Source: Flavobacterium sp. HSC-32F16 (GTDB lineage Bacteria > Bacteroidota > Bacteroidia > Flavobacteriales > Flavobacteriaceae). Taken from it: a stretch of DNA of 64,000 bases. A program made the translations under genes and the position numbers. Positions 1 to 64,000 of this stretch are shown piece after piece. The notes below the pieces were generated by a model. That model did not search any database and was not told the DNA's origin. It worked only from the letters and a program-made list of their open reading frames with translations. Positions within the stretch are counted from its first letter, which is position 1. Each line of letters begins with the position of its first letter. The stretch is from positions 62,001 through 126,000 of the forward strand of contig NZ_JALKAC010000005.1 of assembly GCF_024171645.1 (NCBI RefSeq), read 5' to 3'.

Positions 1-550
1 CTCCTATAATAAAAGCCGACATTACAAGCGCCCAATCGCGTTTTGAAAAACGAAAAACGGTCTGCACTATATATGATAGTACCAAGACAACAAAAACTAC
101 TACTAACTGAGCAGCTTCGATCCCTAAAGCAAACTCTCCCAAAGGTAACAATTTTGACGTTGCAGTGCCTCCTAATATTGTTTTGAAATAATTAGAAAAA
201 CCTAAACCGTGTATAATACCAAAGAATAAAGTTATAAAAAATACCAGATTCACACCATCATTTTTTGAAGTCTTTCCTGCTGTAAATAAATGATAGAGAG
301 CAGTTACCAAAATTGTAATTGGAATTAAAAACTCTACAATATTTACTTTTATCGCAACTATCCCATAAACAGAGAGAATTAATGCCAATGTATGACCGAT
401 TGTAAATATAGAAACCAGCAGAAAAATTCTTTTCCAGTCCTTAAATAAATAAGGGACTGTCAGGGCAATTAAAAAAAGAACATGATCATAGGCATTAATA
501 TCTAAAACATGCTTTAATCCTATTTGAAAATAAATCCAAAATTGTGACAT
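1..550 (-). CDS. HupE/UreJ family membrane protein (partial, C-terminus beyond the window)
   Basis: The reading frame begins with an ATG at 550 and is still open at base 1, giving about 183 residues. It is almost entirely hydrophobic with about five membrane spans. Visible family features are an early Asp/His-rich turn (INAYDHVLFLIAL), GHTLAL in the second span and GIIHGLGFS near residue 113. These fit the HupE/UreJ_2 family, a group of small membrane proteins linked in other bacteria to nickel or cobalt transport beside hydrogenase or urease; no such enzyme is seen here, so the metal is unknown. A minus-strand -7 box lies at 601-608, about 50 bases upstream. Family call fairly sure, substrate not. 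Confidence 0.75.
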   Translation of the reverse strand, partial: MSQFWIYFQIGLKHVLDINAYDHVLFLIALTVPYLFKDWKRIFLLVSIFTIGHTLALILSVYGIVAIKVNIVEFLIPITILVTALYHLFTAGKTSKNDGVNLVFFITLFFGIIHGLGFSNYFKTILGGTATSKLLPLGEFALGIEAAQLVVVFVVLVLSYIVQTVFRFSKRDWALVMSAFIIG

Positions 551-600
551 AGGTAAATTAAAATTAAATAATTAGGGGTTGTAAACTTACGATTAATTTT

Positions 601-634
601 CAAAATTAAAGATTTACCTATTCAAATCGTACAA
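601..634 (-). promoter_or_regulatory. Promoter of the HupE/UreJ-like gene
   Basis: Read on the minus strand, TAATTTTG (601-608) matches the Bacteroidota -7 box TAnnTTTG, with a TTG at 632-634 at a spacing of 23 nt as possible -33 box. It is divergent from the promoter at 690-697. Confidence 0.5.
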
Positions 635-689
635 TAAAAATAAGTTAAATTTTATGAGAAATTTAAAATCAATAATTTAAAAATAGGCC

Positions 690-697
690 TATATTTG
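690..697 (+). promoter_or_regulatory. -7 box of the TerB-like gene
   Basis: TATATTTG matches TAnnTTTG perfectly and lies 21 bases before the ATG at 719. The TTG at 695 is part of this box, so it cannot be the start codon. Confidence 0.65.
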
Positions 698-718
698 TTC
701 AATAAAAACTTATTAATT

Positions 719-1150
719 ATGCCATTTTCAGAATTATTTGATAACGAATTCAAACAAAGAAACAGAGGTCATTTCTCTGCCATTGTGCGTGTAGCATTTG
801 CTGACGGTAAAATAAGCCCGGAAGAACAGGAATTTTTGGACAAAATTGCTTCAACATTACAAATTTCAGAAGACGAATATAAAGAGATTCTTAAAGATCC
901 TTGGAAACACCCAATAAACCCGCCTTATTTATATACACAGCGTTTAGAACGTTTATATGATTTAGCAAGAATGGTTCACGTAGATCACCACTTAGGCGAT
1001 CAACAGGAAGTTATGTTAAATCGTATGGGATTAGCTCTAGGATTTACTCCAGGAAACGTAAATTATATTGTTTCAAAAGCATTGTCTCTAATCGATAAAA
1101 AAGTAGATTTAGATACTTTCCTTTTTGAAATGGAGAATATGAATAAATAA
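719..1150 (+). CDS. TerB-like (tellurite resistance TerB family) protein
   Basis: A soluble 143-residue protein with no signal peptide. The N-terminal part contains HFSAIVRVAFADGKISPEEQ, the A-x-ADGxIsxeE signature of the TerB/DjlA-like helical domain, followed by helices ending in the second acidic cluster (VDHHLGDQQE). Such domains are all-alpha and bind metal in some members; their cellular role outside tellurite operons is unclear. The start at 719 is chosen because an upstream in-frame TTG falls inside the -7 promoter box. The gene stands alone and is followed by a bidirectional terminator at 1230-1262. Confidence 0.8.
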   Translation: MPFSELFDNEFKQRNRGHFSAIVRVAFADGKISPEEQEFLDKIASTLQISEDEYKEILKDPWKHPINPPYLYTQRLERLYDLARMVHVDHHLGDQQEVMLNRMGLALGFTPGNVNYIVSKALSLIDKKVDLDTFLFEMENMNK

Positions 1151-1229
1151 TTTTAGTTTTCAGTATTCAGCAACAGTTTACAGTATTGTACCGAAGATTG
1201 AAACTTTATTGAAATTAAAAAATAAAAAT

Positions 1230-1262
1230 AAACCCGACAGGTTTTAAAAATCTGTCGGGTTT
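1230..1262. terminator. Bidirectional terminator, copy 1 of a dispersed palindrome
   Basis: AAACCCGACAG and CTGTCGGGTTT arms flank an A/T core. It lies between two convergent genes (the TerB-like gene and fbp). Near-identical copies occur at 33095-33126 and 62145-62177. Confidence 0.8.
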
Positions 1263-1314
1263 GCTATTTATAGTTCAGACTGAAAACTGAGACTGCGGCT
1301 GAATATTAAAAAAC

Positions 1315-2319
1315 TTATTCAGCTGCCATAAACTCCTCAGCCTTTTCTACCATGTTTTTGCTTCCGCAGAAAAACGGCACTCTTTCGTGGAGTTCTGTCG
1401 GCTGGATTTCCATAATTCGGCCAAACCCGTCTGTTGCTTTCCCTCCTGCTTGTTCTGCTATAAATGCCATTGGATTACATTCATATAATAAACGTAATTT
1501 CCCTTTTGGCGCTTTTGAACTTGTTGGATAAATATAAACACCGCCTTTGATCATATTTCGATGAAAATCGGCCACTAAGCTCCCTATGTATCTTGAAGTA
1601 TAAGGCCTGTCCTCTTCTTCACGCTGGCAGTATTTAATGTAATTTTTTACTCCCTGCGGAAAATGAACATAATTTCCTTCGTTTACTGAATAGATATTTC
1701 CATTTTCAGGAAACTTCATGTTTGGATGCGAAAGGTAAAATGTTCCAATCGCCGGATTCAGCGTAAAACCATTTACACCAAAACCCGTTGTGTACACTAA
1801 CATGGTCGAAGTTCCATAAATTACATAGCCTGCTGCAACTTGATTGATTCCCGGTTGTAAAAAATCCTCGCTTGTTACCGGAGTTCCTATAGGGGTAATT
1901 CTTCTAAAAACAGAAAAAATAGTTCCCACAGAAACATTTACATCAATGTTTGAAGATCCGTCAAGCGGATCCATTAAGATCACGTACTTATTATTATGAC
2001 AGTTGTCGCTCCCCTGAACTGTAATAAAATCGTCGTTTTCTTCAGAAGCAATACCACAGACAATCTCACGGTTTATTAACGTCTGGATAAATACTTCGTT
2101 TGCATAGACATCTAATTTTTGCTGGTCTTCTCCCTGAATATTTTGTTCGCCTGCGGCGCCAATAATATCCACTAAGCCTGCTTTGTTCACTTTATAGTTT
2201 ACGACCTTTGCCGCCAAACGTATAGAGTTGATAATTCGGGAAAGTTCTCCCGACGAATACTGAAATGCTTTTTGGTTCTCAATAATAAACTCTCCCAGTG
2301 TTTTATTGCGTTCTTCCAT
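1315..2319 (-). CDS. fbp: Fructose-1,6-bisphosphatase class I
   Basis: A 334-residue cytoplasmic enzyme that hydrolyses fructose 1,6-bisphosphate to fructose 6-phosphate, the committed step of gluconeogenesis. The active-site block [17 protein letters not shown] (residues about 117-133) gives the metal-binding Asp residues, and acidic metal ligands are also present in ASEENDD. The C-terminal segment with [19 protein letters not shown] and [14 protein letters not shown] is the class I substrate-binding region. Length is normal for class I enzymes. The gene faces the TerB-like gene across a shared terminator and is divergent from the GNAT gene. Confidence 0.95.
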
Positions 2320-2390
2320 TGCTATAACGTTATAGTTTTAATTTTAAGTCACAAATATCGCTTATTTTGTGAGAATGATTTAAAAATTAT

Positions 2391-2419
2391 TTTGTTAGTT
2401 TGCTACTATTGTATATTTG
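2391..2419 (+). promoter_or_regulatory. Promoter of the GNAT gene
   Basis: TTTG at 2391-2394 and TATATTTG at 2412-2419 with 17 bases between them form a complete Bacteroidota housekeeping promoter, about 70 bases before the start codon. Confidence 0.7.
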
Positions 2420-2490
2420 CTAATTAATAGCAAAAAGTACCTTATAAATAAATGCTTTTTTAGCTAATAAACACTTAATAATACGAATAA

Positions 2491-2985
2491 ATGAATATTA
2501 GAAAAGGAAATCCCGAAGACATGAAATCGGTTTTGGGATTAATTCAGGAGCTGGCAATATTCGAAAAAGAACCTGATGCTGTTGTCATTACAGAGGAAGA
2601 TTTAGTTCGTGACGGATTTGGAGAAATACCTCTTTTTCAGGTTTTTGTAGCAGAGATGGATTCGAACGAAAATGAAAGCGGAAAAGAAATAGTAGGAATC
2701 GCATTGTATTACTACCGCTATTCTACATGGAAAGGAAAAACAATACACCTTGAAGATTTAATTGTGAAGGAAAAAATGCGCGGTACCGGTTTAGGATCTG
2801 CATTGTATTCTGAAATTATGAAGCAGGGAAAAAGAGACAACGTTCGCAGAGTAGAATGGAATGTTTTGGCCTGGAATACTCCGGCAGTTAATTTTTATAA
2901 GAATTCCGGAGCGAGAATTCTTGATGACTGGCAGGTTGTTCAAATGGATGAAGCAGGAATTAATTCGTTCTTAGAAAAATTATAA
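2491..2985 (+). CDS. GNAT N-acetyltransferase, SSAT/thialysine acetyltransferase-like
   Basis: A 164-residue GNAT protein. The N-terminal half has LAIFEKEPDAV and RDGFGEIP, and the middle has YYYRYSTWKGKTIHLEDLIV followed by the acetyl-CoA loop MRGTGLGSAL and then WNVLAWNTPAVNFYKNSGA. This pattern (FEKEPD...STWKG...LEDL...RGxGxG) is that of the spermidine/spermine and thialysine N-acetyltransferase subfamily, so a small diamine or lysine analogue is the likely acceptor; which one cannot be read. It is followed closely by the aspartate kinase gene, though a repeat-containing leader lies between them. Confidence 0.85.
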   Translation: MNIRKGNPEDMKSVLGLIQELAIFEKEPDAVVITEEDLVRDGFGEIPLFQVFVAEMDSNENESGKEIVGIALYYYRYSTWKGKTIHLEDLIVKEKMRGTGLGSALYSEIMKQGKRDNVRRVEWNVLAWNTPAVNFYKNSGARILDDWQVVQMDEAGINSFLEKL

Positions 2986-3004
2986 TTTTTTTGTCACAAA
3001 TTCC

Positions 3005-3050
3005 ATGAATTAACACAAATTAATTAGTGAAAATTTGCGCGATTCGTGGC
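3005..3050. repeat. Dispersed intergenic repeat (AATTCGTG/CACGAATT type)
   Basis: The stretch contains TTAGTGAAAATTTG and GATTCGTGGCAAA, matching the arms of the long inverted repeat at 39322-39502 and the fragment at 58368-58402. It lies in the leader of the aspartate kinase gene. Confidence 0.5.
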
Positions 3051-3163
3051 AAACCGACACAGATTATAAAATCATTTTAATCCTAATAATCTGTAGCAGA
3101 AAAAACAAAATACTTGATTTCGATTTGAATCTGAAATCTAAAATTAAAAATCTAAAATTAAAA

Positions 3164-4423
3164 ATGAGAGTATTTAAATTTGGTGGAGCATCAGTAAAAG
3201 ATGCTGAAGGAATTAAAAACGTATATGACGTTTTACAAAAAGTGGGTTATGAAGATGTGATTTTGGTTGTTTCGGCAATGGGAAAAACCACAAATGCTCT
3301 TGAGGTTGTAATCAAGAATTATTTTGAAAAATCAGAAGAACTGAATTCATCAGTACAGGAAATAAAAAATTATCACTTTCAAATCGTATTAGATTTATTT
3401 AAAGACGAAAACCACGCTGTTTTTGCCGCCGTAAATGCTCAATTTGAAGAATTAGAATACTTCCTTGCTCATAATAAATCTCCAAACTACAACTTCGTTT
3501 ATGATCAGGTGGTAAGTTTTGGAGAATTAATTTCGACTAATATCTTAAGTCATTTCATGAATTTCATGGGAATTCAGACACAATGGCTTGACGTTCGTAA
3601 TTTCATCAAAACCAATGCAAATTACAGAGATGCTGAAGTAGATTGGGAAGCTACAGAACAAAACATCAGCAAAAATGTTCCAAGAAAAATATTGAACATC
3701 ACACAAGGTTTCCTTGGTGCCGATGAAAATAACTTTACAACTACTTTAGGCCGTGAAGGTTCTGATTATACTGCCGGGATTTTTGCTTATTGCTTAAATG
3801 CCGAAAGTGTAACGATCTGGAAAGACGTTCCGGGAGTTATGAATGCTGACCCGCGTTATTTTGAAAATGCAAGTCTGCTGAACCAGATTTCGTATCGTGA
3901 AGCTATCGAATTAGCATTTTACGGAGCAACGGTAATTCACCCAAAAACATTACAGCCTTTACAGAAAAAAGAAATTCCGTTGTATGTAAAATCGTTTATT
4001 AACCCATTATTAAAAGGAACTTGTGTTTCTAAAGGTGTTGATCTGGAACCGCAATACCCATGTTTTATCGTAAAAAGAGAGCAGCTTTTGATTTCGCTTT
4101 CTTCAATTGATTTTTCTTTCATTATGGAAGAAAATATAAGCGAGATTTTTGGTTTATTCCACGAATTTAAAATCAAAGTAAACCTGATTCAGAACTCTGC
4201 GATTAGTTTCTCTGTTTGCGTTGAAGATAAATTTGGAAACTTTAACGATTTGAATGCAATTCTTTCGAAAAAATTCAAAGTAGATTACAGCGAGAATGTA
4301 ACTCTGTATACGATTCGTCACTTTACTGAACAAGCTGCAGAAACGGTTGAAAAAAATAAAGCGGTTTTATTAAAACAAGTCAGCCGTGAAACCATGCAGA
4401 TTGTGACTAAAGAACTAAATTAA
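3164..4423 (+). CDS. lysC: Aspartate kinase, monofunctional
   Basis: A 419-residue kinase that phosphorylates aspartate in the first step of the lysine, threonine and methionine pathway. The N-terminus MRVFKFGGASVKDAEGIKNV holds the KFGGxSV ATP-binding motif. VVSAMGKTTNAL, VSFGELIST and LGREGSDYTAGI follow, then WKDVPGVMNADPR, all hallmarks of the amino-acid kinase fold. The last 120 residues are a regulatory ACT-type region, suggesting feedback control. There is no fused homoserine dehydrogenase. The ATG at 3164 was chosen because the frame upstream to 3035 runs through a dispersed repeat and lacks family sequence. Confidence 0.92.
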   Translation: MRVFKFGGASVKDAEGIKNVYDVLQKVGYEDVILVVSAMGKTTNALEVVIKNYFEKSEELNSSVQEIKNYHFQIVLDLFKDENHAVFAAVNAQFEELEYFLAHNKSPNYNFVYDQVVSFGELISTNILSHFMNFMGIQTQWLDVRNFIKTNANYRDAEVDWEATEQNISKNVPRKILNITQGFLGADENNFTTTLGREGSDYTAGIFAYCLNAESVTIWKDVPGVMNADPRYFENASLLNQISYREAIELAFYGATVIHPKTLQPLQKKEIPLYVKSFINPLLKGTCVSKGVDLEPQYPCFIVKREQLLISLSSIDFSFIMEENISEIFGLFHEFKIKVNLIQNSAISFSVCVEDKFGNFNDLNAILSKKFKVDYSENVTLYTIRHFTEQAAETVEKNKAVLLKQVSRETMQIVTKELN

Positions 4424-4456
4424 TATTGCTTTATAAAAGGTAATTATTTCAATTCA

Positions 4457-4497
4457 TTAATAAAAGGTTTCATCTTAATTGATGAAGCCTTTTTTAG
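4457..4497. terminator. Bidirectional terminator between aspartate kinase and the outer-membrane receptor
   Basis: Arms AAAGGTTTCATC and GATGAAGCCTTT with a six-base loop and flanking A and T runs separate the convergent genes. Confidence 0.75.
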
Positions 4498-4500
4498 TTT

Positions 4501-6900
4501 CTACCTCACCCTATTATTCTCCGTCTGCTCAATTTCAGATTTCTTATAAGCTGGCTTTTTTGAGTTTCCAAAACTGTACGCTGCGATTAATTTAAAATAA
4601 TTTGTGGTATAAGTTCTATGATAATAAATTTGGGTTTGCCCCACTTCATAATTACCGGAAACCATAAAATCATGAAAAATATCGCTGGCTGTAAAATTGA
4701 GCTTCAAGGCATCTTTAAAAAAGTTTCTTTCGATTCCTAATGTGATTGTCGAACGGCTGTTATCACTTCCTAATCCGTAACTTCTATTGCCTAAATACCA
4801 AGCCAAAAGCTGAATCTTAAAAAGCTTAGGAATTGTAAAAGTATTATTCGAATACAAATAAATTTGAGGTTTAACAGGGCTCATTTCAAACGAATAAAAA
4901 TCATCTACAGATTTAGTCAAATTCATACTTATGGTATTCGTAGAATTCCACCATTTAACATTAAAAGATCTCGAAAGCGAACTAAAAAAAGTATGCCCTT
5001 TTTGAAGATTTAAAGATCTCAAAATATAACTGTTTGGAGTATCTCCCTGCAAAGCAGCCCCGGAAATGGGATCAATTTTATACGTGTAACCTATTTTAAA
5101 ATCAAACTTTTTATACATCGTTCCTATTTCAAAAGCGTGTACTTTTTCGGGAAGAAGGTTTGGGTTTCCTTCAATGGTGGTAAACGGATCCTGATACACC
5201 ACAAACGGATTTAATGCCTGATATCTTGGCCTGGTTATTCTTGAAACATAGGAAAAATGCGCTTTCCAGTCTTCTGAAAAATTAAAATTCAAAAGCAGGT
5301 TTGGAAAAAAGTTTCCGTAGCTTTTTCCAAATTCCTGAATCCCGTTTGCATTCGTATACAAATCATAATTTGTTCTCTCTGCCCTTGCTCCTATCGATAA
5401 ATTGACTTTCTCACCAAGTTTACTGACGTAATTAAAATAAGCTGCTGTAATTTTTTCATTGTATGTAAAATCACTCGAAAGAGCATCATCTAACTCAAAA
5501 TCAACCGCATTGGCATTAGCAATAAAAAAATCGGTTCCTGATTTTATGGATGCATAGCTAAATTTTACGCCTGATTCAAGTTTGGTGTTTTCATTAATTT
5601 TTTTCGAATAATCGGCTTGTGCCGCCGTTATATTAATCGTATTTCCAACATCATTTTTCAGATATCTTCTGCCACCAGTTTCTTCTATTACACTATTTTC
5701 TTCTATAAAATCTCTTACCGTTCCGTTATAATTTGAATATTGAGTTCCAATAAATAATGACGAACCTTTTGAATCTGTAATTAAATTGTAATTCAGATTG
5801 ATAAACTGATTCAGCAAAACATCATTTTTAGCAATATCTGTAGCATAAAAACTATTTTCAGAATTATTGGTAATGGAGTTTCGACTTTCTACTGCTCCGC
5901 CTAAATCTTCAATATTACCACTATAAGCAAGAGAGATATAACTTTTTTCAGAGAACATATACTGAAGTCCAAATCCAAAATTAGAGTAATTATTAAATTG
6001 TCGAAGCCAGTCGGTTGTTAAAACCGACTGCATGTAGGCATCAGGGTTTGGGCGTGTTCTGGTCGTGTACAATAATTCACGGCCTTTACCTAATTGAAGT
6101 CCGTAATTGGTTATAAACGAAAATTTTCCTTTGGTATAATTAAAATCGACCAATGTATTGGTGCTCGTTCCTGCAAATTTTGAAACCGTAATATGCTGGC
6201 TTGCCGATCCCATCATACCGCTTTCTATATTTTGTCTGGTTATGATATTGATAACCGCTTTCCCTTCGGCATCGTATTTTGATGATGGATTTGAAATGAC
6301 TTCTATTTTCGCAATCTGAGAAACCGGAATTGCTGCAAATCGTTCGTAATTAATCAAAATTCCGTTTAGGTAAATTATTGCTTCTCCTTTTCCCAGAACG
6401 TTAATTTGTCCTTCGGCAACCACAACATTTGGAACTCGTGCTAACAATTCGTGTACAGAACTACTTGTGGCGAGAACTGTTCCTGTTACGCTAACATCAA
6501 TTGTGCCGTTTGCTCCGTATTTTAATAATGAAGGATTGCTTTTTATCACAACTTCATTTAACTGATTGTTGTTTTCTAAAACTATAATGGTTCCTAAATC
6601 AATGTTTGATGCATTGGAATAATTTACACGCAAAAACTGATCTGCAAATTCTGCCGAAGTCAGCTTTAGAATAGTTTCTTTTTGATTGATATCTGATAAT
6701 TGAAAAACACCGTCTAAAAAATCCTGCTGTTTGATAATTACAGAATCACGAACAGACAAAACCGTTGCAGTTCCCATCATCATCGCGTTATTTCGATTAA
6801 TAACTTTACCTGAAATTTTTTGGATAGACTGTCCGTTTGAAACGGTCGAATTAAAAAGAAAAAAATAGATATAAATGAAAACCAGAATTAGAAACCTCAT
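4501..6900 (-). CDS. Outer-membrane beta-barrel protein with plug (TonB-receptor-like)
   Basis: A 799-residue protein with an N-terminal signal peptide (MRFLILVFIYIYFFLFNSTV, cut after about residue 24). Next comes a short carboxypeptidase-regulatory-like beta domain (ISGKVINRNN), then a plug-like domain (VHELLARVPNVVV, EVISNPSSKYDAEGKAVINI), then a C-terminal barrel of the OMP_b-brl_3 type with NPFVVYQDPFTTIEGNPNL. This is the SusC/TonB-receptor-like group without a SusD partner. The ligand is unknown. The only neighbour is a membrane-bound AraC regulator encoded just upstream in the same direction, which may control it. Confidence 0.8.
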   Translation of the reverse strand: MRFLILVFIYIYFFLFNSTVSNGQSIQKISGKVINRNNAMMMGTATVLSVRDSVIIKQQDFLDGVFQLSDINQKETILKLTSAEFADQFLRVNYSNASNIDLGTIIVLENNNQLNEVVIKSNPSLLKYGANGTIDVSVTGTVLATSSSVHELLARVPNVVVAEGQINVLGKGEAIIYLNGILINYERFAAIPVSQIAKIEVISNPSSKYDAEGKAVINIITRQNIESGMMGSASQHITVSKFAGTSTNTLVDFNYTKGKFSFITNYGLQLGKGRELLYTTRTRPNPDAYMQSVLTTDWLRQFNNYSNFGFGLQYMFSEKSYISLAYSGNIEDLGGAVESRNSITNNSENSFYATDIAKNDVLLNQFINLNYNLITDSKGSSLFIGTQYSNYNGTVRDFIEENSVIEETGGRRYLKNDVGNTINITAAQADYSKKINENTKLESGVKFSYASIKSGTDFFIANANAVDFELDDALSSDFTYNEKITAAYFNYVSKLGEKVNLSIGARAERTNYDLYTNANGIQEFGKSYGNFFPNLLLNFNFSEDWKAHFSYVSRITRPRYQALNPFVVYQDPFTTIEGNPNLLPEKVHAFEIGTMYKKFDFKIGYTYKIDPISGAALQGDTPNSYILRSLNLQKGHTFFSSLSRSFNVKWWNSTNTISMNLTKSVDDFYSFEMSPVKPQIYLYSNNTFTIPKLFKIQLLAWYLGNRSYGLGSDNSRSTITLGIERNFFKDALKLNFTASDIFHDFMVSGNYEVGQTQIYYHRTYTTNYFKLIAAYSFGNSKKPAYKKSEIEQTENNRVR

Positions 6901-7015
6901 GAAATTTAGGAATTAAGATTTGACCTTTTGCAGTAACAAAAGTCATCTCTAAATCACGAAATGAGGTAATCGAAAAAGAAATCAGGAGTACGAATTTATA
7001 AATCAATACTGCGTA

Positions 7016-8077
7016 TTAGGCTTGTAAAGCCCGAAGCTGATAATTTAAAGGTGTTGTTCCGGTATGTTTTTTAAAAGCAGCAAAAAATGTTGATTTTGAA
7101 TTAAAACCAACATCATAACCAACCGATTCCAAAGTCAGTTTATCATTTGAAGTAATGATTTTACAGGCTTCGTTTATTCTAAATTCGTTTACGAAACTGG
7201 TAAAATTCTTTCCCATATTATTATTTAAAAACTGTGATAATTGATGACTCGAAATATTAATTTCTCGCGATAAATCCTGTAAATTCAAATTCGGGTTTTT
7301 ATACAGGCTTTTTTCATTCATTATATTTTCTAATTTTTCAGAAATAATAACGGCTTCAGCTGCATCTATTTTTTTAACTAAAACCTTCTGATTATTCAGG
7401 AGAAACAAATCATCGGTCTTTTTTCGGTATAAAAGAATAGAAATGATCAGATATAAAATAAAAGAAAAAACGACCGCACCGCTTATATAAGTTGCCGCCG
7501 AAGCGCCCATAATGGCCAAAAAGTAAAAAAGAAACAGTAAAAAATTACCCAAAAATAGAGTTCCAAACCACATTTCTGACGGACTGGTCTTTTCTTTTGT
7601 ATTGAAAATTTTCTTTAAAATACCGCCGATTGTAAATCCTGAAAACAAAATATACACAAGCCATTGAAAGTAAATAATTCTAATAAAATAAAAACTCCAA
7701 AGTTTGGGATAAGTTTGGTATGGATATACTATTCCAATGCCAAGAATTAGAATTCCCCAAAACATCAGAATCATTTTCCACGATTTTGGCATTACATTGA
7801 TTTCTTCAACCGCCGATCTAAGGAAATAATACAAACACGGCCCAATAAAAAAACAAGCGGTAAGCCCAAACTGCAAATACATTTTTGGCAGTTCGGGATG
7901 AAAATAAATAAAAACAGATTTTCCAATTCGGATGCTTAAAGCAAACAACAGTGCACCCAGGAAATAGTTCGTCAAGTATTTTTTCTTAGTAAAAAAGAAA
8001 AAATAAATTCCCAGAATAATTCCGTTGAAAGATCCCAAAGCACTAAAAAAGAATAAAAGTTCTTTACCAGTATCCAT
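7016..8077 (-). CDS. AraC-family regulator with N-terminal membrane domain
   Basis: The first 230 residues hold about seven predicted membrane helices. The C-terminal 110 residues form an AraC-type DNA-binding domain: ISSHQLSQFLNNNMGKNFTS for the first helix-turn-helix and VGYDVGFNSKSTFFAAFKKH with GTTPLNYQ for the second. Such proteins are thought to sense a membrane or periplasmic signal directly and to act from the membrane. The receptor gene at 4501-6900 follows 115 bases downstream on the same strand and is the obvious candidate target. The signal is unknown. Confidence 0.85.
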   Translation of the reverse strand: MDTGKELLFFFSALGSFNGIILGIYFFFFTKKKYLTNYFLGALLFALSIRIGKSVFIYFHPELPKMYLQFGLTACFFIGPCLYYFLRSAVEEINVMPKSWKMILMFWGILILGIGIVYPYQTYPKLWSFYFIRIIYFQWLVYILFSGFTIGGILKKIFNTKEKTSPSEMWFGTLFLGNFLLFLFYFLAIMGASAATYISGAVVFSFILYLIISILLYRKKTDDLFLLNNQKVLVKKIDAAEAVIISEKLENIMNEKSLYKNPNLNLQDLSREINISSHQLSQFLNNNMGKNFTSFVNEFRINEACKIITSNDKLTLESVGYDVGFNSKSTFFAAFKKHTGTTPLNYQLRALQA

Positions 8078-8100
8078 TATTTAATTTTGTTTTATCCTGA

Positions 8101-8108
8101 CAAAGCTA
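8101..8108 (-). promoter_or_regulatory. -7 box of the AraC-type gene
   Basis: Read on the minus strand this is TAGCTTTG, a match to TAnnTTTG, 24 bases before the start codon. No clear -33 box. Confidence 0.5.
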
Positions 8109-8238
8109 AAAAAAAATGATTGCGGTTGACTGTCTTTTTAGTCTTAATAAAAAATAAGATTATTCTTGTCGATAAAAATATTTAACTAATTTTATAGTAC
8201 TTAAAGAAAAGTCAAACGAGATCAAACGCTCAAAAACC

Positions 8239-8466
8239 ATGGAAGACGAAAACGAACCAAGCGAAGAAACCAAAGATAAATGGATCAATGATCCTAATAA
8301 TTGGCTTTGGGGGATTTTTTATTACAATCCGAAAGACAAAAGGCTTTTCCCTCCCAAGAGAATAAAAGCATTTGGCTACACAACCAATTTTGCCAATCCT
8401 AATTCTGTTTTTGCAATCATTTTTTTAATGTTAATTCTTATTGTTGTAGGAAGACATATGCATTAA
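8239..8466 (+). CDS. DUF5808 domain protein
   Basis: A 75-residue protein. The middle has WINDPNNWLWGIFYYNPKD and RLFPPKRIKAFGYTTNFANP, the conserved DUF5808 pattern, followed by one C-terminal membrane helix (residues about 54-72). The function of the family is not known. It sits alone between the AraC-type gene (divergent) and the large outer-membrane protein gene. Confidence 0.8.
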   Translation: MEDENEPSEETKDKWINDPNNWLWGIFYYNPKDKRLFPPKRIKAFGYTTNFANPNSVFAIIFLMLILIVVGRHMH

Positions 8467-8526
8467 AAACCATTTTCTAATCATAAAACTAAAATCTCCT
8501 CCACAGCATTTCCCAATTATAAATAC

Positions 8527-8534
8527 TACTTTTG
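8527..8534 (+). promoter_or_regulatory. -7 box of the large outer-membrane protein gene
   Basis: TACTTTTG matches TAnnTTTG, 22 bases upstream of the ATG at 8557. Confidence 0.5.
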
Positions 8535-8556
8535 AATTTTTAGAGTTAAAGTGTTT

Positions 8557-11500
8557 ATGTTGAAAAAATTACTGTTTTGTGTGATGCTGTTTTGGTATTC
8601 CGGGCTTATAGCGCAGGAAACAGAAACGCTGTACAAAACCAAAAAAATAATCGCAGCAAAAGATACTATTCATCTTGAAAAAGTGAGTATCAACTCGAGT
8701 TTTTTTGAAATTTTAAACACTAAAAACCAGCCGATTGATTCTGCTTTTTACAAAATTGATTTTCAAAAAGGAATACTTATTTTCAACGAAAAATTTACTT
8801 CAGTTTCTGATACTTTAATTGTCAATTATCTCAATTATCCCGATTTCCTGACCAAAGAATACGGACTTTATAAGGACAGTCAGGTTGTAAGCAGTGATGT
8901 TACTTCAGACAAATTATATAAAATAGACAATAGCAATACTAAAAAAATTACTCCTTTTGACGGTTTAAGTACTTCCGGAAGTATTACGCGCGGCGTTACG
9001 ATTGGAAATAATCAAAGTACGGTTTTGAATTCTAATTTAGATTTGCAGATTACAGGAAAAATTTCAGATAAAGTCACTCTGCGGGCCTCACTGCAGGATA
9101 ATAATATTCCGCTTCAGGATGGTGGCTATTCTCAAAAACTCGATCAGTTTGATAATATTTTCATGGAACTTTTTACAGATGACTGGAACATTCGCGCCGG
9201 TGATGTTTTTCTTGAAAACCGGAAAACACAATTTTTAAGTTTTAACAAAAAGGTTCAGGGATTGGCTGCCAGTTTTGATTTTGATACCGAGAAAAGTAAA
9301 ACCAATGTTTTTGCTTCGGTGTCATTTGTAAAAGGACAATATGCCCTAAGCACTTTTACGGGGCAGGAAGGAAATCAGGGACCTTATAAACTAAAAGGGC
9401 AAAACGGCGAATTGTATGTTTTGGTAATTTCAGGTTCTGAGCGCGTTTATGTAAATGGTGTTTTGCTGAAACGCGGTGAAAACAACGATTATGTTATTGA
9501 TTATAATGCAGGAGAAATTGTTTTTACTTCGCTTTTTACGATTACTTCTGAAATGAGAATTAACGTTGAATATCAATATTCCGAAAGAAATTACAATCGT
9601 TTAGTAACTTACGCAGGCGCAGCGACTGAAAGTAAAAACTGGAGTTTTGGCGGTTATATCTATTCTGAAAATGACATGAAAAACCAGCCTTTGCAGCAAA
9701 ATCTTTCTACAGAACAAGTTCAGATTTTGGCTAAGGCGGGCGATGATATTAATTTAATGAAAGCGCCATCGGCATTTGAAGACACGTATTCTGAGAATAA
9801 AATTTTATACAAAAAGACGCTTATCAACTCGGTTGAAGTTTATGAATATTCAAACAATTCTGCAGACGTTTTGTACAATGTAAAGTTTAGTCTTGTTGGA
9901 AACAATCTCGGAAATTATATCATCCAGAAAACGAATTCGGTTGAAAGAATTTACGAATATGTTTCGCCAATTGGCGGTATTCCGCAGGGAAATTACGAGC
10001 CAATTGCACAATTAGTTGCGCCAATGAAAATTCAGGTTGCCACTTTTTTAGGAAAATACAATCCCGACGAAAAAACGCTGGTCGATTTTGAAATTGCAAT
10101 GAGCAATAATGATAAAAACTTATTCTCGAACATTGATGATTCTGATAATGAAGGAATTGCTTTTAAGACCAATATTAAAAAACGTCTTTTTACCCGAGAC
10201 TGGACTTTAGACGGTTTTGCGAATTATCAATTTGTACAGAAAGATTTTAAATCGGTTGAACGTTTGTATAATATTGAGTTTAACCGCGACTGGAATCTAA
10301 ATTCTACACTTTTAGGAAATCAGAGTTTATTGGTTACGGGCGTTAATTTTGATTTGTTTGCCAAAAAAGAAACGTCGAATATAGGCTTGTTTACCTATCA
10401 ATTTGAGAAATTGGATTTTACCGAAAGTTATTCTGGAGCGCGGCATACTACAACAGCTTTATTCAAACTAAAAAAATGGACGATAGAAAATCAGGGAAGT
10501 TTTTTAAATTCTGATGCCACGGCTTCAACTTCAAAATTCATTAGAAATCAAACCCGAACAAAATATCATTTTGGTAAAAACTGGATTGGCGGGAGTTTAC
10601 AGATCGAGAACAATCAGGAAAAAGATAAAGCAACGAATCAGTTTTCGGCTTTAAGCCAAAGGTTTTCTGAATATGGTGTTTTTGTTGGACGCGGTGACAG
10701 TACGAAAGTTTTTGTTGAATTGGGTTATTTGCAGCGTCGAAACGATAGTTTACAAAATGGACTTTTACAGCACGTAAACAATTCGCAGACCTACTTTTTA
10801 AAATCAAAATTAATTCAGAATAAAACGACTGATTTGGCTGTTTATGCCAGTTACCGAAATCTGGATTTTACAGATTCAGGCAAAAAAAATGAACCTTCCT
10901 TAAATTCAAGAATTTTATACAACGACCGATTTTTTAATCAGTTCATGCAGACAGGAACGGCTTATGAAACGAGTTCAGGAACCATAGCGCAACAGGAATT
11001 TACTTATGTCGAAGTTCCAACCGGACAAGGCGTTTATACCTGGAATGATTATAACGGAAACGGAATTCAGGAACTGGAAGAGTTTGAAATTGCTGCTTTT
11101 CCGGATCAGGCAAAATACATTCGCATCTTTTTACCGAATCAGATTTACATTAAAACGAATCAGAATAAATTTTCGCAATCGGTTATTTTAAATCCGTTAC
11201 AATGGCAGAACGAGAAAGGATTGAAAAAATTGATTTCGTATTTCTATAATCAGACTTCGTTTATTATGGATAGAAAAGTACGAAGCAACGGCGATCGCTT
11301 GGAGTTGAATCCTTTTTATTCTTCAGATGAAAATGTTTTGGGTTTAAATTCAAGTTTCAGGAATAGTTTGTTTTATAATCGCGGTAAACAAAAACATTCG
11401 GTTACCTATTCTTACCTTATTAATAATGGTAAAAATTTACTATCTGTTGGTTCTCAAAGTGTCAAAAATAGTTCACACCAATTGCAGTACACACATTTGT

Positions 11501-11988
11501 ATCAAAAAAGCTGGTTATTTAATTTCTTTACCAAAACGATAAAAACTGATTTAATTTCGGAGGATTTTGTAGAAAAAAATTATGATTTAAAGGGATATCA
11601 GCTGGCACCAAAAATCAGTTATTTATTTTCTAAAAATACGAGTCTGGATTTCTTTTATGAGTTTCAGAATAAGGAAAATCAAATAGGAAATTTTGAAACT
11701 TTAGTTCAAAACCGACTTGGTACTTCTTTTTCTTTTGCCGGCGAAAAGAAAGTTACTATAAACGGGGAATTCTCTTTTTATGAAAACAAATTTAATGGAA
11801 ATGAGTTTTCTTCTGTTGGTTTTCAGATGCTGGAAGGATTACAGCAAGGGCAAAATTTGGTTTGGAAACTGCTTTTGCAGAAGAATATTACTCAGTTTTT
11901 AGACGTTAATTTAAACTACCAAGGTCGTAAAAGTGAGACCGGAAATACGATTCATACCGGCAATGTTCAGCTTCGTGCCTATTTTTAA
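8557..11988 (+). CDS. Very large predicted outer-membrane beta-barrel protein, SprA-like in part
   Basis: About 1143 residues with a signal peptide (MLKKLLFCVMLFWYSGLIAQ). After roughly 130 residues comes STSGSITRGVTIGNNQ and LQITGKISDKVTLRASLQDN, followed by QFDNIFMEL and an NRKTQFLSFNKKVQGL stretch. This recalls segments of the gliding/T9SS translocon protein SprA, but the protein is less than half the size of SprA. The C-terminal 700 residues alternate aromatic and polar residues like beta strands and end in a strand finishing with Phe, as barrels do. The ATG at 8557 is preferred to a GTG two codons upstream. I do not recognise a defined function; surface or export role is inference. Confidence 0.65.
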   Translation: MLKKLLFCVMLFWYSGLIAQETETLYKTKKIIAAKDTIHLEKVSINSSFFEILNTKNQPIDSAFYKIDFQKGILIFNEKFTSVSDTLIVNYLNYPDFLTKEYGLYKDSQVVSSDVTSDKLYKIDNSNTKKITPFDGLSTSGSITRGVTIGNNQSTVLNSNLDLQITGKISDKVTLRASLQDNNIPLQDGGYSQKLDQFDNIFMELFTDDWNIRAGDVFLENRKTQFLSFNKKVQGLAASFDFDTEKSKTNVFASVSFVKGQYALSTFTGQEGNQGPYKLKGQNGELYVLVISGSERVYVNGVLLKRGENNDYVIDYNAGEIVFTSLFTITSEMRINVEYQYSERNYNRLVTYAGAATESKNWSFGGYIYSENDMKNQPLQQNLSTEQVQILAKAGDDINLMKAPSAFEDTYSENKILYKKTLINSVEVYEYSNNSADVLYNVKFSLVGNNLGNYIIQKTNSVERIYEYVSPIGGIPQGNYEPIAQLVAPMKIQVATFLGKYNPDEKTLVDFEIAMSNNDKNLFSNIDDSDNEGIAFKTNIKKRLFTRDWTLDGFANYQFVQKDFKSVERLYNIEFNRDWNLNSTLLGNQSLLVTGVNFDLFAKKETSNIGLFTYQFEKLDFTESYSGARHTTTALFKLKKWTIENQGSFLNSDATASTSKFIRNQTRTKYHFGKNWIGGSLQIENNQEKDKATNQFSALSQRFSEYGVFVGRGDSTKVFVELGYLQRRNDSLQNGLLQHVNNSQTYFLKSKLIQNKTTDLAVYASYRNLDFTDSGKKNEPSLNSRILYNDRFFNQFMQTGTAYETSSGTIAQQEFTYVEVPTGQGVYTWNDYNGNGIQELEEFEIAAFPDQAKYIRIFLPNQIYIKTNQNKFSQSVILNPLQWQNEKGLKKLISYFYNQTSFIMDRKVRSNGDRLELNPFYSSDENVLGLNSSFRNSLFYNRGKQKHSVTYSYLINNGKNLLSVGSQSVKNSSHQLQYTHLYQKSWLFNFFTKTIKTDLISEDFVEKNYDLKGYQLAPKISYLFSKNTSLDFFYEFQNKENQIGNFETLVQNRLGTSFSFAGEKKVTINGEFSFYENKFNGNEFSSVGFQMLEGLQQGQNLVWKLLLQKNITQFLDVNLNYQGRKSETGNTIHTGNVQLRAYF

Positions 11989-12051
11989 TGTTTAACAAAA
12001 ACATAAGAATTAATTGCTTAATTTTATGTGAATTTATAAACTATAGCCACC

Positions 12052-12585
12052 ATGAAAAAATTAGTATTACTTTGTTTTTTAGTAGTTTTATCTACTAATT
12101 TCTACGCACAGGAAACCACCACAAAAGCCGCTAAGAGCAAAACTGAAGCATCTTCAAAAAAAGCAAAATCTGATGCCGACAAGGCAAAAGCCGATGCCAA
12201 AAAAGAAGCGGCAAAAGCTAAAAAAGAAGCAGCGAAAGCTACTGAAGCATCATCGACGGCGAAAAAAGAATCTGCGGCAGCAACTAAAAAAACAGCAGAC
12301 AAAGAAGCAGCTAAAGCAAAAAAGGAAGCGGCAGGTGCAAAAAGTGACGCAGCAAAGGCAAAAAAAGCAGCCGATAAAGCCGAAGGAGCAAAAGCTGACG
12401 CTAAGAAAGAAGCAGCAACTGCAAAAAAATCTGCCACAAAGACTTTAAAAGAAACCAATGAAAAAGCTCCAAAAACTCCAGATAAGGTTACGGGCGAATA
12501 CAATGGTAAAAAAGTATATACTGGACCAAAAGGCGGTAAATACTATATTAACAAAAATGGTAACAAAACGTATATTCAGGAATAA
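12052..12585 (+). CDS. Secreted Ala/Lys-rich protein with PBCV-type basic adaptor tail
   Basis: A 177-residue protein. Residues 1-20 are a signal peptide ending in YAQ. Residues about 25-145 are built almost only of Ala, Lys, Glu, Asp and Ser in heptad-like AKKEAAKA and AKADAKKEA repeats, histone H1-like and probably one long charged helix. The last 30 residues (GEYNGKKVYTGPKGGKYYIN, then a final beta hairpin) match the PBCV-specific basic adaptor domain first seen in chlorella viruses. Its export plus the extreme charge suggest a periplasmic or surface role binding a polyanion; this is inference. The strong bias makes long false ORFs on the other frames. A terminator follows. Confidence 0.75.
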   Translation: MKKLVLLCFLVVLSTNFYAQETTTKAAKSKTEASSKKAKSDADKAKADAKKEAAKAKKEAAKATEASSTAKKESAAATKKTADKEAAKAKKEAAGAKSDAAKAKKAADKAEGAKADAKKEAATAKKSATKTLKETNEKAPKTPDKVTGEYNGKKVYTGPKGGKYYINKNGNKTYIQE

Positions 12586-12604
12586 GAGAGATACTGAGAT
12601 ACTT

Positions 12605-12632
12605 AAAGCCGAACGTAAGTTCGGCTTTTTTT
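12605..12632 (+). terminator. Rho-independent terminator
   Basis: AAAGCCGAAC and GTTCGGCTTT arms with a four-base loop are followed by a T run, 20 bases after the stop of the basic adaptor protein gene. Confidence 0.85.
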
Positions 12633-12950
12633 ATGTACTGAGAAAATGCTTAGAGCGTTAGTGTAGTGAAATCTCAACATCTTAATTATTCATAAATATA
12701 TCGCTCCTCTTGAGCTTTAAAACTATATTTTTAAATCTATATTAATTAAAATTTAGTTTTGGTCAATTTTAAAATCAAATTGTACTTAACATATAAGTAA
12801 CTTTATTATTCAAATTACTGCTTTTTATTTTTCTTTTTAACGAAATCAAAAGCCTTATAACGTCTATAGAGTTAATAATTTAGTAATATGTGCGAAATAA
12901 CACAAAAAGCATATTTCTTTATCTTCGTTTTTTAAAAAGCGTTAAAAAAT
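12633..12950. other. AT-rich gene-free stretch
   Basis: About 320 bases without a gene. The only feature I see is TATCTTCG near 12922-12929, a near match to TAnnTTTG that may serve the glycosyltransferase gene. Confidence 0.4.
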
Positions 12951-14033
12951 ATGAGCATTGACTATTCTGCTAACAAAACTATATTAGTTGCTCCGTTAAA
13001 CTGGGGACTAGGGCATGCCACAAGATGTATTCCGATAATTAAAGCGCTTCAAGAAAATAATTATATTCCGATTATTGCTTCTGACGGTATCGCTCTGGCT
13101 TTGCTGCGCAAAGAGTTTCCATACGTACAGACTCTGGAACTGCCTTCTTATCATATTGAATATGCTAAAAATGGCAAGAACTTTAAATGGAAGCTGATCA
13201 AGAATCTTCCTAAAATGATTACGGCCATTTTAGACGAGAAAAAAATGGTAAACAGCTGGATCAAAAAGCACGGTATTGATGGTATAATTTCGGATAACCG
13301 ATTAGGTGTTTTCAGCAAAAAAATACCTTCTGTTTTCATGACGCATCAATTGAATGTTATGACGGGAAACACGACTTGGTTTACAAGTAAATGTCATCAA
13401 TATTTTATAAAAAAATATACACAATGCTGGGTTCCTGATTCTAATGAAAAAGTGAATCTTACCGGCGATTTAGGTCATCTTAAAACTGATCACCTTAATT
13501 TAAAATATATTGGTCCTTTAAGCAGAATGAAGAAAAAGGAAACGCCAATGGTATACGACCTTATGATTATTTTATCTGGTCCTGAACCGCAGCGTACTTA
13601 CTTAGACGAGAAACTGCAAAAAGAAACCGCAAGATTTAATGGAAAAGTTGTTTTTGTACAAGGAATTGTAGAGAAAACGCAAGAAAAATGGCAGGCTGGA
13701 AATGTAACGTATTACAATTTCATGAACTCGAAACAACTGGAACAAACTTTTAACGAAAGTGAATTTGTGCTTTGCCGTTCTGGTTATACAACTGTTATGG
13801 ATTTGGCGAAACTGGGCAAAAAAGCTTTTTTTATTCCTACGCCGGGACAATATGAACAGGAATATCTGGCGATAAAACTTCAGGAAGAAAATCTTGTACC
13901 GTATGCAATGCAAGACGACTTTACGATTGAAGATTTATCAAAGGTAAAGTCGTTTAAAGGTTTGTCTCAATTTAAAAATGATATAGACTGGGACTCGTTA
14001 TTTAATGTTTTTGAAGATAATTCTCAACAATAA
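12951..14033 (+). CDS. MurG-like glycosyltransferase family protein
   Basis: A 360-residue soluble protein with the two-lobe layout of the GT-B fold. The N-terminus has ILVAPLNWGLGHATRCIPII, a glycine-rich loop like that of MurG (GTGGHVxP position), and the C-terminal lobe has FVLCRSGYTTVMDLAKLGKK and PTPGQYEQEYLA, the nucleotide-sugar binding region of GT28-type enzymes. It is not MurG itself, as length and key motifs differ and no cell-wall genes are near. Donor and acceptor are unknown. It is monocistronic between two unrelated units. Confidence 0.75.
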   Translation: MSIDYSANKTILVAPLNWGLGHATRCIPIIKALQENNYIPIIASDGIALALLRKEFPYVQTLELPSYHIEYAKNGKNFKWKLIKNLPKMITAILDEKKMVNSWIKKHGIDGIISDNRLGVFSKKIPSVFMTHQLNVMTGNTTWFTSKCHQYFIKKYTQCWVPDSNEKVNLTGDLGHLKTDHLNLKYIGPLSRMKKKETPMVYDLMIILSGPEPQRTYLDEKLQKETARFNGKVVFVQGIVEKTQEKWQAGNVTYYNFMNSKQLEQTFNESEFVLCRSGYTTVMDLAKLGKKAFFIPTPGQYEQEYLAIKLQEENLVPYAMQDDFTIEDLSKVKSFKGLSQFKNDIDWDSLFNVFEDNSQQ

Positions 14034-14154
14034 AAAATCTTTATCTGTGTCTTCACAATACTGTATCCGTTTAATCTGTGTATTACAATCAGAACACAAA
14101 TTAAACGGATTTGCATTTGTAAAAGCGTGGATTTATACTGATTTTATCTCTTTT

Positions 14155-15450
14155 TTAGAAATTAAACTGAGCTTGTAATCGCAGCACATTTCCTTTTTGT
14201 CTGTTTATTGGAAGCGCACTGTCTTCAAAAGTTCTGTCGGCAAGTACATATGATGCCGTTAATTCAAATGCTTTAATTGGCTGCCACTCGATACCAAATT
14301 CATAGTCTCTTACAACGTAACTTCTGGCATCTTTTTCATATTTCTTTCCTCCGTCGTAATATTGAAATTTGGCGAAAGGATAAATATGCTGTTTTTTGAT
14401 ATCCCATTTATAGTTTAGCAAAACGTAACCTCCATTTAAATCCGTTTCATCTACTGTATTCGTTAAGGTATTATAACGAGGACCTGTTCCTATATTGTAT
14501 TCTGTCTGGATTCCAAAAGGTCTTGGATACAAAACAAATGTCGCACCTACTCTTTGGTCTTTTACATATTGCGGATCATTTACGATTACTCCGTTAGAAA
14601 TTTCTCCTGTAAAAGCCCATTTTCCTGTATAAGCCTGAATTCCGGGTTCGATAATCTGACTTCCAATTACAAATGGATACGTTACTCTGGCAACAACATT
14701 TAAATCTCTGTTTCCGTCCATTTTATTAGCGATCTGTCCATTATAAACTCCAAAAGCAAATACTCCAAAATCTCCAGAACCTTTGTATCCGTCTCTAACC
14801 AGCATATTGAAACGCTCTCTAATTTCGGCTGGAGCCCAATAAAAGAAGATTCCTAAATCACGCTCATTGGCTATTGAACTGTTTATACCATCGGCACGGT
14901 CAAGAGTCAAACGTTGTGAACTTGACTGCATATTTTCGAAACCATAAGGGATTTTACTTTGCCCAACACGAACACGATATTCTTTTTTCTTATCAAAAGA
15001 AAGGTCAAAATACAAGTCACGAATTTGCACAAAATTCTGAATACCAGTACTTGGTGAACTGGCAAAATCAGGCTGAAAATAGAAAAACACATTGGGGTGA
15101 ACCTGTCCTGAAAATACTAAACGCGCACGGCGGATAAAAAGTCCGTTGTTTGCTTGTGCATCTGGAGCTGTTGATGTTGTTCCCCAGGATTTATCACATT
15201 GATCGCAGGAAACTTTATCATTTGTAGAAAGAAGTCCGTTGTATCTAATTTGGGCATAACCTCTTAAAGATATTCTGTCGTACCAGTGTTCTTCAACTCC
15301 TCCTCCAGATTTAGTTTCCGGAAGTTTTGCTTTATTGATGGAATCTAAAATACGAAGTACTTCATTTTTTACTTCCTGTTTGTTTATTTCCTGTGCATTT
15401 GCAGCAAAGGTTATCAATAATAAAACGGCTATTATTTTTCTTTTTATCAT
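14155..15450 (-). CDS. Phosphate-selective porin (OprP/OprO family)
   Basis: A 431-residue porin. The start MIKRKIIAVLLLITFAANAQ is a signal peptide; the in-frame TTG at 15483 used by a longer frame lies inside the -7 box and is rejected. The mature protein begins with a short Gly-rich linker and then DRISLRGYAQIRYNGLL, FIRRARLVFSGQVHPNVFFY and RVRVGQSKIPYGFENMQSS, all typical of the porin O/P family, and ends with the terminal strand VLRLQAQFNF. It probably lets phosphate or similar anions through the outer membrane. Its place beside phoR/phoB and a Pho-box-like array (15498-15548) strongly supports a phosphate role. Confidence 0.88.
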   Translation of the reverse strand: MIKRKIIAVLLLITFAANAQEINKQEVKNEVLRILDSINKAKLPETKSGGGVEEHWYDRISLRGYAQIRYNGLLSTNDKVSCDQCDKSWGTTSTAPDAQANNGLFIRRARLVFSGQVHPNVFFYFQPDFASSPSTGIQNFVQIRDLYFDLSFDKKKEYRVRVGQSKIPYGFENMQSSSQRLTLDRADGINSSIANERDLGIFFYWAPAEIRERFNMLVRDGYKGSGDFGVFAFGVYNGQIANKMDGNRDLNVVARVTYPFVIGSQIIEPGIQAYTGKWAFTGEISNGVIVNDPQYVKDQRVGATFVLYPRPFGIQTEYNIGTGPRYNTLTNTVDETDLNGGYVLLNYKWDIKKQHIYPFAKFQYYDGGKKYEKDARSYVVRDYEFGIEWQPIKAFELTASYVLADRTFEDSALPINRQKGNVLRLQAQFNF

Positions 15451-15480
15451 TAGTTCTCTAATTCCCTTAATTTCAGGATG

Positions 15481-15548
15481 CAAAGATGACTCACCTATGT
15501 TAAGAAATCATTAACCAGATGTTACTATAATAAAAATTTAATGTTACG
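15481..15548 (-). promoter_or_regulatory. Pho-box-like heptamer array and promoter of the porin gene
   Basis: On the minus strand, heptamers spaced every 11 bp read CGTAACA (15542-15548), ATTTTTA (15531-15537), AGTAACA (15520-15526), GTTAATG (15509-15515) and CTTAACA (15498-15504). The -7 box CATCTTTG (15481-15488) ends 17 nt after the last heptamer, the same distance as in two other promoters in this cluster. The TA of TAnnTTTG is missing, as expected for an activated promoter. Confidence 0.7.
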
Positions 15549-15613
15549 ACCTGAAATCGTATGTTGATTTATTGTTAAAATCCTTTGTTTTAAGGTGTTT
15601 GACAAAAACTCGC

Positions 15614-16699
15614 TTACAATTTTTTAACCTCAGCTTTTTGGCTTTTGAATGCTTTTTCGAGTGTAAAAGAGAATTCTGAACCAATTCCGAACTCACTTTC
15701 TACATAAACTTTCTCTTTATGAGCTTCAATAATATGCTTTACAATGGCTAAACCTAAACCAGAACCTCCTTCAGATCGTGTTCCGCTTTTGTCAACTCGG
15801 TAAAAACGTTCAAAAAGTCTCGGAATGTTTTGTTTTTCAACACCTTCTCCATTATCACTTATACGAATTAAGACTTTTTTCTTGGTTAAGTTTACTACAC
15901 CAACTTCGGTTAAACCGCCTTCTTTTCCGTATTTAATTGAGTTTACAATTAGGTTTTCTAAAACCTGCTGGATTCTGTCCTGATCACCGCGAATAATAAC
16001 CGACTGTACATTTTTGCTTTCAAAAGCCAGTTTGATTTTCTTTTTATCGGCTTTCATTTCCAATAAATCAAAAACATTCTGAATTAGTTCAACGATATCA
16101 AAATCAGTCATATTCAAATCTAAATCACCAGATTCCAGTTTGGTAATCATATCTAAATCTTCGACTATATATATAAGACGCTCTACACCTTTTTCGGCAC
16201 GTTTTAAATATTTTTTTCGAATGTGTTTATCGTCCATTGCGCCGTCAAGTAAAGTCGAAACATAACCCTGAACGGTAAATAAAGGTGTTTTTAATTCGTG
16301 TGAAACGTTACCCAGAAATTCCCTGCGGTATTGTTCACGAATTTCGAGCATTTCGATTTCAAGTTTTTTATCGGTGGCAAACTTTTTCACTTCTCGCGAA
16401 AGCGTTTCCATATCGGTTGTAATGGGCTGATTAATTAGTGTTGTGGATTCTAATAACGAAACCTCATCGTAAATTTTCTTTACTCTTCGATATATAAAAC
16501 GTTCTACTCGATATTGTAAAACCAAAAAGGAGAATATATAAATGGATATTAGGAAAATAATTCCAAATGCAATTTGATGTTTTAACTGACTTTTATAAAA
16601 TAACGACATTAGAATCAGTACAAATCCCGTCGAGAAAAGACTGATGTACAATGCCGATTTTATAGCAAATTTGTATGTTTTTTTAAAATTAATTTTCAT
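15614..16699 (-). CDS. phoR: PhoR-like sensor histidine kinase
   Basis: A 361-residue kinase. Two membrane helices (residues about 12-34 and 44-62) are joined by a loop of fewer than ten residues, so there is no real periplasmic sensor, as in PhoR proteins that read phosphate through the Pst transporter. No PAS domain is visible. The phosphoacceptor block FLGNVSHELKTPLFTVQGY has His134, and the ATPase domain shows NLIVNSIKYG, ISDNGEGV and GSGLGLAIVKHIIEAH. It pairs with the response regulator encoded upstream. A 227-base gap filled by a repeat element separates the two genes. Name given by similarity and context. Confidence 0.82.
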   Translation of the reverse strand: MKINFKKTYKFAIKSALYISLFSTGFVLILMSLFYKSQLKHQIAFGIIFLISIYIFSFLVLQYRVERFIYRRVKKIYDEVSLLESTTLINQPITTDMETLSREVKKFATDKKLEIEMLEIREQYRREFLGNVSHELKTPLFTVQGYVSTLLDGAMDDKHIRKKYLKRAEKGVERLIYIVEDLDMITKLESGDLDLNMTDFDIVELIQNVFDLLEMKADKKKIKLAFESKNVQSVIIRGDQDRIQQVLENLIVNSIKYGKEGGLTEVGVVNLTKKKVLIRISDNGEGVEKQNIPRLFERFYRVDKSGTRSEGGSGLGLAIVKHIIEAHKEKVYVESEFGIGSEFSFTLEKAFKSQKAEVKKL

Positions 16700-16742
16700 T
16701 GAAATATTTAAAATATAAAACCATTAAGAGGTATTTTTTTTA

Positions 16743-16906
16743 CCATATAAGTGATATAAGTTCATTTAAAAATAAACTTATTTCTTTGGATTACAAAACA
16801 ATGTAAAAAAGTAAATCTTTGCCAAAGTCCAGAACTTTGACAAAGATAAATTTTAATACAAAAGTATGTACACTATAATTTAAATGAACTTATATAACTT
16901 ATACGG
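16743..16906. repeat. MITE-like element with 28-bp terminal inverted repeats between phoB and phoR
   Basis: The ends 16743-16770 and 16879-16906 are inverted copies agreeing at 26 of 28 positions (CCATATAAG...TTCATTTAAA). Inside is a hairpin at 16813-16850 (AATCTTTGCCAAAG with its complement). A solo copy of the end lies at 61811-61838 after rpoN. The interior holds TATCTTTG (16841-16848) and TACTTTTG (16859-16866) on the minus strand, matching the -7 consensus and pointing at phoR. Confidence 0.65.
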
Positions 16907-16926
16907 TTCAAATTTATATAGAATGT

Positions 16927-17610
16927 TTAAACTTCAAATTTATAACCAACACCTTTTATGGTTTTAAAAAGATCTTCTCCTATTTTTTCACGTAGTTTTC
17001 TGATGTGAACATCGATTGTTCTTCCACCTACTACTACTTCATTACCCCAAACTTTATCAAGGATTTCATCTCTTTTGAAAACTTTTCCTGGTTTTGAAGC
17101 TAATAAATAAAATAATTCGAATTCTTTTCTTGGTAAAGCAATTTCGACATTGCCTTTTATGATTTTGTATTCTTCTCGGTTAATCTCAATTCCGCCAACA
17201 TTTAGAGTATCTGTAACGACTTCTTGTTCTTTTAACCTTCTTAACAAAGCCTTTACTTTAGACACTAATAATTTTGGTTTGATTGGCTTTGTAATATAGT
17301 CGTCAGCACCTGCGTCAAAACCAGCTACTTGCGAATAATCTTCGCTTCTTGCGGTAAGAAATGTTATGATAACATTATTTAACTCAGGAATTTTTCTGAT
17401 GTGCTCACAAGCTTCCATCCCGTCCATTTCTGCCATCATTACGTCCATGATAATTAATTCCGGCAATTCTTTCTGAGCCTTTGCTATAGCATCTTTTCCG
17501 TTAGAAGCTGTAACAATCTGGTAGCCTTCCTGAGCGAGGTTATAGCCAACGATTTCCAAAATATCCGGTTCGTCGTCAACTAATAAAATCTTAGTTTGTG
17601 TTTTTTTCAT
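16927..17610 (-). CDS. phoB: PhoB-like response regulator (OmpR family)
   Basis: A 227-residue two-domain regulator. The receiver has LLVDDEPDI (acidic pocket, Asp12-Asp13), the phosphorylation site Asp56 in ELIIMDVMM, and LTARSED and TKPIKPK for the switch Thr and Lys. The C-terminal winged helix has RKEFELFYLLASKPGKVFKR and TIDVHIRKLREKIGEDLF, ending GVGYKFEV, as in PhoB/PhoP. The start at 17610 is an ATG; an upstream in-frame codon adds only MLF. Heptamer arrays upstream of the porin, the TonB receptor and the lipoprotein are its likely targets. I see no such array before phoB itself. Confidence 0.85.
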   Translation of the reverse strand: MKKTQTKILLVDDEPDILEIVGYNLAQEGYQIVTASNGKDAIAKAQKELPELIIMDVMMAEMDGMEACEHIRKIPELNNVIITFLTARSEDYSQVAGFDAGADDYITKPIKPKLLVSKVKALLRRLKEQEVVTDTLNVGGIEINREEYKIIKGNVEIALPRKEFELFYLLASKPGKVFKRDEILDKVWGNEVVVGGRTIDVHIRKLREKIGEDLFKTIKGVGYKFEV

Positions 17611-17735
17611 AAATAGCAAAAATTGAGATTTTTACATCAAATATTCTTATTCATTTATCCGATGTTTTTTATTTCACAGGGTAAATATACTAACAAATGA
17701 ACGGTTAAAAATTGGTGTTAACCGTAATTTAATCT

Positions 17736-17814
17736 GGTAACAATTTCATAATCTTAACAACACAAAAACATAACAAGTCCGTAACATGGACTTTACAGCG
17801 CGGTTCTTTCTTTG
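17736..17814 (+). promoter_or_regulatory. Pho-box-like heptamer array and promoter of the TonB receptor gene
   Basis: Six heptamers at an exact 11-bp period: GGTAACA (17736), CATAATC (17747), CAACACA (17758), CATAACA (17769), CGTAACA (17780), CTTTACA (17791). Spacers are four bases each. The -7 box TTTCTTTG (17807-17814) ends 17 nt after the last heptamer. The layout is like known PhoB and PhoP boxes (direct repeats every 11 bp); the TTAACA-type core resembles that described for Bacillus PhoP. Confidence 0.75.
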
Positions 17815-17843
17815 CACAAAAATAAATTAAACACAACACACAA

Positions 17844-20624
17844 ATGAAATTCAATTTAAGATTTCTATTTATTGCATTATTTATCTGTACGATTTCGATC
17901 GCGCAAAACAAAGGTACGATTTCTGGAGTTCTGACTGACAAAGAAGCGAACAATGCATCGTTACCTTTTGCTAATGTTTTAATTAAAGGTACAAATATTA
18001 GCGCAAACACTGACATTGACGGAAAATATTCGTTGAATGTAAATCCTGGAAACTATACTGTTATTTTTAGTTTTGTAGGATATGAAACTAAAGAAGCTCC
18101 AGTTACTGTAAAAGCAGGCGAAACTGTAGTTATAAATCAAGTACTTTCTTCCGGAAGTTTTACTTTAAAAGATGTAGTGGTGAAATCTACGGCTGGAAAT
18201 AAACAAAAAGAATCAGCATTGTTACTAGATCAAAAAAATGCAGTTTCATTTAAAGCTGCGATTGGTGCCGAAGAAATTTCCAGAAAAGGAGTTAACGACG
18301 TTGCTAATGCCGTGGCAAAAGTGAGCGGGGTATCTAAACAAGATGATTCTGGAAATGTTTTTGTAAGAGGTCTGGGCGACCGTTACAATGTAACTACTTT
18401 AAATGGCCTTCCTTTACCATCAAATAATCCTGCAAATAAAAATATACTTTTAGATATTTTCACAACAAATATCGTAGACAACATTGGGATTAGCAAAACA
18501 TTTGAAGCACAGAATTATGCCGATTTTGGAGGTGCAAATATTGACATCAGCGCAAAAAAATTCAGCGGCAAACCTTTTATCAGCTTTTCAATTGGTACAG
18601 GAGCAAATACAAATGTGCTTAGTCAAGATCACTTTTACTTACAAGATGGTCCATCATATACTGGATTTAAAAAAGCAGGCGTTCCAGATTCTCCTTTAAA
18701 ACCATATAATTATGCTACAAGCTGGGACAGACAAGAAAACAAAAATGTTTTAAACGCTTTCTATACATTATCTGCCGGAAAAAGATTTAACATAAACGAC
18801 GAAAGTTCAATTGGTACTTTTGTCACAGGATCTTTCAGCGCAAGAAACAGATTCACAGAAGGTTACAACAGAGGATCAATTAACTCAAATGGAAACATAA
18901 ACAGTAATTTATACAGAACAGCTTATAAACATAACACCACAACAACTGTTATGGCTACAGCTGATTATAAAATCAACAACAATCATTCTGTAATGTTAAC
19001 TTCATTATTCCTGAATTCAAGTGATCAGGATTATAGTGAATACCAAGGAACAAATCAAGATTTTGATGGAGGCGGTGATACTGAACTTCAACAAACAAGC
19101 GGATTTATTAAACGTGGAACTTTTGAAAGAACTCAATTAATTGTAAATCAATTAACAGGTAAAAATAAATTTAACGATCAATGGAATTTAAATTGGGCAG
19201 CCGGATACAGTACTTCAAACAGTGCAATTCCAGATCGTATGCAAAATACATTTGTTCATGCTCCTAATGGAACTGATTACACTTTTTTTATCAACTCTAA
19301 CATTAATAATCATAGATTCTTTCAGGATTTAAAAGAAAATGAGCTTTCTGCAAATATTGCTCTATCTTATAATTTCAACAAAAAAAGCGAAGATGACGGT
19401 TATAAAGGAAAAGTAACTTTTGGTTATTCTGGAAAAATGAAAAAACTAGACTACACCATGCAGCAATATTCGTTTTTCCCAGACAGAACGAAAATATCTT
19501 TTCCATTCGAAGACGTTCATCATGTTGACAACTATTTAAACGAAGCCAACTTTGGTTCATCTTCATCTAACAGAATATTTCAATCTTATAATGGAGATTT
19601 AAATATGAATGGTGCATTTGCTACTATTCAATACTCACTTACTGAAAGACTAAGTGTAATTTTAGGAGCAAGATTTGAGCAGTTAACTCAAAATGTATCA
19701 TATATTACAACTACACTTCCTGACGGCGATGACTCTGATTATTCTAAGTTTAACATTTTACCAAGTTTAATTTCAAAATATACGCTGACAGACAAACAAA
19801 ATTTAAAATTCTCTGCCAGTAAAACTTATACACTTCCTCAGTTTAAAGAAAAAGTGCCTATTATCTATGAAGATGTAGCACAAGCTTACAGAGGAAATCC
19901 AGACTTATATCCATCAACAAACTATAATGCTGATTTAGGATGGGAATATTTTCCAAAAGCAGGAGAGTTGGTTTCGGTAACAGCATTTGGTAAAATTATT
20001 CAAAATCCAATTAATGAAATGTTCGAAAATTCTTCTTCAAATGATATTACTTATGCTAATACAGGTGAAAAAGCAACTGTAGCGGGAGTTGAATTAGAAA
20101 TTAGAAAAGACATTTTTGAAATTGAAAATGCTAACAGCCTAAAAACGAAACTTTCGTTTGACGTAAACGGATCTTATCTTTACACCAATCAGGATTTGGA
20201 TGGCGAAAAAGTAAATAATGAAAATGGCTTTGGTGCTCTTTTTACTTTTAAAGAAAGCAAATTAACAGGTGCTTCAAATTTCCTGGCTAATGCCAATCTT
20301 TCTTTGATGAAGCAATTTACAGAGAACAATGATATAACAGCAACAGTATCTTACTCTTATTTTTCAGATAAATTAGCCGTAATTGGAACTTCACAGATAG
20401 GAAACCAAGTTGATAAAGCTGTAAATAAATTAGATTTCATTTTAAACTCAAGTTTAACTAAAAACCTAAAGTTAGGTCTTATTTACAACAACATTCTAAA
20501 CCCAACTTTTAAACGCGTACAAGAGCAAGGAGAAGTACCAGGAAAAGAAGCTGTTGGTGATATTACAGTAACATCATACAAAGCAGGTTCTGATCTTAGA
20601 CTTACTTTAAACTACACATTTTAA
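17844..20624 (+). CDS. TonB-dependent receptor
   Basis: A 926-residue outer-membrane receptor. Signal peptide residues 1-20 (ending SIAQ); carboxypeptidase-regulatory-like domain about 24-110 (GTISGVLTDKEANNASLPFA); plug domain about 120-260 with ANAVAKVSGVSKQDDSGNVF and RGLGDRYNVTTLNGLPLPS; then a C-terminal barrel ending LRLTLNYTF. The RGLxxRYNxTLNGxPLPS plug signature defines a receptor class that is not SusC, and there is no SusD next to it. Partner candidates are the lipoprotein and mini-CTD protein downstream. The Pho-type promoter implies uptake of phosphate or a phosphorylated compound, an inference. Confidence 0.88.
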   Translation: MKFNLRFLFIALFICTISIAQNKGTISGVLTDKEANNASLPFANVLIKGTNISANTDIDGKYSLNVNPGNYTVIFSFVGYETKEAPVTVKAGETVVINQVLSSGSFTLKDVVVKSTAGNKQKESALLLDQKNAVSFKAAIGAEEISRKGVNDVANAVAKVSGVSKQDDSGNVFVRGLGDRYNVTTLNGLPLPSNNPANKNILLDIFTTNIVDNIGISKTFEAQNYADFGGANIDISAKKFSGKPFISFSIGTGANTNVLSQDHFYLQDGPSYTGFKKAGVPDSPLKPYNYATSWDRQENKNVLNAFYTLSAGKRFNINDESSIGTFVTGSFSARNRFTEGYNRGSINSNGNINSNLYRTAYKHNTTTTVMATADYKINNNHSVMLTSLFLNSSDQDYSEYQGTNQDFDGGGDTELQQTSGFIKRGTFERTQLIVNQLTGKNKFNDQWNLNWAAGYSTSNSAIPDRMQNTFVHAPNGTDYTFFINSNINNHRFFQDLKENELSANIALSYNFNKKSEDDGYKGKVTFGYSGKMKKLDYTMQQYSFFPDRTKISFPFEDVHHVDNYLNEANFGSSSSNRIFQSYNGDLNMNGAFATIQYSLTERLSVILGARFEQLTQNVSYITTTLPDGDDSDYSKFNILPSLISKYTLTDKQNLKFSASKTYTLPQFKEKVPIIYEDVAQAYRGNPDLYPSTNYNADLGWEYFPKAGELVSVTAFGKIIQNPINEMFENSSSNDITYANTGEKATVAGVELEIRKDIFEIENANSLKTKLSFDVNGSYLYTNQDLDGEKVNNENGFGALFTFKESKLTGASNFLANANLSLMKQFTENNDITATVSYSYFSDKLAVIGTSQIGNQVDKAVNKLDFILNSSLTKNLKLGLIYNNILNPTFKRVQEQGEVPGKEAVGDITVTSYKAGSDLRLTLNYTF

Positions 20625-20646
20625 GAAAATAAATATAGAATTTACG

Positions 20647-20679
20647 AAAAGGTGATTAGCAGTGCTAATCGCCTTTTTT
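20647..20679 (+). terminator. Terminator after the TonB receptor gene
   Basis: AAAGGTGATTAGCA and TGCTAATCGCCTTT form a long stem followed by T residues, so receptor and lipoprotein are mainly separate transcripts. Confidence 0.8.
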
Positions 20680-20739
20680 GTTTTCATACAAACCGAATGT
20701 AAATTTTATATTAAGCAAAGCTGTTTACAACAGAACATA

Positions 20740-20796
20740 CTTAATATATTATTAATACGGCCTTAACTCAGCAAAAACATATGTTCATTTACTTTG
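20740..20796 (+). promoter_or_regulatory. Pho-box-like heptamer array and promoter of the beta-helix lipoprotein gene
   Basis: Heptamers every 11 bp: CTTAATA (20740), ATTAATA (20751), CTTAACT (20762), AAAAACA (20773). The -7 box TTACTTTG (20789-20796) ends 17 nt after the last. Individual matches are weaker than in the receptor and porin arrays, but phase and distance agree. Confidence 0.55.
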
Positions 20797-20830
20797 CTTA
20801 AATAAATTAAAACAATAAAACACAACAACA

Positions 20831-21967
20831 ATGAAAAAATCATTTTTTGCAATGGCTGCAATATTAGGACTTGCTTTAACAAGCTGTAGTTCTGACGACA
20901 ACAACAAAAGCGATGAGAACAAAAGTACTTTCGTTTTAAAAGTTGACGATTTAAAAGGTAACATCAATGACGGTACTGTAACTTTAGACCCTACTCAAAC
21001 TTACACTTTAACTGGAGGTTTAGTTGTTAAAGGAGGAGCAACTTTAGTTATTCCTGCTGGAACAACTATCAAAGCTTCTGCAACAGCAGATCCAACATCT
21101 TTATTTATTGCTGTAGAAAGAAATGCTAAAATAAACGTAAATGGTACTGCTGCAAAACCTGTTATCATGACATCTGCAAAAGCAGTTCCAACTGAAGGAA
21201 GCTGGGGTGGATTAATTATCGCTGGTAATGCTAAAGTAAACACTGGAGATAACGGTACATCTGAAGTTGGTTCTTTAAGCTACGGTGGTACAAATAACAC
21301 TGACTCTTCTGGAAATATTAACTTCTTAAAAATTTCTTACACTGGTTCTAAATTCTCTACAACTAAAGAATACAATGGTGTATCTTTCTTTGGAGTAGGT
21401 TCTGGAACTATAGTATCTGATATCTACACTTACGAAAGTGGTGATGACGGAATTGAATTTTTTGGAGGAACTGTAAACGCTACTAACTTAGTAATCGTTA
21501 ACTCTTATGATGATTCATTCGATTTTGCTGATGGATGGCAAGGTTCTGCAACTAATGTTTACATCAAAGGTGTATCAAAAGCTGCTATTGAAGGATCAAA
21601 CAACGAAAAAAGCCCAGGTGAAGCTACTCCTGTAACTACTGGAAAATTAGTTAACTTTTCTATCATCAAAGGTGGTGCTGCTTTCTTAGCTGACGAAAAA
21701 ACTATCAACTTTAAAGATGGTGGTGGAAAACAAGCTTACACAAATTTCTATGTTGATAATGATATGCCATCTGCACTTATCAAAATATCATCTACTGATG
21801 CTGCTGCTGCTAAAAACATTGCTGATGGTTTCTTTACAATCGAAAACTACAGCTTTGGCGCTGCAATGACAAACACAACTGGCCCTAAATTATCTGGAAC
21901 TGTTGGTGCAGCAACTGGAGCTGGTGCTGGTGCTGAATTACCATCTTGGGCTAGCTGGACTAAATAA
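20831..21967 (+). CDS. Surface lipoprotein with beta-helix-like repeats
   Basis: A 378-residue lipoprotein. The lipobox LALTSC places the lipidated Cys at residue 19, and the following SSDD fits the Bacteroidota lipoprotein export signal for surface exposure. The body has stacked short strands such as TLVIPAGTTIKASATADP, KINVNGTAAKPVIMTS and GSWGGLIIAGNAKVN, followed by YTYESGDDGIEFFGGTVNAT and SYDDSFDFADGW, the look of a right-handed parallel beta-helix with Asp-rich turns. I know no assigned function. It follows the TonB receptor, has a similar promoter array and is a good candidate for the ligand-binding partner of that receptor. Confidence 0.75.
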   Translation: MKKSFFAMAAILGLALTSCSSDDNNKSDENKSTFVLKVDDLKGNINDGTVTLDPTQTYTLTGGLVVKGGATLVIPAGTTIKASATADPTSLFIAVERNAKINVNGTAAKPVIMTSAKAVPTEGSWGGLIIAGNAKVNTGDNGTSEVGSLSYGGTNNTDSSGNINFLKISYTGSKFSTTKEYNGVSFFGVGSGTIVSDIYTYESGDDGIEFFGGTVNATNLVIVNSYDDSFDFADGWQGSATNVYIKGVSKAAIEGSNNEKSPGEATPVTTGKLVNFSIIKGGAAFLADEKTINFKDGGGKQAYTNFYVDNDMPSALIKISSTDAAAAKNIADGFFTIENYSFGAAMTNTTGPKLSGTVGAATGAGAGAELPSWASWTK

Positions 21968-22041
21968 TAAAAAGTATTTAGTTTCCCTATAAGACTACTA
22001 TTTGGTCCGTTGGTTTCTAATAACTTAAAATACAAAATGTT

Positions 22042-22076
22042 AAAAACATCCTAAATATTTAGGATGTTTTTTTTTG
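22042..22076 (+). terminator. Terminator after the beta-helix lipoprotein gene
   Basis: AAAAACATCCTAAA and TTTAGGATGTTTTT form a perfect stem with a T run. Confidence 0.85.
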
Positions 22077-22127
22077 GTGTAATTCTTGTAATTTTTTTTG
22101 TATATTTACAATATCCAAATATACGCG

Positions 22128-22466
22128 ATGGCAAAAAACTACTTTTATATTACATTCTTATTGGCTTTTTTCTTTACTGTAAGTGTCTCGGCACAAGACA
22201 GTAAGCAATTACCAAAGACTCAAGACGCTACAGGCATTGAGGGTCTCAGCTTGTACCCTAACCCAGTGGTAAACGGAAAAGTATATATTACTTCAAAAAA
22301 TGATTTTGATAAAGAAGTCATTGTTTTCGACATCTTAGGCAAGAAAGTATTACAAGCGCATTTAACTACAAAAGAATTAAACGTTTCAGACTTAGTTCCC
22401 GGCGTTTACATCATAAGAATAAGCGAGCAAAATGCAACAGCAACACGAAAACTCATTATTCGATGA
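22128..22466 (+). CDS. Miniature T9SS type A sorting-domain protein
   Basis: Only 112 residues. Residues 1-23 are a signal peptide (ending VSAQ), about 20 residues are linker, and the remaining 70 are a complete type A sorting domain: GIEGLSLYPNPVVNGKVYI, EVIVFDILGKKVLQ, LVPGVYIIRI and a final ATRKLIIR. There is no room for any cargo domain. The ATG at 22128 was chosen; an in-frame TTG 30 bases upstream lies in the promoter region. It lies right after the Pho-type receptor and lipoprotein genes but behind their terminator. Type IX sorting domains target proteins across the outer membrane; what a free one does is unknown. Confidence 0.78.
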   Translation: MAKNYFYITFLLAFFFTVSVSAQDSKQLPKTQDATGIEGLSLYPNPVVNGKVYITSKNDFDKEVIVFDILGKKVLQAHLTTKELNVSDLVPGVYIIRISEQNATATRKLIIR

Positions 22467-22473
22467 ATTTTTT

Positions 22474-22501
22474 AAAAAGCTCCTTTTAGGAGCTTTTTTA
22501 G
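22474..22501 (+). terminator. Terminator after the mini sorting-domain gene
   Basis: AAAAAGCTCC and GGAGCTTTTT stem with a short loop, beginning a few bases after the stop codon. Confidence 0.8.
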
Positions 22502-22585
22502 TTTAAAGTCGCAGCCATTGTTTGCAGTTTCTGCAATGCAGTAAAACTGGCAGCTGAAAACCGAGACTGAAAACTAAAAATTAAA

Positions 22586-22593
22586 TATCTTTG
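22586..22593 (+). promoter_or_regulatory. -7 box of the LuxE-like gene
   Basis: TATCTTTG matches TAnnTTTG. The TTG within it (22591) cannot be the start codon; translation then most likely begins at TTG 22606, on a nearly leaderless message. Confidence 0.6.
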
Positions 22594-22605
22594 CACAAAA
22601 AAGTT

Positions 22606-23586
22606 TTGATTACAGCCAGCGATATATTTACGATTTCAAGCCATAAACAATTTGAAAAAACAGCATTAAAAGTGTTTCGTTTTCAATATGCGAATAATGT
22701 AGTATATCGTGACTTCTGCGATTTCTTAAAAACAGATGTTCAACAAGTAAAATCACTACAGCAAATCCCTTTTTTACCCATTCAGTTTTTCAAAAGTCAT
22801 AATGTTGTTTCGAATGAAAATACTGCCGAAGTAACTTTTACCAGCAGCGGTACAACCGGAATGATCACCAGCAGACATTTAGTGACCGATGTTTCCTTAT
22901 ATGAGGAAAGTTACCGCAAAGGTTTTTCTCAGTTTTACGGCAATATCGAAGATTACGTTGTTTTAGCACTTTTGCCGTCCTATTTAGAACGCGACGGCTC
23001 TTCGCTTATTTACATGGTCGAAGACTTAATAAAACTATCTAATCAGCCTGACAGCGGGTTTTATTTACACAATCACGACGACTTAATTAAAAAGCTGACT
23101 GAATTAGACGAATCTGGACAAAATGTAATTTTAATTGGTGTTACTTATGCTTTATTAGATTTAATTGAAAAACATCAATTCAATCTTCAAAATACCATAA
23201 TAATGGAAACCGGAGGAATGAAAGGAAAACGTAAAGAAATGATTCGGGAAGAACTACATGAAATTCTTTGCGAAGGTTTTGGCGTTTCCTCTATCCATTC
23301 AGAATATGGAATGACTGAACTCTTAGCGCAGGCCTACTCTTTAGGCGAGGGTGTTTTTGAGTGCCCCTCATGGATGCATATTTTGGTGCGAGATCCAGAA
23401 GACGCTTTAACTTACATTCAGGATGGAAAAACCGGCGGTATCAATGTTATTGATTTAGCCAATATCAATTCCTGTTCCTTCATTGCTACACAAGATTTAG
23501 GTAAAAAAAATCCCAACAACTCTTTTGAGGTATTAGGACGTTTTGACAATTCTGATATCCGAGGCTGTAACCTGATGGTTTTATAA
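22606..23586 (+). CDS. LuxE-like acyl-protein synthetase / acyltransferase
   Basis: About 326 residues. Visible are FTSSGTTGMITSRH (residues about 85-98), the Ser/Thr/Gly-rich nucleotide loop of the adenylate-forming LuxE group, MVEDLIKLSNQPDSGF, a long middle region and EYGMTELLAQAYSLGEG near the C-terminus. LuxE enzymes activate a fatty acid as acyl-AMP and hold it on a Cys, but here there are no luciferase or LuxC genes nearby, so the role is different, perhaps in lipid or polyketide-like modification. The start is probably the TTG at 22606, as an earlier in-frame TTG lies in the promoter and no ATG is near. Confidence 0.7.
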   Translation: MITASDIFTISSHKQFEKTALKVFRFQYANNVVYRDFCDFLKTDVQQVKSLQQIPFLPIQFFKSHNVVSNENTAEVTFTSSGTTGMITSRHLVTDVSLYEESYRKGFSQFYGNIEDYVVLALLPSYLERDGSSLIYMVEDLIKLSNQPDSGFYLHNHDDLIKKLTELDESGQNVILIGVTYALLDLIEKHQFNLQNTIIMETGGMKGKRKEMIREELHEILCEGFGVSSIHSEYGMTELLAQAYSLGEGVFECPSWMHILVRDPEDALTYIQDGKTGGINVIDLANINSCSFIATQDLGKKNPNNSFEVLGRFDNSDIRGCNLMVL

Positions 23587-23727
23587 ACATCCCTTCCTTA
23601 TTATATTCTCTTTATTTTTTTATTCGTAAGAATATACTCAATTTAATAACCTACAGTTAATATAGAAAAAATACTACATTTATATTTAAAATATACTTTT
23701 AAAGTAACATTTTAAATATAAAAAATT

Positions 23728-25422
23728 ATGAAAAAAATTACTTTCTTAGTGCTTATTTTTATAAGCAGTATTACGAGCTGGTCTCAAACGTACAAATTTC
23801 ACACCCTTCAGGATTTAGGTCCAAACATTGAAATAGCTATTTCTGCCGGATGTGCTCAACGTGTCACAGTTGGACCAAATAGAGATGTTAATCTAAATCA
23901 AAGTTTTAAATTGGAAGTTGGTAAAATTTACAAATCAGACCTTATTTTGGGTTCAACTTCCGGATCAAGATACTACAGAGTACTTTACGCTGTAGATTAT
24001 TATCTTGACAAAGGAAGTGATATAGATGAGCCCGCTAACTTTGAACTAATTCCAGATTTATGCAATTCTTTGTCATGGAAATACATTAGACCAATCTTAC
24101 TAGGCTCAAATATACAAGAAGCTCAAGCTAACTTTTGCTCTAATCTAACCGCTAACACAATTAGAGAAAAAGTAAATATCAAAACAGAAAAACCTTTAAA
24201 TATGGGAGATGTATATTTGATGGATTTTGGAAAAGGTGCCAATTATTATTTAATTACAGCATCAGATATAGAAGCAGGAGATAGTGAGTATCAACTTGAC
24301 CCAACAAACGGTAACATTTTTTCACCAGTTACTTTCAATTGTCAAAAACCAGACATTCAAGCAGTAGCAGTTGGGTTTTCTGATTATACCGATTCTTATC
24401 GTGGATCAAAAAAAACTGCAGCATATTCTATAAGAAACATAGGCTCAAGTATTCAAAGTGCCAATACAACTTTTTCACTTTATCTTTGTACATCCAGGAA
24501 TTACATAGATGGTAGCGACACCTTATTATATACTGAAGCTGTTAGTCCTATTAGCGCAAATGGAAATTTTGTCTCGAGCATGTCCTTTACAATTCCTAAC
24601 ACAGTTAGCAATGGTAAATATTATTTAAATGTAAAGGCGACCAATAGCGAAGACTTTAATGTATATAATAACATAGTGTCATCACCATCTAAAATAACTA
24701 TCATAAACGGAACCCCTCCGACAACACCTGCACCTACTCCAACACCAACACCTACTCCAACAGGCAAACCAGATCTAATTATAGATCCTAACAATACAAT
24801 TGTATTTAGTGATTGTTTTGACTGCCCTGGAGCATTAAGTGATTTAAAAGGAAAGAGACATAGAATAAGTAACCAGGCCGGATCAATAAAATTACCATTA
24901 ATATCTGTTAAAAATATTGGAAATGCCCAATCGTCCAAAACAAACCTTAGGTTTTATCTATCATCTAACACTACTCTAGATACCGCAGATCAAAAATCCA
25001 GTGGAAATACTATAACAATAAACACCATTAACGCAGGAGAATCTTATGTGATGCCCGGAGGCAGTATTTTTTCTACTGATTTTGGTAACATTGGAGCTAC
25101 ATTTACTGGAAATTGGAACATTCTTATGGTTGTTGACGATTCTAAAACAATTACAGAATCAAACGAAAACAACAATGTAACAGTTATTCCTGTAACTTTT
25201 TACAATCCATTTGCAAAAATAGCACCAGATACACTACAATCTAATTTAGATTTTGAAGATACAGTACAGCCTTATTCTATAAACGTTTACAATTTTGAAG
25301 GACAAAAAGTTCTAACAAAAGAAGTTAACTCTAAAGAAGAAGAAAACAAATCGTTAGGTTCATTAAAAAGTGGTATCTACATTATTAAATCTAAAAACGA
25401 GACCCGAAAAGTTCTTAAATAA
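23728..25422 (+). CDS. T9SS-secreted protein with two CARDB-like domains
   Basis: A 564-residue exported protein. Signal peptide residues 1-19 (ending SWSQ); a variable Cys-containing N-terminal region to about 205; a first CARDB-like beta-sandwich about 210-325 (AAYSIRNIGSSIQSANTTFS); a Pro-Thr linker about 329-346 of PTPT repeats; a second CARDB-like domain about 350-490 (LISVKNIGNAQSSKTNLRFY and ITESNENNNVTVIPV); and a type A sorting domain at the end (INVYNFEGQKVLTKE, SLKSGIYIIKS). It is probably a surface or secreted adhesin-like protein. The ligand is unknown. It is monocistronic and has its own terminator. Confidence 0.82.
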   Translation: MKKITFLVLIFISSITSWSQTYKFHTLQDLGPNIEIAISAGCAQRVTVGPNRDVNLNQSFKLEVGKIYKSDLILGSTSGSRYYRVLYAVDYYLDKGSDIDEPANFELIPDLCNSLSWKYIRPILLGSNIQEAQANFCSNLTANTIREKVNIKTEKPLNMGDVYLMDFGKGANYYLITASDIEAGDSEYQLDPTNGNIFSPVTFNCQKPDIQAVAVGFSDYTDSYRGSKKTAAYSIRNIGSSIQSANTTFSLYLCTSRNYIDGSDTLLYTEAVSPISANGNFVSSMSFTIPNTVSNGKYYLNVKATNSEDFNVYNNIVSSPSKITIINGTPPTTPAPTPTPTPTPTGKPDLIIDPNNTIVFSDCFDCPGALSDLKGKRHRISNQAGSIKLPLISVKNIGNAQSSKTNLRFYLSSNTTLDTADQKSSGNTITINTINAGESYVMPGGSIFSTDFGNIGATFTGNWNILMVVDDSKTITESNENNNVTVIPVTFYNPFAKIAPDTLQSNLDFEDTVQPYSINVYNFEGQKVLTKEVNSKEEENKSLGSLKSGIYIIKSKNETRKVLK

Positions 25423-25440
25423 GAACAACTATTAAATAGA

Positions 25441-25470
25441 AAAGCATCCTTACTCAGGATGCTTTTTTTA
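25441..25470. terminator. Terminator between the CARDB protein gene and tyrS
   Basis: AAAGCATCC and GGATGCTTT arms with a seven-base loop and T run, between convergent genes. Confidence 0.85.
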
Positions 25471-25491
25471 TTGTATAAATCATGATACGAA

Positions 25492-26787
25492 TTAAACCAC
25501 TCTAATCACAAAATAATTCTTTTTACCGCTTTGTAATAACACAAACTGATTATTGATTAAATCATTTGCCGTTAAAACAAAATCTTCTTTAATTTTTTCT
25601 CTGTTTACAGAAATTGAATTAGCCGTTAAAGCTCTTCTTGCTTCTCCGTTTGATTTAAAGAAACCCGTTTTTTCGTTTAAAACTGTAACGATTTCCAACC
25701 CATTTTCTAAATCTGCTTTTGCGATTTCAGCCTGAGGAACTCCGTCGAAAACTTCTAAGAATGTTGCTTCATCTAATTTCTTTAAATCTTCAGCAGTTGA
25801 ATTTCCAAATAAAATATTCGAAGCCTGAATTGCTTTTTCTAACTCTTCTTTGCTATGAACAAAAATTGTAATTTCTTCTGCTAATTTCTTTTGTAGAATT
25901 CTTAAATGCGGTGCCGCTTGATGCTCAGCAATCAAACCATCAATAGTTTCTTTATCTAAAAAAGTAAAGATTTTAATATATTTTTCAGCATCAGCATCTG
26001 TAGCATTTACCCAAAACTGGTAAAATTTATAAACAGAAGTTTTGTCAGCATCCAGCCAAACATTTCCTCCTTCAGATTTACCAAATTTAGATCCGTCTGC
26101 TTTTGTGATTAATGGCGTTGTTAAAGCAAAAGCTTTTGCGTTTTCACCGCCCATTCTGCGTACTAATTCTGTACCAGTGGTAATATTTCCCCATTGGTCG
26201 GAACCTCCCATTTGCAAAAGGCAGTTATTGTTTTTATATAAATGATAAAAATCGTATCCCTGAATTAATTGATAAGTAAACTCTGTGAAAGACATTCCTT
26301 CCCCTTCGCCATTAATTCTCTTTTTAACAGAATCCTTCGCCATCATATAATTTACCGTAATACGTTTTCCAACTTCACGGGCAAAATCAATAAACGAGAA
26401 TTCTTTCATCCAGTCATAGTTATTAACCATAACCGGTGCATTTGCTTCTTTTGAATTAAAGTCCAAGAAACGAGACAAAACACTTTTGATTCCGGCAACG
26501 TTTTTAGCCAAAGTTTCTTCGTTCAACAAATTTCTTTCGTCAGATTTTCCAGAAGGATCTCCAATCATTCCGGTCGCACCGCCCACAAGAGCAATTGGCT
26601 GATGACCAAAATTCTTTAAATGAACCAATAAAATAATCTGAACCATACTGCCTATATGCAATGAATCTGCTGTTGGATCAAAACCAATATAGGCGGATGT
26701 TACCTCTTTTAGCAATTGTTCTTCCGTTCCTGGCATGCTATCATGGTATAAACCGCGCCACTTTAATTCTTCAACTAGATTCTTCAT
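25492..26787 (-). CDS. tyrS: Tyrosyl-tRNA synthetase
   Basis: A 431-residue class I synthetase that attaches tyrosine to tRNA-Tyr. The HIGH motif appears as [26 protein letters not shown] follows, the KMSKS motif appears as [11 protein letters not shown], and the last 70 residues form an S4-like RNA-binding domain ([19 protein letters not shown]). Length is typical. It has a good promoter at 26806-26836. Confidence 0.96.
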
Positions 26788-26805
26788 TTTTTAAAATATT
26801 TTGCG

Positions 26806-26836
26806 CAAATATAATCAATGGTAATGGCAATATCAA
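26806..26836 (-). promoter_or_regulatory. Promoter of tyrS
   Basis: On the minus strand TATATTTG (26806-26813) with a TTG at 26834-26836, spacing 20, matches the Bacteroidota promoter. Confidence 0.65.
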
Positions 26837-26850
26837 AAACTTATGCTGCT

Positions 26851-26914
26851 AAGGCACAAAGGCACAAATATTATTAAAAAACAAAAAAACTTTGCGCCTT
26901 TGTGTCTTTGTGGC
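26851..26914. repeat. Dispersed inverted repeat (GGCACAAAGG type)
   Basis: AAGGCACAAAGGCACAAA (26851-26868) and TTTGCGCCTTTGTGTCTTTG (26891-26910) can pair with few mismatches. Similar GCAAAG-rich palindromes occur at 39291-39325 and 51445-51500. Confidence 0.5.
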
Positions 26915-26941
26915 AAAAACCAAAAAACTTATATTTACAAA

Positions 26942-27943
26942 ATGATATTAGTAACTGGCGGAACAGGTTTAGCAGGCTCACATTTATTGCTTCATTTAAT
27001 AGAAAATGGAGAAAATGTTCGGGCTGTTTACCGAAACGAAAGCAATATTCAAAAAGCAAAATCAGTTTTTGAATTGTATAAAAAAGCGGATTTATTTGAA
27101 AAAATAGAATGGATTGAAGCCGATATTTTAGATGTTCCTGCTTTAGAAATTGCTTTCGCAGATATTGACTACGTTTATCACTGCGCCGCTTTAATTTCAT
27201 TTGACCCAAAAGATGAAGAAGCACTTCGAAAAATCAATATCGAAGGTACGGCCAATATGGTTAATTTTTCGATTGCGAAAGAAGTTAAAAAATTCTGTTT
27301 TGTGAGTTCAATTGCCGCACTTGGAGATTTAGCTCCGCACGAAACCTACATTACAGAAGAAACCGACTGGAATCCTGAAAAACCACACAGCGATTACGCT
27401 ATTTCGAAATATGGTTCCGAAATGGAAGTCTGGCGCGCACATCAAGAAGGTTTAGATGTAATCATTATAAATCCGGGAGTTATTTTAGGACCAATTCCTA
27501 AAGAAAAAAACAAACAGCAGGGAAGCGCAGAGTTATACACAAAAGTGGCCAACGGACTTTCTTTTTACACATTGGGAAGCACTGGATTTATTGCCATTGA
27601 TGATGTTGTTGAAACCGCTTATCAATTAATGAAAAGCGACATTAAAAACGAACGTTTTACTTTAATTGCTGACAATATTGTTTTTAAAGATATTCTTGAC
27701 ACAATTGCAGATGCTTTACAAGTTAAGAAACCACACATTCATGCAAAACCATTTTTCATGAATTTGCTTTGGATGGCAGATGGTATTTTTTCGACTTTAT
27801 TTTTCCAAAAAAGAAGTCTTACACATGCAACTGCAAAAGCTTCTTATTCAAAAAACCTGTATTCAAATGAAAAAATAAAAACCGCTTTGGGAACGGTTTT
27901 TTTAGATGTGCATCAATATATAAAAGACATTTCGAAGTTATAG
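26942..27943 (+). CDS. NAD-dependent epimerase/dehydratase (extended SDR)
   Basis: A 333-residue Rossmann-fold protein. The N-terminal MILVTGGTGLAGSHLLLHL holds the GxxGxxG nucleotide loop; VYHCAALISFDP follows; the catalytic triad is SSIAALGD with Tyr/Lys of HSDYAISKYGSEME; and INPGVILGP is the typical fourth strand. These define an extended short-chain dehydrogenase, of the sugar epimerase or flavonol reductase-like group. Substrate unknown. The ATG at 26942 starts exactly at the Rossmann strand; the longer frame from 26843 runs through a repeat. It converges on the DUF4296 gene with only two bases between stops. Confidence 0.85.
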   Translation: MILVTGGTGLAGSHLLLHLIENGENVRAVYRNESNIQKAKSVFELYKKADLFEKIEWIEADILDVPALEIAFADIDYVYHCAALISFDPKDEEALRKINIEGTANMVNFSIAKEVKKFCFVSSIAALGDLAPHETYITEETDWNPEKPHSDYAISKYGSEMEVWRAHQEGLDVIIINPGVILGPIPKEKNKQQGSAELYTKVANGLSFYTLGSTGFIAIDDVVETAYQLMKSDIKNERFTLIADNIVFKDILDTIADALQVKKPHIHAKPFFMNLLWMADGIFSTLFFQKRSLTHATAKASYSKNLYSNEKIKTALGTVFLDVHQYIKDISKL

Positions 27944-27945
27944 AA

Positions 27946-28410
27946 TTATCTTCTTAATTTGCTTTTTGAATTTTTGATCGAATCGATGTTTATTTGTTTT
28001 GGTATTATCTTTTTGATTGAGTCTTTCGAAATTTCTTTCTTTTTCTTTTTGGCTTTTTTATCTTCAATTACAACAATCGAATCTGTTGCTCTTTGAACTT
28101 TGGCTAATCTCTTCCCTACCTCATCAAACATGTCTTTATAATTCTCATAATCTGCTGCATAATACATATTGTTTTGCGCAAACTGTAAACTATCCACTTT
28201 ATATTTTTTTAAAATAAATTTTGTTGGATTTGTTTCTGTAGAATCTATAAGCTGCGGATGCTGATATTTCATCGCTTCCAACAGAGACAAATCATACATA
28301 ATATCAATCATTTTATCTTTCTCAATAAGTTTTGCAGGCTGTTTTACAACTTCCTTTTTACAACTTACAGAAAGAAACAAAACTAATAGTATTACTAAAC
28401 AATTCTTCAT
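27946..28410 (-). CDS. DUF4296 lipoprotein
   Basis: A 154-residue lipoprotein with a lipobox ending VSC at residue 17. The conserved part (KDKMIDIMYDLSLLEAMKYQ, then FILKKYKVDSLQFAQNNMYY and a YKDMFDEVGKRL helix) is the DUF4296 domain, and the tail is Lys- and Ile-rich. Function unknown. It is the last gene of a tight operon after the GT2 enzyme and dihydroorotase (9-base gap). Confidence 0.85.
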   Translation of the reverse strand: MKNCLVILLVLFLSVSCKKEVVKQPAKLIEKDKMIDIMYDLSLLEAMKYQHPQLIDSTETNPTKFILKKYKVDSLQFAQNNMYYAADYENYKDMFDEVGKRLAKVQRATDSIVVIEDKKAKKKKKEISKDSIKKIIPKQINIDSIKNSKSKLRR

Positions 28411-28419
28411 TTTAGCTTT

Positions 28420-29760
28420 TTATCTGTCAAACAATAAACGTTTTCCGGCGCGGATATCTTTTACTTTAAAATTATTGTAAACCAGTTCTCCGTTTACAAA
28501 AGTATGCGTAATTCTCGATTTAAAAGTCGTGTTTTCAAATGGAGACCAGCCGCATTTGTATAGAATATTATCTGAATTTACCCTCCAAGGCAGACTCGGA
28601 TTTACAATAACCAAATCGGCAAAGTAACCTTCTTTAACAAAACCTCTTTTTTCGATTTTAAAAATCTTAGCCGGATTATGGCACATTTTCTCCACAATTT
28701 TCTCTACGCTGATTTTACCTTGGTGATGCGCCTCAAACATTGCCACAACTGCGTGCTGCACAAGCGGACCTCCAGAAGGTGCTTTTAAGTACGACTGTAA
28801 TTTTTCTTCTTTAGTATGCGGTGCATGATCTGTTGCAATAACATCGATACGTCCGTCATTTAAAGCTTTCCAAAGTTCAGCTCTGTCGTGTTCTGTTTTT
28901 ACAGCAGGATTCCATTTAATGAAATTTCCTTTTGTTTTGTAATCTTCATCAGTAAACCAAAGATGATGTACACAAACCTCAGCTGTAATTTTTTTATCTT
29001 CTAATGGAATTTTGTTCGTAAACAATTCCATTTCTTTTGCTGTAGAAAGGTGAAAAATATGCAAACGTGCTCCTGTTTTCTTTGCCAAAGCTACCGCTTT
29101 TGAAGACGAAAGATAACAAGCCTCGGCGCTTCTAATTAAATTATGCGCCGTTACCGGAACATCTTCACCATATTTTTCTTTGAATTCTGCTAAATTGTTC
29201 TGAATTGTAGTTTCATCTTCACAATGCACCGCAATTAACATTGGCGTGCTTGAAAAGATTCTCTCTAAAGTCGCTTCATTATCAACCAGCATATTTCCTG
29301 TTGAAGAACCTAAGAAAATCTTAATTCCGGCAACATTTTTTGGATTTGTTTTTAAAACTTCTTCCAGATTATCATTTGTTGCACCCATCATAAACGAATA
29401 ATTCGCAAATGATTTTTCGGCAGCAATTTGGTATTTATCTTCTAATATTTCCTGAGTAACTGCATTAGGAACCGTATTGGGCTGTTCGATGAAAGAAGTA
29501 ATACCTCCCGCAATTGCTGCTCTCGATTCAGATTCAATATCACCTTTATGCGTTAAACCCGGCTCTCTAAAATGCACCTGATCATCAATTGCTCCGGGCA
29601 TTAAAAAACTTCCTTCGGCATCTATAACAATACAATCCGAAGTTTTTAAACTGATACTGTCGGCCACTTCAACAATTAAATCATTTTCGATCAAAACATC
29701 TCCGTCAAAAATAGATCCCTCGTTTACAATTTTGGCGTTTTTTATTAAAATCCTATTCAT
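28420..29760 (-). CDS. pyrC: Dihydroorotase
   Basis: A 446-residue amidohydrolase for the third step of pyrimidine synthesis. The metal-binding signature at residues about 58-66 reads DDQVHFREPG, so the usual first His of the HxH pair is Gln. The other ligands look present: a candidate bridging Lys in GIKIFLGSSTGNM, His in IAVHCEDE and LHIFHLSTAKE, and Asp in VIATDHAPHTKEEK. From memory, other Bacteroidota dihydroorotases also have DDQVHF, so the protein is probably active. It sits second in an operon with a GT2 synthase (8-base gap) and DUF4296. Confidence 0.9.
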   Translation of the reverse strand: MNRILIKNAKIVNEGSIFDGDVLIENDLIVEVADSISLKTSDCIVIDAEGSFLMPGAIDDQVHFREPGLTHKGDIESESRAAIAGGITSFIEQPNTVPNAVTQEILEDKYQIAAEKSFANYSFMMGATNDNLEEVLKTNPKNVAGIKIFLGSSTGNMLVDNEATLERIFSSTPMLIAVHCEDETTIQNNLAEFKEKYGEDVPVTAHNLIRSAEACYLSSSKAVALAKKTGARLHIFHLSTAKEMELFTNKIPLEDKKITAEVCVHHLWFTDEDYKTKGNFIKWNPAVKTEHDRAELWKALNDGRIDVIATDHAPHTKEEKLQSYLKAPSGGPLVQHAVVAMFEAHHQGKISVEKIVEKMCHNPAKIFKIEKRGFVKEGYFADLVIVNPSLPWRVNSDNILYKCGWSPFENTTFKSRITHTFVNGELVYNNFKVKDIRAGKRLLFDR

Positions 29761-29768
29761 GTTCTATC

Positions 29769-30494
29769 TTATAATGTATTGACTAATTTTTTTAATCGCA
29801 GAGAAATTACTCCCAGAATTGCTTCTTTTATAATGGCATTACTCATTTTTGAAACGCCTTTTGTTCTGTCTGTAAAAATAATCGGGACTTCTTTTATTTC
29901 GAATTTAGAACAATAAGTCCTGTACTTCATTTCGATTTGAAACGCATATCCAACAAACTTTATTTTATTCAGATTTATTTTCTCTAAAACTTCTCTTTTA
30001 TAACAAACAAAACCTGCTGTTGCATCGTGAATTTTCATTCCGGTAATAAATTTTACATATACCGATGCAAAATATGACATTAATACCCGGCTTAAAGGCC
30101 AGTTCACCACATTTACACCTGTAACATAACGTGAACCAATGGCTAAATCGGCTCCTCCAAAATGACAGGCATCATATAACTTTTCAAGATCATTTGGGTT
30201 GTGTGAAAAGTCGGCATCCATCTCAAAAATAAAATCATAATTGTGTTGTAATGCCCATTTAAAACCATGAACATATGCGGTTCCCAAACCCGCTTTTTTA
30301 GCTCTTTTTTCAAGAAACAATCTTTCAGGATATTCTTCCTGCAAAGCGATAACTTTATCAGCCGTATGATCTGGGGAATTATCATCTATTATTAAAAGAT
30401 GAAAAGGTTTATGCTGCGAAAGAACGGCTCTTATTATACTTTCTACGTTCTCTATTTCGTTATAAGTGGGAATTATGACAATACTATCATTCAT
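29769..30494 (-). CDS. Polyprenol monophosphomannose synthase-like GT2 glycosyltransferase
   Basis: A 241-residue cytoplasmic glycosyltransferase of family 2. The start IVIIPTYNEIENVESIIRAV, then LIIDDNSPDHTADKV, AKKAGLGTAYVHGF and FEMDADFSHNPNDLE (the DxD metal site) and GSRYVTGVNVVNWPLSR are those of dolichyl/polyprenyl-phosphate mannose synthases. It lacks the C-terminal membrane domain of some members. It would make a lipid-linked mannose used for glycan or protein glycosylation outside the cytoplasm. First gene of the operon with pyrC and DUF4296. Confidence 0.88.
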   Translation of the reverse strand: MNDSIVIIPTYNEIENVESIIRAVLSQHKPFHLLIIDDNSPDHTADKVIALQEEYPERLFLEKRAKKAGLGTAYVHGFKWALQHNYDFIFEMDADFSHNPNDLEKLYDACHFGGADLAIGSRYVTGVNVVNWPLSRVLMSYFASVYVKFITGMKIHDATAGFVCYKREVLEKINLNKIKFVGYAFQIEMKYRTYCSKFEIKEVPIIFTDRTKGVSKMSNAIIKEAILGVISLRLKKLVNTL

Positions 30495-30516
30495 TTTTTT
30501 CTCGGTAATTTCACCG

Positions 30517-30524
30517 CAAAAGTA
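30517..30524 (-). promoter_or_regulatory. -7 box of the GT2-pyrC-DUF4296 operon
   Basis: Minus-strand TACTTTTG matches TAnnTTTG, 23 bases before the start codon. Confidence 0.5.
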
Positions 30525-30586
30525 AACTTTTTATAGCATTCGGTTCATAATAAATACATAATAAAAGTATTGATACAAAAAATTAC

Positions 30587-30594
30587 TAATTTTG
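30587..30594 (+). promoter_or_regulatory. -7 box of the DUF4271 gene
   Basis: TAATTTTG matches TAnnTTTG; the start codon follows after only 7 bases, so the message is nearly leaderless. Confidence 0.5.
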
Positions 30595-30601
30595 TGACGC
30601 T

Positions 30602-31270
30602 ATGATTGAACACCTTCATCCACGAATTATCGAAAACAAAGACTGGGCAACGGCTTTATTTGTCCTTACCTTTGCCGTTGTTGCAATGACAAAATCTGCT
30701 TATGAAACTCGTTTTACCGAATTCAGCAAGCTTATTTTTTCAGATAAATATGCAAAAATCTATCGCGATAACAGCCACATGAAAAGCAGTTTTACAGTTG
30801 GCTTATTTTTCGTTCAGGTTATTTCGTTTGCTTTCTTCATTCAGCTTACGATGAACACTTTTGGAAATGCCTCAAAAACCGACTGGGTTTTGTTTATTCA
30901 AATTGCCACTTTCCTGCTTTATTTTATTCTGGCAAAATACTTAGTTGAGAAAATTGTTGCGGCTTCATTCAACATTGACGACTTTGTAGAGCTTTTTAAT
31001 TTGCAAAAAGTTACTTACAGAACTTATATTGGCGTTTTAATCCTTCCAATTAACGCTATTTTGTTTTATTATGACAATATTCCAACGATTGTACCGCTTG
31101 CTATCATTGGTATCTCACTGTGTATCAGTCTGTATTCGTATTTTATTTCAATTAAAACATATCAAAACGTAATAATCGGCAAGTTATTTTATTTTATTTT
31201 ATATCTTTGCGCTCTTGAAATAGCGCCTTATTATTTTCTATATTATTGGATTACAAAAGGGAGTGCTTAG
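30602..31270 (+). CDS. DUF4271 membrane protein
   Basis: A 222-residue membrane protein with about six hydrophobic spans. The start with HPRIIENKDWATALFVLTF and the later YLVEKIVAASFNIDDF and SYFISIKTYQNVIIGK are DUF4271 features. The function is unknown, but in this phylum the family is commonly followed by hemD, as here (14-base gap to the hemD start). Confidence 0.85.
   Translation: MIEHLHPRIIENKDWATALFVLTFAVVAMTKSAYETRFTEFSKLIFSDKYAKIYRDNSHMKSSFTVGLFFVQVISFAFFIQLTMNTFGNASKTDWVLFIQIATFLLYFILAKYLVEKIVAASFNIDDFVELFNLQKVTYRTYIGVLILPINAILFYYDNIPTIVPLAIIGISLCISLYSYFISIKTYQNVIIGKLFYFILYLCALEIAPYYFLYYWITKGSA
31202..31209 (+). promoter_or_regulatory. Possible internal promoter for hemD
   Basis: TATCTTTG, a full -7 match, lies inside the DUF4271 coding sequence 75 bases before the hemD start. 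Confidence 0.35.
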
Positions 31271-31284
31271 AAAATGTTTATAAT

Positions 31285-32034
31285 ATGAAAGTGAAAACAA
31301 TTTTGGTGTCACAGCCTGAACCTAAAGTGGAGAATTCTCCTTACTTTGAGCTCCAACAAAAACACAAAATAAAAATTGATTTCAGACCATTTATTCATGT
31401 GGAAGGGGTTAGCGCAAAAGAGATTCGATTACAAAAAATCGATCTTAATCATTACACTGCGATCATTTTAACAAGTCGAAATGCTGTAGATCATTTTTTT
31501 AGAGTGGCTGATGAAATGCGTTATAAAGTTCCTGAAGGATTGAAATATTTTTGTCAATCTGAAGCTGTAGCATTTTATCTTCAAAAGTATGTTGTTTACA
31601 GAAAACGTAAAATTTACGTTGGGGCAAAAGATTTTGCAGATTTATCTCCTCTTATTAAAAAGTACAAAGACGAGAAGTTTTTACTTCCTGCATCTGACCA
31701 ATTAAATGCTGATGCACCTGTCACATTAAACGGCTTAAAAGTTGATTGGGCACAAGCCATTTTTTACAGAACTGTAATGAGTGACTTATCTGATCTTGCT
31801 GATGTTTATTATGATGTTTTAGCGTTTTTTAGTCCAACTGGAATTAAATCTTTATTTAAAAACTTCCCGGATTTCCAACAAAACAACACCAGAATTGCTG
31901 TATTTGGAAGCACAACTCAAAAAGAAGCTTTAGATCACGGTTTAAGAATTGATATTCTTGCTCCAACTCCTGAAACTCCTTCTATGACAATGGCTTTAGA
32001 AAAATATATTGCAGAAGCAAACAAAGGAAAATAA
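31285..32034 (+). CDS. hemD: Uroporphyrinogen-III synthase
   Basis: A 249-residue protein of the HemD fold, which closes hydroxymethylbilane to uroporphyrinogen III in haem synthesis. Two similar lobes are visible: VKTILVSQPEPKVENSPYF and ALNHYTAIILTSRNAVDHFF-like sequence (NHYTAIILTSRNAVDHFF) in the first, and VLAFFSPTGIKSLF and RIAVFGSTTQKEALDHGL in the second. The ATG at 31285 fits the family start; the frame extends upstream into the DUF4271 gene. Sequence conservation in HemD is low, so the fold and context carry the call. Confidence 0.85.
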   Translation: MKVKTILVSQPEPKVENSPYFELQQKHKIKIDFRPFIHVEGVSAKEIRLQKIDLNHYTAIILTSRNAVDHFFRVADEMRYKVPEGLKYFCQSEAVAFYLQKYVVYRKRKIYVGAKDFADLSPLIKKYKDEKFLLPASDQLNADAPVTLNGLKVDWAQAIFYRTVMSDLSDLADVYYDVLAFFSPTGIKSLFKNFPDFQQNNTRIAVFGSTTQKEALDHGLRIDILAPTPETPSMTMALEKYIAEANKGK

Positions 32035-32055
32035 CCTTAAAAAATATACAATTTT

Positions 32056-32098
32056 AAAAATCCAAATTCCAACTAATCATTGGGATTTGGATTTTTTG
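32056..32098 (+). terminator. Terminator after hemD
   Basis: AAAATCCAAATTCC and GGGATTTGGATTTTT arms with a T run. Related CCAAATTCC hairpins are at 39513-39557 and 51791-51835. Confidence 0.75.
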
Positions 32099-32236
32099 TT
32101 TTCAATCAATTCTTTATCTCCTTGCGTTTAACATGATTGAAACCACGGGTTATATTTTTAGAATTGGGACTCGACCGACAGCGAATAAACGAAAAAATTT
32201 AAAAAATTGAAATTTCATTATTAAAAGCCTTTTAAC

Positions 32237-32244
32237 TACATTTG
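32237..32244 (+). promoter_or_regulatory. -7 box of the Lrp-type gene
   Basis: TACATTTG matches TAnnTTTG, 49 bases upstream of the ATG. Confidence 0.45.
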
Positions 32245-32293
32245 ATTTCTATTCCAAACCCAAATCACTAGAAATAGTTTCAAATTTTAAGTT

Positions 32294-32764
32294 ATGAAAA
32301 TTAATTCCCTATTAATTGAAATCGACGGTATCGACAAAGAAATCCTTCGCTATTTAATGGACGATGCCCGAAAACCTATTTTACAAATCGCTAATAAAAT
32401 TGGCATTTCGGGAGCTGCAATTCATCAGCGATTAAAAAAGCTCGAACAGTCCGGTGTAATTTCAGGATCTAAGTTTACTGTAAATCCAAAAGTTTTGGGT
32501 TATAATACTATGGCGTTTGTGGGAGTTTATCTTGACAAAGCTTCCCGAAATTCTGAAGCCGTAAAAGATCTAAAAAAAATACCTGAAGTTCTGGAATGCC
32601 ATTATACAACCGGAAATTGGTCGGTTTTGATAAAAATTATCTGTCGCGATAACGAACATTTAATGCAGCTTCTAAATACAAAAATTCAGGCCATTGAAGG
32701 AGTTTCAAGAACTGAAACTTTTATCTCCCTGGATCAGCAGATTGACAGGCAGATTCAATTGTAA
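32294..32764 (+). CDS. Lrp/AsnC family transcriptional regulator
   Basis: A 156-residue regulator. The N-terminal helix-turn-helix is IDKEILRYLMDDARKPILQI and ANKIGISGAAIHQRLKKLEQ; the C-terminal RAM/ACT-like ligand domain has FVGVYLDKASRNSEAVKDLK and VLECHYTTGNWSVLIKII, with the conserved ILCHYTTG-type turn. Such proteins sense an amino acid and form octamers. The effector and targets cannot be read; no amino-acid gene is next to it except the distant aspartate kinase. Confidence 0.88.
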   Translation: MKINSLLIEIDGIDKEILRYLMDDARKPILQIANKIGISGAAIHQRLKKLEQSGVISGSKFTVNPKVLGYNTMAFVGVYLDKASRNSEAVKDLKKIPEVLECHYTTGNWSVLIKIICRDNEHLMQLLNTKIQAIEGVSRTETFISLDQQIDRQIQL

Positions 32765-32809
32765 AATTAGAGAATGAGGCAATATGATACTTAAATAATC
32801 CGACCTGAA

Positions 32810-33088
32810 ATGACAAACATTCGACCTGAAATTAAAACACTGCTATTTTTTGCAGCTTATTTTATAGCTTTTATCCTTATAAAGACATTTCAGCCACATG
32901 GCAGTCCACACGCACCCAACATAAGTGACATTTTTTTCTTATTGTCAATTCCGGCAAGTATAATCTACAGCCTATTTCTTCTTTACAAATTTTTCAAATC
33001 TGGCAATAGAAATTATGTAAATGCCATATTTGTAGTTACCGCATTATGGGTTATATTTTATAATTTATTAAAATACGTAATCTATTAA
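32810..33088 (+). CDS. Small hypothetical membrane protein
   Basis: A 92-residue protein with three predicted membrane helices (residues about 9-25, 38-60 and 70-88) and a short polar loop with HGSPHAP between the first two. I do not recognise the family. It starts 45 bases after the Lrp-type gene on the same strand and may share its transcript. A bidirectional terminator follows. Confidence 0.6.
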   Translation: MTNIRPEIKTLLFFAAYFIAFILIKTFQPHGSPHAPNISDIFFLLSIPASIIYSLFLLYKFFKSGNRNYVNAIFVVTALWVIFYNLLKYVIY

Positions 33089-33094
33089 ATAACA

Positions 33095-33126
33095 AAACCC
33101 GACAGATTTAAAAACCTGTCGGGTTT
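33095..33126. terminator. Bidirectional terminator, copy 2 of a dispersed palindrome
   Basis: AAACCCGACAG and CTGTCGGGTTT arms as at 1230-1262 and 62145-62177, again between convergent genes. Confidence 0.8.
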
Positions 33127-33158
33127 GCTATACATTATCTAATTGACTAATTATCTAA

Positions 33159-33842
33159 TTAATTTCTTCTGTTTGAATAAATCGAGATATAGTACAACAA
33201 CGTAGCGATAGACCCTAAAGCCGCAACAACATACGTTCTTGCTGCCCATTTTAAGGCATCTTTTGCTCCGGCTTGTTCTTCTTGCGTCAACATATGTTTA
33301 TTTTCAAGCCAGGCCAATGCTCTGTTACTTGCATCGTATTCTACAGGTAAAGTAATAATTGAAAACAATGTTGTTACCGCAAAAATTATAATTCCCACTA
33401 AAAGCAATTGCGGAAAAGTTCTAATCATCAAAATTCCGGCTAACAAAATCCACTGCATAAAGTTAGAAGCTACACTAACAATTGGCACTAGTTTAGAACG
33501 CATTGTTAACCATTCGTAACCAATAGCGTACTGCACTGCATGACCACATTCGTGTGCTGCAACAGCCGCTGCCGCTGCATTACGATGATTGTAAACTGCT
33601 TCACTTAAATTCACCGTTTTATCTGACGGATTGTAATGATCGGTTAACTGACCCGGAGTCGAAATAACACGAACATCTCTAATTCCGTTATCAGCAAGCA
33701 TTTTTTCAGCGATTTCTGCACCACTCATTCCGTTTCGTAATTGCAGTTTAGAATATAATTCGAATTTACTTTTAAGTTTTGAACTCACCATCCAGCTAAA
33801 CAACATAATAGCTCCGGCAAGTATTAAATATCCACTTCCCAT
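33159..33842 (-). CDS. Membrane zinc metallopeptidase (Zn_peptidase_2 / YugP-like)
   Basis: A 227-residue membrane protein. An N-terminal helix (residues 4-20) is followed by the zinc site AAAAVAAHECGHAVQYAIG (an HExxH motif, His97-Glu-Cys-Gly-His101) and three further membrane spans. The region before it with VRVISTPGQLTDHYNPSDKT is conserved in the family. It would be a membrane-bound protease; substrates are not known. Single gene. Confidence 0.88.
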   Translation of the reverse strand: MGSGYLILAGAIMLFSWMVSSKLKSKFELYSKLQLRNGMSGAEIAEKMLADNGIRDVRVISTPGQLTDHYNPSDKTVNLSEAVYNHRNAAAAAVAAHECGHAVQYAIGYEWLTMRSKLVPIVSVASNFMQWILLAGILMIRTFPQLLLVGIIIFAVTTLFSIITLPVEYDASNRALAWLENKHMLTQEEQAGAKDALKWAARTYVVAALGSIATLLYYISIYSNRRN

Positions 33843-33942
33843 ATTTTTACTTTTTTTGATTGAAATTTAAAGTTACGAAAGAAACAGCAATTTCTGAACC
33901 AAAATCAAAAAATGTCATTTTGACATTTTATAAGACAAAATT

Positions 33943-34578
33943 TCAATCTAAAAGGTTATTTTTTAAAAGCAGTGTAATCAATTCTGCAACATTTTTGGTT
34001 TTATACTTTTGAAGAATATTTCGTCTGTGTGTTTGAACCGTTAAAAAGCTTAAAAAAAGCTCATCGGCAATTTCCTGAGTTTGTTTTCCTTTTGAAAGTA
34101 AAAGCGCAATATCTTTTTCCCTTCTGCTTAAACTAGGAATAGTATCCAAATCTTCAGATAAAGGCTGGCTTACAATTGTTTTTACTTCATCACTAAAAAC
34201 AATTTCGCCTTCAATTGCTTTATTAATACAGTTTTTAAATTCTTCAAACGAAGCGCTTTTTAAAATATAACCATTCCCTCCATTTTGAATAAACTGCATC
34301 ACCAGGCTTCTTTCAGACTGACTGCTCATCCCGATAACTATCACCTGAGGAAATTTTTGTTTAATGGCTTTACACAAATCAATACCGGTAACTACGGGCA
34401 GAAAAATATCCATTAAAACCAGATCGACTTCGTTGTTTTCGATATAATCGAGAAGTAAAGCTCCAGATTGCATTTTCTCAACAATTTCAATATTATCAAG
34501 ATCTGACAACAGACCAGAAATTCCAGAAATCACAATTGGATGATCATCGACCACAACCATTTTATATTTTTTACTCAT
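33943..34578 (-). CDS. NarL/FixJ-type response regulator
   Basis: A 211-residue regulator. The receiver has VVVDDHPIV with Asp57 in LVLMDIFLPV as phosphorylation site, GMSSQSERS and ILKSASFEEF; the LuxR-type helix-turn-helix is LSRREKDIALLLSKGKQTQE followed by LFLSFLTVQTHRRNILQKY. Its start overlaps the end of the histidine kinase gene by 8 bases, so the two are one operon and partners. A palindromic site at 36651-36690 beyond the kinase gene is a candidate target. Confidence 0.9.
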   Translation of the reverse strand: MSKKYKMVVVDDHPIVISGISGLLSDLDNIEIVEKMQSGALLLDYIENNEVDLVLMDIFLPVVTGIDLCKAIKQKFPQVIVIGMSSQSERSLVMQFIQNGGNGYILKSASFEEFKNCINKAIEGEIVFSDEVKTIVSQPLSEDLDTIPSLSRREKDIALLLSKGKQTQEIADELFLSFLTVQTHRRNILQKYKTKNVAELITLLLKNNLLD

Positions 34579-36586
34579 TTTCCTGTTTTTCGTTTATTAC
34601 ATTCACTTCTATATAAACGGAAGTTCCCTGATTTATTTTACTGTCGATTTCTAATTTTCCGCTTAAAAATTCTACTCGGTTATTAATATTCTTTAATCCC
34701 ATTCCGTTTTTTCTTTTTGCTTCGGCAACATTAAACCCTACTCCATTGTCCTCAACCGTAATAAAAAACACATCTTTATTTTGAGAACAGGAGACCAAAA
34801 CCTGCGATGCTTTTGCATATTTTAAAGCATTATTCACCAGTTCCTGAATAATCCTGTAAATCATGATTTCGTAGTTTTTAGGCAGTCTTGATTTTTTATT
34901 AACTAAATACTGATATTCAATTTTAGTAACCGAATTTGAATTGGCCGCACATAAATCTCTTAAAGCGTGTTCCAAGCTGAGTTCCAGTAAAGTTTCAGGC
35001 ATTAAATTCTGCGAAATATTTCGAAGTTCTTTAATTGAATTATCTAAAAGAGTATCCACATTATTTACTGTTTCGGCATTCTCTTTTTTAGCCAGATTCA
35101 AATGAATCTTCACTCCCGAAAGCATACTTCCAAGTCCATCGTGTAAATCTCTGGCGATTCTTTTTCTTTCCATTTCTTCACCCTGAATCAAAGCTTTAGA
35201 AACTGAAAGCTTATGACGATCTTCAAAAGAAGATAATTCCTGCTTAAGATTAATTTCTTTTTGGGCGCTTAATTTCTTTTGATTTTTATTGAAAAGCCAC
35301 AGAAATAAAATAATTAAAAGTAAAAGAAAAGACAATCCGGCAAATAACACCGAATTTAATCGATTGTTATACACCAGTAAAGCCGCCTTATCGTTTTGTG
35401 ATTGCAGTAAAGTGATTTTTTTCTCGCTTTCGGCCTTTTTATATTTGGCTTCAAGCTCTACAATTTCACTTTTAAACTTTGTACTGTTTAAACTATCATT
35501 TAAAGCATTGTATTTATGAGAATAATAATATGCTTTATCAAATTCTTTGGTAGCATTATACACTTTGGCCAATTCACTGTAGTAATTCTTCTTATCTACT
35601 ACAAAAGGAGTGTTTTCTAAAAGATAATCGAGATTTTTCTTTGCCTTATCATAATTCTTGAGTTTAAAAAGCACTTCATATTCAGCAAATTTTAATCGGT
35701 TTAAGGCAATTGCATTTTGGTGTTTTTCTGAAGATTTAATTCCTTTTCCATAACTTTCCAAGGCACTTTCGCTTTTATTTAGTTTGGCATAATATAGTCC
35801 TTCAGAATAATAATAAGAATCATTTAAGTTCGATTCCGGAAAATTTTTTAAGGTCGAAAATGCTTTATCCAGCACTTTTTTAGCATCATAAAAATGTTGT
35901 AATTCGACTAAATTTTCGGCATTAATAATATAAGTCTCCATTTTTGACTCGGCGGCCGTTGGAGATTTTTTAATGGCCCTTTCTATATATTTTTGAGCTT
36001 CATTTAAATACTCACTTGCTTTTTCACGTTCGCTGTTATTCATAAAAATAATAGCTACAGCTTTATATAATCCGCTTATAAGTTCGTAATCACGGCTTTT
36101 TTTGGCAGCAGGAATGGCTTCATTAATTAGCAGTTTCATGTAAACCTTTTCATTATTCTTACGTTGCTGCATGATACCGTAATTCTGCAGAATAATAGCG
36201 CGGATTCGAAAAGCTTCCGTATTAAAATATTTTTTCAGCTTCTCATTTCCTTCAAGCAGTGTTTGTTCGAAGCCTTCAACATCCCCTTTTTCCAGAAAAC
36301 CAGACGAATTATAAAAGATACCGGCATCTCGTAAAAACGGGAACTTGTCTTTTAGCTTATTTGCCTGTGCTAAATATTCCTTTGACTTTTTACTATCCTG
36401 AACCATCAAATATAACTTTGACAGCTTAAAACTGTAAAGACATTTTATACTATCTGATTTTGTGTATTTGGTAATGTTGGCAATACTGTCAATGTACGCA
36501 GAATCATCATCTAAAGAAAGAATAACCTGTGAATGGGATAAGGCGGATAAAAATAGAAATAGTGTAAGTAAATAGATTTTCTTCAT
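34571..36586 (-). CDS. TPR-containing sensor histidine kinase (HisKA_3 type)
   Basis: About 671 residues. Signal peptide at the N-terminus (MKKIYLLTLFLFLSALSHSQ), then some 350 residues of helical tetratricopeptide-like repeats in the periplasm (for example YYYSEGLYYAKLNKSESALE and YDKAKKNLDYLLENTP), one membrane helix near residue 410 (LFAGLSFLLLLIILFLWLF), then the dimerisation domain with RKRIARDLHDGLGSMLSGVK (phosphorylated His) and an ATPase domain with IIQELVNNALKYAK and VEDNGVGFN. The signal is unknown. The ATG at 36586 gives a proper signal peptide; an ATG four codons earlier is possible. Confidence 0.9.
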   Translation of the reverse strand: MKKIYLLTLFLFLSALSHSQVILSLDDDSAYIDSIANITKYTKSDSIKCLYSFKLSKLYLMVQDSKKSKEYLAQANKLKDKFPFLRDAGIFYNSSGFLEKGDVEGFEQTLLEGNEKLKKYFNTEAFRIRAIILQNYGIMQQRKNNEKVYMKLLINEAIPAAKKSRDYELISGLYKAVAIIFMNNSEREKASEYLNEAQKYIERAIKKSPTAAESKMETYIINAENLVELQHFYDAKKVLDKAFSTLKNFPESNLNDSYYYSEGLYYAKLNKSESALESYGKGIKSSEKHQNAIALNRLKFAEYEVLFKLKNYDKAKKNLDYLLENTPFVVDKKNYYSELAKVYNATKEFDKAYYYSHKYNALNDSLNSTKFKSEIVELEAKYKKAESEKKITLLQSQNDKAALLVYNNRLNSVLFAGLSFLLLLIILFLWLFNKNQKKLSAQKEINLKQELSSFEDRHKLSVSKALIQGEEMERKRIARDLHDGLGSMLSGVKIHLNLAKKENAETVNNVDTLLDNSIKELRNISQNLMPETLLELSLEHALRDLCAANSNSVTKIEYQYLVNKKSRLPKNYEIMIYRIIQELVNNALKYAKASQVLVSCSQNKDVFFITVEDNGVGFNVAEAKRKNGMGLKNINNRVEFLSGKLEIDSKINQGTSVYIEVNVINEKQENE

Positions 36587-36650
36587 AGAGAGCGGCATTT
36601 ATTCAAATTTATCAAATTAAAAATCTTTTCAAAAAGAAATTTTTCAATTT

Positions 36651-36721
36651 TACCTGATATCAGGTAATGCAAAATGCATTTTATCAGGTATTGCTACCTC
36701 TCTAATTTGAATTTAAATTTG
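36651..36721 (+). promoter_or_regulatory. Palindromic operator and promoter of the MmpS-like lipoprotein gene
   Basis: A perfect 16-base palindrome TACCTGATATCAGGTA (36651-36666), a palindrome AAAATGCATTTT (36671-36682) and a third half-site ATCAGGTA (36683-36690) lie directly upstream of a promoter with TTG at 36691-36693 and TAAATTTG at 36714-36721 (20-base spacing). The position just upstream of the -33 box suits an activator. The two-component genes start on the other side. Confidence 0.6.
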
Positions 36722-36750
36722 TTTAAGATTATTAATTAAAATATTTAACC

Positions 36751-37161
36751 ATGAAATCAATTTTGAAAACAGCGGCGCTTGTACTGACTCTTGCTTTTAC
36801 AGCAGTTTCTTGCAGCAGCGATAATGACAATGACAATGGTAACAACTCCGGTACAGGATCACGAGATGTAAAATATGAAGTAACAGGAAATTTTACTGGA
36901 AAAATGGATGTGTCTTTTTTGGAAAAAAGCGGTGCACCTCTTATTGAAGATCTTACCAAGCTGCCTTGGACTAAAGAGTTTACAGCTGATGCCGGAAGCG
37001 ACGGAGCACTATTACACACAAGCGGTTATGGTGGAACTCAAGGACAGACTTTGACAGCTAAAATCTATGTAGGTGGAAAAGTAGTTTCAGAATTAACCGG
37101 AACTGCAAACAGCGAAGGAATTATTGTAGTTCATACCAAAACTTACGTATTCCCAAGATAA
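36751..37161 (+). CDS. Small lipoprotein, MmpS-like beta-sandwich
   Basis: A 136-residue lipoprotein. The lipobox TAVSC sets the lipidated Cys at residue 21, followed by SSDNDNDNG, an acidic stretch typical of surface export in this phylum. The rest (KYEVTGNFTGKMDVSFLEKS, LTKLPWTKEFTADAGSDGAL, TLTAKIYVGGKVVSELTGTA) follows the order of mycobacterial MmpS-type domains: a YEVTG start, LPW.K.F in the middle and a K.YV.GKVV strand. MmpS proteins assist MmpL exporters. The role here is not known. It is divergent from the NarL-type two-component operon and may be controlled by it. Confidence 0.65.
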   Translation: MKSILKTAALVLTLAFTAVSCSSDNDNDNGNNSGTGSRDVKYEVTGNFTGKMDVSFLEKSGAPLIEDLTKLPWTKEFTADAGSDGALLHTSGYGGTQGQTLTAKIYVGGKVVSELTGTANSEGIIVVHTKTYVFPR

Positions 37162-37206
37162 CACTTTAGGATTAGAATTTAATATTTTTTTGTTTTTGGA
37201 AAAAAG

Positions 37207-37237
37207 AAAGCTTCACAATTTGTGAAGCTTCTTTTTT
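37207..37237. terminator. Bidirectional terminator
   Basis: AAAGCTTCACAA and TTGTGAAGCTTC stem with T run between the lipoprotein gene and the convergent sigma-factor operon. Confidence 0.8.
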
Positions 37238-37832
37238 ATAACTTCAACTGATTATTGATTTCTTCAAACTTCTCAATCAGGCTGTTTAATTTTTCCTGCT
37301 GTTTTTTAATTTGTTTCGGTCGAAGATAAAACCAATTGAACAACATCCACAATAAAGTAATTCCATACGTTAAACCTGCTCCCAAAAGCGTCATTCGGCT
37401 TGCGTATTCGTACATATACAAACAAATCCCAGCTGTTAAAGCTATAAAGTAAAAACTCATCATTTTGGTTTGTAAAAACTGCTGCTGCTTCTTAATTAAA
37501 ATCAGCTTTTGCAAATAGTCCTGATTTGTCTGCGCTGCATCGATATCTTTAAATTCAGCCAATAATTTATTGTACACAAACATATAAATGGCCATTGCCA
37601 AAATAGTAAACACAATTCCTATTTTAGTCGAAATAAACTGCGGCTGATAATATATCCAGATAAAGATTATAAAAGCACTTGTTGCAAAAAGCAATATATT
37701 GGTAATCCATAAACTTCTTAAAGCTGCTTTTTTAAATTTACTAACTCGCAAAAGCAAATCTTTCATGTCGGGCTGATTTACAGATTGTTTTTTCCATAAA
37801 TCTTTAAAATCTATATTGTTATCGTTGTCCAT
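37236..37832 (-). CDS. Membrane protein paired with an ECF sigma factor
   Basis: A 198-residue protein with about 45 soluble N-terminal residues (DFKDLWKKQSVNQPDMKDLL), then two pairs of membrane helices (about 38-78 and 118-160) and a coiled tail. It overlaps the sigma-factor gene by 14 bases and lies downstream of it. The place and layout suit a sigma-factor regulator of the anti-sigma kind, but the usual zinc-binding anti-sigma HxxxC motif is not visible, so this is inference. Confidence 0.65.
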   Translation of the reverse strand: MDNDNNIDFKDLWKKQSVNQPDMKDLLLRVSKFKKAALRSLWITNILLFATSAFIIFIWIYYQPQFISTKIGIVFTILAMAIYMFVYNKLLAEFKDIDAAQTNQDYLQKLILIKKQQQFLQTKMMSFYFIALTAGICLYMYEYASRMTLLGAGLTYGITLLWMLFNWFYLRPKQIKKQQEKLNSLIEKFEEINNQLKL

Positions 37833-38292
37833 TTTCCTTAAATTTTTGAGTCAGTTTTTCTTTTATTCTGTGAATTTTCACTCTAACATTGGCTTCAGAA
37901 AGGCCGACAATTTTTGCAATTTCTGATTGCTTTACATCTTCTAATTCTAATGAAATAATGATACGTTCCGCCTCGGGCAGTTCTGCAATACATTGGTATA
38001 AAAACTGAATTTGCGGTTCTAATGAAGCTGGTCTTTCTTCTGAAAGATGAATTGGAAGTTCTGATTTCAGGAATCGTTTTTGCTTTTCTATCTGCCTCAA
38101 GCAATTGTTTGAAGCAATTCTGAAAATCCAGGTTCCTACAGAAGATTCATTTCTAAAGGTTTCCAGTTTCTGCCAGACAATTATAAAAGTTTCCTGAGCC
38201 AGATCCTGAGCAGCATCATAATCATTCACAAATCCCATGCAGAGCCTGAAAATTCTATCCCAATATGTTTTGTAGATTTCTTCGAATTCCAT
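37819..38292 (-). CDS. ECF-type RNA polymerase sigma factor
   Basis: A 157-residue sigma factor with only regions 2 and 4. Region 2 has YKTYWDRIFRLCMGFVNDYD and DLAQETFIIVWQKLETFRNE, region 4 has LPEAERIIISLELEDVKQSE followed by IAKIVGLSEANVRVKIHRIK. There is no region 1 or 3. It starts one base after the hydrolase gene and overlaps the next gene, so all three form one transcript. ECF factors normally answer envelope stress; the signal is unknown. Confidence 0.92.
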   Translation of the reverse strand: MEFEEIYKTYWDRIFRLCMGFVNDYDAAQDLAQETFIIVWQKLETFRNESSVGTWIFRIASNNCLRQIEKQKRFLKSELPIHLSEERPASLEPQIQFLYQCIAELPEAERIIISLELEDVKQSEIAKIVGLSEANVRVKIHRIKEKLTQKFKENGQR

Positions 38293-38293
38293 C

Positions 38294-39142
38294 TTAAGAT
38301 TTTAAAAAAGCGTTTAATTGTGCCAAATACCAGTCTTTGTCATCATACATTATAAAATGCAGTCCTTTATTGGCATATTGAAAATTAGCAGTTTTCATAT
38401 TTTTATACTGTCCTTCGATTGCCGGTTTTAAATTTATAAAATAAGATTCTAATAAAATTAACGCCGGACATTTTATCGCTGCTATTCTTTCTCTTAAATC
38501 GACATTAAAGAAATCACAATACATTTGAGCAAAGGTTGTTCTATCTGATTTTACACTCCAATCGACAACCATTTCCTGTTTTGATTTATCTTCTAAAAGT
38601 CTTGGCATAGTTTGTTTCTGCATATCGTAAAACTGTTTTTCGTTCATCGCAGCCATTTGTGCAACCATAGGCGAACAATCATTATTTTCTTTTGATTTGA
38701 AAGACGGATCGCTCAAAGCAGCCAAACACGGAAGCGCATCAACCACTACAATTCCCCCAATCAAATCTGGATAATCTGCTGCAATGGCAAGCGCAAGTCC
38801 GCCGCCCATACTATGACCAACAAGAATAGGTTTTTCGATTTTATTGTCTTTGATGTATGCTGCAATTCCCTTTTTCCAATTTTCGAATGAAGGGTTTGGC
38901 TGTGGTTTTACCCCAGCAAATCCAGCCATCGTAAGTGTATAACAGGTAAAATCTTTTTCGAATACTGTTTTGGTTTCGCTCCAGACTTGTCCAGAAGAAG
39001 CAAATCCTGGAATAAAAACTATAGATTGTTTGCCGCTTCCGGTTTTAAGAACTTCAAAAGGATATGATTTTGTTTGTGCAAAAACATTTAAACATAATGC
39101 TGAGAATAAGAATGCGATTATTAAGATATTATACTTTTTCAT
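38294..39142 (-). CDS. Exported alpha/beta hydrolase
   Basis: A 282-residue protein with a signal peptide (residues 1-22, ending FAQ). The fold shows IVFIPGFASSGQVWSETKTV for the oxyanion strand, VGHSMGGGLALAIAADYPD with the nucleophile Ser of GHSMG, a catalytic Asp region, and NKGLHFIMYDDKDWYL with the catalytic His near the C-terminus. It may be an esterase or lipase-like enzyme outside the cytoplasm. It lies first in the sigma-factor operon, an unusual order that suggests the enzyme and the sigma factor work on the same stress. Confidence 0.85.
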   Translation of the reverse strand: MKKYNILIIAFLFSALCLNVFAQTKSYPFEVLKTGSGKQSIVFIPGFASSGQVWSETKTVFEKDFTCYTLTMAGFAGVKPQPNPSFENWKKGIAAYIKDNKIEKPILVGHSMGGGLALAIAADYPDLIGGIVVVDALPCLAALSDPSFKSKENNDCSPMVAQMAAMNEKQFYDMQKQTMPRLLEDKSKQEMVVDWSVKSDRTTFAQMYCDFFNVDLRERIAAIKCPALILLESYFINLKPAIEGQYKNMKTANFQYANKGLHFIMYDDKDWYLAQLNAFLKS

Positions 39143-39239
39143 TTTTAATAGTTTTAAGTTGTTAATTAAATCGGATCCATGCTTTGGATACTAGAACTAT
39201 TAAAATGTTACAACATTTTGAAAATTTTCAATAATTAAA

Positions 39240-39312
39240 TTCCAAATCCCAATGTTGGCGAGGGTTTTGTAGTGCAAAGTGCACGAAGGTTATTTGCTCG
39301 CAAAGACGCTAA
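39240..39312. other. Gene-free stretch with AAAGACGCTAAG and GCAAAG repeats
   Basis: Part of a 433-base gap between the hydrolase and leuS. No gene; only fragments of dispersed repeats such as CGCAAAGACGCTAAGTCGC are seen. Confidence 0.4.
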
Positions 39313-39321
39313 GTCGCAAAG

Positions 39322-39502
39322 TTTTTTGCCACAAATTACACTAATTTTCACGAATTTATGGCAAAAAAATTTGTGCCCTTACACTTTTGCAAACAAAATA
39401 ACTTTCTAAACTTTGCAAAAAACCTTAGCCCACTTTGCGTTAAAAATATACACATCATCTAAAATTAAATTCGTAAAAATTAGTGTAATTCGTGGCAAAA
39501 AA
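39322..39502. repeat. Long inverted repeat of the CACGAATTACACTAATT family
   Basis: Left arm 39322-39357 and right arm 39467-39502 pair over 36 bases with about three mismatches. The arms begin and end at TTTTTTGCCAC. The 109-base interior holds no gene. Related fragments occur at 3005-3050, 55700-55730 and 58368-58402. Confidence 0.65.
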
Positions 39503-39512
39503 AATAAGCACA

Positions 39513-39557
39513 AAAAAAATCCCAAACCCCAATCGTAAAATTGGAATTTGGAATTTT
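39513..39557 (-). terminator. Terminator after leuS, CCAAATTCC type
   Basis: A hairpin of AAATTCCAAATTCCAAT with a mostly complementary arm, ending in a long T run on the minus strand. The same sequence with two changes follows the antiporter gene at 51791-51835. Confidence 0.65.
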
Positions 39558-39575
39558 TATATTGGAATTTTAAAA

Positions 39576-42440
39576 TTAACCTACAAGGTTGATAATTTTT
39601 CCAGGAACGATAATTACTTTATTTGGTGTTCTGCCGTCCAATTGTTTTTGAGTTCTTTCGTCTTTCATTACGATTTCTTCAATTTGTTCTTTAGTTAAGT
39701 CTAAAGGCAATTCGATTGTGAAACGCATTTTTCCGTTGAAAGAAACTGGATATTCTTTATTAGTCTCCACTAAATGTTTTGCATCAAAAGCAGGAAAAGC
39801 TACTTCAGAAATTGAAGTTGTATGTCCTAACTGTGCCCATAATTCTTCTGCGATATGCGGTGCGTATGGCGAAACTAAAATAGCCAATGGTTCTAAAATC
39901 GCTCTTGAATGACAGTTTTGAGAAGACAATTCATTTACACAAATCATAAATTGAGAAACCGAAGTATTGAAAGAGAAATTCTCGATATCTTCTGCTACTT
40001 TTTTGATGGTTTTATGTAATGATTTTAAGTTGTCTTTTGTTGGTTCGTCGTTGTTTACGATTAAACCGTTATCATCAAAATACAATCTCCATAATTTTTT
40101 CAAGAAACCAAAAACTCCTGAAATTCCAGCAGTATTCCAAGGTTTTGCCTGTTCTAACGGACCTAAAAACATTTCGTACAAACGCAATGTATCAGCGCCA
40201 TATTCTGCACAAATATCGTCTGGCGTTACCACATTATAGTATGATTTCGACATTTTTTCTACTTCACGACCTACAATGTATTTTCCGTTTTCGTCAAAAA
40301 TAAATTCTGCTGTATTGAAATCTTCTCTCCAAGCTTTGAACTTTTCGATATTTAATTCATCTGAAGAGTTTACGAAATTAACATCAACACGAATTGGCTG
40401 TACATTTTGACCTTCAATTTTATTTTTAGATACAAAAGTATTTGTTCCTTCCAATCTATAAACATAAGCCGTTGTCCCCAAAATCATTCCCTGATTAATC
40501 AGTTTTTTGAATGGTTCTTCGGTTGGAGCGAAACCTTTGTCTTTTAAAAATTTGTTCCAGAAACGAGAATACAATAAATGTCCGGTTGCGTGTTCGCTTC
40601 CTCCAATGTATAAATCTACACTTTCCCAATACGCCAAAGCTTCTTTGCTTGCAAATTCATTTTCATTATGCGCATCCATATAACGCATCCAATACCATGA
40701 ACTTCCTGCCCAGCCTGGCATAGTATTCAATTCTAAAGGAAAAATGGAAACATTGTCAACTAAATCTGTATTGACAACTTTGTTTTGTTTTGTATCCCAA
40801 GCCCAAACCGCTGCATTTCCTAAAGGAGGCAAACCGTCTTCTGTTGGTAAATATTTCTCAACTTCCGGCAAAATAATTGGCAAATGCTGCGCATCAATCA
40901 TTTTTGGAAGTCCATTCACGTAATAAACTGGGAATGGTTCACCCCAATAACGCTGACGAGAGAAAACAGCATCACGCAAACGGTAATTTGTTTTACCTTT
41001 TCCCTGCCCGATTTCTTCTAATTTATAAATCGCTTTTGCTGTTGCGTCTTTGTAATTTAATCCGTTTAAGAAATCAGAACCAGCAATTTCAACGTTATCT
41101 TTTGATCCATAAGCAGCTTCTGAAATATCAACATTAGCGAAGATATTTTTAATTTCCTGCATTCCGTTCTGCCCTTTAAAGAAATTAGCAAAAGCATAAT
41201 CTCTTTCGTCTCCGCAAGGAACTGCCATTACAGCACCAGTTCCGTAACCAGCCAAAACATAATCACCAATCCAAACCGGAATAGCTTCTTTTGTAAAAGG
41301 ATGTTCAGCATAAGCTCCTGTAAATACTCCTGAAATCGTTTTTACATCGGCCATACGCTCACGTTCAGAACGTTTTGACGTTTTTTCGATATACGCTTCA
41401 ACAGCTTCTTTTTGTTCTGGAGTTGTAATTTTAGCCACCAAATCGTGTTCTGGTGCCAAAGTCATAAAAGTAACTCCAAAAATTGTATCAGGTCTTGTTG
41501 TAAACACTTCGATTACTTCGTTGTGATTTTTCACATTAAAAGTTACTAAAGCCCCAACCGATTTCCCAATCCAGTTTCTTTGAGATTCTTTGATTGACTC
41601 ACTCCAATCGATATCATTTAAACCTTGAAGTAAACGTTCGGCATAAGCAGAAATTCGCATACTCCATTGTGTCATTTTTTTTCTTATAACAGGAAATCCT
41701 CCACGCTCAGAAACTCCGTTTACAATTTCGTCATTTGCCAAAACAGTTCCTAAGCCCGGACACCAGTTTACTTCCGTTTCTGCCAAATAGGTCATTCTGT
41801 ATTGCAAAAGGATTTTTTCTTTTTGATCCTCAGAATACGAATTCCATTCGTCAGCAGTAAAAATCATTACGTTATCATCGCAAACTGCTTCGACAAGTGC
41901 GTTTCCACTTTCTTCAAAAACCTTTACAAGCTCTGAAATTTCAAATGCCTGCCCTTGTTTTCTGCAATACCAAGAATTAAATAATTGGATAAAAATCCAT
42001 TGTGTATGTTTGTAATAATCAGGATTTGATGTACGTACTTCACGTGCCCAGTCAAATGAGAATCCGATTTTATCTAATTGTTTTCTGTATCCGGCAATTT
42101 GTTTTCCTTCTTTATCTACACCACCATCAATATTTACACGCGTTGTATCTTCCGGACGCTGTCCTGTCTGAATTGCATATTGTTCTGCAGGCAATCCAAA
42201 ACTGTCGTAACCCATTGGGTGCAAAACATTGAAGCCTTGATGTCTTTTGAAACGAGAATACACATCTGAAGCTATATAACCCAGCGGATGCCCAACGTGT
42301 AATCCTGCTCCAGATGGATAAGGAAACATATCGAGAACATAATGTTTCGGTTTTTCAGAATTATTTTTTGCTGCAAAAGTTTGATTTTCTGCCCAATATT
42401 TTTGCCATTTGGCGTCAATTTCGTTTGGATTGTATTTCAT
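39576..42440 (-). CDS. leuS: Leucyl-tRNA synthetase
   Basis: A 954-residue class I synthetase. The HIGH motif is PYPSGAGLHVGHPLGY near residue 38, the editing domain has TRPDTIFGVTFMTLAPEHDL and the KMSKS motif is EKMSKSYYNVVTPDD. It is about 90 residues longer than the E. coli enzyme, mainly because of an insertion at about residues 140-215 between YCRKQGQAFEI and ETEVNWCPGLGTVLAND. I recall such an insertion from other Bacteroidota enzymes. The promoter is at 42503-42532, and the leader carries a CTAAG repeat. Confidence 0.96.
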   Translation of the reverse strand: MKYNPNEIDAKWQKYWAENQTFAAKNNSEKPKHYVLDMFPYPSGAGLHVGHPLGYIASDVYSRFKRHQGFNVLHPMGYDSFGLPAEQYAIQTGQRPEDTTRVNIDGGVDKEGKQIAGYRKQLDKIGFSFDWAREVRTSNPDYYKHTQWIFIQLFNSWYCRKQGQAFEISELVKVFEESGNALVEAVCDDNVMIFTADEWNSYSEDQKEKILLQYRMTYLAETEVNWCPGLGTVLANDEIVNGVSERGGFPVIRKKMTQWSMRISAYAERLLQGLNDIDWSESIKESQRNWIGKSVGALVTFNVKNHNEVIEVFTTRPDTIFGVTFMTLAPEHDLVAKITTPEQKEAVEAYIEKTSKRSERERMADVKTISGVFTGAYAEHPFTKEAIPVWIGDYVLAGYGTGAVMAVPCGDERDYAFANFFKGQNGMQEIKNIFANVDISEAAYGSKDNVEIAGSDFLNGLNYKDATAKAIYKLEEIGQGKGKTNYRLRDAVFSRQRYWGEPFPVYYVNGLPKMIDAQHLPIILPEVEKYLPTEDGLPPLGNAAVWAWDTKQNKVVNTDLVDNVSIFPLELNTMPGWAGSSWYWMRYMDAHNENEFASKEALAYWESVDLYIGGSEHATGHLLYSRFWNKFLKDKGFAPTEEPFKKLINQGMILGTTAYVYRLEGTNTFVSKNKIEGQNVQPIRVDVNFVNSSDELNIEKFKAWREDFNTAEFIFDENGKYIVGREVEKMSKSYYNVVTPDDICAEYGADTLRLYEMFLGPLEQAKPWNTAGISGVFGFLKKLWRLYFDDNGLIVNNDEPTKDNLKSLHKTIKKVAEDIENFSFNTSVSQFMICVNELSSQNCHSRAILEPLAILVSPYAPHIAEELWAQLGHTTSISEVAFPAFDAKHLVETNKEYPVSFNGKMRFTIELPLDLTKEQIEEIVMKDERTQKQLDGRTPNKVIIVPGKIINLVG

Positions 42441-42480
42441 TTCTAAGTGACTAAGATTCTAAGTGACTAAGGTTCTAAGG
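42441..42480. repeat. CTAAG direct repeats in the leuS leader
   Basis: Five CTAAG units spaced 8-9 bases lie directly upstream of the leuS start and within its transcribed leader. Similar arrays at 60204-60241 and, inverted, at 60295-60328. Confidence 0.6.
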
Positions 42481-42502
42481 CTTTTCACTAATTAATTAGC
42501 CG

Positions 42503-42532
42503 CAAATTTACATTTATTGTTGCTTGTTCCAA
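42503..42532 (-). promoter_or_regulatory. Promoter of leuS
   Basis: On the minus strand TAAATTTG (42503-42510) with a TTG at 42530-42532, spacing 19. Confidence 0.7.
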
Positions 42533-42636
42533 AGCTATTTCACTGACAAACAAATAAATTTACGTTTTACGTATTATCAATTAAGTAAAAACACGTATTA
42601 TTGTAACTACTAAATACTTATTTACATTGAAAATCG

Positions 42637-42984
42637 ATGGCAGAAAATAAGAAATATAACGTTGAAGTTCGAGTTTGGATTGAAGAAACGGAAGGTGCTT
42701 TTCTTGGTATTGGCAAAATCTGGCTTTTAGAAAATATTCGGAAAACCGGATCGATTACCAATGCTGCCAAAGAAATGAAAATGGCATATCGACAAGCGTG
42801 GCAATTGGTTGAGGAAATGAATCAGCGTGCCGAAAGTCCGCTTGTTGAAAAACTACTCGGCGGGAAAGGCGGCGGGGGCGCAAGATTGACAGAGGCTGGA
42901 GAAAAAGCTATAACTGTTTTTTATGAAGTCGAAAAACGAATCAAGGCATTTGCTCAGAAAGAAACTCAAAATCTGAAATTTTAG
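42637..42984 (+). CDS. Single-domain ModE-like winged-helix regulator
   Basis: A 115-residue protein formed only of the ModE N-terminal winged helix: NVEVRVWIEETEGAFLGIGK, IRKTGSITNAAKEMKMAYRQ, AWQLVEEMNQRAESPLVEKL and the Gly-rich wing GGKGGGGARLTEAG. The molybdate-binding TOBE part of classic ModE is absent, so sensing, if any, must be done by a partner. No molybdate transport genes are in view. DNA targets unknown. Confidence 0.85.
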   Translation: MAENKKYNVEVRVWIEETEGAFLGIGKIWLLENIRKTGSITNAAKEMKMAYRQAWQLVEEMNQRAESPLVEKLLGGKGGGGARLTEAGEKAITVFYEVEKRIKAFAQKETQNLKF

Positions 42985-43222
42985 AATTTGAAAAATTAAC
43001 CGCAAAATTCACAAAGCCTGACGTTTTTTTGGCCGCTCCCGATGGCTATCGTGAGTAATTATTTCTTTTAACTTTACTAACCTTGCATAAAACCTTGCGC
43101 ACTTTGCGGTTAAATTACCTTTACTATTCAATATCAAATCGTACATTTATAGTATAAAAGTTTGTTATTAACTTTAAATAAAGAAATTCTTTATTATTTT
43201 TACCACATAATTTAAGCATACT

Positions 43223-44098
43223 ATGAGTTCTAACTTTGATAAATTTCAAAAGCGCAGGTTAATTTCCTCTTATTTTTCAGTTGTATTAAGTGTATTCTTG
43301 GTATTATTCCTTTTGGGAGTACTAGGATTATTCATTATTAATTCTAAAAAACTGGCTGATGACTTTAAGGAAAAAATCGCCATGACGGTTTTCTTTAAAA
43401 ATGAAGCAAATGACAGTGTTATCAAAGCATTTAATACTGAATTAAAAAGAGCTCCTTTTGCATTATCTTATGTTTATGTAACTAAAGAAAAAGCGGCAAA
43501 AGAACATACCGATATTATTGGTGAGGATTTCTTAACCTTTTTGGGCGAAAATCCATTGTTAAATTCATACGATATTCACTTAAAAGCAGATTACGTAGAA
43601 CGTGACAGCATCCTGAAAATCGAAAGCGGTTTACGTAAAAACACTATGATTGAAGATATTGTTTATGACAAACAATTGGTTAATCTGGTAAATGATAATA
43701 TCAAAAAAGTTAGTATGTGGATTTTGATTATCAGTGGTTTCCTTACTGTAATTGCCGTTTTATTAATTAACAGCTCATTGCGTTTATCTATTCACTCCAA
43801 CCGATTTATTATTAAAACCATGCAAATGGTGGGCGCTACAAAATCGTTTATTCGTAAACCTTTTGTAACCCGAAGTGTAAAACTAGGAATGCTTGGTGCT
43901 TTATTGGCCATAATCGCTTTAATCGGGCTTTTATTTTATGTAGAAACAAATTTCCCCGGATTAGGAATTTTAGAAGATAAAGCTTTAATCGGGTTGGTAT
44001 TATTAGCTGTTTTTGGATTAGGTGTTTTAATTACATGGGTAAGCACACACTTTGCAACGCAGCGTTTCCTTAATTTAAGAACTGACGATCTTTATTAA
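43223..44098 (+). CDS. ftsX: Cell-division protein FtsX
   Basis: A 291-residue membrane protein of the FtsX/ABC permease group. One N-terminal helix (about 18-42), an extracellular domain (residues about 43-165) and three C-terminal helices with LLINSSLRLSIHSNRFIIKT and MQMVGATKSFIRKPF between the second and third. FtsX works with FtsE to turn on cell-wall hydrolases at the septum; no ftsE is adjacent here, which is normal in this phylum. It starts the run ftsX, DUF3098, uppP, truB. Confidence 0.92.
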   Translation: MSSNFDKFQKRRLISSYFSVVLSVFLVLFLLGVLGLFIINSKKLADDFKEKIAMTVFFKNEANDSVIKAFNTELKRAPFALSYVYVTKEKAAKEHTDIIGEDFLTFLGENPLLNSYDIHLKADYVERDSILKIESGLRKNTMIEDIVYDKQLVNLVNDNIKKVSMWILIISGFLTVIAVLLINSSLRLSIHSNRFIIKTMQMVGATKSFIRKPFVTRSVKLGMLGALLAIIALIGLLFYVETNFPGLGILEDKALIGLVLLAVFGLGVLITWVSTHFATQRFLNLRTDDLY

Positions 44099-44151
44099 TT
44101 TTAGATTGCAGATTTTAGCTTAAAATAAAATACCCTTCTCCCGAAGTACCG

Positions 44152-44172
44152 GGATCGCTCAGGGTGACAAAA
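44152..44172. repeat. Left member of an inverted repeat pair around the DUF3098 gene
   Basis: GGATCGCTCAGGGTGACAAA is repeated in reverse at 44494-44513 with one or two differences, bracketing the DUF3098 gene. Confidence 0.5.
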
Positions 44173-44219
44173 AATTAAAATATCCTTTGGCTTAATCATA
44201 GGATGACAAAATAAACAAA

Positions 44220-44480
44220 ATGAAAAACAATTTTAAAGAAGAATCACAATCAGAGCCGCATAAACAAGAATTCCTTTTTGACGGTATCAATTACAAAATT
44301 TTATTAGCTGGAATTGGCGTGATTGCATTAGGATTTATTTTAATGTCTGGAGGAGGAAGTGATAATCCAAATGTTTTTAATGAGGATGTTTTTAGTTTTA
44401 GACGTATTCGATTAGCCCCAACTACTGTTTTAATTGGTTTTGGAATCACGATTTATTCTATTTTCAAAAAATCTAAATAA
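44220..44480 (+). CDS. DUF3098 membrane protein
   Basis: An 86-residue protein with two membrane helices (about 29-45 and 64-80) joined by a loop with MSGGGSDNPNVFNEDVFSFR that is conserved in DUF3098. It lies between ftsX and uppP, a very common order in Bacteroidota, suggesting a part in division or envelope growth; function unknown. Confidence 0.88.
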   Translation: MKNNFKEESQSEPHKQEFLFDGINYKILLAGIGVIALGFILMSGGGSDNPNVFNEDVFSFRRIRLAPTTVLIGFGITIYSIFKKSK

Positions 44481-44493
44481 AATAGGTTTAGAT

Positions 44494-44513
44494 TTTTGTC
44501 GCCCTGAGCGAAT
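44494..44513. repeat. Right member of an inverted repeat pair around the DUF3098 gene
   Basis: TTTTGTCGCCCTGAGCGAAT is the reverse of the sequence at 44152-44172. Confidence 0.5.
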
Positions 44514-44561
44514 TCAAAGGGATGCCAATCTGAAATCAAAATCTAAAATCTAAAATTTCGA

Positions 44562-45359
44562 ATGAATACATTACAAGCTATCGTTCTTGCCATTATTGAA
44601 GGAATTACAGAATTTTTACCTGTATCTTCAACTGGACACATGATTATTGCCTCTTCTTTTTTTGGAATCGCAAAAGACGATTTTACTAAACTTTTCACCA
44701 TTGTTATTCAGCTTGGTGCAATACTATCAGTTGTAATTTTATATTTCAAACGTTTTTTTCAAACTTTTGATTTTTACTTTAAACTTTTAGTTGCTTTTAT
44801 TCCTGCAGTAGTCTTAGGATTATTGCTGAGTGACATTATTGACGGATTACTAGAAAACCCCGTTACGGTTGCAGTTTCTCTTTTAATTGGAGGATTGATT
44901 CTATTGAAAGTTGACGAATGGTTCAACAACCCAAATACAGCCGAAACTTCGCAAGAAATCACTTATTTACAGGCTTTAAAAATTGGATTATTTCAATGTA
45001 TTGCCATGATTCCGGGAGTTTCACGAAGCGGCGCCAGTATTGTGGGCGGAATGTCTCAAAAATTATCCAGAACCACTGCTGCCGAATTTTCATTTTTTCT
45101 TGCCGTTCCAACCATGTTAGGTGCAACAGCAAAAAAATGTTACGATTACTATAAAGCTGGATTTGAATTATCACATGATCAAATCAATATTTTAATTATT
45201 GGAAATGTGGTTGCCTTTATTGTAGCGCTTTTGGCGATTAAAACCTTTATTGGATTTTTAACTAAAAACGGTTTTAAAGTTTTTGGTTATTACCGAATTA
45301 TTGCCGGAATCATTTTATTATTGATTCACTTTTTCATTCACCCGCTTACCATTATATAA
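44562..45359 (+). CDS. uppP: Undecaprenyl-diphosphatase
   Basis: A 265-residue, eight-helix membrane enzyme that removes one phosphate from undecaprenyl diphosphate so the carrier lipid can be reused in cell-wall synthesis. The two catalytic motifs are [16 protein letters not shown] near the N-terminus and [14 protein letters not shown] near residue 150. Its stop codon overlaps the truB start by one base. Confidence 0.95.
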
Positions 45360-46048
45360 TGACACCTGAAGAATATTTAAACGGACAAGTTTTACTAATA
45401 GACAAACCTTTAAAATGGAGTTCGTTTCAAGCTGTCAATAAATTAAAATACCTTTTAATTAATAAAGTCGGACTTCCAAAAAAGTTCAAAATTGGTCACG
45501 CCGGAACTTTAGATCCTTTGGCTACCGGTTTGTTATTAATCTGCACTGGAAAATTCACCAAAAGAATTTCAGAGCTTCAGGGTCAGGCAAAAGAATATAC
45601 GGGAACTTTTTACATTGGAGCCACTACTCCATCGTATGATTTAGAAACCGAAATCGATCAGACTTATCCAACAGAACATATCGACGACGCTTTAATTCAC
45701 GAAACAGTAAAACAGTTTTTAGGCGAAATTGATCAAAAACCACCTATTTTTTCGGCTATTAAAAAAGACGGAGTTCGTTTATATGAACACGCACGTGCCG
45801 GCGAATCGATAGAAATTGAAAGCAGAAAAACAACTATTCATGAATTTGAAATTACAAGAATAGAATTGCCCGAAATTGATTTTAGAGTAGTTTGCAGTAA
45901 AGGAACTTATATCCGTTCTTTGGCTTACGATTTTGGAAAAGCAATGAATTCAGGTTCACATTTAACCGTTTTACGCCGAACCAAAATTGGCGATTACGAT
46001 GTGAAAAATGCGATTAATATTACTTTGTTTGAAGATAGTCTTCAATAA
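45359..46048 (+). CDS. truB: tRNA pseudouridine-55 synthase
   Basis: A 229-residue enzyme that makes pseudouridine 55 in the T loop of tRNAs. The catalytic Asp is in KIGHAGTLDPLATGLLLICT, and TGTFYIGATTPSYDLETEID and CSKGTYIRSLAYDFG follow. The C-terminal PUA-like domain of longer TruB is missing, as is common in this phylum. It overlaps the uppP stop codon (TAATG), so the two are translationally coupled. Confidence 0.93.
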   Translation: MTPEEYLNGQVLLIDKPLKWSSFQAVNKLKYLLINKVGLPKKFKIGHAGTLDPLATGLLLICTGKFTKRISELQGQAKEYTGTFYIGATTPSYDLETEIDQTYPTEHIDDALIHETVKQFLGEIDQKPPIFSAIKKDGVRLYEHARAGESIEIESRKTTIHEFEITRIELPEIDFRVVCSKGTYIRSLAYDFGKAMNSGSHLTVLRRTKIGDYDVKNAINITLFEDSLQ

Positions 46049-46103
46049 TTTCTATAATAAGAATTCTATTTTTTTTTCTTTCTTTTATTTTTTTTCATCA
46101 GTC

Positions 46104-46265
46104 TCAATGCACAAGGTCAAGTAACCCAAAAGACGTATCTGTAATTTGATGTGCTTCGTCAATAACATGAAATTTAGACTATGATAATTCAGCCAGTTCT
46201 TTTATTGTTGCAATGGCAACGGAATAAAAATTGGTTATGGAATTCTTTAATAAATAATCAAATCA
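46104..46265 (-). pseudogene. Degraded gene remnant with a DEAH-like motif
   Basis: One minus-strand frame encodes about 50 residues including NFYSVAIATIKELAELS, an in-frame TAG, then SKFHVIDEAHQITDTSFGLL. The VIDEAH string looks like the Walker B/DEAH site of an ATPase or helicase. Stops on both sides and inside show it is dead. The parent family is uncertain. Confidence 0.35.
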
Positions 46266-46269
46266 ATAT

Positions 46270-46313
46270 CTTCTAAAAAACAAGAAGCACATTACATGTG
46301 AATTGTAATGTGC
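46270..46313 (-). terminator. Terminator on the minus strand
   Basis: GCACATTAC and GTAATGTGC (46287-46295 and 46305-46313) form a perfect 9-bp stem with a 9-base loop, followed on the minus strand by TTCTTGTTTTTT. It implies that something upstream on the minus strand is transcribed. Confidence 0.65.
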
Positions 46314-46353
46314 CTACTTCCAAAAATAATGTTGTCCCATACTTGTTTGTTAC

Positions 46354-46431
46354 TTAATAGTGAGGAACATTTTTCCCTCCAAACAAGAATGTCGAAAAAA
46401 AATCGTAAAACCTTTCGAATAACTTTTTCAT
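46354..46431 (-). CDS. Possible 25-residue peptide gene
   Basis: A short frame starting with ATG at 46431 reads MKKLFERFYDFFSTFLFGG then KNVPHY. It has Lys at the start and a run of aromatic and aliphatic residues that would make an amphipathic or membrane helix. The terminator at 46270-46313 follows 40 bases later. I see no clean -7 box. It may instead be part of a small RNA. Low confidence. Confidence 0.35.
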   Translation of the reverse strand: MKKLFERFYDFFSTFLFGGKNVPHY

Positions 46432-46634
46432 AATAGTGCATTTTTTAATTGTTAATATTAAATAGACACCAATAAAAAGAGTAAATCAAAAATTAAATAA
46501 TAGAAGTGGGATCATAACAGCAAGATACAAAATTTTGTCTTACAAAATACATTTTAGCAAAACATTATAATATTTGTTATCAACACATTACCACTAAACT
46601 GTTTTTAATCCGTATTACAAAAACAATCTTTTAT
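46432..46634. other. AT-rich stretch without a recognised gene
   Basis: About 200 bases upstream of the peptide frame and downstream of the thioredoxin gene. I see no gene or clear promoter. Confidence 0.3.
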
Positions 46635-47252
46635 CTATAATCGGTTGTATTTGATGTTTTCCATGATTTCGACTAATTCCTGCTGAACAGAGATTCCTTT
46701 ATCTGCTAGATACCATAATTGTAAATCGGTTTTTATTTTTTCATCAATTGCTCCAACTTCTTTTTTATGTTTTGCCATTAATTCTGATGCGCCTTTGGGT
46801 CTTGGTCCCCAATCTGTTCGCACAATTCCGGCTTCTTTACAAATTACAATAACTTTTGGAATTGCTTTTCCGCCATTTGTCAAGTATTGATTCATTAATT
46901 CCTCGTTTTCATCACGAAGAACAATTCGAAGATCAATTTTTTTATTAGATTCGTGAGCCATTTTATTTAAAATAGGAAGAATCTGCGCTGCATCGCCGCA
47001 CCAGCCTTCAGAAATTACAAGCCAGATATAATGATTATCCAAATGTCTTAATTTTGATATGACATCTTCAGAAATTGTAATTGTCTTTTCTAAACGGTTC
47101 ATTCTAGCCTCGTTTAGTTTGGAATAATTCGTAAGACTTTCAGACTGATCGTTTCCCGTTGATTTTCCTTCAGATAATAAATCGGTAACTAATTTTCGAT
47201 ATTCAGCATACGAATGGCTGTTGAATAATGCTTTTGCTACAGTACTTTTCAT
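46635..47252 (-). CDS. Thioredoxin-fold family protein
   Basis: A 205-residue soluble protein. The core VISEGWCGDAAQILPILNKM carries a WCGDA site, with a single Cys in place of the CxxC pair, as in the thioredoxin_9-type family. Then RIVLRDENEELMNQYLTNGG and KAIPKVIVICKEAG (a cis-Pro loop) follow. It is not a typical disulphide reductase; it may bind a thiol partner. Single gene divergent from pyrH. Confidence 0.8.
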   Translation of the reverse strand: MKSTVAKALFNSHSYAEYRKLVTDLLSEGKSTGNDQSESLTNYSKLNEARMNRLEKTITISEDVISKLRHLDNHYIWLVISEGWCGDAAQILPILNKMAHESNKKIDLRIVLRDENEELMNQYLTNGGKAIPKVIVICKEAGIVRTDWGPRPKGASELMAKHKKEVGAIDEKIKTDLQLWYLADKGISVQQELVEIMENIKYNRL

Positions 47253-47413
47253 AGAGGTTTATTTTGCTTACTATAAAATTAATAATTTTAGGAAGATGAG
47301 GGAATGACTTTTGTCACATTCGAATGAAAAAATCAAAAAAGTCTTTATAAAAATTAAAATCCAGAGAGCAATTAATTTTTTATCAACATTATTTTTAAAA
47401 ATCAGAATATGTC

Positions 47414-47421
47414 TATATTTG
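47414..47421 (+). promoter_or_regulatory. -7 box of pyrH
   Basis: TATATTTG, a perfect match, 21 bases before the ATG at 47443. A longer frame starting at 47311 would run through this promoter. Confidence 0.65.
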
Positions 47422-47442
47422 CACAAATTAACGCAACACAAC

Positions 47443-48150
47443 ATGAAATATAAAAGAATTCTTCTTAAACTTAGCGGCGAGGCCTTGATGGGTGATTTAC
47501 AATACGGAATTGACCCTAAAAGATTAGGCGAATATGCAGATGAAATCAAGCAGATTCACCAAAAAGGGGTAGAAATTGCGATTGTTATTGGAGGAGGAAA
47601 TATTTTTAGAGGCGTTGCCGGTGCAAGCGCAGGAATGGACAGAGTGCAAGGTGATTACATGGGAATGCTTGCTACTGTTATTAACGGAATGGCTTTACAG
47701 GGCGCTCTTGAAGATAAAGGAATGAAAACGCGTTTGCAGACTGCTTTAAAAATGGAATCTATCGCAGAACCGTATATTAAAAGAAGAGCTGACCGCCACC
47801 TTGAAAAAGGAAGAATTGTAATTTTTGGTGCAGGAACCGGAAACCCATATTTTACAACTGACACTGCAGCGGTTTTAAGAGGAATAGAAATCAATGCTGA
47901 TGTAATCTTAAAAGGAACTCGTGTTGATGGTGTTTACGATTCAGATCCGGAGAAAAATGCTTCGGCTGTAAAATTTGACTTCATCTCTTTTGATGATGTC
48001 CTGAAAAAAGGACTAAATGTAATGGATACCACCGCTTTTACTCTAAGCCAGGAAAATAAATTACCAATTGTTGTTTTTGATATGAACAAAATTGGAAACC
48101 TTTTGAAAATCTGCGAAGGCGAAAACATCGGAACTGTAGTAAATATTTAG
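47443..48150 (+). CDS. pyrH: Uridylate kinase (UMP kinase)
   Basis: A 235-residue amino-acid-kinase-fold enzyme that turns UMP into [56 protein letters not shown] and [20 protein letters not shown] are the typical blocks. The start was set by the promoter at 47414-47421 and by the usual N-terminus [10 protein letters not shown]. It is followed 103 bases later by frr, the usual neighbour. Confidence 0.95.
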
Positions 48151-48253
48151 GCTTCTTAGATTGTTAACCCTTAAATTTTGGGATAGATTATTAGATTTAA
48201 TTAAAAAACGATACTCTTAAAACAATCTTCAAAAACATAAAAAAATAAAAAAA

Positions 48254-48817
48254 ATGACTGAAGAAATCGATTTTATATTAGAAAGTACTGAAGAATCTAT
48301 GAACGGTTCTATTGCACACTTAGAGAAAGAATTTCTAAACATTCGTGCAGGAAAAGCATCACCAGCTATGTTGGGAAGTGTTTTTGTAGATTATTATGGA
48401 TCAGCAACACCACTTTCGCAAGTGTCAAAAATTAGTGTTCCTGATGCAAGAACTATTACCTTACAGCCTTTTGAAAAAAATATGCTGCAGGTTATTGAAA
48501 AAGCAATTATGATTGCTAACATTGGTTTTAACCCAATGAATAACGGAGACGTTATCATCATCAGCGTACCGCCTTTAACGGAAGAACGCCGTCGTGATTT
48601 AGCTAAGCAGGCAAAAGCTGAAGCTGAAGATGCTAAAATTGGTGTTCGTAATGTTCGTAAAGATGCAAACAGCGACATTAAAAAATTAGAAAAAGAAGGT
48701 ACTTCAGAAGATGTTTGTAAATCTGCAGAAGAAGAAGTCCAAAACTTAACGAATGCTTATATTAAAAAAATTGATGAGTTATTGGCTGCAAAAGAAGCCG
48801 AAATCATGAAGGTTTAA
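48254..48817 (+). CDS. frr: Ribosome recycling factor
   Basis: A 187-residue three-helix protein that splits post-termination ribosomes with EF-G. Characteristic blocks are NIRAGKASPAMLGSVFVDYY, PDARTITLQPFEKNMLQVIE, VPPLTEERRRDLAKQAKAEA and VRNVRKDANSDIKKLEKEG. Normal length. Likely cotranscribed with pyrH; terminator at 48838-48875. Confidence 0.96.
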   Translation: MTEEIDFILESTEESMNGSIAHLEKEFLNIRAGKASPAMLGSVFVDYYGSATPLSQVSKISVPDARTITLQPFEKNMLQVIEKAIMIANIGFNPMNNGDVIIISVPPLTEERRRDLAKQAKAEAEDAKIGVRNVRKDANSDIKKLEKEGTSEDVCKSAEEEVQNLTNAYIKKIDELLAAKEAEIMKV

Positions 48818-48837
48818 GTATTTGATACTGAAATTTA

Positions 48838-48875
48838 AAGAAATCCGTCTGGTAAATTATCAGACGGATTTTTTT
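48838..48875 (+). terminator. Terminator after frr
   Basis: AAATCCGTCTG and CAGACGGATTT arms with a T run. Confidence 0.85.
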
Positions 48876-48880
48876 ATTCT

Positions 48881-48888
48881 TATTTTTG
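48881..48888 (+). promoter_or_regulatory. -7 box of the DUF5686 gene
   Basis: TATTTTTG matches TAnnTTTG, 47 bases before the ATG, directly after the frr terminator. Confidence 0.5.
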
Positions 48889-48935
48889 CATACCAAAATC
48901 AAATACTTTTCGTTTTTGAATCTATATAATTCTCT

Positions 48936-51431
48936 ATGAGGCTATTTTGTTTATTGACTTTATTTTTTACGCTTACTATTCAGGCGCAATTTCAAATAAA
49001 CGGAATTGTAACCGATTCAAATAACAAGCCTCTTCCGTTTGCTAGTATTACAACTTCAGACAATAATAACGCTATAACAGATGTAGACGGGAAATTCATT
49101 TTTAAAACCGTTACAAAATCAGGAAATTTTACGGTTTCTTATATTGGTTTTTATGCCAAAGTTGTGGCTTTAGAAGAAAATAAAAAGTTTTATTCGGTTT
49201 CATTATCTCAAAAAACCGATGATTTACAAGAGGTTATTGTTTCTAACGAAAATCCGGCATTAACCATTATCAAAAAAGTCATTGCAAACAAAAGCAATAA
49301 TAATCCGCAGAAAAAATTAAAAAGTTTTGATTATAAAAGCTATAACAAACTTATCGTAACCGCTAATCCGGATTCGATTGACGGAAGAATTGATTCGTCT
49401 GCAGTGTATAAGGATTTAAATAAAAAGAAAATCAACATTGATTCTTCTGATTATAAATTCAAAGAAATCATAAATAAGCAGCACTTGTTTCAAACCGAAA
49501 AAGTATCGCAATATCAATTTGGAAACAACAAACTAAAAGAAACCGTTCTGGGCACAAAAATAGCCGGTTTCAAAAATCCTATTTACGAAGTTATTGCTTT
49601 CAATTTACAATCAATCTCTATTTACGACAATAAATATGAGCTTTTTGAAACTAAGTATGAAAACCCAATTTCAAATACTGCAACTGCTACTTATAATTAT
49701 AAATTACTGGATACCGTAAACATAAAAGGGCGCGAAACTTTTATGATCTACTTTAGGAACAAACACAAAAGAAAAACTTCTGGCTTAGAAGGTGTTTTGT
49801 ATATCGACTCACAAAACTTTGCGATTGCCAAAGCTGTAATGCGTATAAAAGGCGTTTTGGATATCAGCGGTATTCATGAGTTTGATTATGTGCCAAATGA
49901 AAAAGTATGGTTTCAGAGCAATACAACTTTTAAAATTGTAAAAGGAAATAATGACGATGATATTAAGATTTTAGGAGGCACGATTCAGTTTGACGGAGAT
50001 GTTGCCGAAGATTTTGAACCGAGAAAAAAAGCAGCTTCAGATTTTACGTATTTACTTTCTGAAAGCAATAATTTTGATATTCACTACAATCCGGAAACAC
50101 TTATAAAAAATCCGTCTCTTTATATTGAAATTAAAGATGATGCGAGCAAAAAACCGGAGGAATTCTGGAATCAGTACAGAAAAGAAGTTTTAGACCAAAA
50201 AAGCCAGAAAACGTATCAATTATTAGACAGCCTGTCAGTTAGCCGAAGAATTGAAAAACGTTTGGGATTTGGGCGGAAAATCATCAACGGCTACATTCCA
50301 ATTGGCCCGGTTGATTTAGACTTAAAAAAAATCATCAGCTACAACAATTATGAAGGTTTTCGTTTAGGTCTTGGAGGCGTAACAAATGATAAGTTTTCTA
50401 AAAATTTTAGAATTGAAGGTTATACAGCTTACGGAACAAAAGATGGTATTGTTAAATACAATCTGGGTGCGGGCATTTTATTAGATCAGAACACTAATAC
50501 CTGGATAAACGGATCGTATACCGATGATGTTCGAGAAATTGCGAGTACACTTTTTGCGGTTGACAAACGTGTTTTTAAAATTTATGATCCGCGGCCAATT
50601 AACATTAGTACATTCTACCACTACAACAGCTGGAAAGCAAATGTACAAACGAAAATTATTCCAAAAACCGAAGCTGTTCTTGAATTATCGAGAACTTATG
50701 TTGAACCGAAATTCGATTATCTTTTTAATTACAACGGACAACTGTATTCAAGTTACATTATGACAACGGCTATGCTTTCTATTGTTTGGGCACCTTTCAG
50801 CGAGTTCATGCAAACGCCGACAGGAAGAATGGAGTCTGATAAAAGGTTTCCGAGATTTACTTTCCAATTTACGCAGTCTCTGCCAAATGTTTTAGACAAT
50901 GATTTTAATTTTGGTAAAATTGATTTTAAAACGGAATATGAAAAGAAATACTTTAATGGTCAAAAAACAAGCTTGCTTTTACAAGGGGGTTATGCAATTG
51001 GCGACATTCCGCTTACACATTTGTACAACACAATGCCAAACAACTTAACGAAAGAAACTATTATCCAACGTATTACTTTTGCTGGAAGAAACAGTTTTGA
51101 AACTATGTTTTTTAATGAATTTTTCTCGAGCCAATATATATTTTTCCAGGTTAAACATGGTTTTAACCGAATTAAAATCCTGAAAAAAGTTCGTCCTACC
51201 ATAGTTTTAGTAAGCAGAATGGCTTGGGGAAGTATGGAAAAACCGCAGCAACACGTTGGCCCGGAATACAAAACACTGGACAAAGGCTTCTTTGAATCAG
51301 GAATTGAATTAAATAAAATCTACAAAGGTTTTGGTCTTGGCGGCTTCTATCGATATGGCCCTAATCAGTTAATGAAGTTCGAAGATAATATTGCCGTTAA
51401 GATTTCTTATGTAATTGATTTGGGACTTTAA
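48936..51431 (+). CDS. DUF5686 outer-membrane protein with carboxypeptidase-like domain
   Basis: An 831-residue protein. Signal peptide residues 1-18 (ending IQAQ), a carboxypeptidase-regulatory-like domain about 20-105 (FQINGIVTDSNNKPLPFASI and FTVSYIGFYAKV), then the DUF5686 region with a predicted C-terminal beta barrel ending KISYVIDLGL. There is no TonB plug. These proteins are widespread in Bacteroidota; the function is not known, though the layout recalls an outer-membrane assembly or uptake role. Confidence 0.85.
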   Translation: MRLFCLLTLFFTLTIQAQFQINGIVTDSNNKPLPFASITTSDNNNAITDVDGKFIFKTVTKSGNFTVSYIGFYAKVVALEENKKFYSVSLSQKTDDLQEVIVSNENPALTIIKKVIANKSNNNPQKKLKSFDYKSYNKLIVTANPDSIDGRIDSSAVYKDLNKKKINIDSSDYKFKEIINKQHLFQTEKVSQYQFGNNKLKETVLGTKIAGFKNPIYEVIAFNLQSISIYDNKYELFETKYENPISNTATATYNYKLLDTVNIKGRETFMIYFRNKHKRKTSGLEGVLYIDSQNFAIAKAVMRIKGVLDISGIHEFDYVPNEKVWFQSNTTFKIVKGNNDDDIKILGGTIQFDGDVAEDFEPRKKAASDFTYLLSESNNFDIHYNPETLIKNPSLYIEIKDDASKKPEEFWNQYRKEVLDQKSQKTYQLLDSLSVSRRIEKRLGFGRKIINGYIPIGPVDLDLKKIISYNNYEGFRLGLGGVTNDKFSKNFRIEGYTAYGTKDGIVKYNLGAGILLDQNTNTWINGSYTDDVREIASTLFAVDKRVFKIYDPRPINISTFYHYNSWKANVQTKIIPKTEAVLELSRTYVEPKFDYLFNYNGQLYSSYIMTTAMLSIVWAPFSEFMQTPTGRMESDKRFPRFTFQFTQSLPNVLDNDFNFGKIDFKTEYEKKYFNGQKTSLLLQGGYAIGDIPLTHLYNTMPNNLTKETIIQRITFAGRNSFETMFFNEFFSSQYIFFQVKHGFNRIKILKKVRPTIVLVSRMAWGSMEKPQQHVGPEYKTLDKGFFESGIELNKIYKGFGLGGFYRYGPNQLMKFEDNIAVKISYVIDLGL

Positions 51432-51599
51432 TTGTTTTGGAAATTTAACCGCGAAGTTCGCAAGGTTTTTTCGCAAAGTTCGCTATGGTTTATTTTAAGA
51501 AATAAATTTTTATGAGAGCGCAAAGGCTTCTCGGCTTTTTGTCTTCGTGAGCGAAGTTGAAGGATCGTCTCGTAACTCCACAAAGTATTTCGGTAAAGT
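51432..51599. other. Intergenic stretch with GCAAAG-type repeat fragments
   Basis: Contains AACCGCGAAGTTCGCAAGG and related repeat pieces; no gene. Confidence 0.4.
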
Positions 51600-51701
51600 T
51601 TGTCATTTCGAGGAACGAGAAATCGCACTAGAGAATCGACAAAGATTGGCGACATACTGTGTAGAGTTTCGAGTGCGATTTCTCGTTCCTCGAAATGACA
51701 A
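51600..51701. repeat. Hairpin repeat with perfect 30-bp arms and a 42-base conserved loop
   Basis: Arms 51600-51629 and 51672-51701 are exact inverted copies (core TTTCGAGGAACGAGAAATCG). The loop has AATCGACAAAGATTGGCGAC, which is also in the loop of the related element at 58454-58555. ORFs through it on either strand are artefacts. Confidence 0.75.
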
Positions 51702-51736
51702 GTATTGTGGCTACTTTGTGTTTTCAACTCTCTTAA

Positions 51737-51772
51737 AAGCTTTGTCAAAGTTTTAAACTTTAACAAAGGTCT
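51737..51772. repeat. CTTTGTCAAAG hairpin, diverged copy
   Basis: AAGCTTTGTCAAAGTTTTAA with the inverse AACTTTAACAAAGG. Perfect form at 58409-58443; another inside the element at 16813-16850. Confidence 0.5.
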
Positions 51773-51790
51773 GCACACAATTAATACCAT

Positions 51791-51835
51791 AAAAAAAATC
51801 CCAAACCCCAATCATAAAATTGGAATTTGGAATTT
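51791..51835 (-). terminator. Terminator after the antiporter gene, CCAAATTCC type
   Basis: Nearly the same sequence as 39513-39557, placed 20 bases after the antiporter stop on the minus strand. Confidence 0.65.
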
Positions 51836-51854
51836 AAATATTGAAATTTTAAAA

Positions 51855-54125
51855 TTATGGTTTCAAAATCAAAACCGAAGGCGTATTATTCAGCCAAGTG
51901 CTTTGAGATTCTATTAGTTTTTTCCAGCTGTCTAGACTTATAATCATTAAATTTTGTCCATCCAAAAATTCTTTTTTAATGGTTCTGTCATGCATAATCA
52001 TAATATGGTTTGGGGCAATCTGTTCTATAGATCTAATGGTTTCCTGAATCTCGCGTGTGTTTTTTACATCTCCGCTGGCATCCAGGACCGTAATCTGCGA
52101 ACCGTTATTGTTGATTAATTTTTTAGCATAATCAATTAAAAAAGCATCTTCTTTACTAAAAACCGGCATAAATACCTGATCTACCTGCTCTAGTTCTTTA
52201 TCAATAAAAATACCAACCGGCATTTTGCTTTTTGCAAGAATATGACGTGTTCTTTCGTCAAAAGGATTATTTTCAAACAAACCTTCTTTTCCGGTAAACT
52301 TATCAATTAAACGATCTGGATTTACAATTCGGGTTGTAAATCCGAGGATTTTTCCAAGCAAAGTTCCATCAAAAATCGATTGCCCTAAACCAACCAATAA
52401 CAAATCATATTCACCCTGATTTGCTGAGTCAATAATATCCGTATCAATATCATTCGATACTTTAAATAAACTCACCATGTTTTGATTCAGCTTATGAGAC
52501 TCGTCAACAACCGGAACCAGCATTTTACGTTCGTGTTCTTTTATATCAAATGAATGTATTTCTGTACTTAACGACAAATGCAGCGCAGTTACGATCGAAT
52601 TATCCTGTTGTTTTTTAACTAAGCTGTTTGCAATTCTTAAAAGCTTTTTCCCTCTTTCAGGAGTTGCAAATGAAAGCAGGATTTTATATTTGCTTTTGTT
52701 TCCAATTTCCTGTGGAATGGCCGTTATTTTGTCTTTAAATATAAATCCTATGAAATCCAAAGCCGGACCCGTCATAAAAGTAGTTACCAAAGCCATAATT
52801 ACCATCATGGTAAAAATTTCTGTTGATAAAACCCCAAGATCATATCCAATATTTAAAACCACAAGTTCCATTAAACCTCTTGTGTTCATTAAGGCTCCAA
52901 TTGCCAAACTGTCTTTCCAGTTTTGACCAACGAATTTTGCTGCCAAAGCACTCCCCAGAAATTTTCCGGCAACGGCAACAGCAATAATTAATCCGGTGAT
53001 TTTCCACAAAGCCGGATCGTTTAACAAACCTATTTGCGTACGTAATCCAGTAAACACAAAGAATAATGGAAGCAGGACAATTATGGCAACGTCTTCTACT
53101 TTTTCGATAAATATATTTCTGAATTTATTGTTTTCCGGCATAATTGCTCCGGCTAAGAAAGCTCCAAACAAAGCGTGAATTCCAATTAACTCAGCTGCAT
53201 AAGCAGAAATTAGAAGTGTTATAAAGAAAATAGCAACAACTGGTTTATTTAAACTTTCGCGGGTTGCATTTAAATCTCCAACACGTTTAAGGAACGGACG
53301 AACGATTTTTAACATTACGATTACATACAAAATCGCTAAACCAATAACGTACAATGAACTTGTAAATGATCCTGCTTTTACAATTGCAATTACAACGGCA
53401 AGAATACACCATGCTGTAATATCATCAGCGGCGGCACAAGTTATGGCAATAGTTCCCAGTTTGGTTTTCTGCATACCGCGTTCCTGTACAATTCTGGCTA
53501 AAACAGGAAAAGCAGTAATACTCATAGCGATTCCCATAAATAACCCGAAAGAAGCAAATTCAACACCAATTGGGGCAAATGTATGATATATGTAATAAGC
53601 TAAAGTTAATCCTAAAGCAAACGGAATTACAATGCTGGCGTGACTGATAACAACGGCATCGTGTGCCTTGTTTTTTAATACTTTTAAATCCAGTTCCATT
53701 CCAATAACGAACATGAAAAGGATTAAACCAATCTGGCTTAAAAACTGTAAGTTTCCTAAAGATTCTTTTGGAAACAAAGCGGCAGAAAATTCAGGAAAAT
53801 ACATCCCAACCAAAGATGGCCCTAAAACAATACCTGCAATCATTTCTCCAATTACAGACGGCTGTCCTATTTTTCTAAAAAACCATCCAAATAAACGCGC
53901 TGCCAAAATGATCGTTACTATCTGCGCTAATAATATTGCTAACGGATGCTGTAAATTATGAACCATCGAATCTAGGAAATCGTTCCAATGGTTGCTTTCG
54001 ATTTGTTTTTTAACGATGTTGCGCCCCACTTCAAGTGATGCGCCTTTTGAAATTACCCAATATATTAGTGCTGTAAAACCACCAATAATGGTAACGTAAA
54101 ATAAAGAGTTTTTAATGTTATTCAT
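51855..54125 (-). CDS. CPA2-type cation:proton antiporter with C-terminal USP-like region
   Basis: About 756 residues. One N-terminal helix, then twelve or so membrane helices of the Na+/H+ exchanger fold (residues about 55-440) with GEMIAGIVLGPSLVG, AITCAAADDITAWCILAVV and GIHALFGAFLAGAIMP. The soluble C-terminal 300 residues show two universal-stress-protein-like halves (KILLSFATPERGKKLLRIAN and KMPVGIFIDKELEQVDQVF). This resembles KefB/CHX-type exchangers; the ion is unknown. ATG at 54125 preferred over a TTG upstream. Confidence 0.88.
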   Translation of the reverse strand: MNNIKNSLFYVTIIGGFTALIYWVISKGASLEVGRNIVKKQIESNHWNDFLDSMVHNLQHPLAILLAQIVTIILAARLFGWFFRKIGQPSVIGEMIAGIVLGPSLVGMYFPEFSAALFPKESLGNLQFLSQIGLILFMFVIGMELDLKVLKNKAHDAVVISHASIVIPFALGLTLAYYIYHTFAPIGVEFASFGLFMGIAMSITAFPVLARIVQERGMQKTKLGTIAITCAAADDITAWCILAVVIAIVKAGSFTSSLYVIGLAILYVIVMLKIVRPFLKRVGDLNATRESLNKPVVAIFFITLLISAYAAELIGIHALFGAFLAGAIMPENNKFRNIFIEKVEDVAIIVLLPLFFVFTGLRTQIGLLNDPALWKITGLIIAVAVAGKFLGSALAAKFVGQNWKDSLAIGALMNTRGLMELVVLNIGYDLGVLSTEIFTMMVIMALVTTFMTGPALDFIGFIFKDKITAIPQEIGNKSKYKILLSFATPERGKKLLRIANSLVKKQQDNSIVTALHLSLSTEIHSFDIKEHERKMLVPVVDESHKLNQNMVSLFKVSNDIDTDIIDSANQGEYDLLLVGLGQSIFDGTLLGKILGFTTRIVNPDRLIDKFTGKEGLFENNPFDERTRHILAKSKMPVGIFIDKELEQVDQVFMPVFSKEDAFLIDYAKKLINNNGSQITVLDASGDVKNTREIQETIRSIEQIAPNHIMIMHDRTIKKEFLDGQNLMIISLDSWKKLIESQSTWLNNTPSVLILKP

Positions 54126-54237
54126 AACTCGTTCTTTTGATTTATGCAGCAAATATCAGAACTGAGCCTTTAGTGAAAAAGCAAATTACAAGCTAATTTT
54201 CAATCTATGTAACAAGTCGGAAATATTTTGTAATAAG

Positions 54238-54957
54238 TTATAATTTTACTTTTTTCAAAAAATCAGAACGATAAGTTTCACTCAAAATTAAGGTTGTATT
54301 TTTATTATTTTCTTCAATATGACGAAGCACAATTTCGTTATGATTAAAGAATTTTATGGCTTTTACTGCCACTATTTCTTTTTTGTTTATTCGGCAGAAA
54401 TCAGCTTCGGGCAATTCGTTTAAAAGCGTGTCGAATTTTACATTTTTCAAATTCAAAAAACTTCCATCAGCAAGCAGAACCGTTTTATCACGACTATCAC
54501 TTATTGCTGTCTTGATATATTGAATTTTATTAAAATACATCAAAGTCTTCCCTCTGTCTGTATTAAGCTGTATGAATTTTTTTGAATTATCTGATTTTTC
54601 AAAACGCTCAAAAGCTTTTGAGATTGCTTTTTGCAGACGCTCCAGTTTTACTGGTTTTGTGATATAGTCTACCGCATCAATATTAAAAGCATCAGCGGCG
54701 TAATCTTTATAAGCCGTACAAAAAATAACCATTTTATCACTGAGCATTTCGGCTAAATGCAAGCCGTCCATTCCCGGCATTTCGATATCTGAAATTAATA
54801 AATCAAATTCGAGATCAGGAATATCAGTCAAAAGCTTCTGCGGATTATTGAATGTTTTTACGATTTCCAGTTCAGGTATTTGTTCGCAAAGCATTTTTAA
54901 GTACGTTAATCCCGGAAGCTCATCGTCCAGAAGCAAGCATTTCAGTTTTGTATTCAA
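54238..54957 (-). CDS. LytTR-family response regulator
   Basis: A 239-residue regulator. The receiver has LLLDDELPGL with Asp57 in LLISDIEMPGMDG and TKPVKLERL. The C-terminal LytTR DNA-binding domain has FIQLNTDRGKTLMYFNKIQY and FCRINKKEIVAVKAIKFFNH. The start overlaps the kinase gene by 38 bases. LytTR regulators bind promoters of envelope and exopolysaccharide genes in other bacteria; target here unknown. Confidence 0.92.
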   Translation of the reverse strand: MNTKLKCLLLDDELPGLTYLKMLCEQIPELEIVKTFNNPQKLLTDIPDLEFDLLISDIEMPGMDGLHLAEMLSDKMVIFCTAYKDYAADAFNIDAVDYITKPVKLERLQKAISKAFERFEKSDNSKKFIQLNTDRGKTLMYFNKIQYIKTAISDSRDKTVLLADGSFLNLKNVKFDTLLNELPEADFCRINKKEIVAVKAIKFFNHNEIVLRHIEENNKNTTLILSETYRSDFLKKVKL

Positions 54958-55681
54958 GTAAATCTATTTTTAGATGGGCAATATAAACATCATTTTCTAT
55001 AAACTTTTCGAGTTTGAAATTATTCTTGTAAATAATACGCAGTCGATGTTCTAAAGTTGCGTGTCCAAAACCGCTTCGCTCCTTTTTCAATACCTTTTTA
55101 TCTGATATTTTATTCGAAACCGTCATAAAAAAAGCATTATCCCTAAACTCAAAAACCACTGATATAAAAGCATCAGCACTTTGAAGATCAGCATGTTTAA
55201 AAGCATTTTCGATTAAATCAATAGAAATTAGCGGCGCCAGTAAAGGCTGATCGTACAATTTATCATCTTCATTGATATTGGTTTTGATCTTCAATTCAAA
55301 TAGCGGACTAATTTTGATTTTATTGATTTCGATTAAATTGAGTGCAAAATTGATTTCTTCTTTTGCCGTTACAAATTTCTTTTTGCTTTCGTATAAAATA
55401 TAATCCAGAACATTGGCCAGTTTATCTAATGCAAAATAGGTTTGGTAAGCATGAGACTGAATCGAATTTAAAATATTCTTAAACAAGTGCGGATTCAGTT
55501 TTGATTCGAGATTTTCTAACTGCAAATCGTTAACTTTTACTTCGAGTGCATAAAAACTTTTTTCGGCATCCTCTTTTGCTTTTTTTGCTTGCATGAGGTG
55601 ATACATCATAAAGCAGATGATGATGATCAAGAGTAAAAGAATTGCTAAAAAAATAAAGGTTAAGGTATTGTTTTCCTGCAT
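54920..55681 (-). CDS. LytS-like sensor histidine kinase
   Basis: A 253-residue kinase with one N-terminal membrane helix (residues 6-27), a coiled-coil linker and the His_kinase domain: NPHLFKNILNSIQSHAYQTY holds the phosphorylated His, and PLISIDLIENAFKHAD is the ATPase N-box. The minimal ATPase domain ends with GFGHATLEHRLRIIY. There is no sensory domain beyond the helix. Partner of the overlapping LytTR gene. Confidence 0.88.
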   Translation of the reverse strand: MQENNTLTFIFLAILLLLIIIICFMMYHLMQAKKAKEDAEKSFYALEVKVNDLQLENLESKLNPHLFKNILNSIQSHAYQTYFALDKLANVLDYILYESKKKFVTAKEEINFALNLIEINKIKISPLFELKIKTNINEDDKLYDQPLLAPLISIDLIENAFKHADLQSADAFISVVFEFRDNAFFMTVSNKISDKKVLKKERSGFGHATLEHRLRIIYKNNFKLEKFIENDVYIAHLKIDLLEYKTEMLASGR

Positions 55682-55721
55682 TTTTATGGTTTTCTGTTTG
55701 CCGCGAATTACACTAACTACA

Positions 55722-55729
55722 CAAATTTA
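55722..55729 (-). promoter_or_regulatory. -7 box of the LytS/LytTR operon
   Basis: Minus-strand TAAATTTG matches TAnnTTTG, 40 bases before the kinase start. Confidence 0.45.
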
Positions 55730-55938
55730 AAAACAAACAAATCTTGACTCTGATTTAACATTTACATTAAAATTTTACTTCAAAAATCAAAATTATTGAG
55801 CTCAAGAAATGTTTCTTATTGTTTTTAATTACTGCAAATATGAGAAAACCAATCGACTAAACGGTAAAAAGGCGGTAAATTATGATAGTACAAAAACTCA
55901 AATCTTAGTGTTAACATTAAGTAAAATACAATTGATTG

Positions 55939-55970
55939 TTGATGATTTTGAGCACTTTTCACTACATTTG
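55939..55970 (+). promoter_or_regulatory. Promoter of the MMPL exporter gene
   Basis: TTG at 55939-55941 and TACATTTG at 55963-55970, spacing 21; start codon 20 bases later. Confidence 0.65.
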
Positions 55971-55990
55971 CATCCATTTTTAAAGATTTT

Positions 55991-58357
55991 ATGAAAAACG
56001 CTATTCAAGTTGGATTTTGGGAAAAACTGGCCCGAATCATACTTAAAAACAGAATTACAATTCTAGTTATCCTATCTATTTTAACCATTTTTCTTGGTTA
56101 TCAATGGAAAAACCTTTCTATGACTTATACTGAGGCTAATTTGCTTCCTAAAGATCATATTGCTAATAAAGAATATCAAAAATTTCTGGATAAGTTTGGT
56201 GAAGAAGGAAATCTTGTAGTTATTGGTTTTAAAGATCCTAAATTTTTTACGCCAAAAAATTATGCGGCGTGGAATGAATTAATGACTGGTTTAAAAAAAT
56301 CAAAAGAAGTAGATTTAGTAGTTTCTTTAAACGATTTAAAAAAACTTGAAAAAGATACGGTTAACGAAAAGTTTGTTTTAACACCTTTTATTGACCAGAA
56401 GAAAGCGCTAGATCCTGCTTATTTAAAAAATATCCAATACGATCTGTTTCATAATTTACCTTTTTACGAAGGACTTTTATTTAATAAAGAAAGCGGAAGC
56501 GTGCGTTCTGCAGTTTATATCAATAAAAAACTGGTAAATACTGCAGAAAGAAAGACTTTTATACTGAATGATCTGGTTCCGAAAATCGATAAATTCGAAA
56601 AAACAACCGGAATTGATCTTAAAGTTTCCGGAATGCCTTATATCAGAACGATCAATGCTGATAATATGAAAGGCGAAATCGGGCTTTTCATCGGAGCATC
56701 TTTATTGACGGTTTCCTTGATCTTCTTTTTCTTTTTCCGTTCTTTCAGAGCAACGTTTATTTCAATCTGTATTTTAATTGTAGGCGTAACCTGGTCATTT
56801 GGAACACTTGGATTATTTGGTTATAAAATCACGATTTTAACAGCTATTATTCCGCCGTTAATTATTGTAATTGGAATTACAAACTGCATTTTCCTGATTA
56901 ATAAATACCAGCAGGAAATCAAAATCCACAACAATCAGGCAAAAGCATTACAGCGCGTTATTTCAAAAATTGGTTCTTCGACTTTAATGACGAATTTAAC
57001 GGCAGCAATTGGTTTTGCAACGCTTATGATTACCGGAAATGAATTGCTTTTTGAATTTGGCCTGGTAACTTCAATCAACGTACTTTCTGTTTATACTTTA
57101 ACACTTTTTATTGTGCCGATTATTTACAGTTTTATGCCATTGCCAAAAGCGAAACATTTGTACCATTTGGATAAAACTTATATTTCAACGCTATTAAATG
57201 TGGTTTCTAATATAGTTAAAGGTAAAAAAACAATCGTTTATACTATTTACGCTGTACTTTTTATTGTGAGCTTAAATGGAGTTAGACAAATGAAAGTTTC
57301 TGGAAGTTTAATTGGTGAAATGCCAAAAAGTGCTTCTTTCTTTAAAGATATTTTATTTTACGAAAAAGAATTTAACGGTGTAATGCCGTTGGAAATCATG
57401 ATTGATACCAAAAAGAAAAAAGGTGTTATGAAGGCTTCCACAATTCGTAAAATGGATGAATTCCAAAATACAATCGAAGAAATTCCTGAATTGGCAAAAC
57501 CAGTTTCGATTGTAAACTTGGTTAAATATTCTAAACAGGCTTTCTATAATGGAAATCCTGAATATTACCAATTACCAACTTCGCAAGAACAGACTTTTAT
57601 TTTAAGTTATGCTAAAAATGCGACTAAAAACAGCAAAGAAAACTTAATGAAAGCTTACGTAGATTCGACTGGTCAATATGCCCGAATCACGACTTTCATG
57701 AAAGATATTGGAACGGATGAAATGGCGAAAGTGGAAGATAAATTACACAAAAAAATTGACGAAATTTTTCCTAAAGACCGTTTTGAAGTTACCGTTACCG
57801 GAAAAGCATTGGTTTTCCAAAAAGGAACTACGTACTTAGCACACAACTTAATTGAATCATTGCTTTTTGCAATTTTGACGATTGCGATTTTGATGTTGTA
57901 CTTATTCCGTTCGTTCAAAATGGTAGCAGCTTCTTTGATTACGAATATTTTACCGCTTTGTATTACTTCGGGATTAATGGGGTATTTCGGAATTCCATTA
58001 AAACCTTCTACGATTTTGGTATTTAGTATCGCTTTCGGAATCTCGGTAGATAATGCGATTCAGTTTATGGCGAAATACAAACATGACTTGCTTCAAAACC
58101 GCGGAAAGGTTAAAAAATCTGTTTTCAGCGCTTTAAGAGAAACCGGAGTAAGCACTTTTTATACTTCTGTAGTTTTGATTTTAGGTTTTGCGACTTTTAC
58201 GTTATCAAGCTTCAGCGGAACAATCGCTTTAGGAGGATTAATTTCTTGTACTTTGGTTTTTGCTATGTTTGCTAATTTAGTTGTGTTGCCTTCATTAGTT
58301 TTAACTTTTGAGAAGAAGAAAACTAAGAAAGAGGAATTGGAAAATTTGGAGAAGTAA
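55991..58357 (+). CDS. RND/MMPL-family exporter
   Basis: A 788-residue membrane protein with two repeats of six helices and two large periplasmic loops (about residues 50-230 and 425-610). Typical blocks are ISICILIVGVTWSFGTLGLF, TAIIPPLIIVIGITNCIFLI and ISVDNAIQFMAKYKHDLLQN (the MMPL-type GxxxD loops). No periplasmic adaptor or outer-membrane channel is next to it, so it may act alone on lipids or hopanoid-like molecules, as other MMPL proteins do. Substrate unknown. Confidence 0.9.
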   Translation: MKNAIQVGFWEKLARIILKNRITILVILSILTIFLGYQWKNLSMTYTEANLLPKDHIANKEYQKFLDKFGEEGNLVVIGFKDPKFFTPKNYAAWNELMTGLKKSKEVDLVVSLNDLKKLEKDTVNEKFVLTPFIDQKKALDPAYLKNIQYDLFHNLPFYEGLLFNKESGSVRSAVYINKKLVNTAERKTFILNDLVPKIDKFEKTTGIDLKVSGMPYIRTINADNMKGEIGLFIGASLLTVSLIFFFFFRSFRATFISICILIVGVTWSFGTLGLFGYKITILTAIIPPLIIVIGITNCIFLINKYQQEIKIHNNQAKALQRVISKIGSSTLMTNLTAAIGFATLMITGNELLFEFGLVTSINVLSVYTLTLFIVPIIYSFMPLPKAKHLYHLDKTYISTLLNVVSNIVKGKKTIVYTIYAVLFIVSLNGVRQMKVSGSLIGEMPKSASFFKDILFYEKEFNGVMPLEIMIDTKKKKGVMKASTIRKMDEFQNTIEEIPELAKPVSIVNLVKYSKQAFYNGNPEYYQLPTSQEQTFILSYAKNATKNSKENLMKAYVDSTGQYARITTFMKDIGTDEMAKVEDKLHKKIDEIFPKDRFEVTVTGKALVFQKGTTYLAHNLIESLLFAILTIAILMLYLFRSFKMVAASLITNILPLCITSGLMGYFGIPLKPSTILVFSIAFGISVDNAIQFMAKYKHDLLQNRGKVKKSVFSALRETGVSTFYTSVVLILGFATFTLSSFSGTIALGGLISCTLVFAMFANLVVLPSLVLTFEKKKTKKEELENLEK

Positions 58358-58367
58358 TTTTTTTTTT

Positions 58368-58402
58368 TGCCACGAATTACTCGAATTGGCACTAATTTAA
58401 AA
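58368..58402. repeat. Fragment of the CACGAATTAC repeat family
   Basis: TTTGCCACGAATTACTCGAA and a following CACTAATTTAAAAAA, similar to the arms at 39322-39502. Confidence 0.45.
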
Positions 58403-58408
58403 AACATA

Positions 58409-58443
58409 AATCTTTGTCAAAGTTTGGAACTTTGACAAAGATT
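58409..58443. repeat. Perfect CTTTGTCAAAG hairpin
   Basis: AATCTTTGTCAAAGTT and AACTTTGACAAAGATT, 16-bp arms with a three-base loop. Imperfect copies at 16813-16850 and 51737-51772. Confidence 0.7.
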
Positions 58444-58453
58444 AACGCACAGT

Positions 58454-58555
58454 TTGTCATTCCGAGGAACGAGGAATCTCACTCGGAAATCGACAAAGAT
58501 TGGCGACTTACTTTACGGAAATACTCGTGTGATTTCTCCTTCGTCGAAATGACAA
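58454..58555. repeat. Hairpin repeat with diverged arms but conserved loop
   Basis: Arms start TTTGTCATTCCGAGGAACGA and end TCGTCGAAATGACAAA, with several mismatches between them. The loop AATCGACAAAGATTGGCGAC followed by TTACT agrees with that of 51600-51701 at 24 of 25 positions. Confidence 0.65.
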
Positions 58556-58690
58556 AAACAAAAGAAATAGCTTCTTTTGAAACCGAGTGCCCTAGCCCTG
58601 ATAGAAGCGACATCCTTTTTCTTGCTCCTTTAGCAAGAAAAAGATATAGCGGATAGCAGGAAACAGCTTCAAAAATTAATTATTATCGTT

Positions 58691-58698
58691 TATATTTG
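58691..58698 (+). promoter_or_regulatory. -7 box of asnS
   Basis: TATATTTG, a perfect match, 68 bases before the ATG. Confidence 0.6.
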
Positions 58699-58766
58699 CA
58701 ATTCGATATAAAAAACACTGGTTTTATTTTGATGTAAAATCAGCAATCTATAAATCTAAAATTAAA

Positions 58767-60203
58767 ATGAGACACACAAAGGTTAAAGACTTATTAAACA
58801 GTACGACGACGCTACAGGAAGTGAATGCAAAAGGATGGGTGAGAACTTTTAGAAATAATCAGTTCATCGCGCTAAATGACGGTTCTACCATTAATAATAT
58901 ACAATGTGTTGTTGATTTTGAAAATACGCCAGAAGAAACTTTAAAAAGAATCACAACTAGTGCTGCAATTTCTGTAACTGGAACTTTAGTAGAAAGTAAA
59001 GGTGCGGGTCAGAAATATGAAATTCAGGTTTCAAAAATCGAAATTTTAGGAGATTCTGATGCAGAAGCTTATCCAATTCAATTAAGAAACAGACCAAGTC
59101 TAGAATTTTTAAGAGAAAAAGCTCATTTACGTGTACGTACAAATGCTTTTGGTGCCATTATGCGTGTGCGTTCAGTTTTATCTTATGCAGTTCACAGCTA
59201 TTTCCAGCAAAAAGGTTTCGTATATGTAAACACGCCAATTATCACTGGAGCTGATGCTGAAGGTGCTGGAGAAATGTTTCAGGTAACTTCTTTACCATTG
59301 GATAATCTTCCAAAAAATGAAGAAGGAAACATCGATTTCAAAAAAGATTTCTTTGGAAAACACACCAACTTAACGGTTTCTGGACAATTAGAAGGCGAAA
59401 CTTTTGCTATGGCTTTGGGTCAGATTTATACTTTTGGACCAACTTTTAGAGCAGAAAACTCAAACACTTCTCGTCACTTGGCAGAATTCTGGATGATTGA
59501 GCCGGAAGTTGCTTTCAATGACCTTGACGATAACATGGACTTGGCTGAAGATTTTATTCAATATGTAATTAAATATGCTTTAGACAATTGTGGAGACGAT
59601 TTGAAATTTTTAGAAGGAAGACTTTTAGAAGAAGAAAAATCAAAACCTCAGGCTGAAAGAAGCGAAATGAGTTTATTAGAGAAATTGAACTTCGTTTTAG
59701 AGAACAATTTCAAACGTGTTTCGTATACAGAAGCAATTGACATTTTAAGAGATTCAACTCCAAATAAAAAGAAAAAATTCAGCTACATCATCAACGAATG
59801 GGGAGCTGATTTACAATCGGAACACGAACGTTATTTAGTAGAAAAACACTTTAAATGTCCGGTAATCTTATTTGATTATCCGGCAAACATCAAAGCATTT
59901 TACATGCGTTTGAACGAAGATGGAAAAACGGTTCGTGCAATGGATATCCTTTTCCCTGGAATTGGAGAGATTGTTGGAGGTTCTCAAAGAGAGGAACGTT
60001 ACGATGTTTTGGTTGAAAAAATGAAAGCCTTAGGAATCGACGAGGAAGAATTATACTGGTATTTAGACACCAGAAGATTTGGTACAGCAACGCATTCAGG
60101 ATTTGGTTTAGGATTTGAGCGTTTGGTATTGTTTGTAACAGGAATGACAAATATTAGAGACGTAATTCCTTTCCCGAGAACTCCTGGAAGTGCAGAATTT
60201 TAA
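58767..60203 (+). CDS. asnS: Asparaginyl-tRNA synthetase
   Basis: A 478-residue class II synthetase. The N-terminal OB fold has [20 protein letters not shown]; motif 2 is [20 protein letters not shown]; motif 3 is [18 protein letters not shown], ending [13 protein letters not shown]. The pattern fits AsnRS rather than AspRS. It is followed by CTAAG repeats and rpoN. Confidence 0.95.
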
Positions 60204-60241
60204 TCTAAGATTCTAAGTCGCTAAGACACTAAGGTTCTAAG
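60204..60241. repeat. CTAAG repeats between asnS and rpoN
   Basis: Repeated CTAAG units similar to 42441-42480. An inverted set at 60295-60328 can pair with it. Confidence 0.6.
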
Positions 60242-60294
60242 TTTTTAAAATATAAATAATTCAATCGCGAATTTAATTCGTCAAAATAAGATGC

Positions 60295-60328
60295 TCAGTA
60301 CCTTAGTACCTTAGCATCTTAGCAACTT
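60295..60328. repeat. Inverted CTTAG repeats directly before rpoN
   Basis: TACCTTAGTACCTTAGCATC and the following CTTAGCAAC are the reverse of the CTAAG units at 60204-60241, ending five bases before the rpoN start. Confidence 0.55.
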
Positions 60329-60333
60329 TTTTT

Positions 60334-61794
60334 ATGCTAAAGCAATTTTTAAATTTAAAATTATCCCAAAAATTATCTCCACAGCAAATTCAGCTGATGA
60401 AGTTAATTCAATTGCCTACGCAAGCTTTTGAACAGCGTTTATTAGAAGAAATGAACGAAAATCCAGCTCTTGAAGCTGGAAAAGAAGATGAATATGAAGC
60501 GGATGAATTCGCAAATGAAGACTACGACGATTATGATGATGCAGAATCAGATAGAATCGAAGCAGACGACATTAACATCGACGAATATCTAAGCGACGAC
60601 GATACGCCTGACTATAAAACTCAGGTTAATAATTATAGTGATGATGAAGAACGCGAAACACCTTTTGCTTCGCCAATTAGTTTTCATCAGGATTTAATCA
60701 ATCAGCTGAATACTTTTATTTTGAATGATGAAGAACGCGAAATCGCAGAATTCCTTGTTGGAAGTATTGATGATATGGGTTATATCCGCAGAAGCGTTCC
60801 AGATATTGTAGACGATATGGCTTTTACTCAGGGAATTTATACTGATGAAGCAATGGTCGAAAAAATGATGACTGTAATTCACGAGCTGGAACCTTCGGGA
60901 GTTGGAGCACGCGACTTGCAGGAATGTTTATTGCTGCAATTAAAGCATAAAACACCAACCGAATATGTTGATTTAGCAATTGATATTATCGAAAATCAGT
61001 TTGATGCTTTTACCAAAAAGCATTACGACAAATTATTGCAGAAATACAGCGTTTCGAACGAACAGCTTAAAAAAGCAATTCACGAAATCGAAAGACTAAA
61101 TCCAAAACCAGGTGGTTCTTTTACAGGAAATAATAAAGTTACGGAGAATGTCGTTCCTGATTTTGCCATCAGAATTGTTGACGGTGAGCTAGAATTGACT
61201 CTAAACGGACGAAATGCTCCTTCTCTGCACGTTTCTAAAGATTATCAGGAAATGATGCAGACCTATAAAGATTCTCGTGATAAATCATCGGCTCAGAAAG
61301 ATGCTGTTCAGTTTATCAAACAAAAACTGGATTCTGCTAAATGGTTTATCGATGCGATCAGACAGCGTCAGGAAACACTTTTTGTAACCATGAATGCGAT
61401 TATGCATTATCAGGAAGAATTTTTCTTAGACGGCGACGAAACAAAGCTAAAACCAATGATCTTAAAAGACATTGCAGATATGGTGGGCTTGGATATTTCG
61501 ACGATTTCTCGCGTTGCTAACAGCAAATATGTGGAAACGCCATACGGAACAAAGCTGATTAAAGAATTTTTCTCTGAAGCGATGAAAAACGATCAGGGTG
61601 AAGATGTTTCGACTTTAGAAATCAAAAAGATTCTTAAGAATACAATTGAAGAAGAAGATAAAAAGAAACCGCTTCCAGACGATCAATTGGCAGAAATCTT
61701 AAAAGAAAAAGGATATCCGATTGCCAGAAGAACTATTGCAAAATATCGTGAACAACTTGATATTCCGGTAGCGAGAATGAGAAAGAAAATTTAG
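60334..61794 (+). CDS. rpoN: RNA polymerase sigma-54 factor
   Basis: A 486-residue sigma-54. Region I is Gln/Leu-rich (LSPQQIQLMKLIQLPTQAFE), followed by a long acidic region II (residues about 50-100, mostly Asp and Glu), the core-binding domain (LVGSIDDMGYIRRSVPDIVD, then LEPSGVGARDLQECLLLQLK), the helix-turn-helix (DIADMVGLDISTISRVANSK, YVETPYGTKLIKEFFSE) and the RpoN box ARRTIAKYREQL near the end. No sigma-54 activator is in this window, so its regulon cannot be read here. Confidence 0.95.
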   Translation: MLKQFLNLKLSQKLSPQQIQLMKLIQLPTQAFEQRLLEEMNENPALEAGKEDEYEADEFANEDYDDYDDAESDRIEADDINIDEYLSDDDTPDYKTQVNNYSDDEERETPFASPISFHQDLINQLNTFILNDEEREIAEFLVGSIDDMGYIRRSVPDIVDDMAFTQGIYTDEAMVEKMMTVIHELEPSGVGARDLQECLLLQLKHKTPTEYVDLAIDIIENQFDAFTKKHYDKLLQKYSVSNEQLKKAIHEIERLNPKPGGSFTGNNKVTENVVPDFAIRIVDGELELTLNGRNAPSLHVSKDYQEMMQTYKDSRDKSSAQKDAVQFIKQKLDSAKWFIDAIRQRQETLFVTMNAIMHYQEEFFLDGDETKLKPMILKDIADMVGLDISTISRVANSKYVETPYGTKLIKEFFSEAMKNDQGEDVSTLEIKKILKNTIEEEDKKKPLPDDQLAEILKEKGYPIARRTIAKYREQLDIPVARMRKKI

Positions 61795-61810
61795 TTTTTT
61801 CTTTTTTAAA

Positions 61811-61838
61811 CCATATAAGAAATATAAGTTCATTTAAA
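61811..61838. repeat. Solo end of the MITE-like element seen between phoB and phoR
   Basis: CCATATAAGAAATATAAGTT and the following CATTTAAA match the 28-bp ends at 16743-16770 closely. Confidence 0.6.
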
Positions 61839-61840
61839 AA

Positions 61841-61880
61841 AACAGCCCCGAAAACTTTCGTTTGTCGGGGCTGTTTTTTT
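61841..61880 (+). terminator. Terminator after rpoN
   Basis: AACAGCCCCGA and TCGGGGCTGTT arms with a loop and long T run. Confidence 0.9.
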
Positions 61881-61920
61881 TTGCTTTTCAAAATATAAAA
61901 CATCCATATTCATTATTAAA

Positions 61921-62122
61921 CCGGATTAAAATCCAGCCCTTCAATATAGCTCGAGCCAAAGGCTTTTTCAAAGTTCCGAAGGAACGAATTATTTTGTAGA
62001 GCTGGACTTCAGTCCAGTTTACATTAATTGAGATTATTCATCATTCAATTAATCAAACGTTCCTACGGAACGTATACCCCACAAACCATTTTTTTTCTAC
62101 CGAAAAACATTCCTACGGAATG
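61921..62122. repeat. Cluster of REP-like palindromes
   Basis: Four small palindromes in 200 bases: GTTCCGAAGGAAC (61973-61985), CTGGACTTCAGTCCAG (62002-62017), ACGTTCCTACGGAACGT (62057-62073), CATTCCTACGGAATG (62108-62122). A related half (GGATTAAAATCCAG) is at 61923-61936. No gene. They resemble REP sequences moved by RAYT-type transposases; none is in the window. Confidence 0.65.
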
Positions 62123-62144
62123 AATAAGATCTTTTAAAAACAAT

Positions 62145-62177
62145 AAACCCGACAGATTTTAAAAACCTGTCGGGTTT
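62145..62177. terminator. Bidirectional terminator, copy 3 of a dispersed palindrome
   Basis: Same AAACCCGACAG/CTGTCGGGTTT hairpin as 1230-1262 and 33095-33126, after the hypothetical gene on the minus strand. Confidence 0.8.
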
Positions 62178-62198
62178 ACCAAATTGTAAAAGTTTAAA

Positions 62199-62636
62199 TT
62201 ATTTATACTGATCCGGTAATATTTTCACCGTAAACAAAAATCCTTTTTTCTTGTCACTATAACTATAAATCAAAGTATAATCATTGTCCCTAAAAACCTG
62301 AAGTCCCGGATTTGCTTTTGCTGTACTTAAAAGACTTTTCTGGATTTCGTTTTGTATAACATTCACTTCGGCCGTTTCTTTTTCTACATTCAACAATGTT
62401 AAATTATACTGAACTACTCTTTCTTCGGGTAAACTAACACTATCTAAACGAATACCTTCCTGAATAGGAAGCGGACAGCTTTTATTGTATTTTTCGACTA
62501 ATTCTGTAACTTCAGTATTAACTTCATCAGCCTTTTCAGAAAGGAAAAACTGAAAAAAAACAGCCAGTGTCACTGCAATTACAATTACAACTAATAATAA
62601 AATATTTTGTCTTTTTTTAGTTTGTTTCTCTGTCAT
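62199..62636 (-). CDS. Hypothetical protein with one membrane anchor
   Basis: A 145-residue protein with a Lys-rich start, one membrane helix (residues about 12-31) and a periplasmic domain of about 110 residues having VEKYNKSCPLPIQEGIRLDS and TLIYSYSDKKKGFLFTVKIL. The family is not recognised. It lies just downstream of the thymidine kinase gene (31-base gap) and may be cotranscribed. Confidence 0.65.
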   Translation of the reverse strand: MTEKQTKKRQNILLLVVIVIAVTLAVFFQFFLSEKADEVNTEVTELVEKYNKSCPLPIQEGIRLDSVSLPEERVVQYNLTLLNVEKETAEVNVIQNEIQKSLLSTAKANPGLQVFRDNDYTLIYSYSDKKKGFLFTVKILPDQYK

Positions 62637-62667
62637 TGTTTTTAAAACTTAAATGGAATTTTACAAT

Positions 62668-63258
62668 CTATTTTTCCTGGTTTTTCTTCATTGCTTTAAA
62701 ATACGCTGCACGGCTAAGCGGCTCATATTCTTCCGTTTCCCCAAGCATTACCAATTTATCATTATCGGTTTTTCTAAAACTATAATTAGCCAGATTTCCG
62801 GTTCTGGTACAAACCGCATGAACTTTGGTAACATACTCGGCAGTTGCCATAAGCGCCGGCATTGGCCCAAAAGGATTTCCTTTAAAATCCATATCAAGTC
62901 CTGCAACTACCACACGAATTCCCTGATTGGCAAGATCATTACAAACGGTAACAATTTCATCATCAAAAAACTGAGCTTCATCAATACCAATCACATCGCA
63001 GCCTTGTGCCAAAATAGCAATATTGGCCGCAGCCGGAACAGGCGTTGAACGAATTTCGTTGGCATCATGCGACACCACCATTTCGTCATGATAACGGGTA
63101 TCAATAGCGGGTTTAAAAATTTCGACTCTTTGTTTGGCAAACTGTGCGCGTTTTAATCTGCGGATTAATTCTTCGGTTTTACCCGAAAACATTGATCCAC
63201 AAATAACTTCAATCCAACCAAATTGTTCTTTGTGATTTACTGTATTTTCGAGAAACAT
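62668..63258 (-). CDS. tdk: Thymidine kinase, type II
   Basis: A 196-residue TK1-type enzyme making dTMP from thymidine. The P-loop is [19 protein letters not shown], then [14 protein letters not shown], the Walker B-like [15 protein letters not shown] and [20 protein letters not shown]. In the zinc lasso, only one Cys remains ([15 protein letters not shown]) and the second pair is replaced by [10 protein letters not shown], so the structural zinc is probably lost. The start at 63258 was chosen since the longer frame from 63351 overlaps the -7 box at 63349-63356. Confidence 0.93.
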
Positions 63259-63348
63259 TTTGTATTTTTCTGCCTTTAAAAATGAATAGTTTTTATTACT
63301 TTGTACTGGTAATAAATCGACGTAAAAATGTGCTGTTTTACATTTTTT

Positions 63349-63356
63349 CAAAAGTA
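63349..63356 (-). promoter_or_regulatory. -7 box of tdk
   Basis: Minus-strand TACTTTTG matches TAnnTTTG and lies over the ATG of a longer frame, ruling it out as the start. Confidence 0.6.
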
Positions 63357-63493
63357 GAAAATTTTTATCAAATCAGGGATTGGCTGACGCTTATTAACAG
63401 AAATAAAAAAATATCTATCAGATTTCCTTAAGAATAAAGACATTCATACATCAAATACACTAAAATACCTTATTCACTATAATTTCAACAGTT

Positions 63494-64000
63494 ATGAAAA
63501 AAAAATTGGAAGCCGATTTAATCAGCATTGCACATCGAATTTTAAAACTTAAAAATAAATCCGATATCAATCAATTATATCTTGAAACTCAGAAATTATA
63601 TGAGAAATTAGCTGTTTTAAAATTTGTTGATGAAAACTTTAGCGAAGCGAAACCAACAATTACCCATAGCGAAATCAGTTCTGAAATTGAAACTCTTTTC
63701 GATAAAGAAGATATTTCTGCAGAAATTATTCCGGCTGAAACTGTAATTGAAACTCCCGTTTCAGTTGAAGAAGTTAAAGCAGAAGAAACTCCAGAACCTG
63801 TTGTAATTGAAGAAACACCTGTTGTTGAAGAAGTAATTGCAGCCATTCCAGAGGAAACAATTCCAGAACCTGCCCAAGAAGTTACAGAAGAACCAACTGC
63901 TCCAGAAGTTGCTGAACCAGAAGTTATGGAAGAAGTGGAAAAGGCAGAAGAACCTAAAAGTAATATTGAAGAACTTTCGTTTACAACAGTTAGCGACTTA
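63494..64000 (+). CDS. Partial Glu/Pro-rich protein (C-terminus beyond the window)
   Basis: An ATG at 63494 opens a frame still open at 64000, giving 169 residues. The first 60 form a helical soluble part (KLEADLISIAHRILKLKNKS). From about residue 75 the sequence is almost only Glu, Pro, Val, Ala and Thr (PVVIEETPVVEEVIAAIPEE), a low-complexity acidic region. It is divergent from tdk. I do not recognise the family, and the missing C-terminus may hold the domain that tells. The dense Glu codons create a false ORF on the opposite strand at 63589-63846. Confidence 0.7.
   Translation, partial: MKKKLEADLISIAHRILKLKNKSDINQLYLETQKLYEKLAVLKFVDENFSEAKPTITHSEISSEIETLFDKEDISAEIIPAETVIETPVSVEEVKAEETPEPVVIEETPVVEEVIAAIPEETIPEPAQEVTEEPTAPEVAEPEVMEEVEKAEEPKSNIEELSFTTVSDL

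Follow-up and report, generated by a model that had tools for sequence, protein, structure and literature searches.

The window, an A/T-rich stretch of 64 kb (33% GC) that was analysed as a whole, belongs to a genome of 5.93 Mb (G000:C5:62001-126000) and contains a set of genes grouped around a PhoB/PhoR-like pair. The gene order comprises a glycosyltransferase, a porin O/P, the PhoR-like kinase and the PhoB-like regulator, and on the strand opposite to the regulator a TonB receptor, a lipoprotein, a T9SS-tail protein and, farther off, a CARDB protein.

12951-14033: glycosyltransferase, Fjoh_0541-like
14155..15450, minus strand: porin O/P family outer-membrane protein, Fjoh_0542-like (PF07396, 1.3e-33)
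15614..16699, minus strand: PhoR-like histidine kinase (PF00512, PF02518)
16927..17610, minus strand: PhoB-like response regulator, the putative binder of the arrays (PF00072, PF00486)
17844..20624, plus strand: TonB-dependent receptor, Fjoh_0545-like (PF00593, PF07715, PF13715)
20831..21967, plus strand: beta-helix-type lipoprotein, Fjoh_0546/FII-like (no Pfam family; assigned by position and Table 1 of PMC8115612)
23728-25422: CARDB-domain protein, Fjoh_0549-like

In F. johnsoniae the counterpart arrangement (Fjoh_0541-0549) has been named 'PhoBR operon/PUSIV' (PMC8115612). The first-pass annotation had described three genes around a PhoB/PhoR-like pair, one of them of the porin O/P type, and the Pfam assignments of porin, kinase and regulator agree with this. 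The regulator is a full OmpR-family protein with 35% identity to E. coli PhoB over 223 residues. It retains the RTxDVHIRxLR stretch, which we take to be the DNA-contacting helix.

Upstream of the porin, the TonB receptor and the lipoprotein lie arrays of heptamers, each followed by a putative -7 box, and two tentative arrays precede the glycosyltransferase and the CARDB protein.

15498..15548, minus strand: porin array of five half-sites (CGTAACA, ATTTTTA, AGTAACA, GTTAATG, CTTAACA), the best match in the genome to profile model R2 (see below)
15481..15488, minus strand: porin -7 box CATCTTTG, predicted start at about 15476
17717..17734, plus strand: distal TonB half-site pair GTTAACC / TTTAATC, 11 bp apart and offset from the main array by an 8-bp step
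17736..17797, plus strand: main TonB-receptor array of six half-sites in an 11-bp register (half-site scoring and alignment)
17807..17814, plus strand: TonB-receptor -7 box TTTCTTTG, predicted start at about 17819
20740..20779, plus strand: lipoprotein array of four half-sites (CTTAATA, ATTAATA, CTTAACT, AAAAACA; half-site scoring)
20789..20796, plus strand: lipoprotein -7 box TTACTTTG, predicted start at about 20801
12871..12910, plus strand: tentative glycosyltransferase array with two good half-sites (score 9.4; R2 9.9 bits, E 0.11)
12920-12927, plus strand: box TATCTTCG of the tentative glycosyltransferase array
23645..23684, plus strand: tentative CARDB array with two good half-sites (array score 14.4; R2 9.4 bits, E 0.16)

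The predicted starts follow the box numbering of F. psychrophilum, in which start mapping placed TAnnTTTG at -12 to -5 (PMC9723704); the last array base would therefore lie about 22 nt before the predicted start. The 15 heptamers of the three main promoters, five before the porin, six before the TonB receptor and four before the lipoprotein, keep their core C in an 11-bp register, three of them being poor (CAACACA, ATTTTTA, AAAAACA). On the minus strand the porin heptamers occupy 15542-15548, 15531-15537, 15520-15526, 15509-15515 and 15498-15504, with the G of the box at 15481. Those of the TonB receptor start at 17736, 17747, 17758, 17769, 17780 and 17791 (final end 17797, box G 17814), and those of the lipoprotein at 20740, 20751, 20762 and 20773 (final end 20779, box G 20796). 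Both the positions of these 15 heptamers and the distance of 17 nt from the final heptamer to the last G of the CTTTG box, as given in the first-pass annotation, are exact to the base in all three promoters. None of the boxes CATCTTTG, TTTCTTTG and TTACTTTG contains the TA of TAnnTTTG. The distal TonB half-sites (17717-17723 and 17728-17734) are separated from the main array by one 8-bp step; this extra pair at 17717-17734 might serve a separate dimer or the autoregulation of phoB.

For comparison, 80 loci were collected with PhoB and their TonB upstream regions were aligned on the box. Across 39 loci of Flavobacterium and near relatives (L003-L047), about 110 nt upstream of the TonB gene are conserved and nearly gap-free, with a conserved C (or T) of TAAC at -92, -81, -73, -62, -51, -40, -29 and -18 from the final G, in steps of 11 bp except for the one 8-bp step between -81 and -73. 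The distal half-site pair is kept in most of these promoters (core C 95%, second core T 82%), and the inner part is kept in 12 of 13 further loci, L073 being the one that does not align. Since the TonB proteins themselves are just 26-74% identical to the receptor of the window in their best segment, the promoter is better conserved than the gene that it precedes. In nine genomes (L003-L011) with PhoB proteins of 97-100% identity, the adjoining TonB receptor is 34-49% and the FII lipoprotein 36-41% identical, and the TonB promoter is nearly unchanged despite this divergence, pointing to a fast-evolving or swapped surface pair.

Array and box were then scored together with a half-site matrix trained on the TonB promoters of other species. 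The training set consisted of 50 promoters; the window's own promoter and those of L037 and L073 (poorly aligned) were dropped, and no anchor was obtained for L061 and L077. As a set, the porin, TonB-receptor and lipoprotein promoters take the top three ranks within the 64 kb, scoring 32.9, 28.3 and 15.8 in descending order. In 60 dinucleotide shuffles of the window (3.84 Mb in total), 14 places reach at least 12, two at least 15.8, one at least 20 and none 25, and 400 kb of other sequence from the genome contain a single place of at least 12 and none of at least 15.8. When 25 combinations of period (9-13) and distance (16-20) are compared, the runner-up scores 18.0 in the window, against 32.9. 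Chance and plain composition are rejected on these scores for the three promoter sites. The fourth and fifth places, 9.4 for the glycosyltransferase and 8.2 for the CARDB protein, lie by score alone at the level of chance, the shuffle maxima averaging 9.7. For the glycosyltransferase, a period of 11 is favoured among the promoters of 59 orthologues. The CARDB array has no TTTG box in phase, and the single orthologue that was found (L011) carries no 11-bp array. A short exact pattern of two half-sites plus TTTG proved useless as a search tool, with two matches in the genome compared to four for the reversed control pattern.

Among 495 genes of the own genome (the window and 30 stretches), the porin, TonB-receptor and lipoprotein promoters rank first to third for array plus box. 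An array score of at least 9.9 is reached by eight of 325 control genes and also by the CARDB gene (14.4), a PhoX-type gene (11.1), the FII paralogue on C4 (10.6), a phytase-linked TonB gene (10.5) and, just, the glycosyltransferase (9.9). Two genes in the scanned stretches that had not been predicted also reach this value (L226 13080 with 13.0; L222 6717 with 10.5). Two FII paralogues, the PUSI and PUSII sigma-factor operons, PhoA and EndA of the own genome remain below it. The period of 11 stands out across the 80 loci, with a mean of 12.7 for lipoproteins compared to 3.5-4.7 for the remaining periods between 7 and 15 (n=48), 18.6 compared to 0.5-3.0 for porins (n=14) and 4.5 compared to at most 1.4 for glycosyltransferases (n=59).

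As reference level we used the 95% level of 822 other genes in the 80 loci; a simple ORF script supplied the start codons and operons, and the tail of the control is raised by pst genes among the control genes near phoB. Above this level are 14/14 porins, 32/48 lipoproteins, 13/67 T9SS-tail genes, 8/59 glycosyltransferases, 7/79 phoB, 0/80 phoR and 0/1 CARDB genes, as well as 49/52 genes of the TonB class, which is the training set. Twenty of the best 30 'other' genes, chosen by the analyst, were scanned with Pfam, and 15 are of a phosphate type: five PstS-like, three PstC-like, one DUF47, two PHO4, two metallophosphatases and two porin O/P. The remaining five are a chromate transporter, an outer-membrane receptor, an exonuclease-like protein, a TSP3-repeat protein and one protein without assignment. 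Very strong arrays also lie upstream of a chromate-transporter-family gene in two Aquimarina loci (L063 4712-5843 and L068 4688-5819, with Pfam run on L063 only). These results bear on the idea that A/T-rich tracts phased at 11 bp merely bend the DNA or bind a nucleoid protein, with no specific regulator involved. The window has 33% GC and the half-sites are A/T-rich, in line with this idea, yet the conserved letters include the in-phase C of TAAC, with up to 2.3 bits, and the strong arrays are concentrated before one functional class of genes. We regard such an origin as extremely improbable.

The spacing between array and box follows a simple rule. Taking the three best half-sites of an array, the distance between their last core C and the G of the TTTG box is mostly 18, 29, 40 or 51. 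Distances were counted for promoters above the array threshold (32/48 lipoprotein, 14/14 porin and 41/822 other promoters, and 27/59 glycosyltransferase promoters at a lower threshold). In phase are 26/31 distances for lipoproteins, 22 of them at 29; 11/15 for porins, ten of them at 18; 19/31 for other genes, 15 of them at 18; and 8/15 for glycosyltransferases. Taken together, 56/77 distances of the lipoprotein, porin and 'other' promoters obey a place of 17+11k nt before the box, compared to 28/297 for low-scoring controls, as expected for one in 11. The fixed distance of 17 nt thus holds in the three promoters of the window and gives way, as a general rule, to 17+11k; the half-site at -18 is often degenerate in lipoprotein promoters. 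The absence of TA, which had been described as a property of the box, is likewise confined: it applies to all 37 TonB promoters, with TT (33/37) or GT (4/37) at positions -7/-6, whereas TA is present in 10/21 lipoprotein, 1/5 porin and 7/14 other seeds and is the commonest pair (13) in the mixed set (n=38). A TA-less box as a general part of the site is therefore rejected. Upstream of a T9SS sorting-domain protein in seven loci of other Flavobacteriaceae (L072, L052, L066, L070, L053, L048 and L051), strong arrays are followed by a TTTCG-type box, not TTTG.

Two profile models extended the search to whole genomes. Model R1, 85 nt long and built from TonB promoters only, was rejected as a general model since it is specific to the TonB ortholog (71.2 bits there; the next best match in the genome has E 0.03), and the broader model R2 was therefore built from 38 mixed promoters with 58 gap-free positions. 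E-values of both models are rough, and the genome scans score no more than 150 first-look candidates per genome (28 in the scan of 198 genomes), so that absences mean little. The seeds of R2 include promoters of gene classes that were later found, e.g., some PstS, DUF47 and phosphatase promoters of other species, and the scanned genomes may include seed species; the TonB-trained matrix is therefore the cleanest test.

In the own genome, R2 yields 40 matches at E<=10. The porin, TonB-receptor and lipoprotein promoters as a set take ranks 1, 2 and 4 (E 3e-4, 0.009 and 0.013), and rank 3 (E 0.010) lies 20 nt upstream of a DUF47 gene with a PitA-type permease behind it. A GH1 glycosidase comes after rank 5, and a choice-of-anchor-I lipoprotein, perhaps equivalent to Fjoh_3414, after rank 10. 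At ranks 6 to 9 the strand of the match carries no gene immediately downstream. Nineteen of the 36 matches outside the three promoters were inspected, of which six lie inside genes and only two before a phosphate-type gene. At five loci of Pi type, the sole matches are the PhoX-type, phytase-TonB and FII-paralogue promoters, all weak (E 0.03-0.17). The GH1 glycosidase has an in-phase array and box 136-137 nt upstream in two genomes (G000:C4:245677-245733 and G015:C1:237613-237669) and is an unexpected candidate member of the regulon. Array-like repeats are also present 0.1-1.3 kb before a gene named by eye as aspartyl-tRNA synthetase in three genomes (G000:C2:464377-464407, G009:C1:262871 and G012:C2:407681).

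Across 31 genomes, 62 R2 sites at E<=0.02 were obtained among the candidates scored, with about 0.6 expected, and 50 of them precede phosphate-acquisition families: 15 TonB receptors (two of them distant), 10 porins, nine FII lipoproteins, eight DUF47, three PstS, three PHO4, one Na/Pi symporter and one PlcP-like phosphatase. The other 12, not located before a reference phosphate gene, comprise one GH1 site and 11 sites before no reference family, among them DUF3822, MarC, FecR and DUF4056 genes. Leaving out the TonB, porin and lipoprotein classes, 16/28 sites still precede phosphate genes; eight of the 31 genomes have no site at E<=0.02 among the candidates scored. The scan of 198 Bacteroidota genomes yields 65 sites at E<=0.002, where about 0.4 would be expected; they are spread over 42 genomes, and the other 156 have none among the candidates scored. 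Forty-three of these sites belong to other orders or classes, and for 20 of them the flanking genes were examined and named by tblastn with reference proteins (at least 23% identity) and Pfam. Seventeen are directly followed by TonB and FII genes (nine), porin-pst operons (five), a phoX-MauG pair, a phytase-TonB pair or phoB; three precede no reference phosphate gene. The enrichment before phosphate genes that the first-pass annotation had proposed to look for by a matrix scan is thus found, covering pst, PitA/PHO4, DUF47, porin O/P, PlcP-type phosphatase, phoX, phytase, TonB-receptor and phoB genes. It had presented the site as one of this genus, which holds for Flavobacterium and falls short as a limit, the site being present in other orders and classes of the phylum as well.

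From the period, phase, conservation and gene context of the arrays we infer that they are Pho boxes, very probably bound by the PhoB-like regulator, which would activate the genes under phosphate starvation. The window carries at least two direct repeats at an 11-bp period, at a fixed place relative to the promoter box; such arrays precede phosphate-starvation genes in the 80 loci, in the 31 genomes and at most of the sites examined in other orders of the phylum; and the genome encodes an OmpR-family regulator of the PhoB/PhoP type, though it scores below the NCBIfam PhoB equivalog cut-offs (TIGR02154, NF053854). The half-sites are not of the E. coli-type heptamer CTGTCAT, the core of the half-site matrix being TAACA. 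Since many related bacteria show the same pattern in front of genes for phosphate uptake, it very probably serves as the phosphate-starvation on-switch of this large group, and the gene context in all three data sets supports the original proposal that the arrays are the site of the PhoB-like protein. Alternatively, another OmpR-family response regulator with a TTAACA core, like E. coli ArcA, might bind the arrays, and the phosphate context would then reflect a partial overlap. The Riemerella PhoP motif has indeed been likened by its authors to that of E. coli ArcA, with redox-related targets reported (PMC9603813), and the regulator of the window stays below the PhoB cut-offs. Yet phoBR is where the strongest sites are concentrated, and in many lineages the genes behind them are pst, PitA, porin, phoX, phytase and phoB, which makes a different regulator very unlikely.

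With PhoB as the preferred binder, phosphate starvation would lead the PhoR-like kinase to phosphorylate the PhoB-like regulator, which would bind as two to four tandem dimers in head-to-tail orientation, each monomer occupying one 11-bp half-site with the core T(T/A)AACA. The TonB promoter, with six in-phase half-sites and the offset pair, could hold four. The array would take the place of the -33 element of Bacteroidota promoters, presumably located in the region that the array covers. As the array ends 9 nt upstream of the TAnnTTTG-type -7 box, or one 11-bp turn farther up, the monomers and RNA polymerase would lie on one face of the helix, a helical phase that would suit an activator in direct contact with polymerase. 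In this way the regulator may recruit polymerase, equipped with the primary sigma factor, to -7 boxes that are in many cases imperfect. We further consider it likely that one PhoB operator, T(T/A)AACA every 11 bp and 17+11k nt before the last G of TAnnTTTG, serves much of the Bacteroidota and defines a shared regulon that includes the fast-evolving TonB-receptor/FII-lipoprotein pair, porin-pst, phoX, phytase and PitA.

Expression data from F. johnsoniae agree with the Pho-box reading for most of the cluster: upon Pi depletion the receptor (+8.02), the lipoprotein (+9.91), the CARDB protein (+7.59), the glycosyltransferase (+5.42) and PhoB (+3.06) are induced, whereas the porin counterpart Fjoh_0542 is not (-1.3, adjusted P 0.245) (PMC8115612). 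Fjoh_0542 is thus unchanged, yet all 14 porin promoters scored carry a strong array, above the 95% control level. The porin array may be a real PhoB site at which PhoB represses, poises or is overridden, a variant compatible with the Pho-box reading. We hold it to be possible and rather doubtful, given that porin promoters share the geometry of the induced ones (distance 18 in 10/14) and the same array is found on porin-pst operons elsewhere. Conversely, PUSI, PUSII, PhoA, EndA and two FII paralogues of the own genome, which look like counterparts of strongly Pi-induced F. johnsoniae systems, have no clear array. The proposition that every Pi-induced operon carries one is rejected, with none convincing at the PUSI, PUSII, PhoA and EndA loci. 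At the PUSI-like (L225) and PUSII-like (L227) loci, the ECF sigma genes are not preceded by a clear Pho box. At the array-less loci, their own ECF sigma factors may relay the phosphate signal. In other bacteria, members of the Pho regulon can lack boxes and boxes can precede genes without a Pi response (PMC4415409).

To our knowledge, the promoters of Bacteroidota differ from those of E. coli, and few operators of this phylum have been defined down to the single base. The operator described here can be read from sequence alone and predicts phosphate-regulated genes across a phylum that is important in soil, water and gut. It assigns outer-membrane pairs of unknown role to phosphate acquisition, and its helical phase with the -7 box offers a concrete geometry for how an activator could work with the primary sigma factor of Bacteroidota. 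Among the matches listed for open PMC full texts, we recognised none that gives this array or spacing in Bacteroidota, and the architecture and breadth are therefore counted as new. The terms 'Pho box' and 'motif' are absent from the available main text of the F. johnsoniae Pi-response paper (PMC8115612). Purified PhoB of Bacteroides fragilis binds the pst promoter (a 512-bp fragment) in EMSA, the accessible part of that paper giving no site sequence or spacing (PMC3547664). Unspecified Pho boxes near plcP are mentioned for marine bacteria in a paper that includes flavobacteria (PMC4796936).

The claim that the site had no prior description accordingly stands for array and spacing, within those matches, and fails for the core letters, which were already known. 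Riemerella presumably belongs to the same order as the genome analysed here. The PhoP site of Riemerella anatipestifer, determined by DAP-seq and EMSA, has TTTAACA as its most conserved letters and thus shares the core with the Flavobacterium array in the regulator of a relative; the accessible text names no 11-bp array, promoter spacing or phosphate-gene regulon (PMC9603813). Our data suggest that this 'ArcA-like' motif is a Pho box. Architecture and breadth, as far as found in the open literature among the matches listed, are newly described.

Among more distant systems, the PhoP box of Bacillus subtilis consists of TTAACA-type hexamers at 11 bp, in another phylum and at another type of promoter. 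B. subtilis is also named among the bacteria with similar 11-nt repeat features (PMC4415409). The cyanobacterial Pho box of SphR is composed of 8-bp repeats with a 3-bp linker, i.e., an 11-bp period, at least three in tandem, and its core CTTAACCT has almost the same letters as that of Flavobacterium (PMC1906773); it differs in phylum, sigma factor and -7 box, and an A takes the place of the C behind TTAAC. The E. coli Pho box shares direct repeats, the 11-bp period and an upstream location at a set distance from the promoter box, lying 10 bp before the -10 (PMC1906773). It comprises two 11-nt units to which PhoB binds head to tail, and the tandem 11-bp half-sites fit this mode of binding (PMC4415409). 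The Flavobacterium site departs from it in its core (TTAACA, not CTGTCAT), in its box (the -7 box TAnnTTTG, not a sigma-70 -10) and in arrays of up to 6-8 half-sites placed 17 or 28 nt from the last G of the box. In its geometry relative to the promoter box, the Bacteroidota array is close to the E. coli Pho box.
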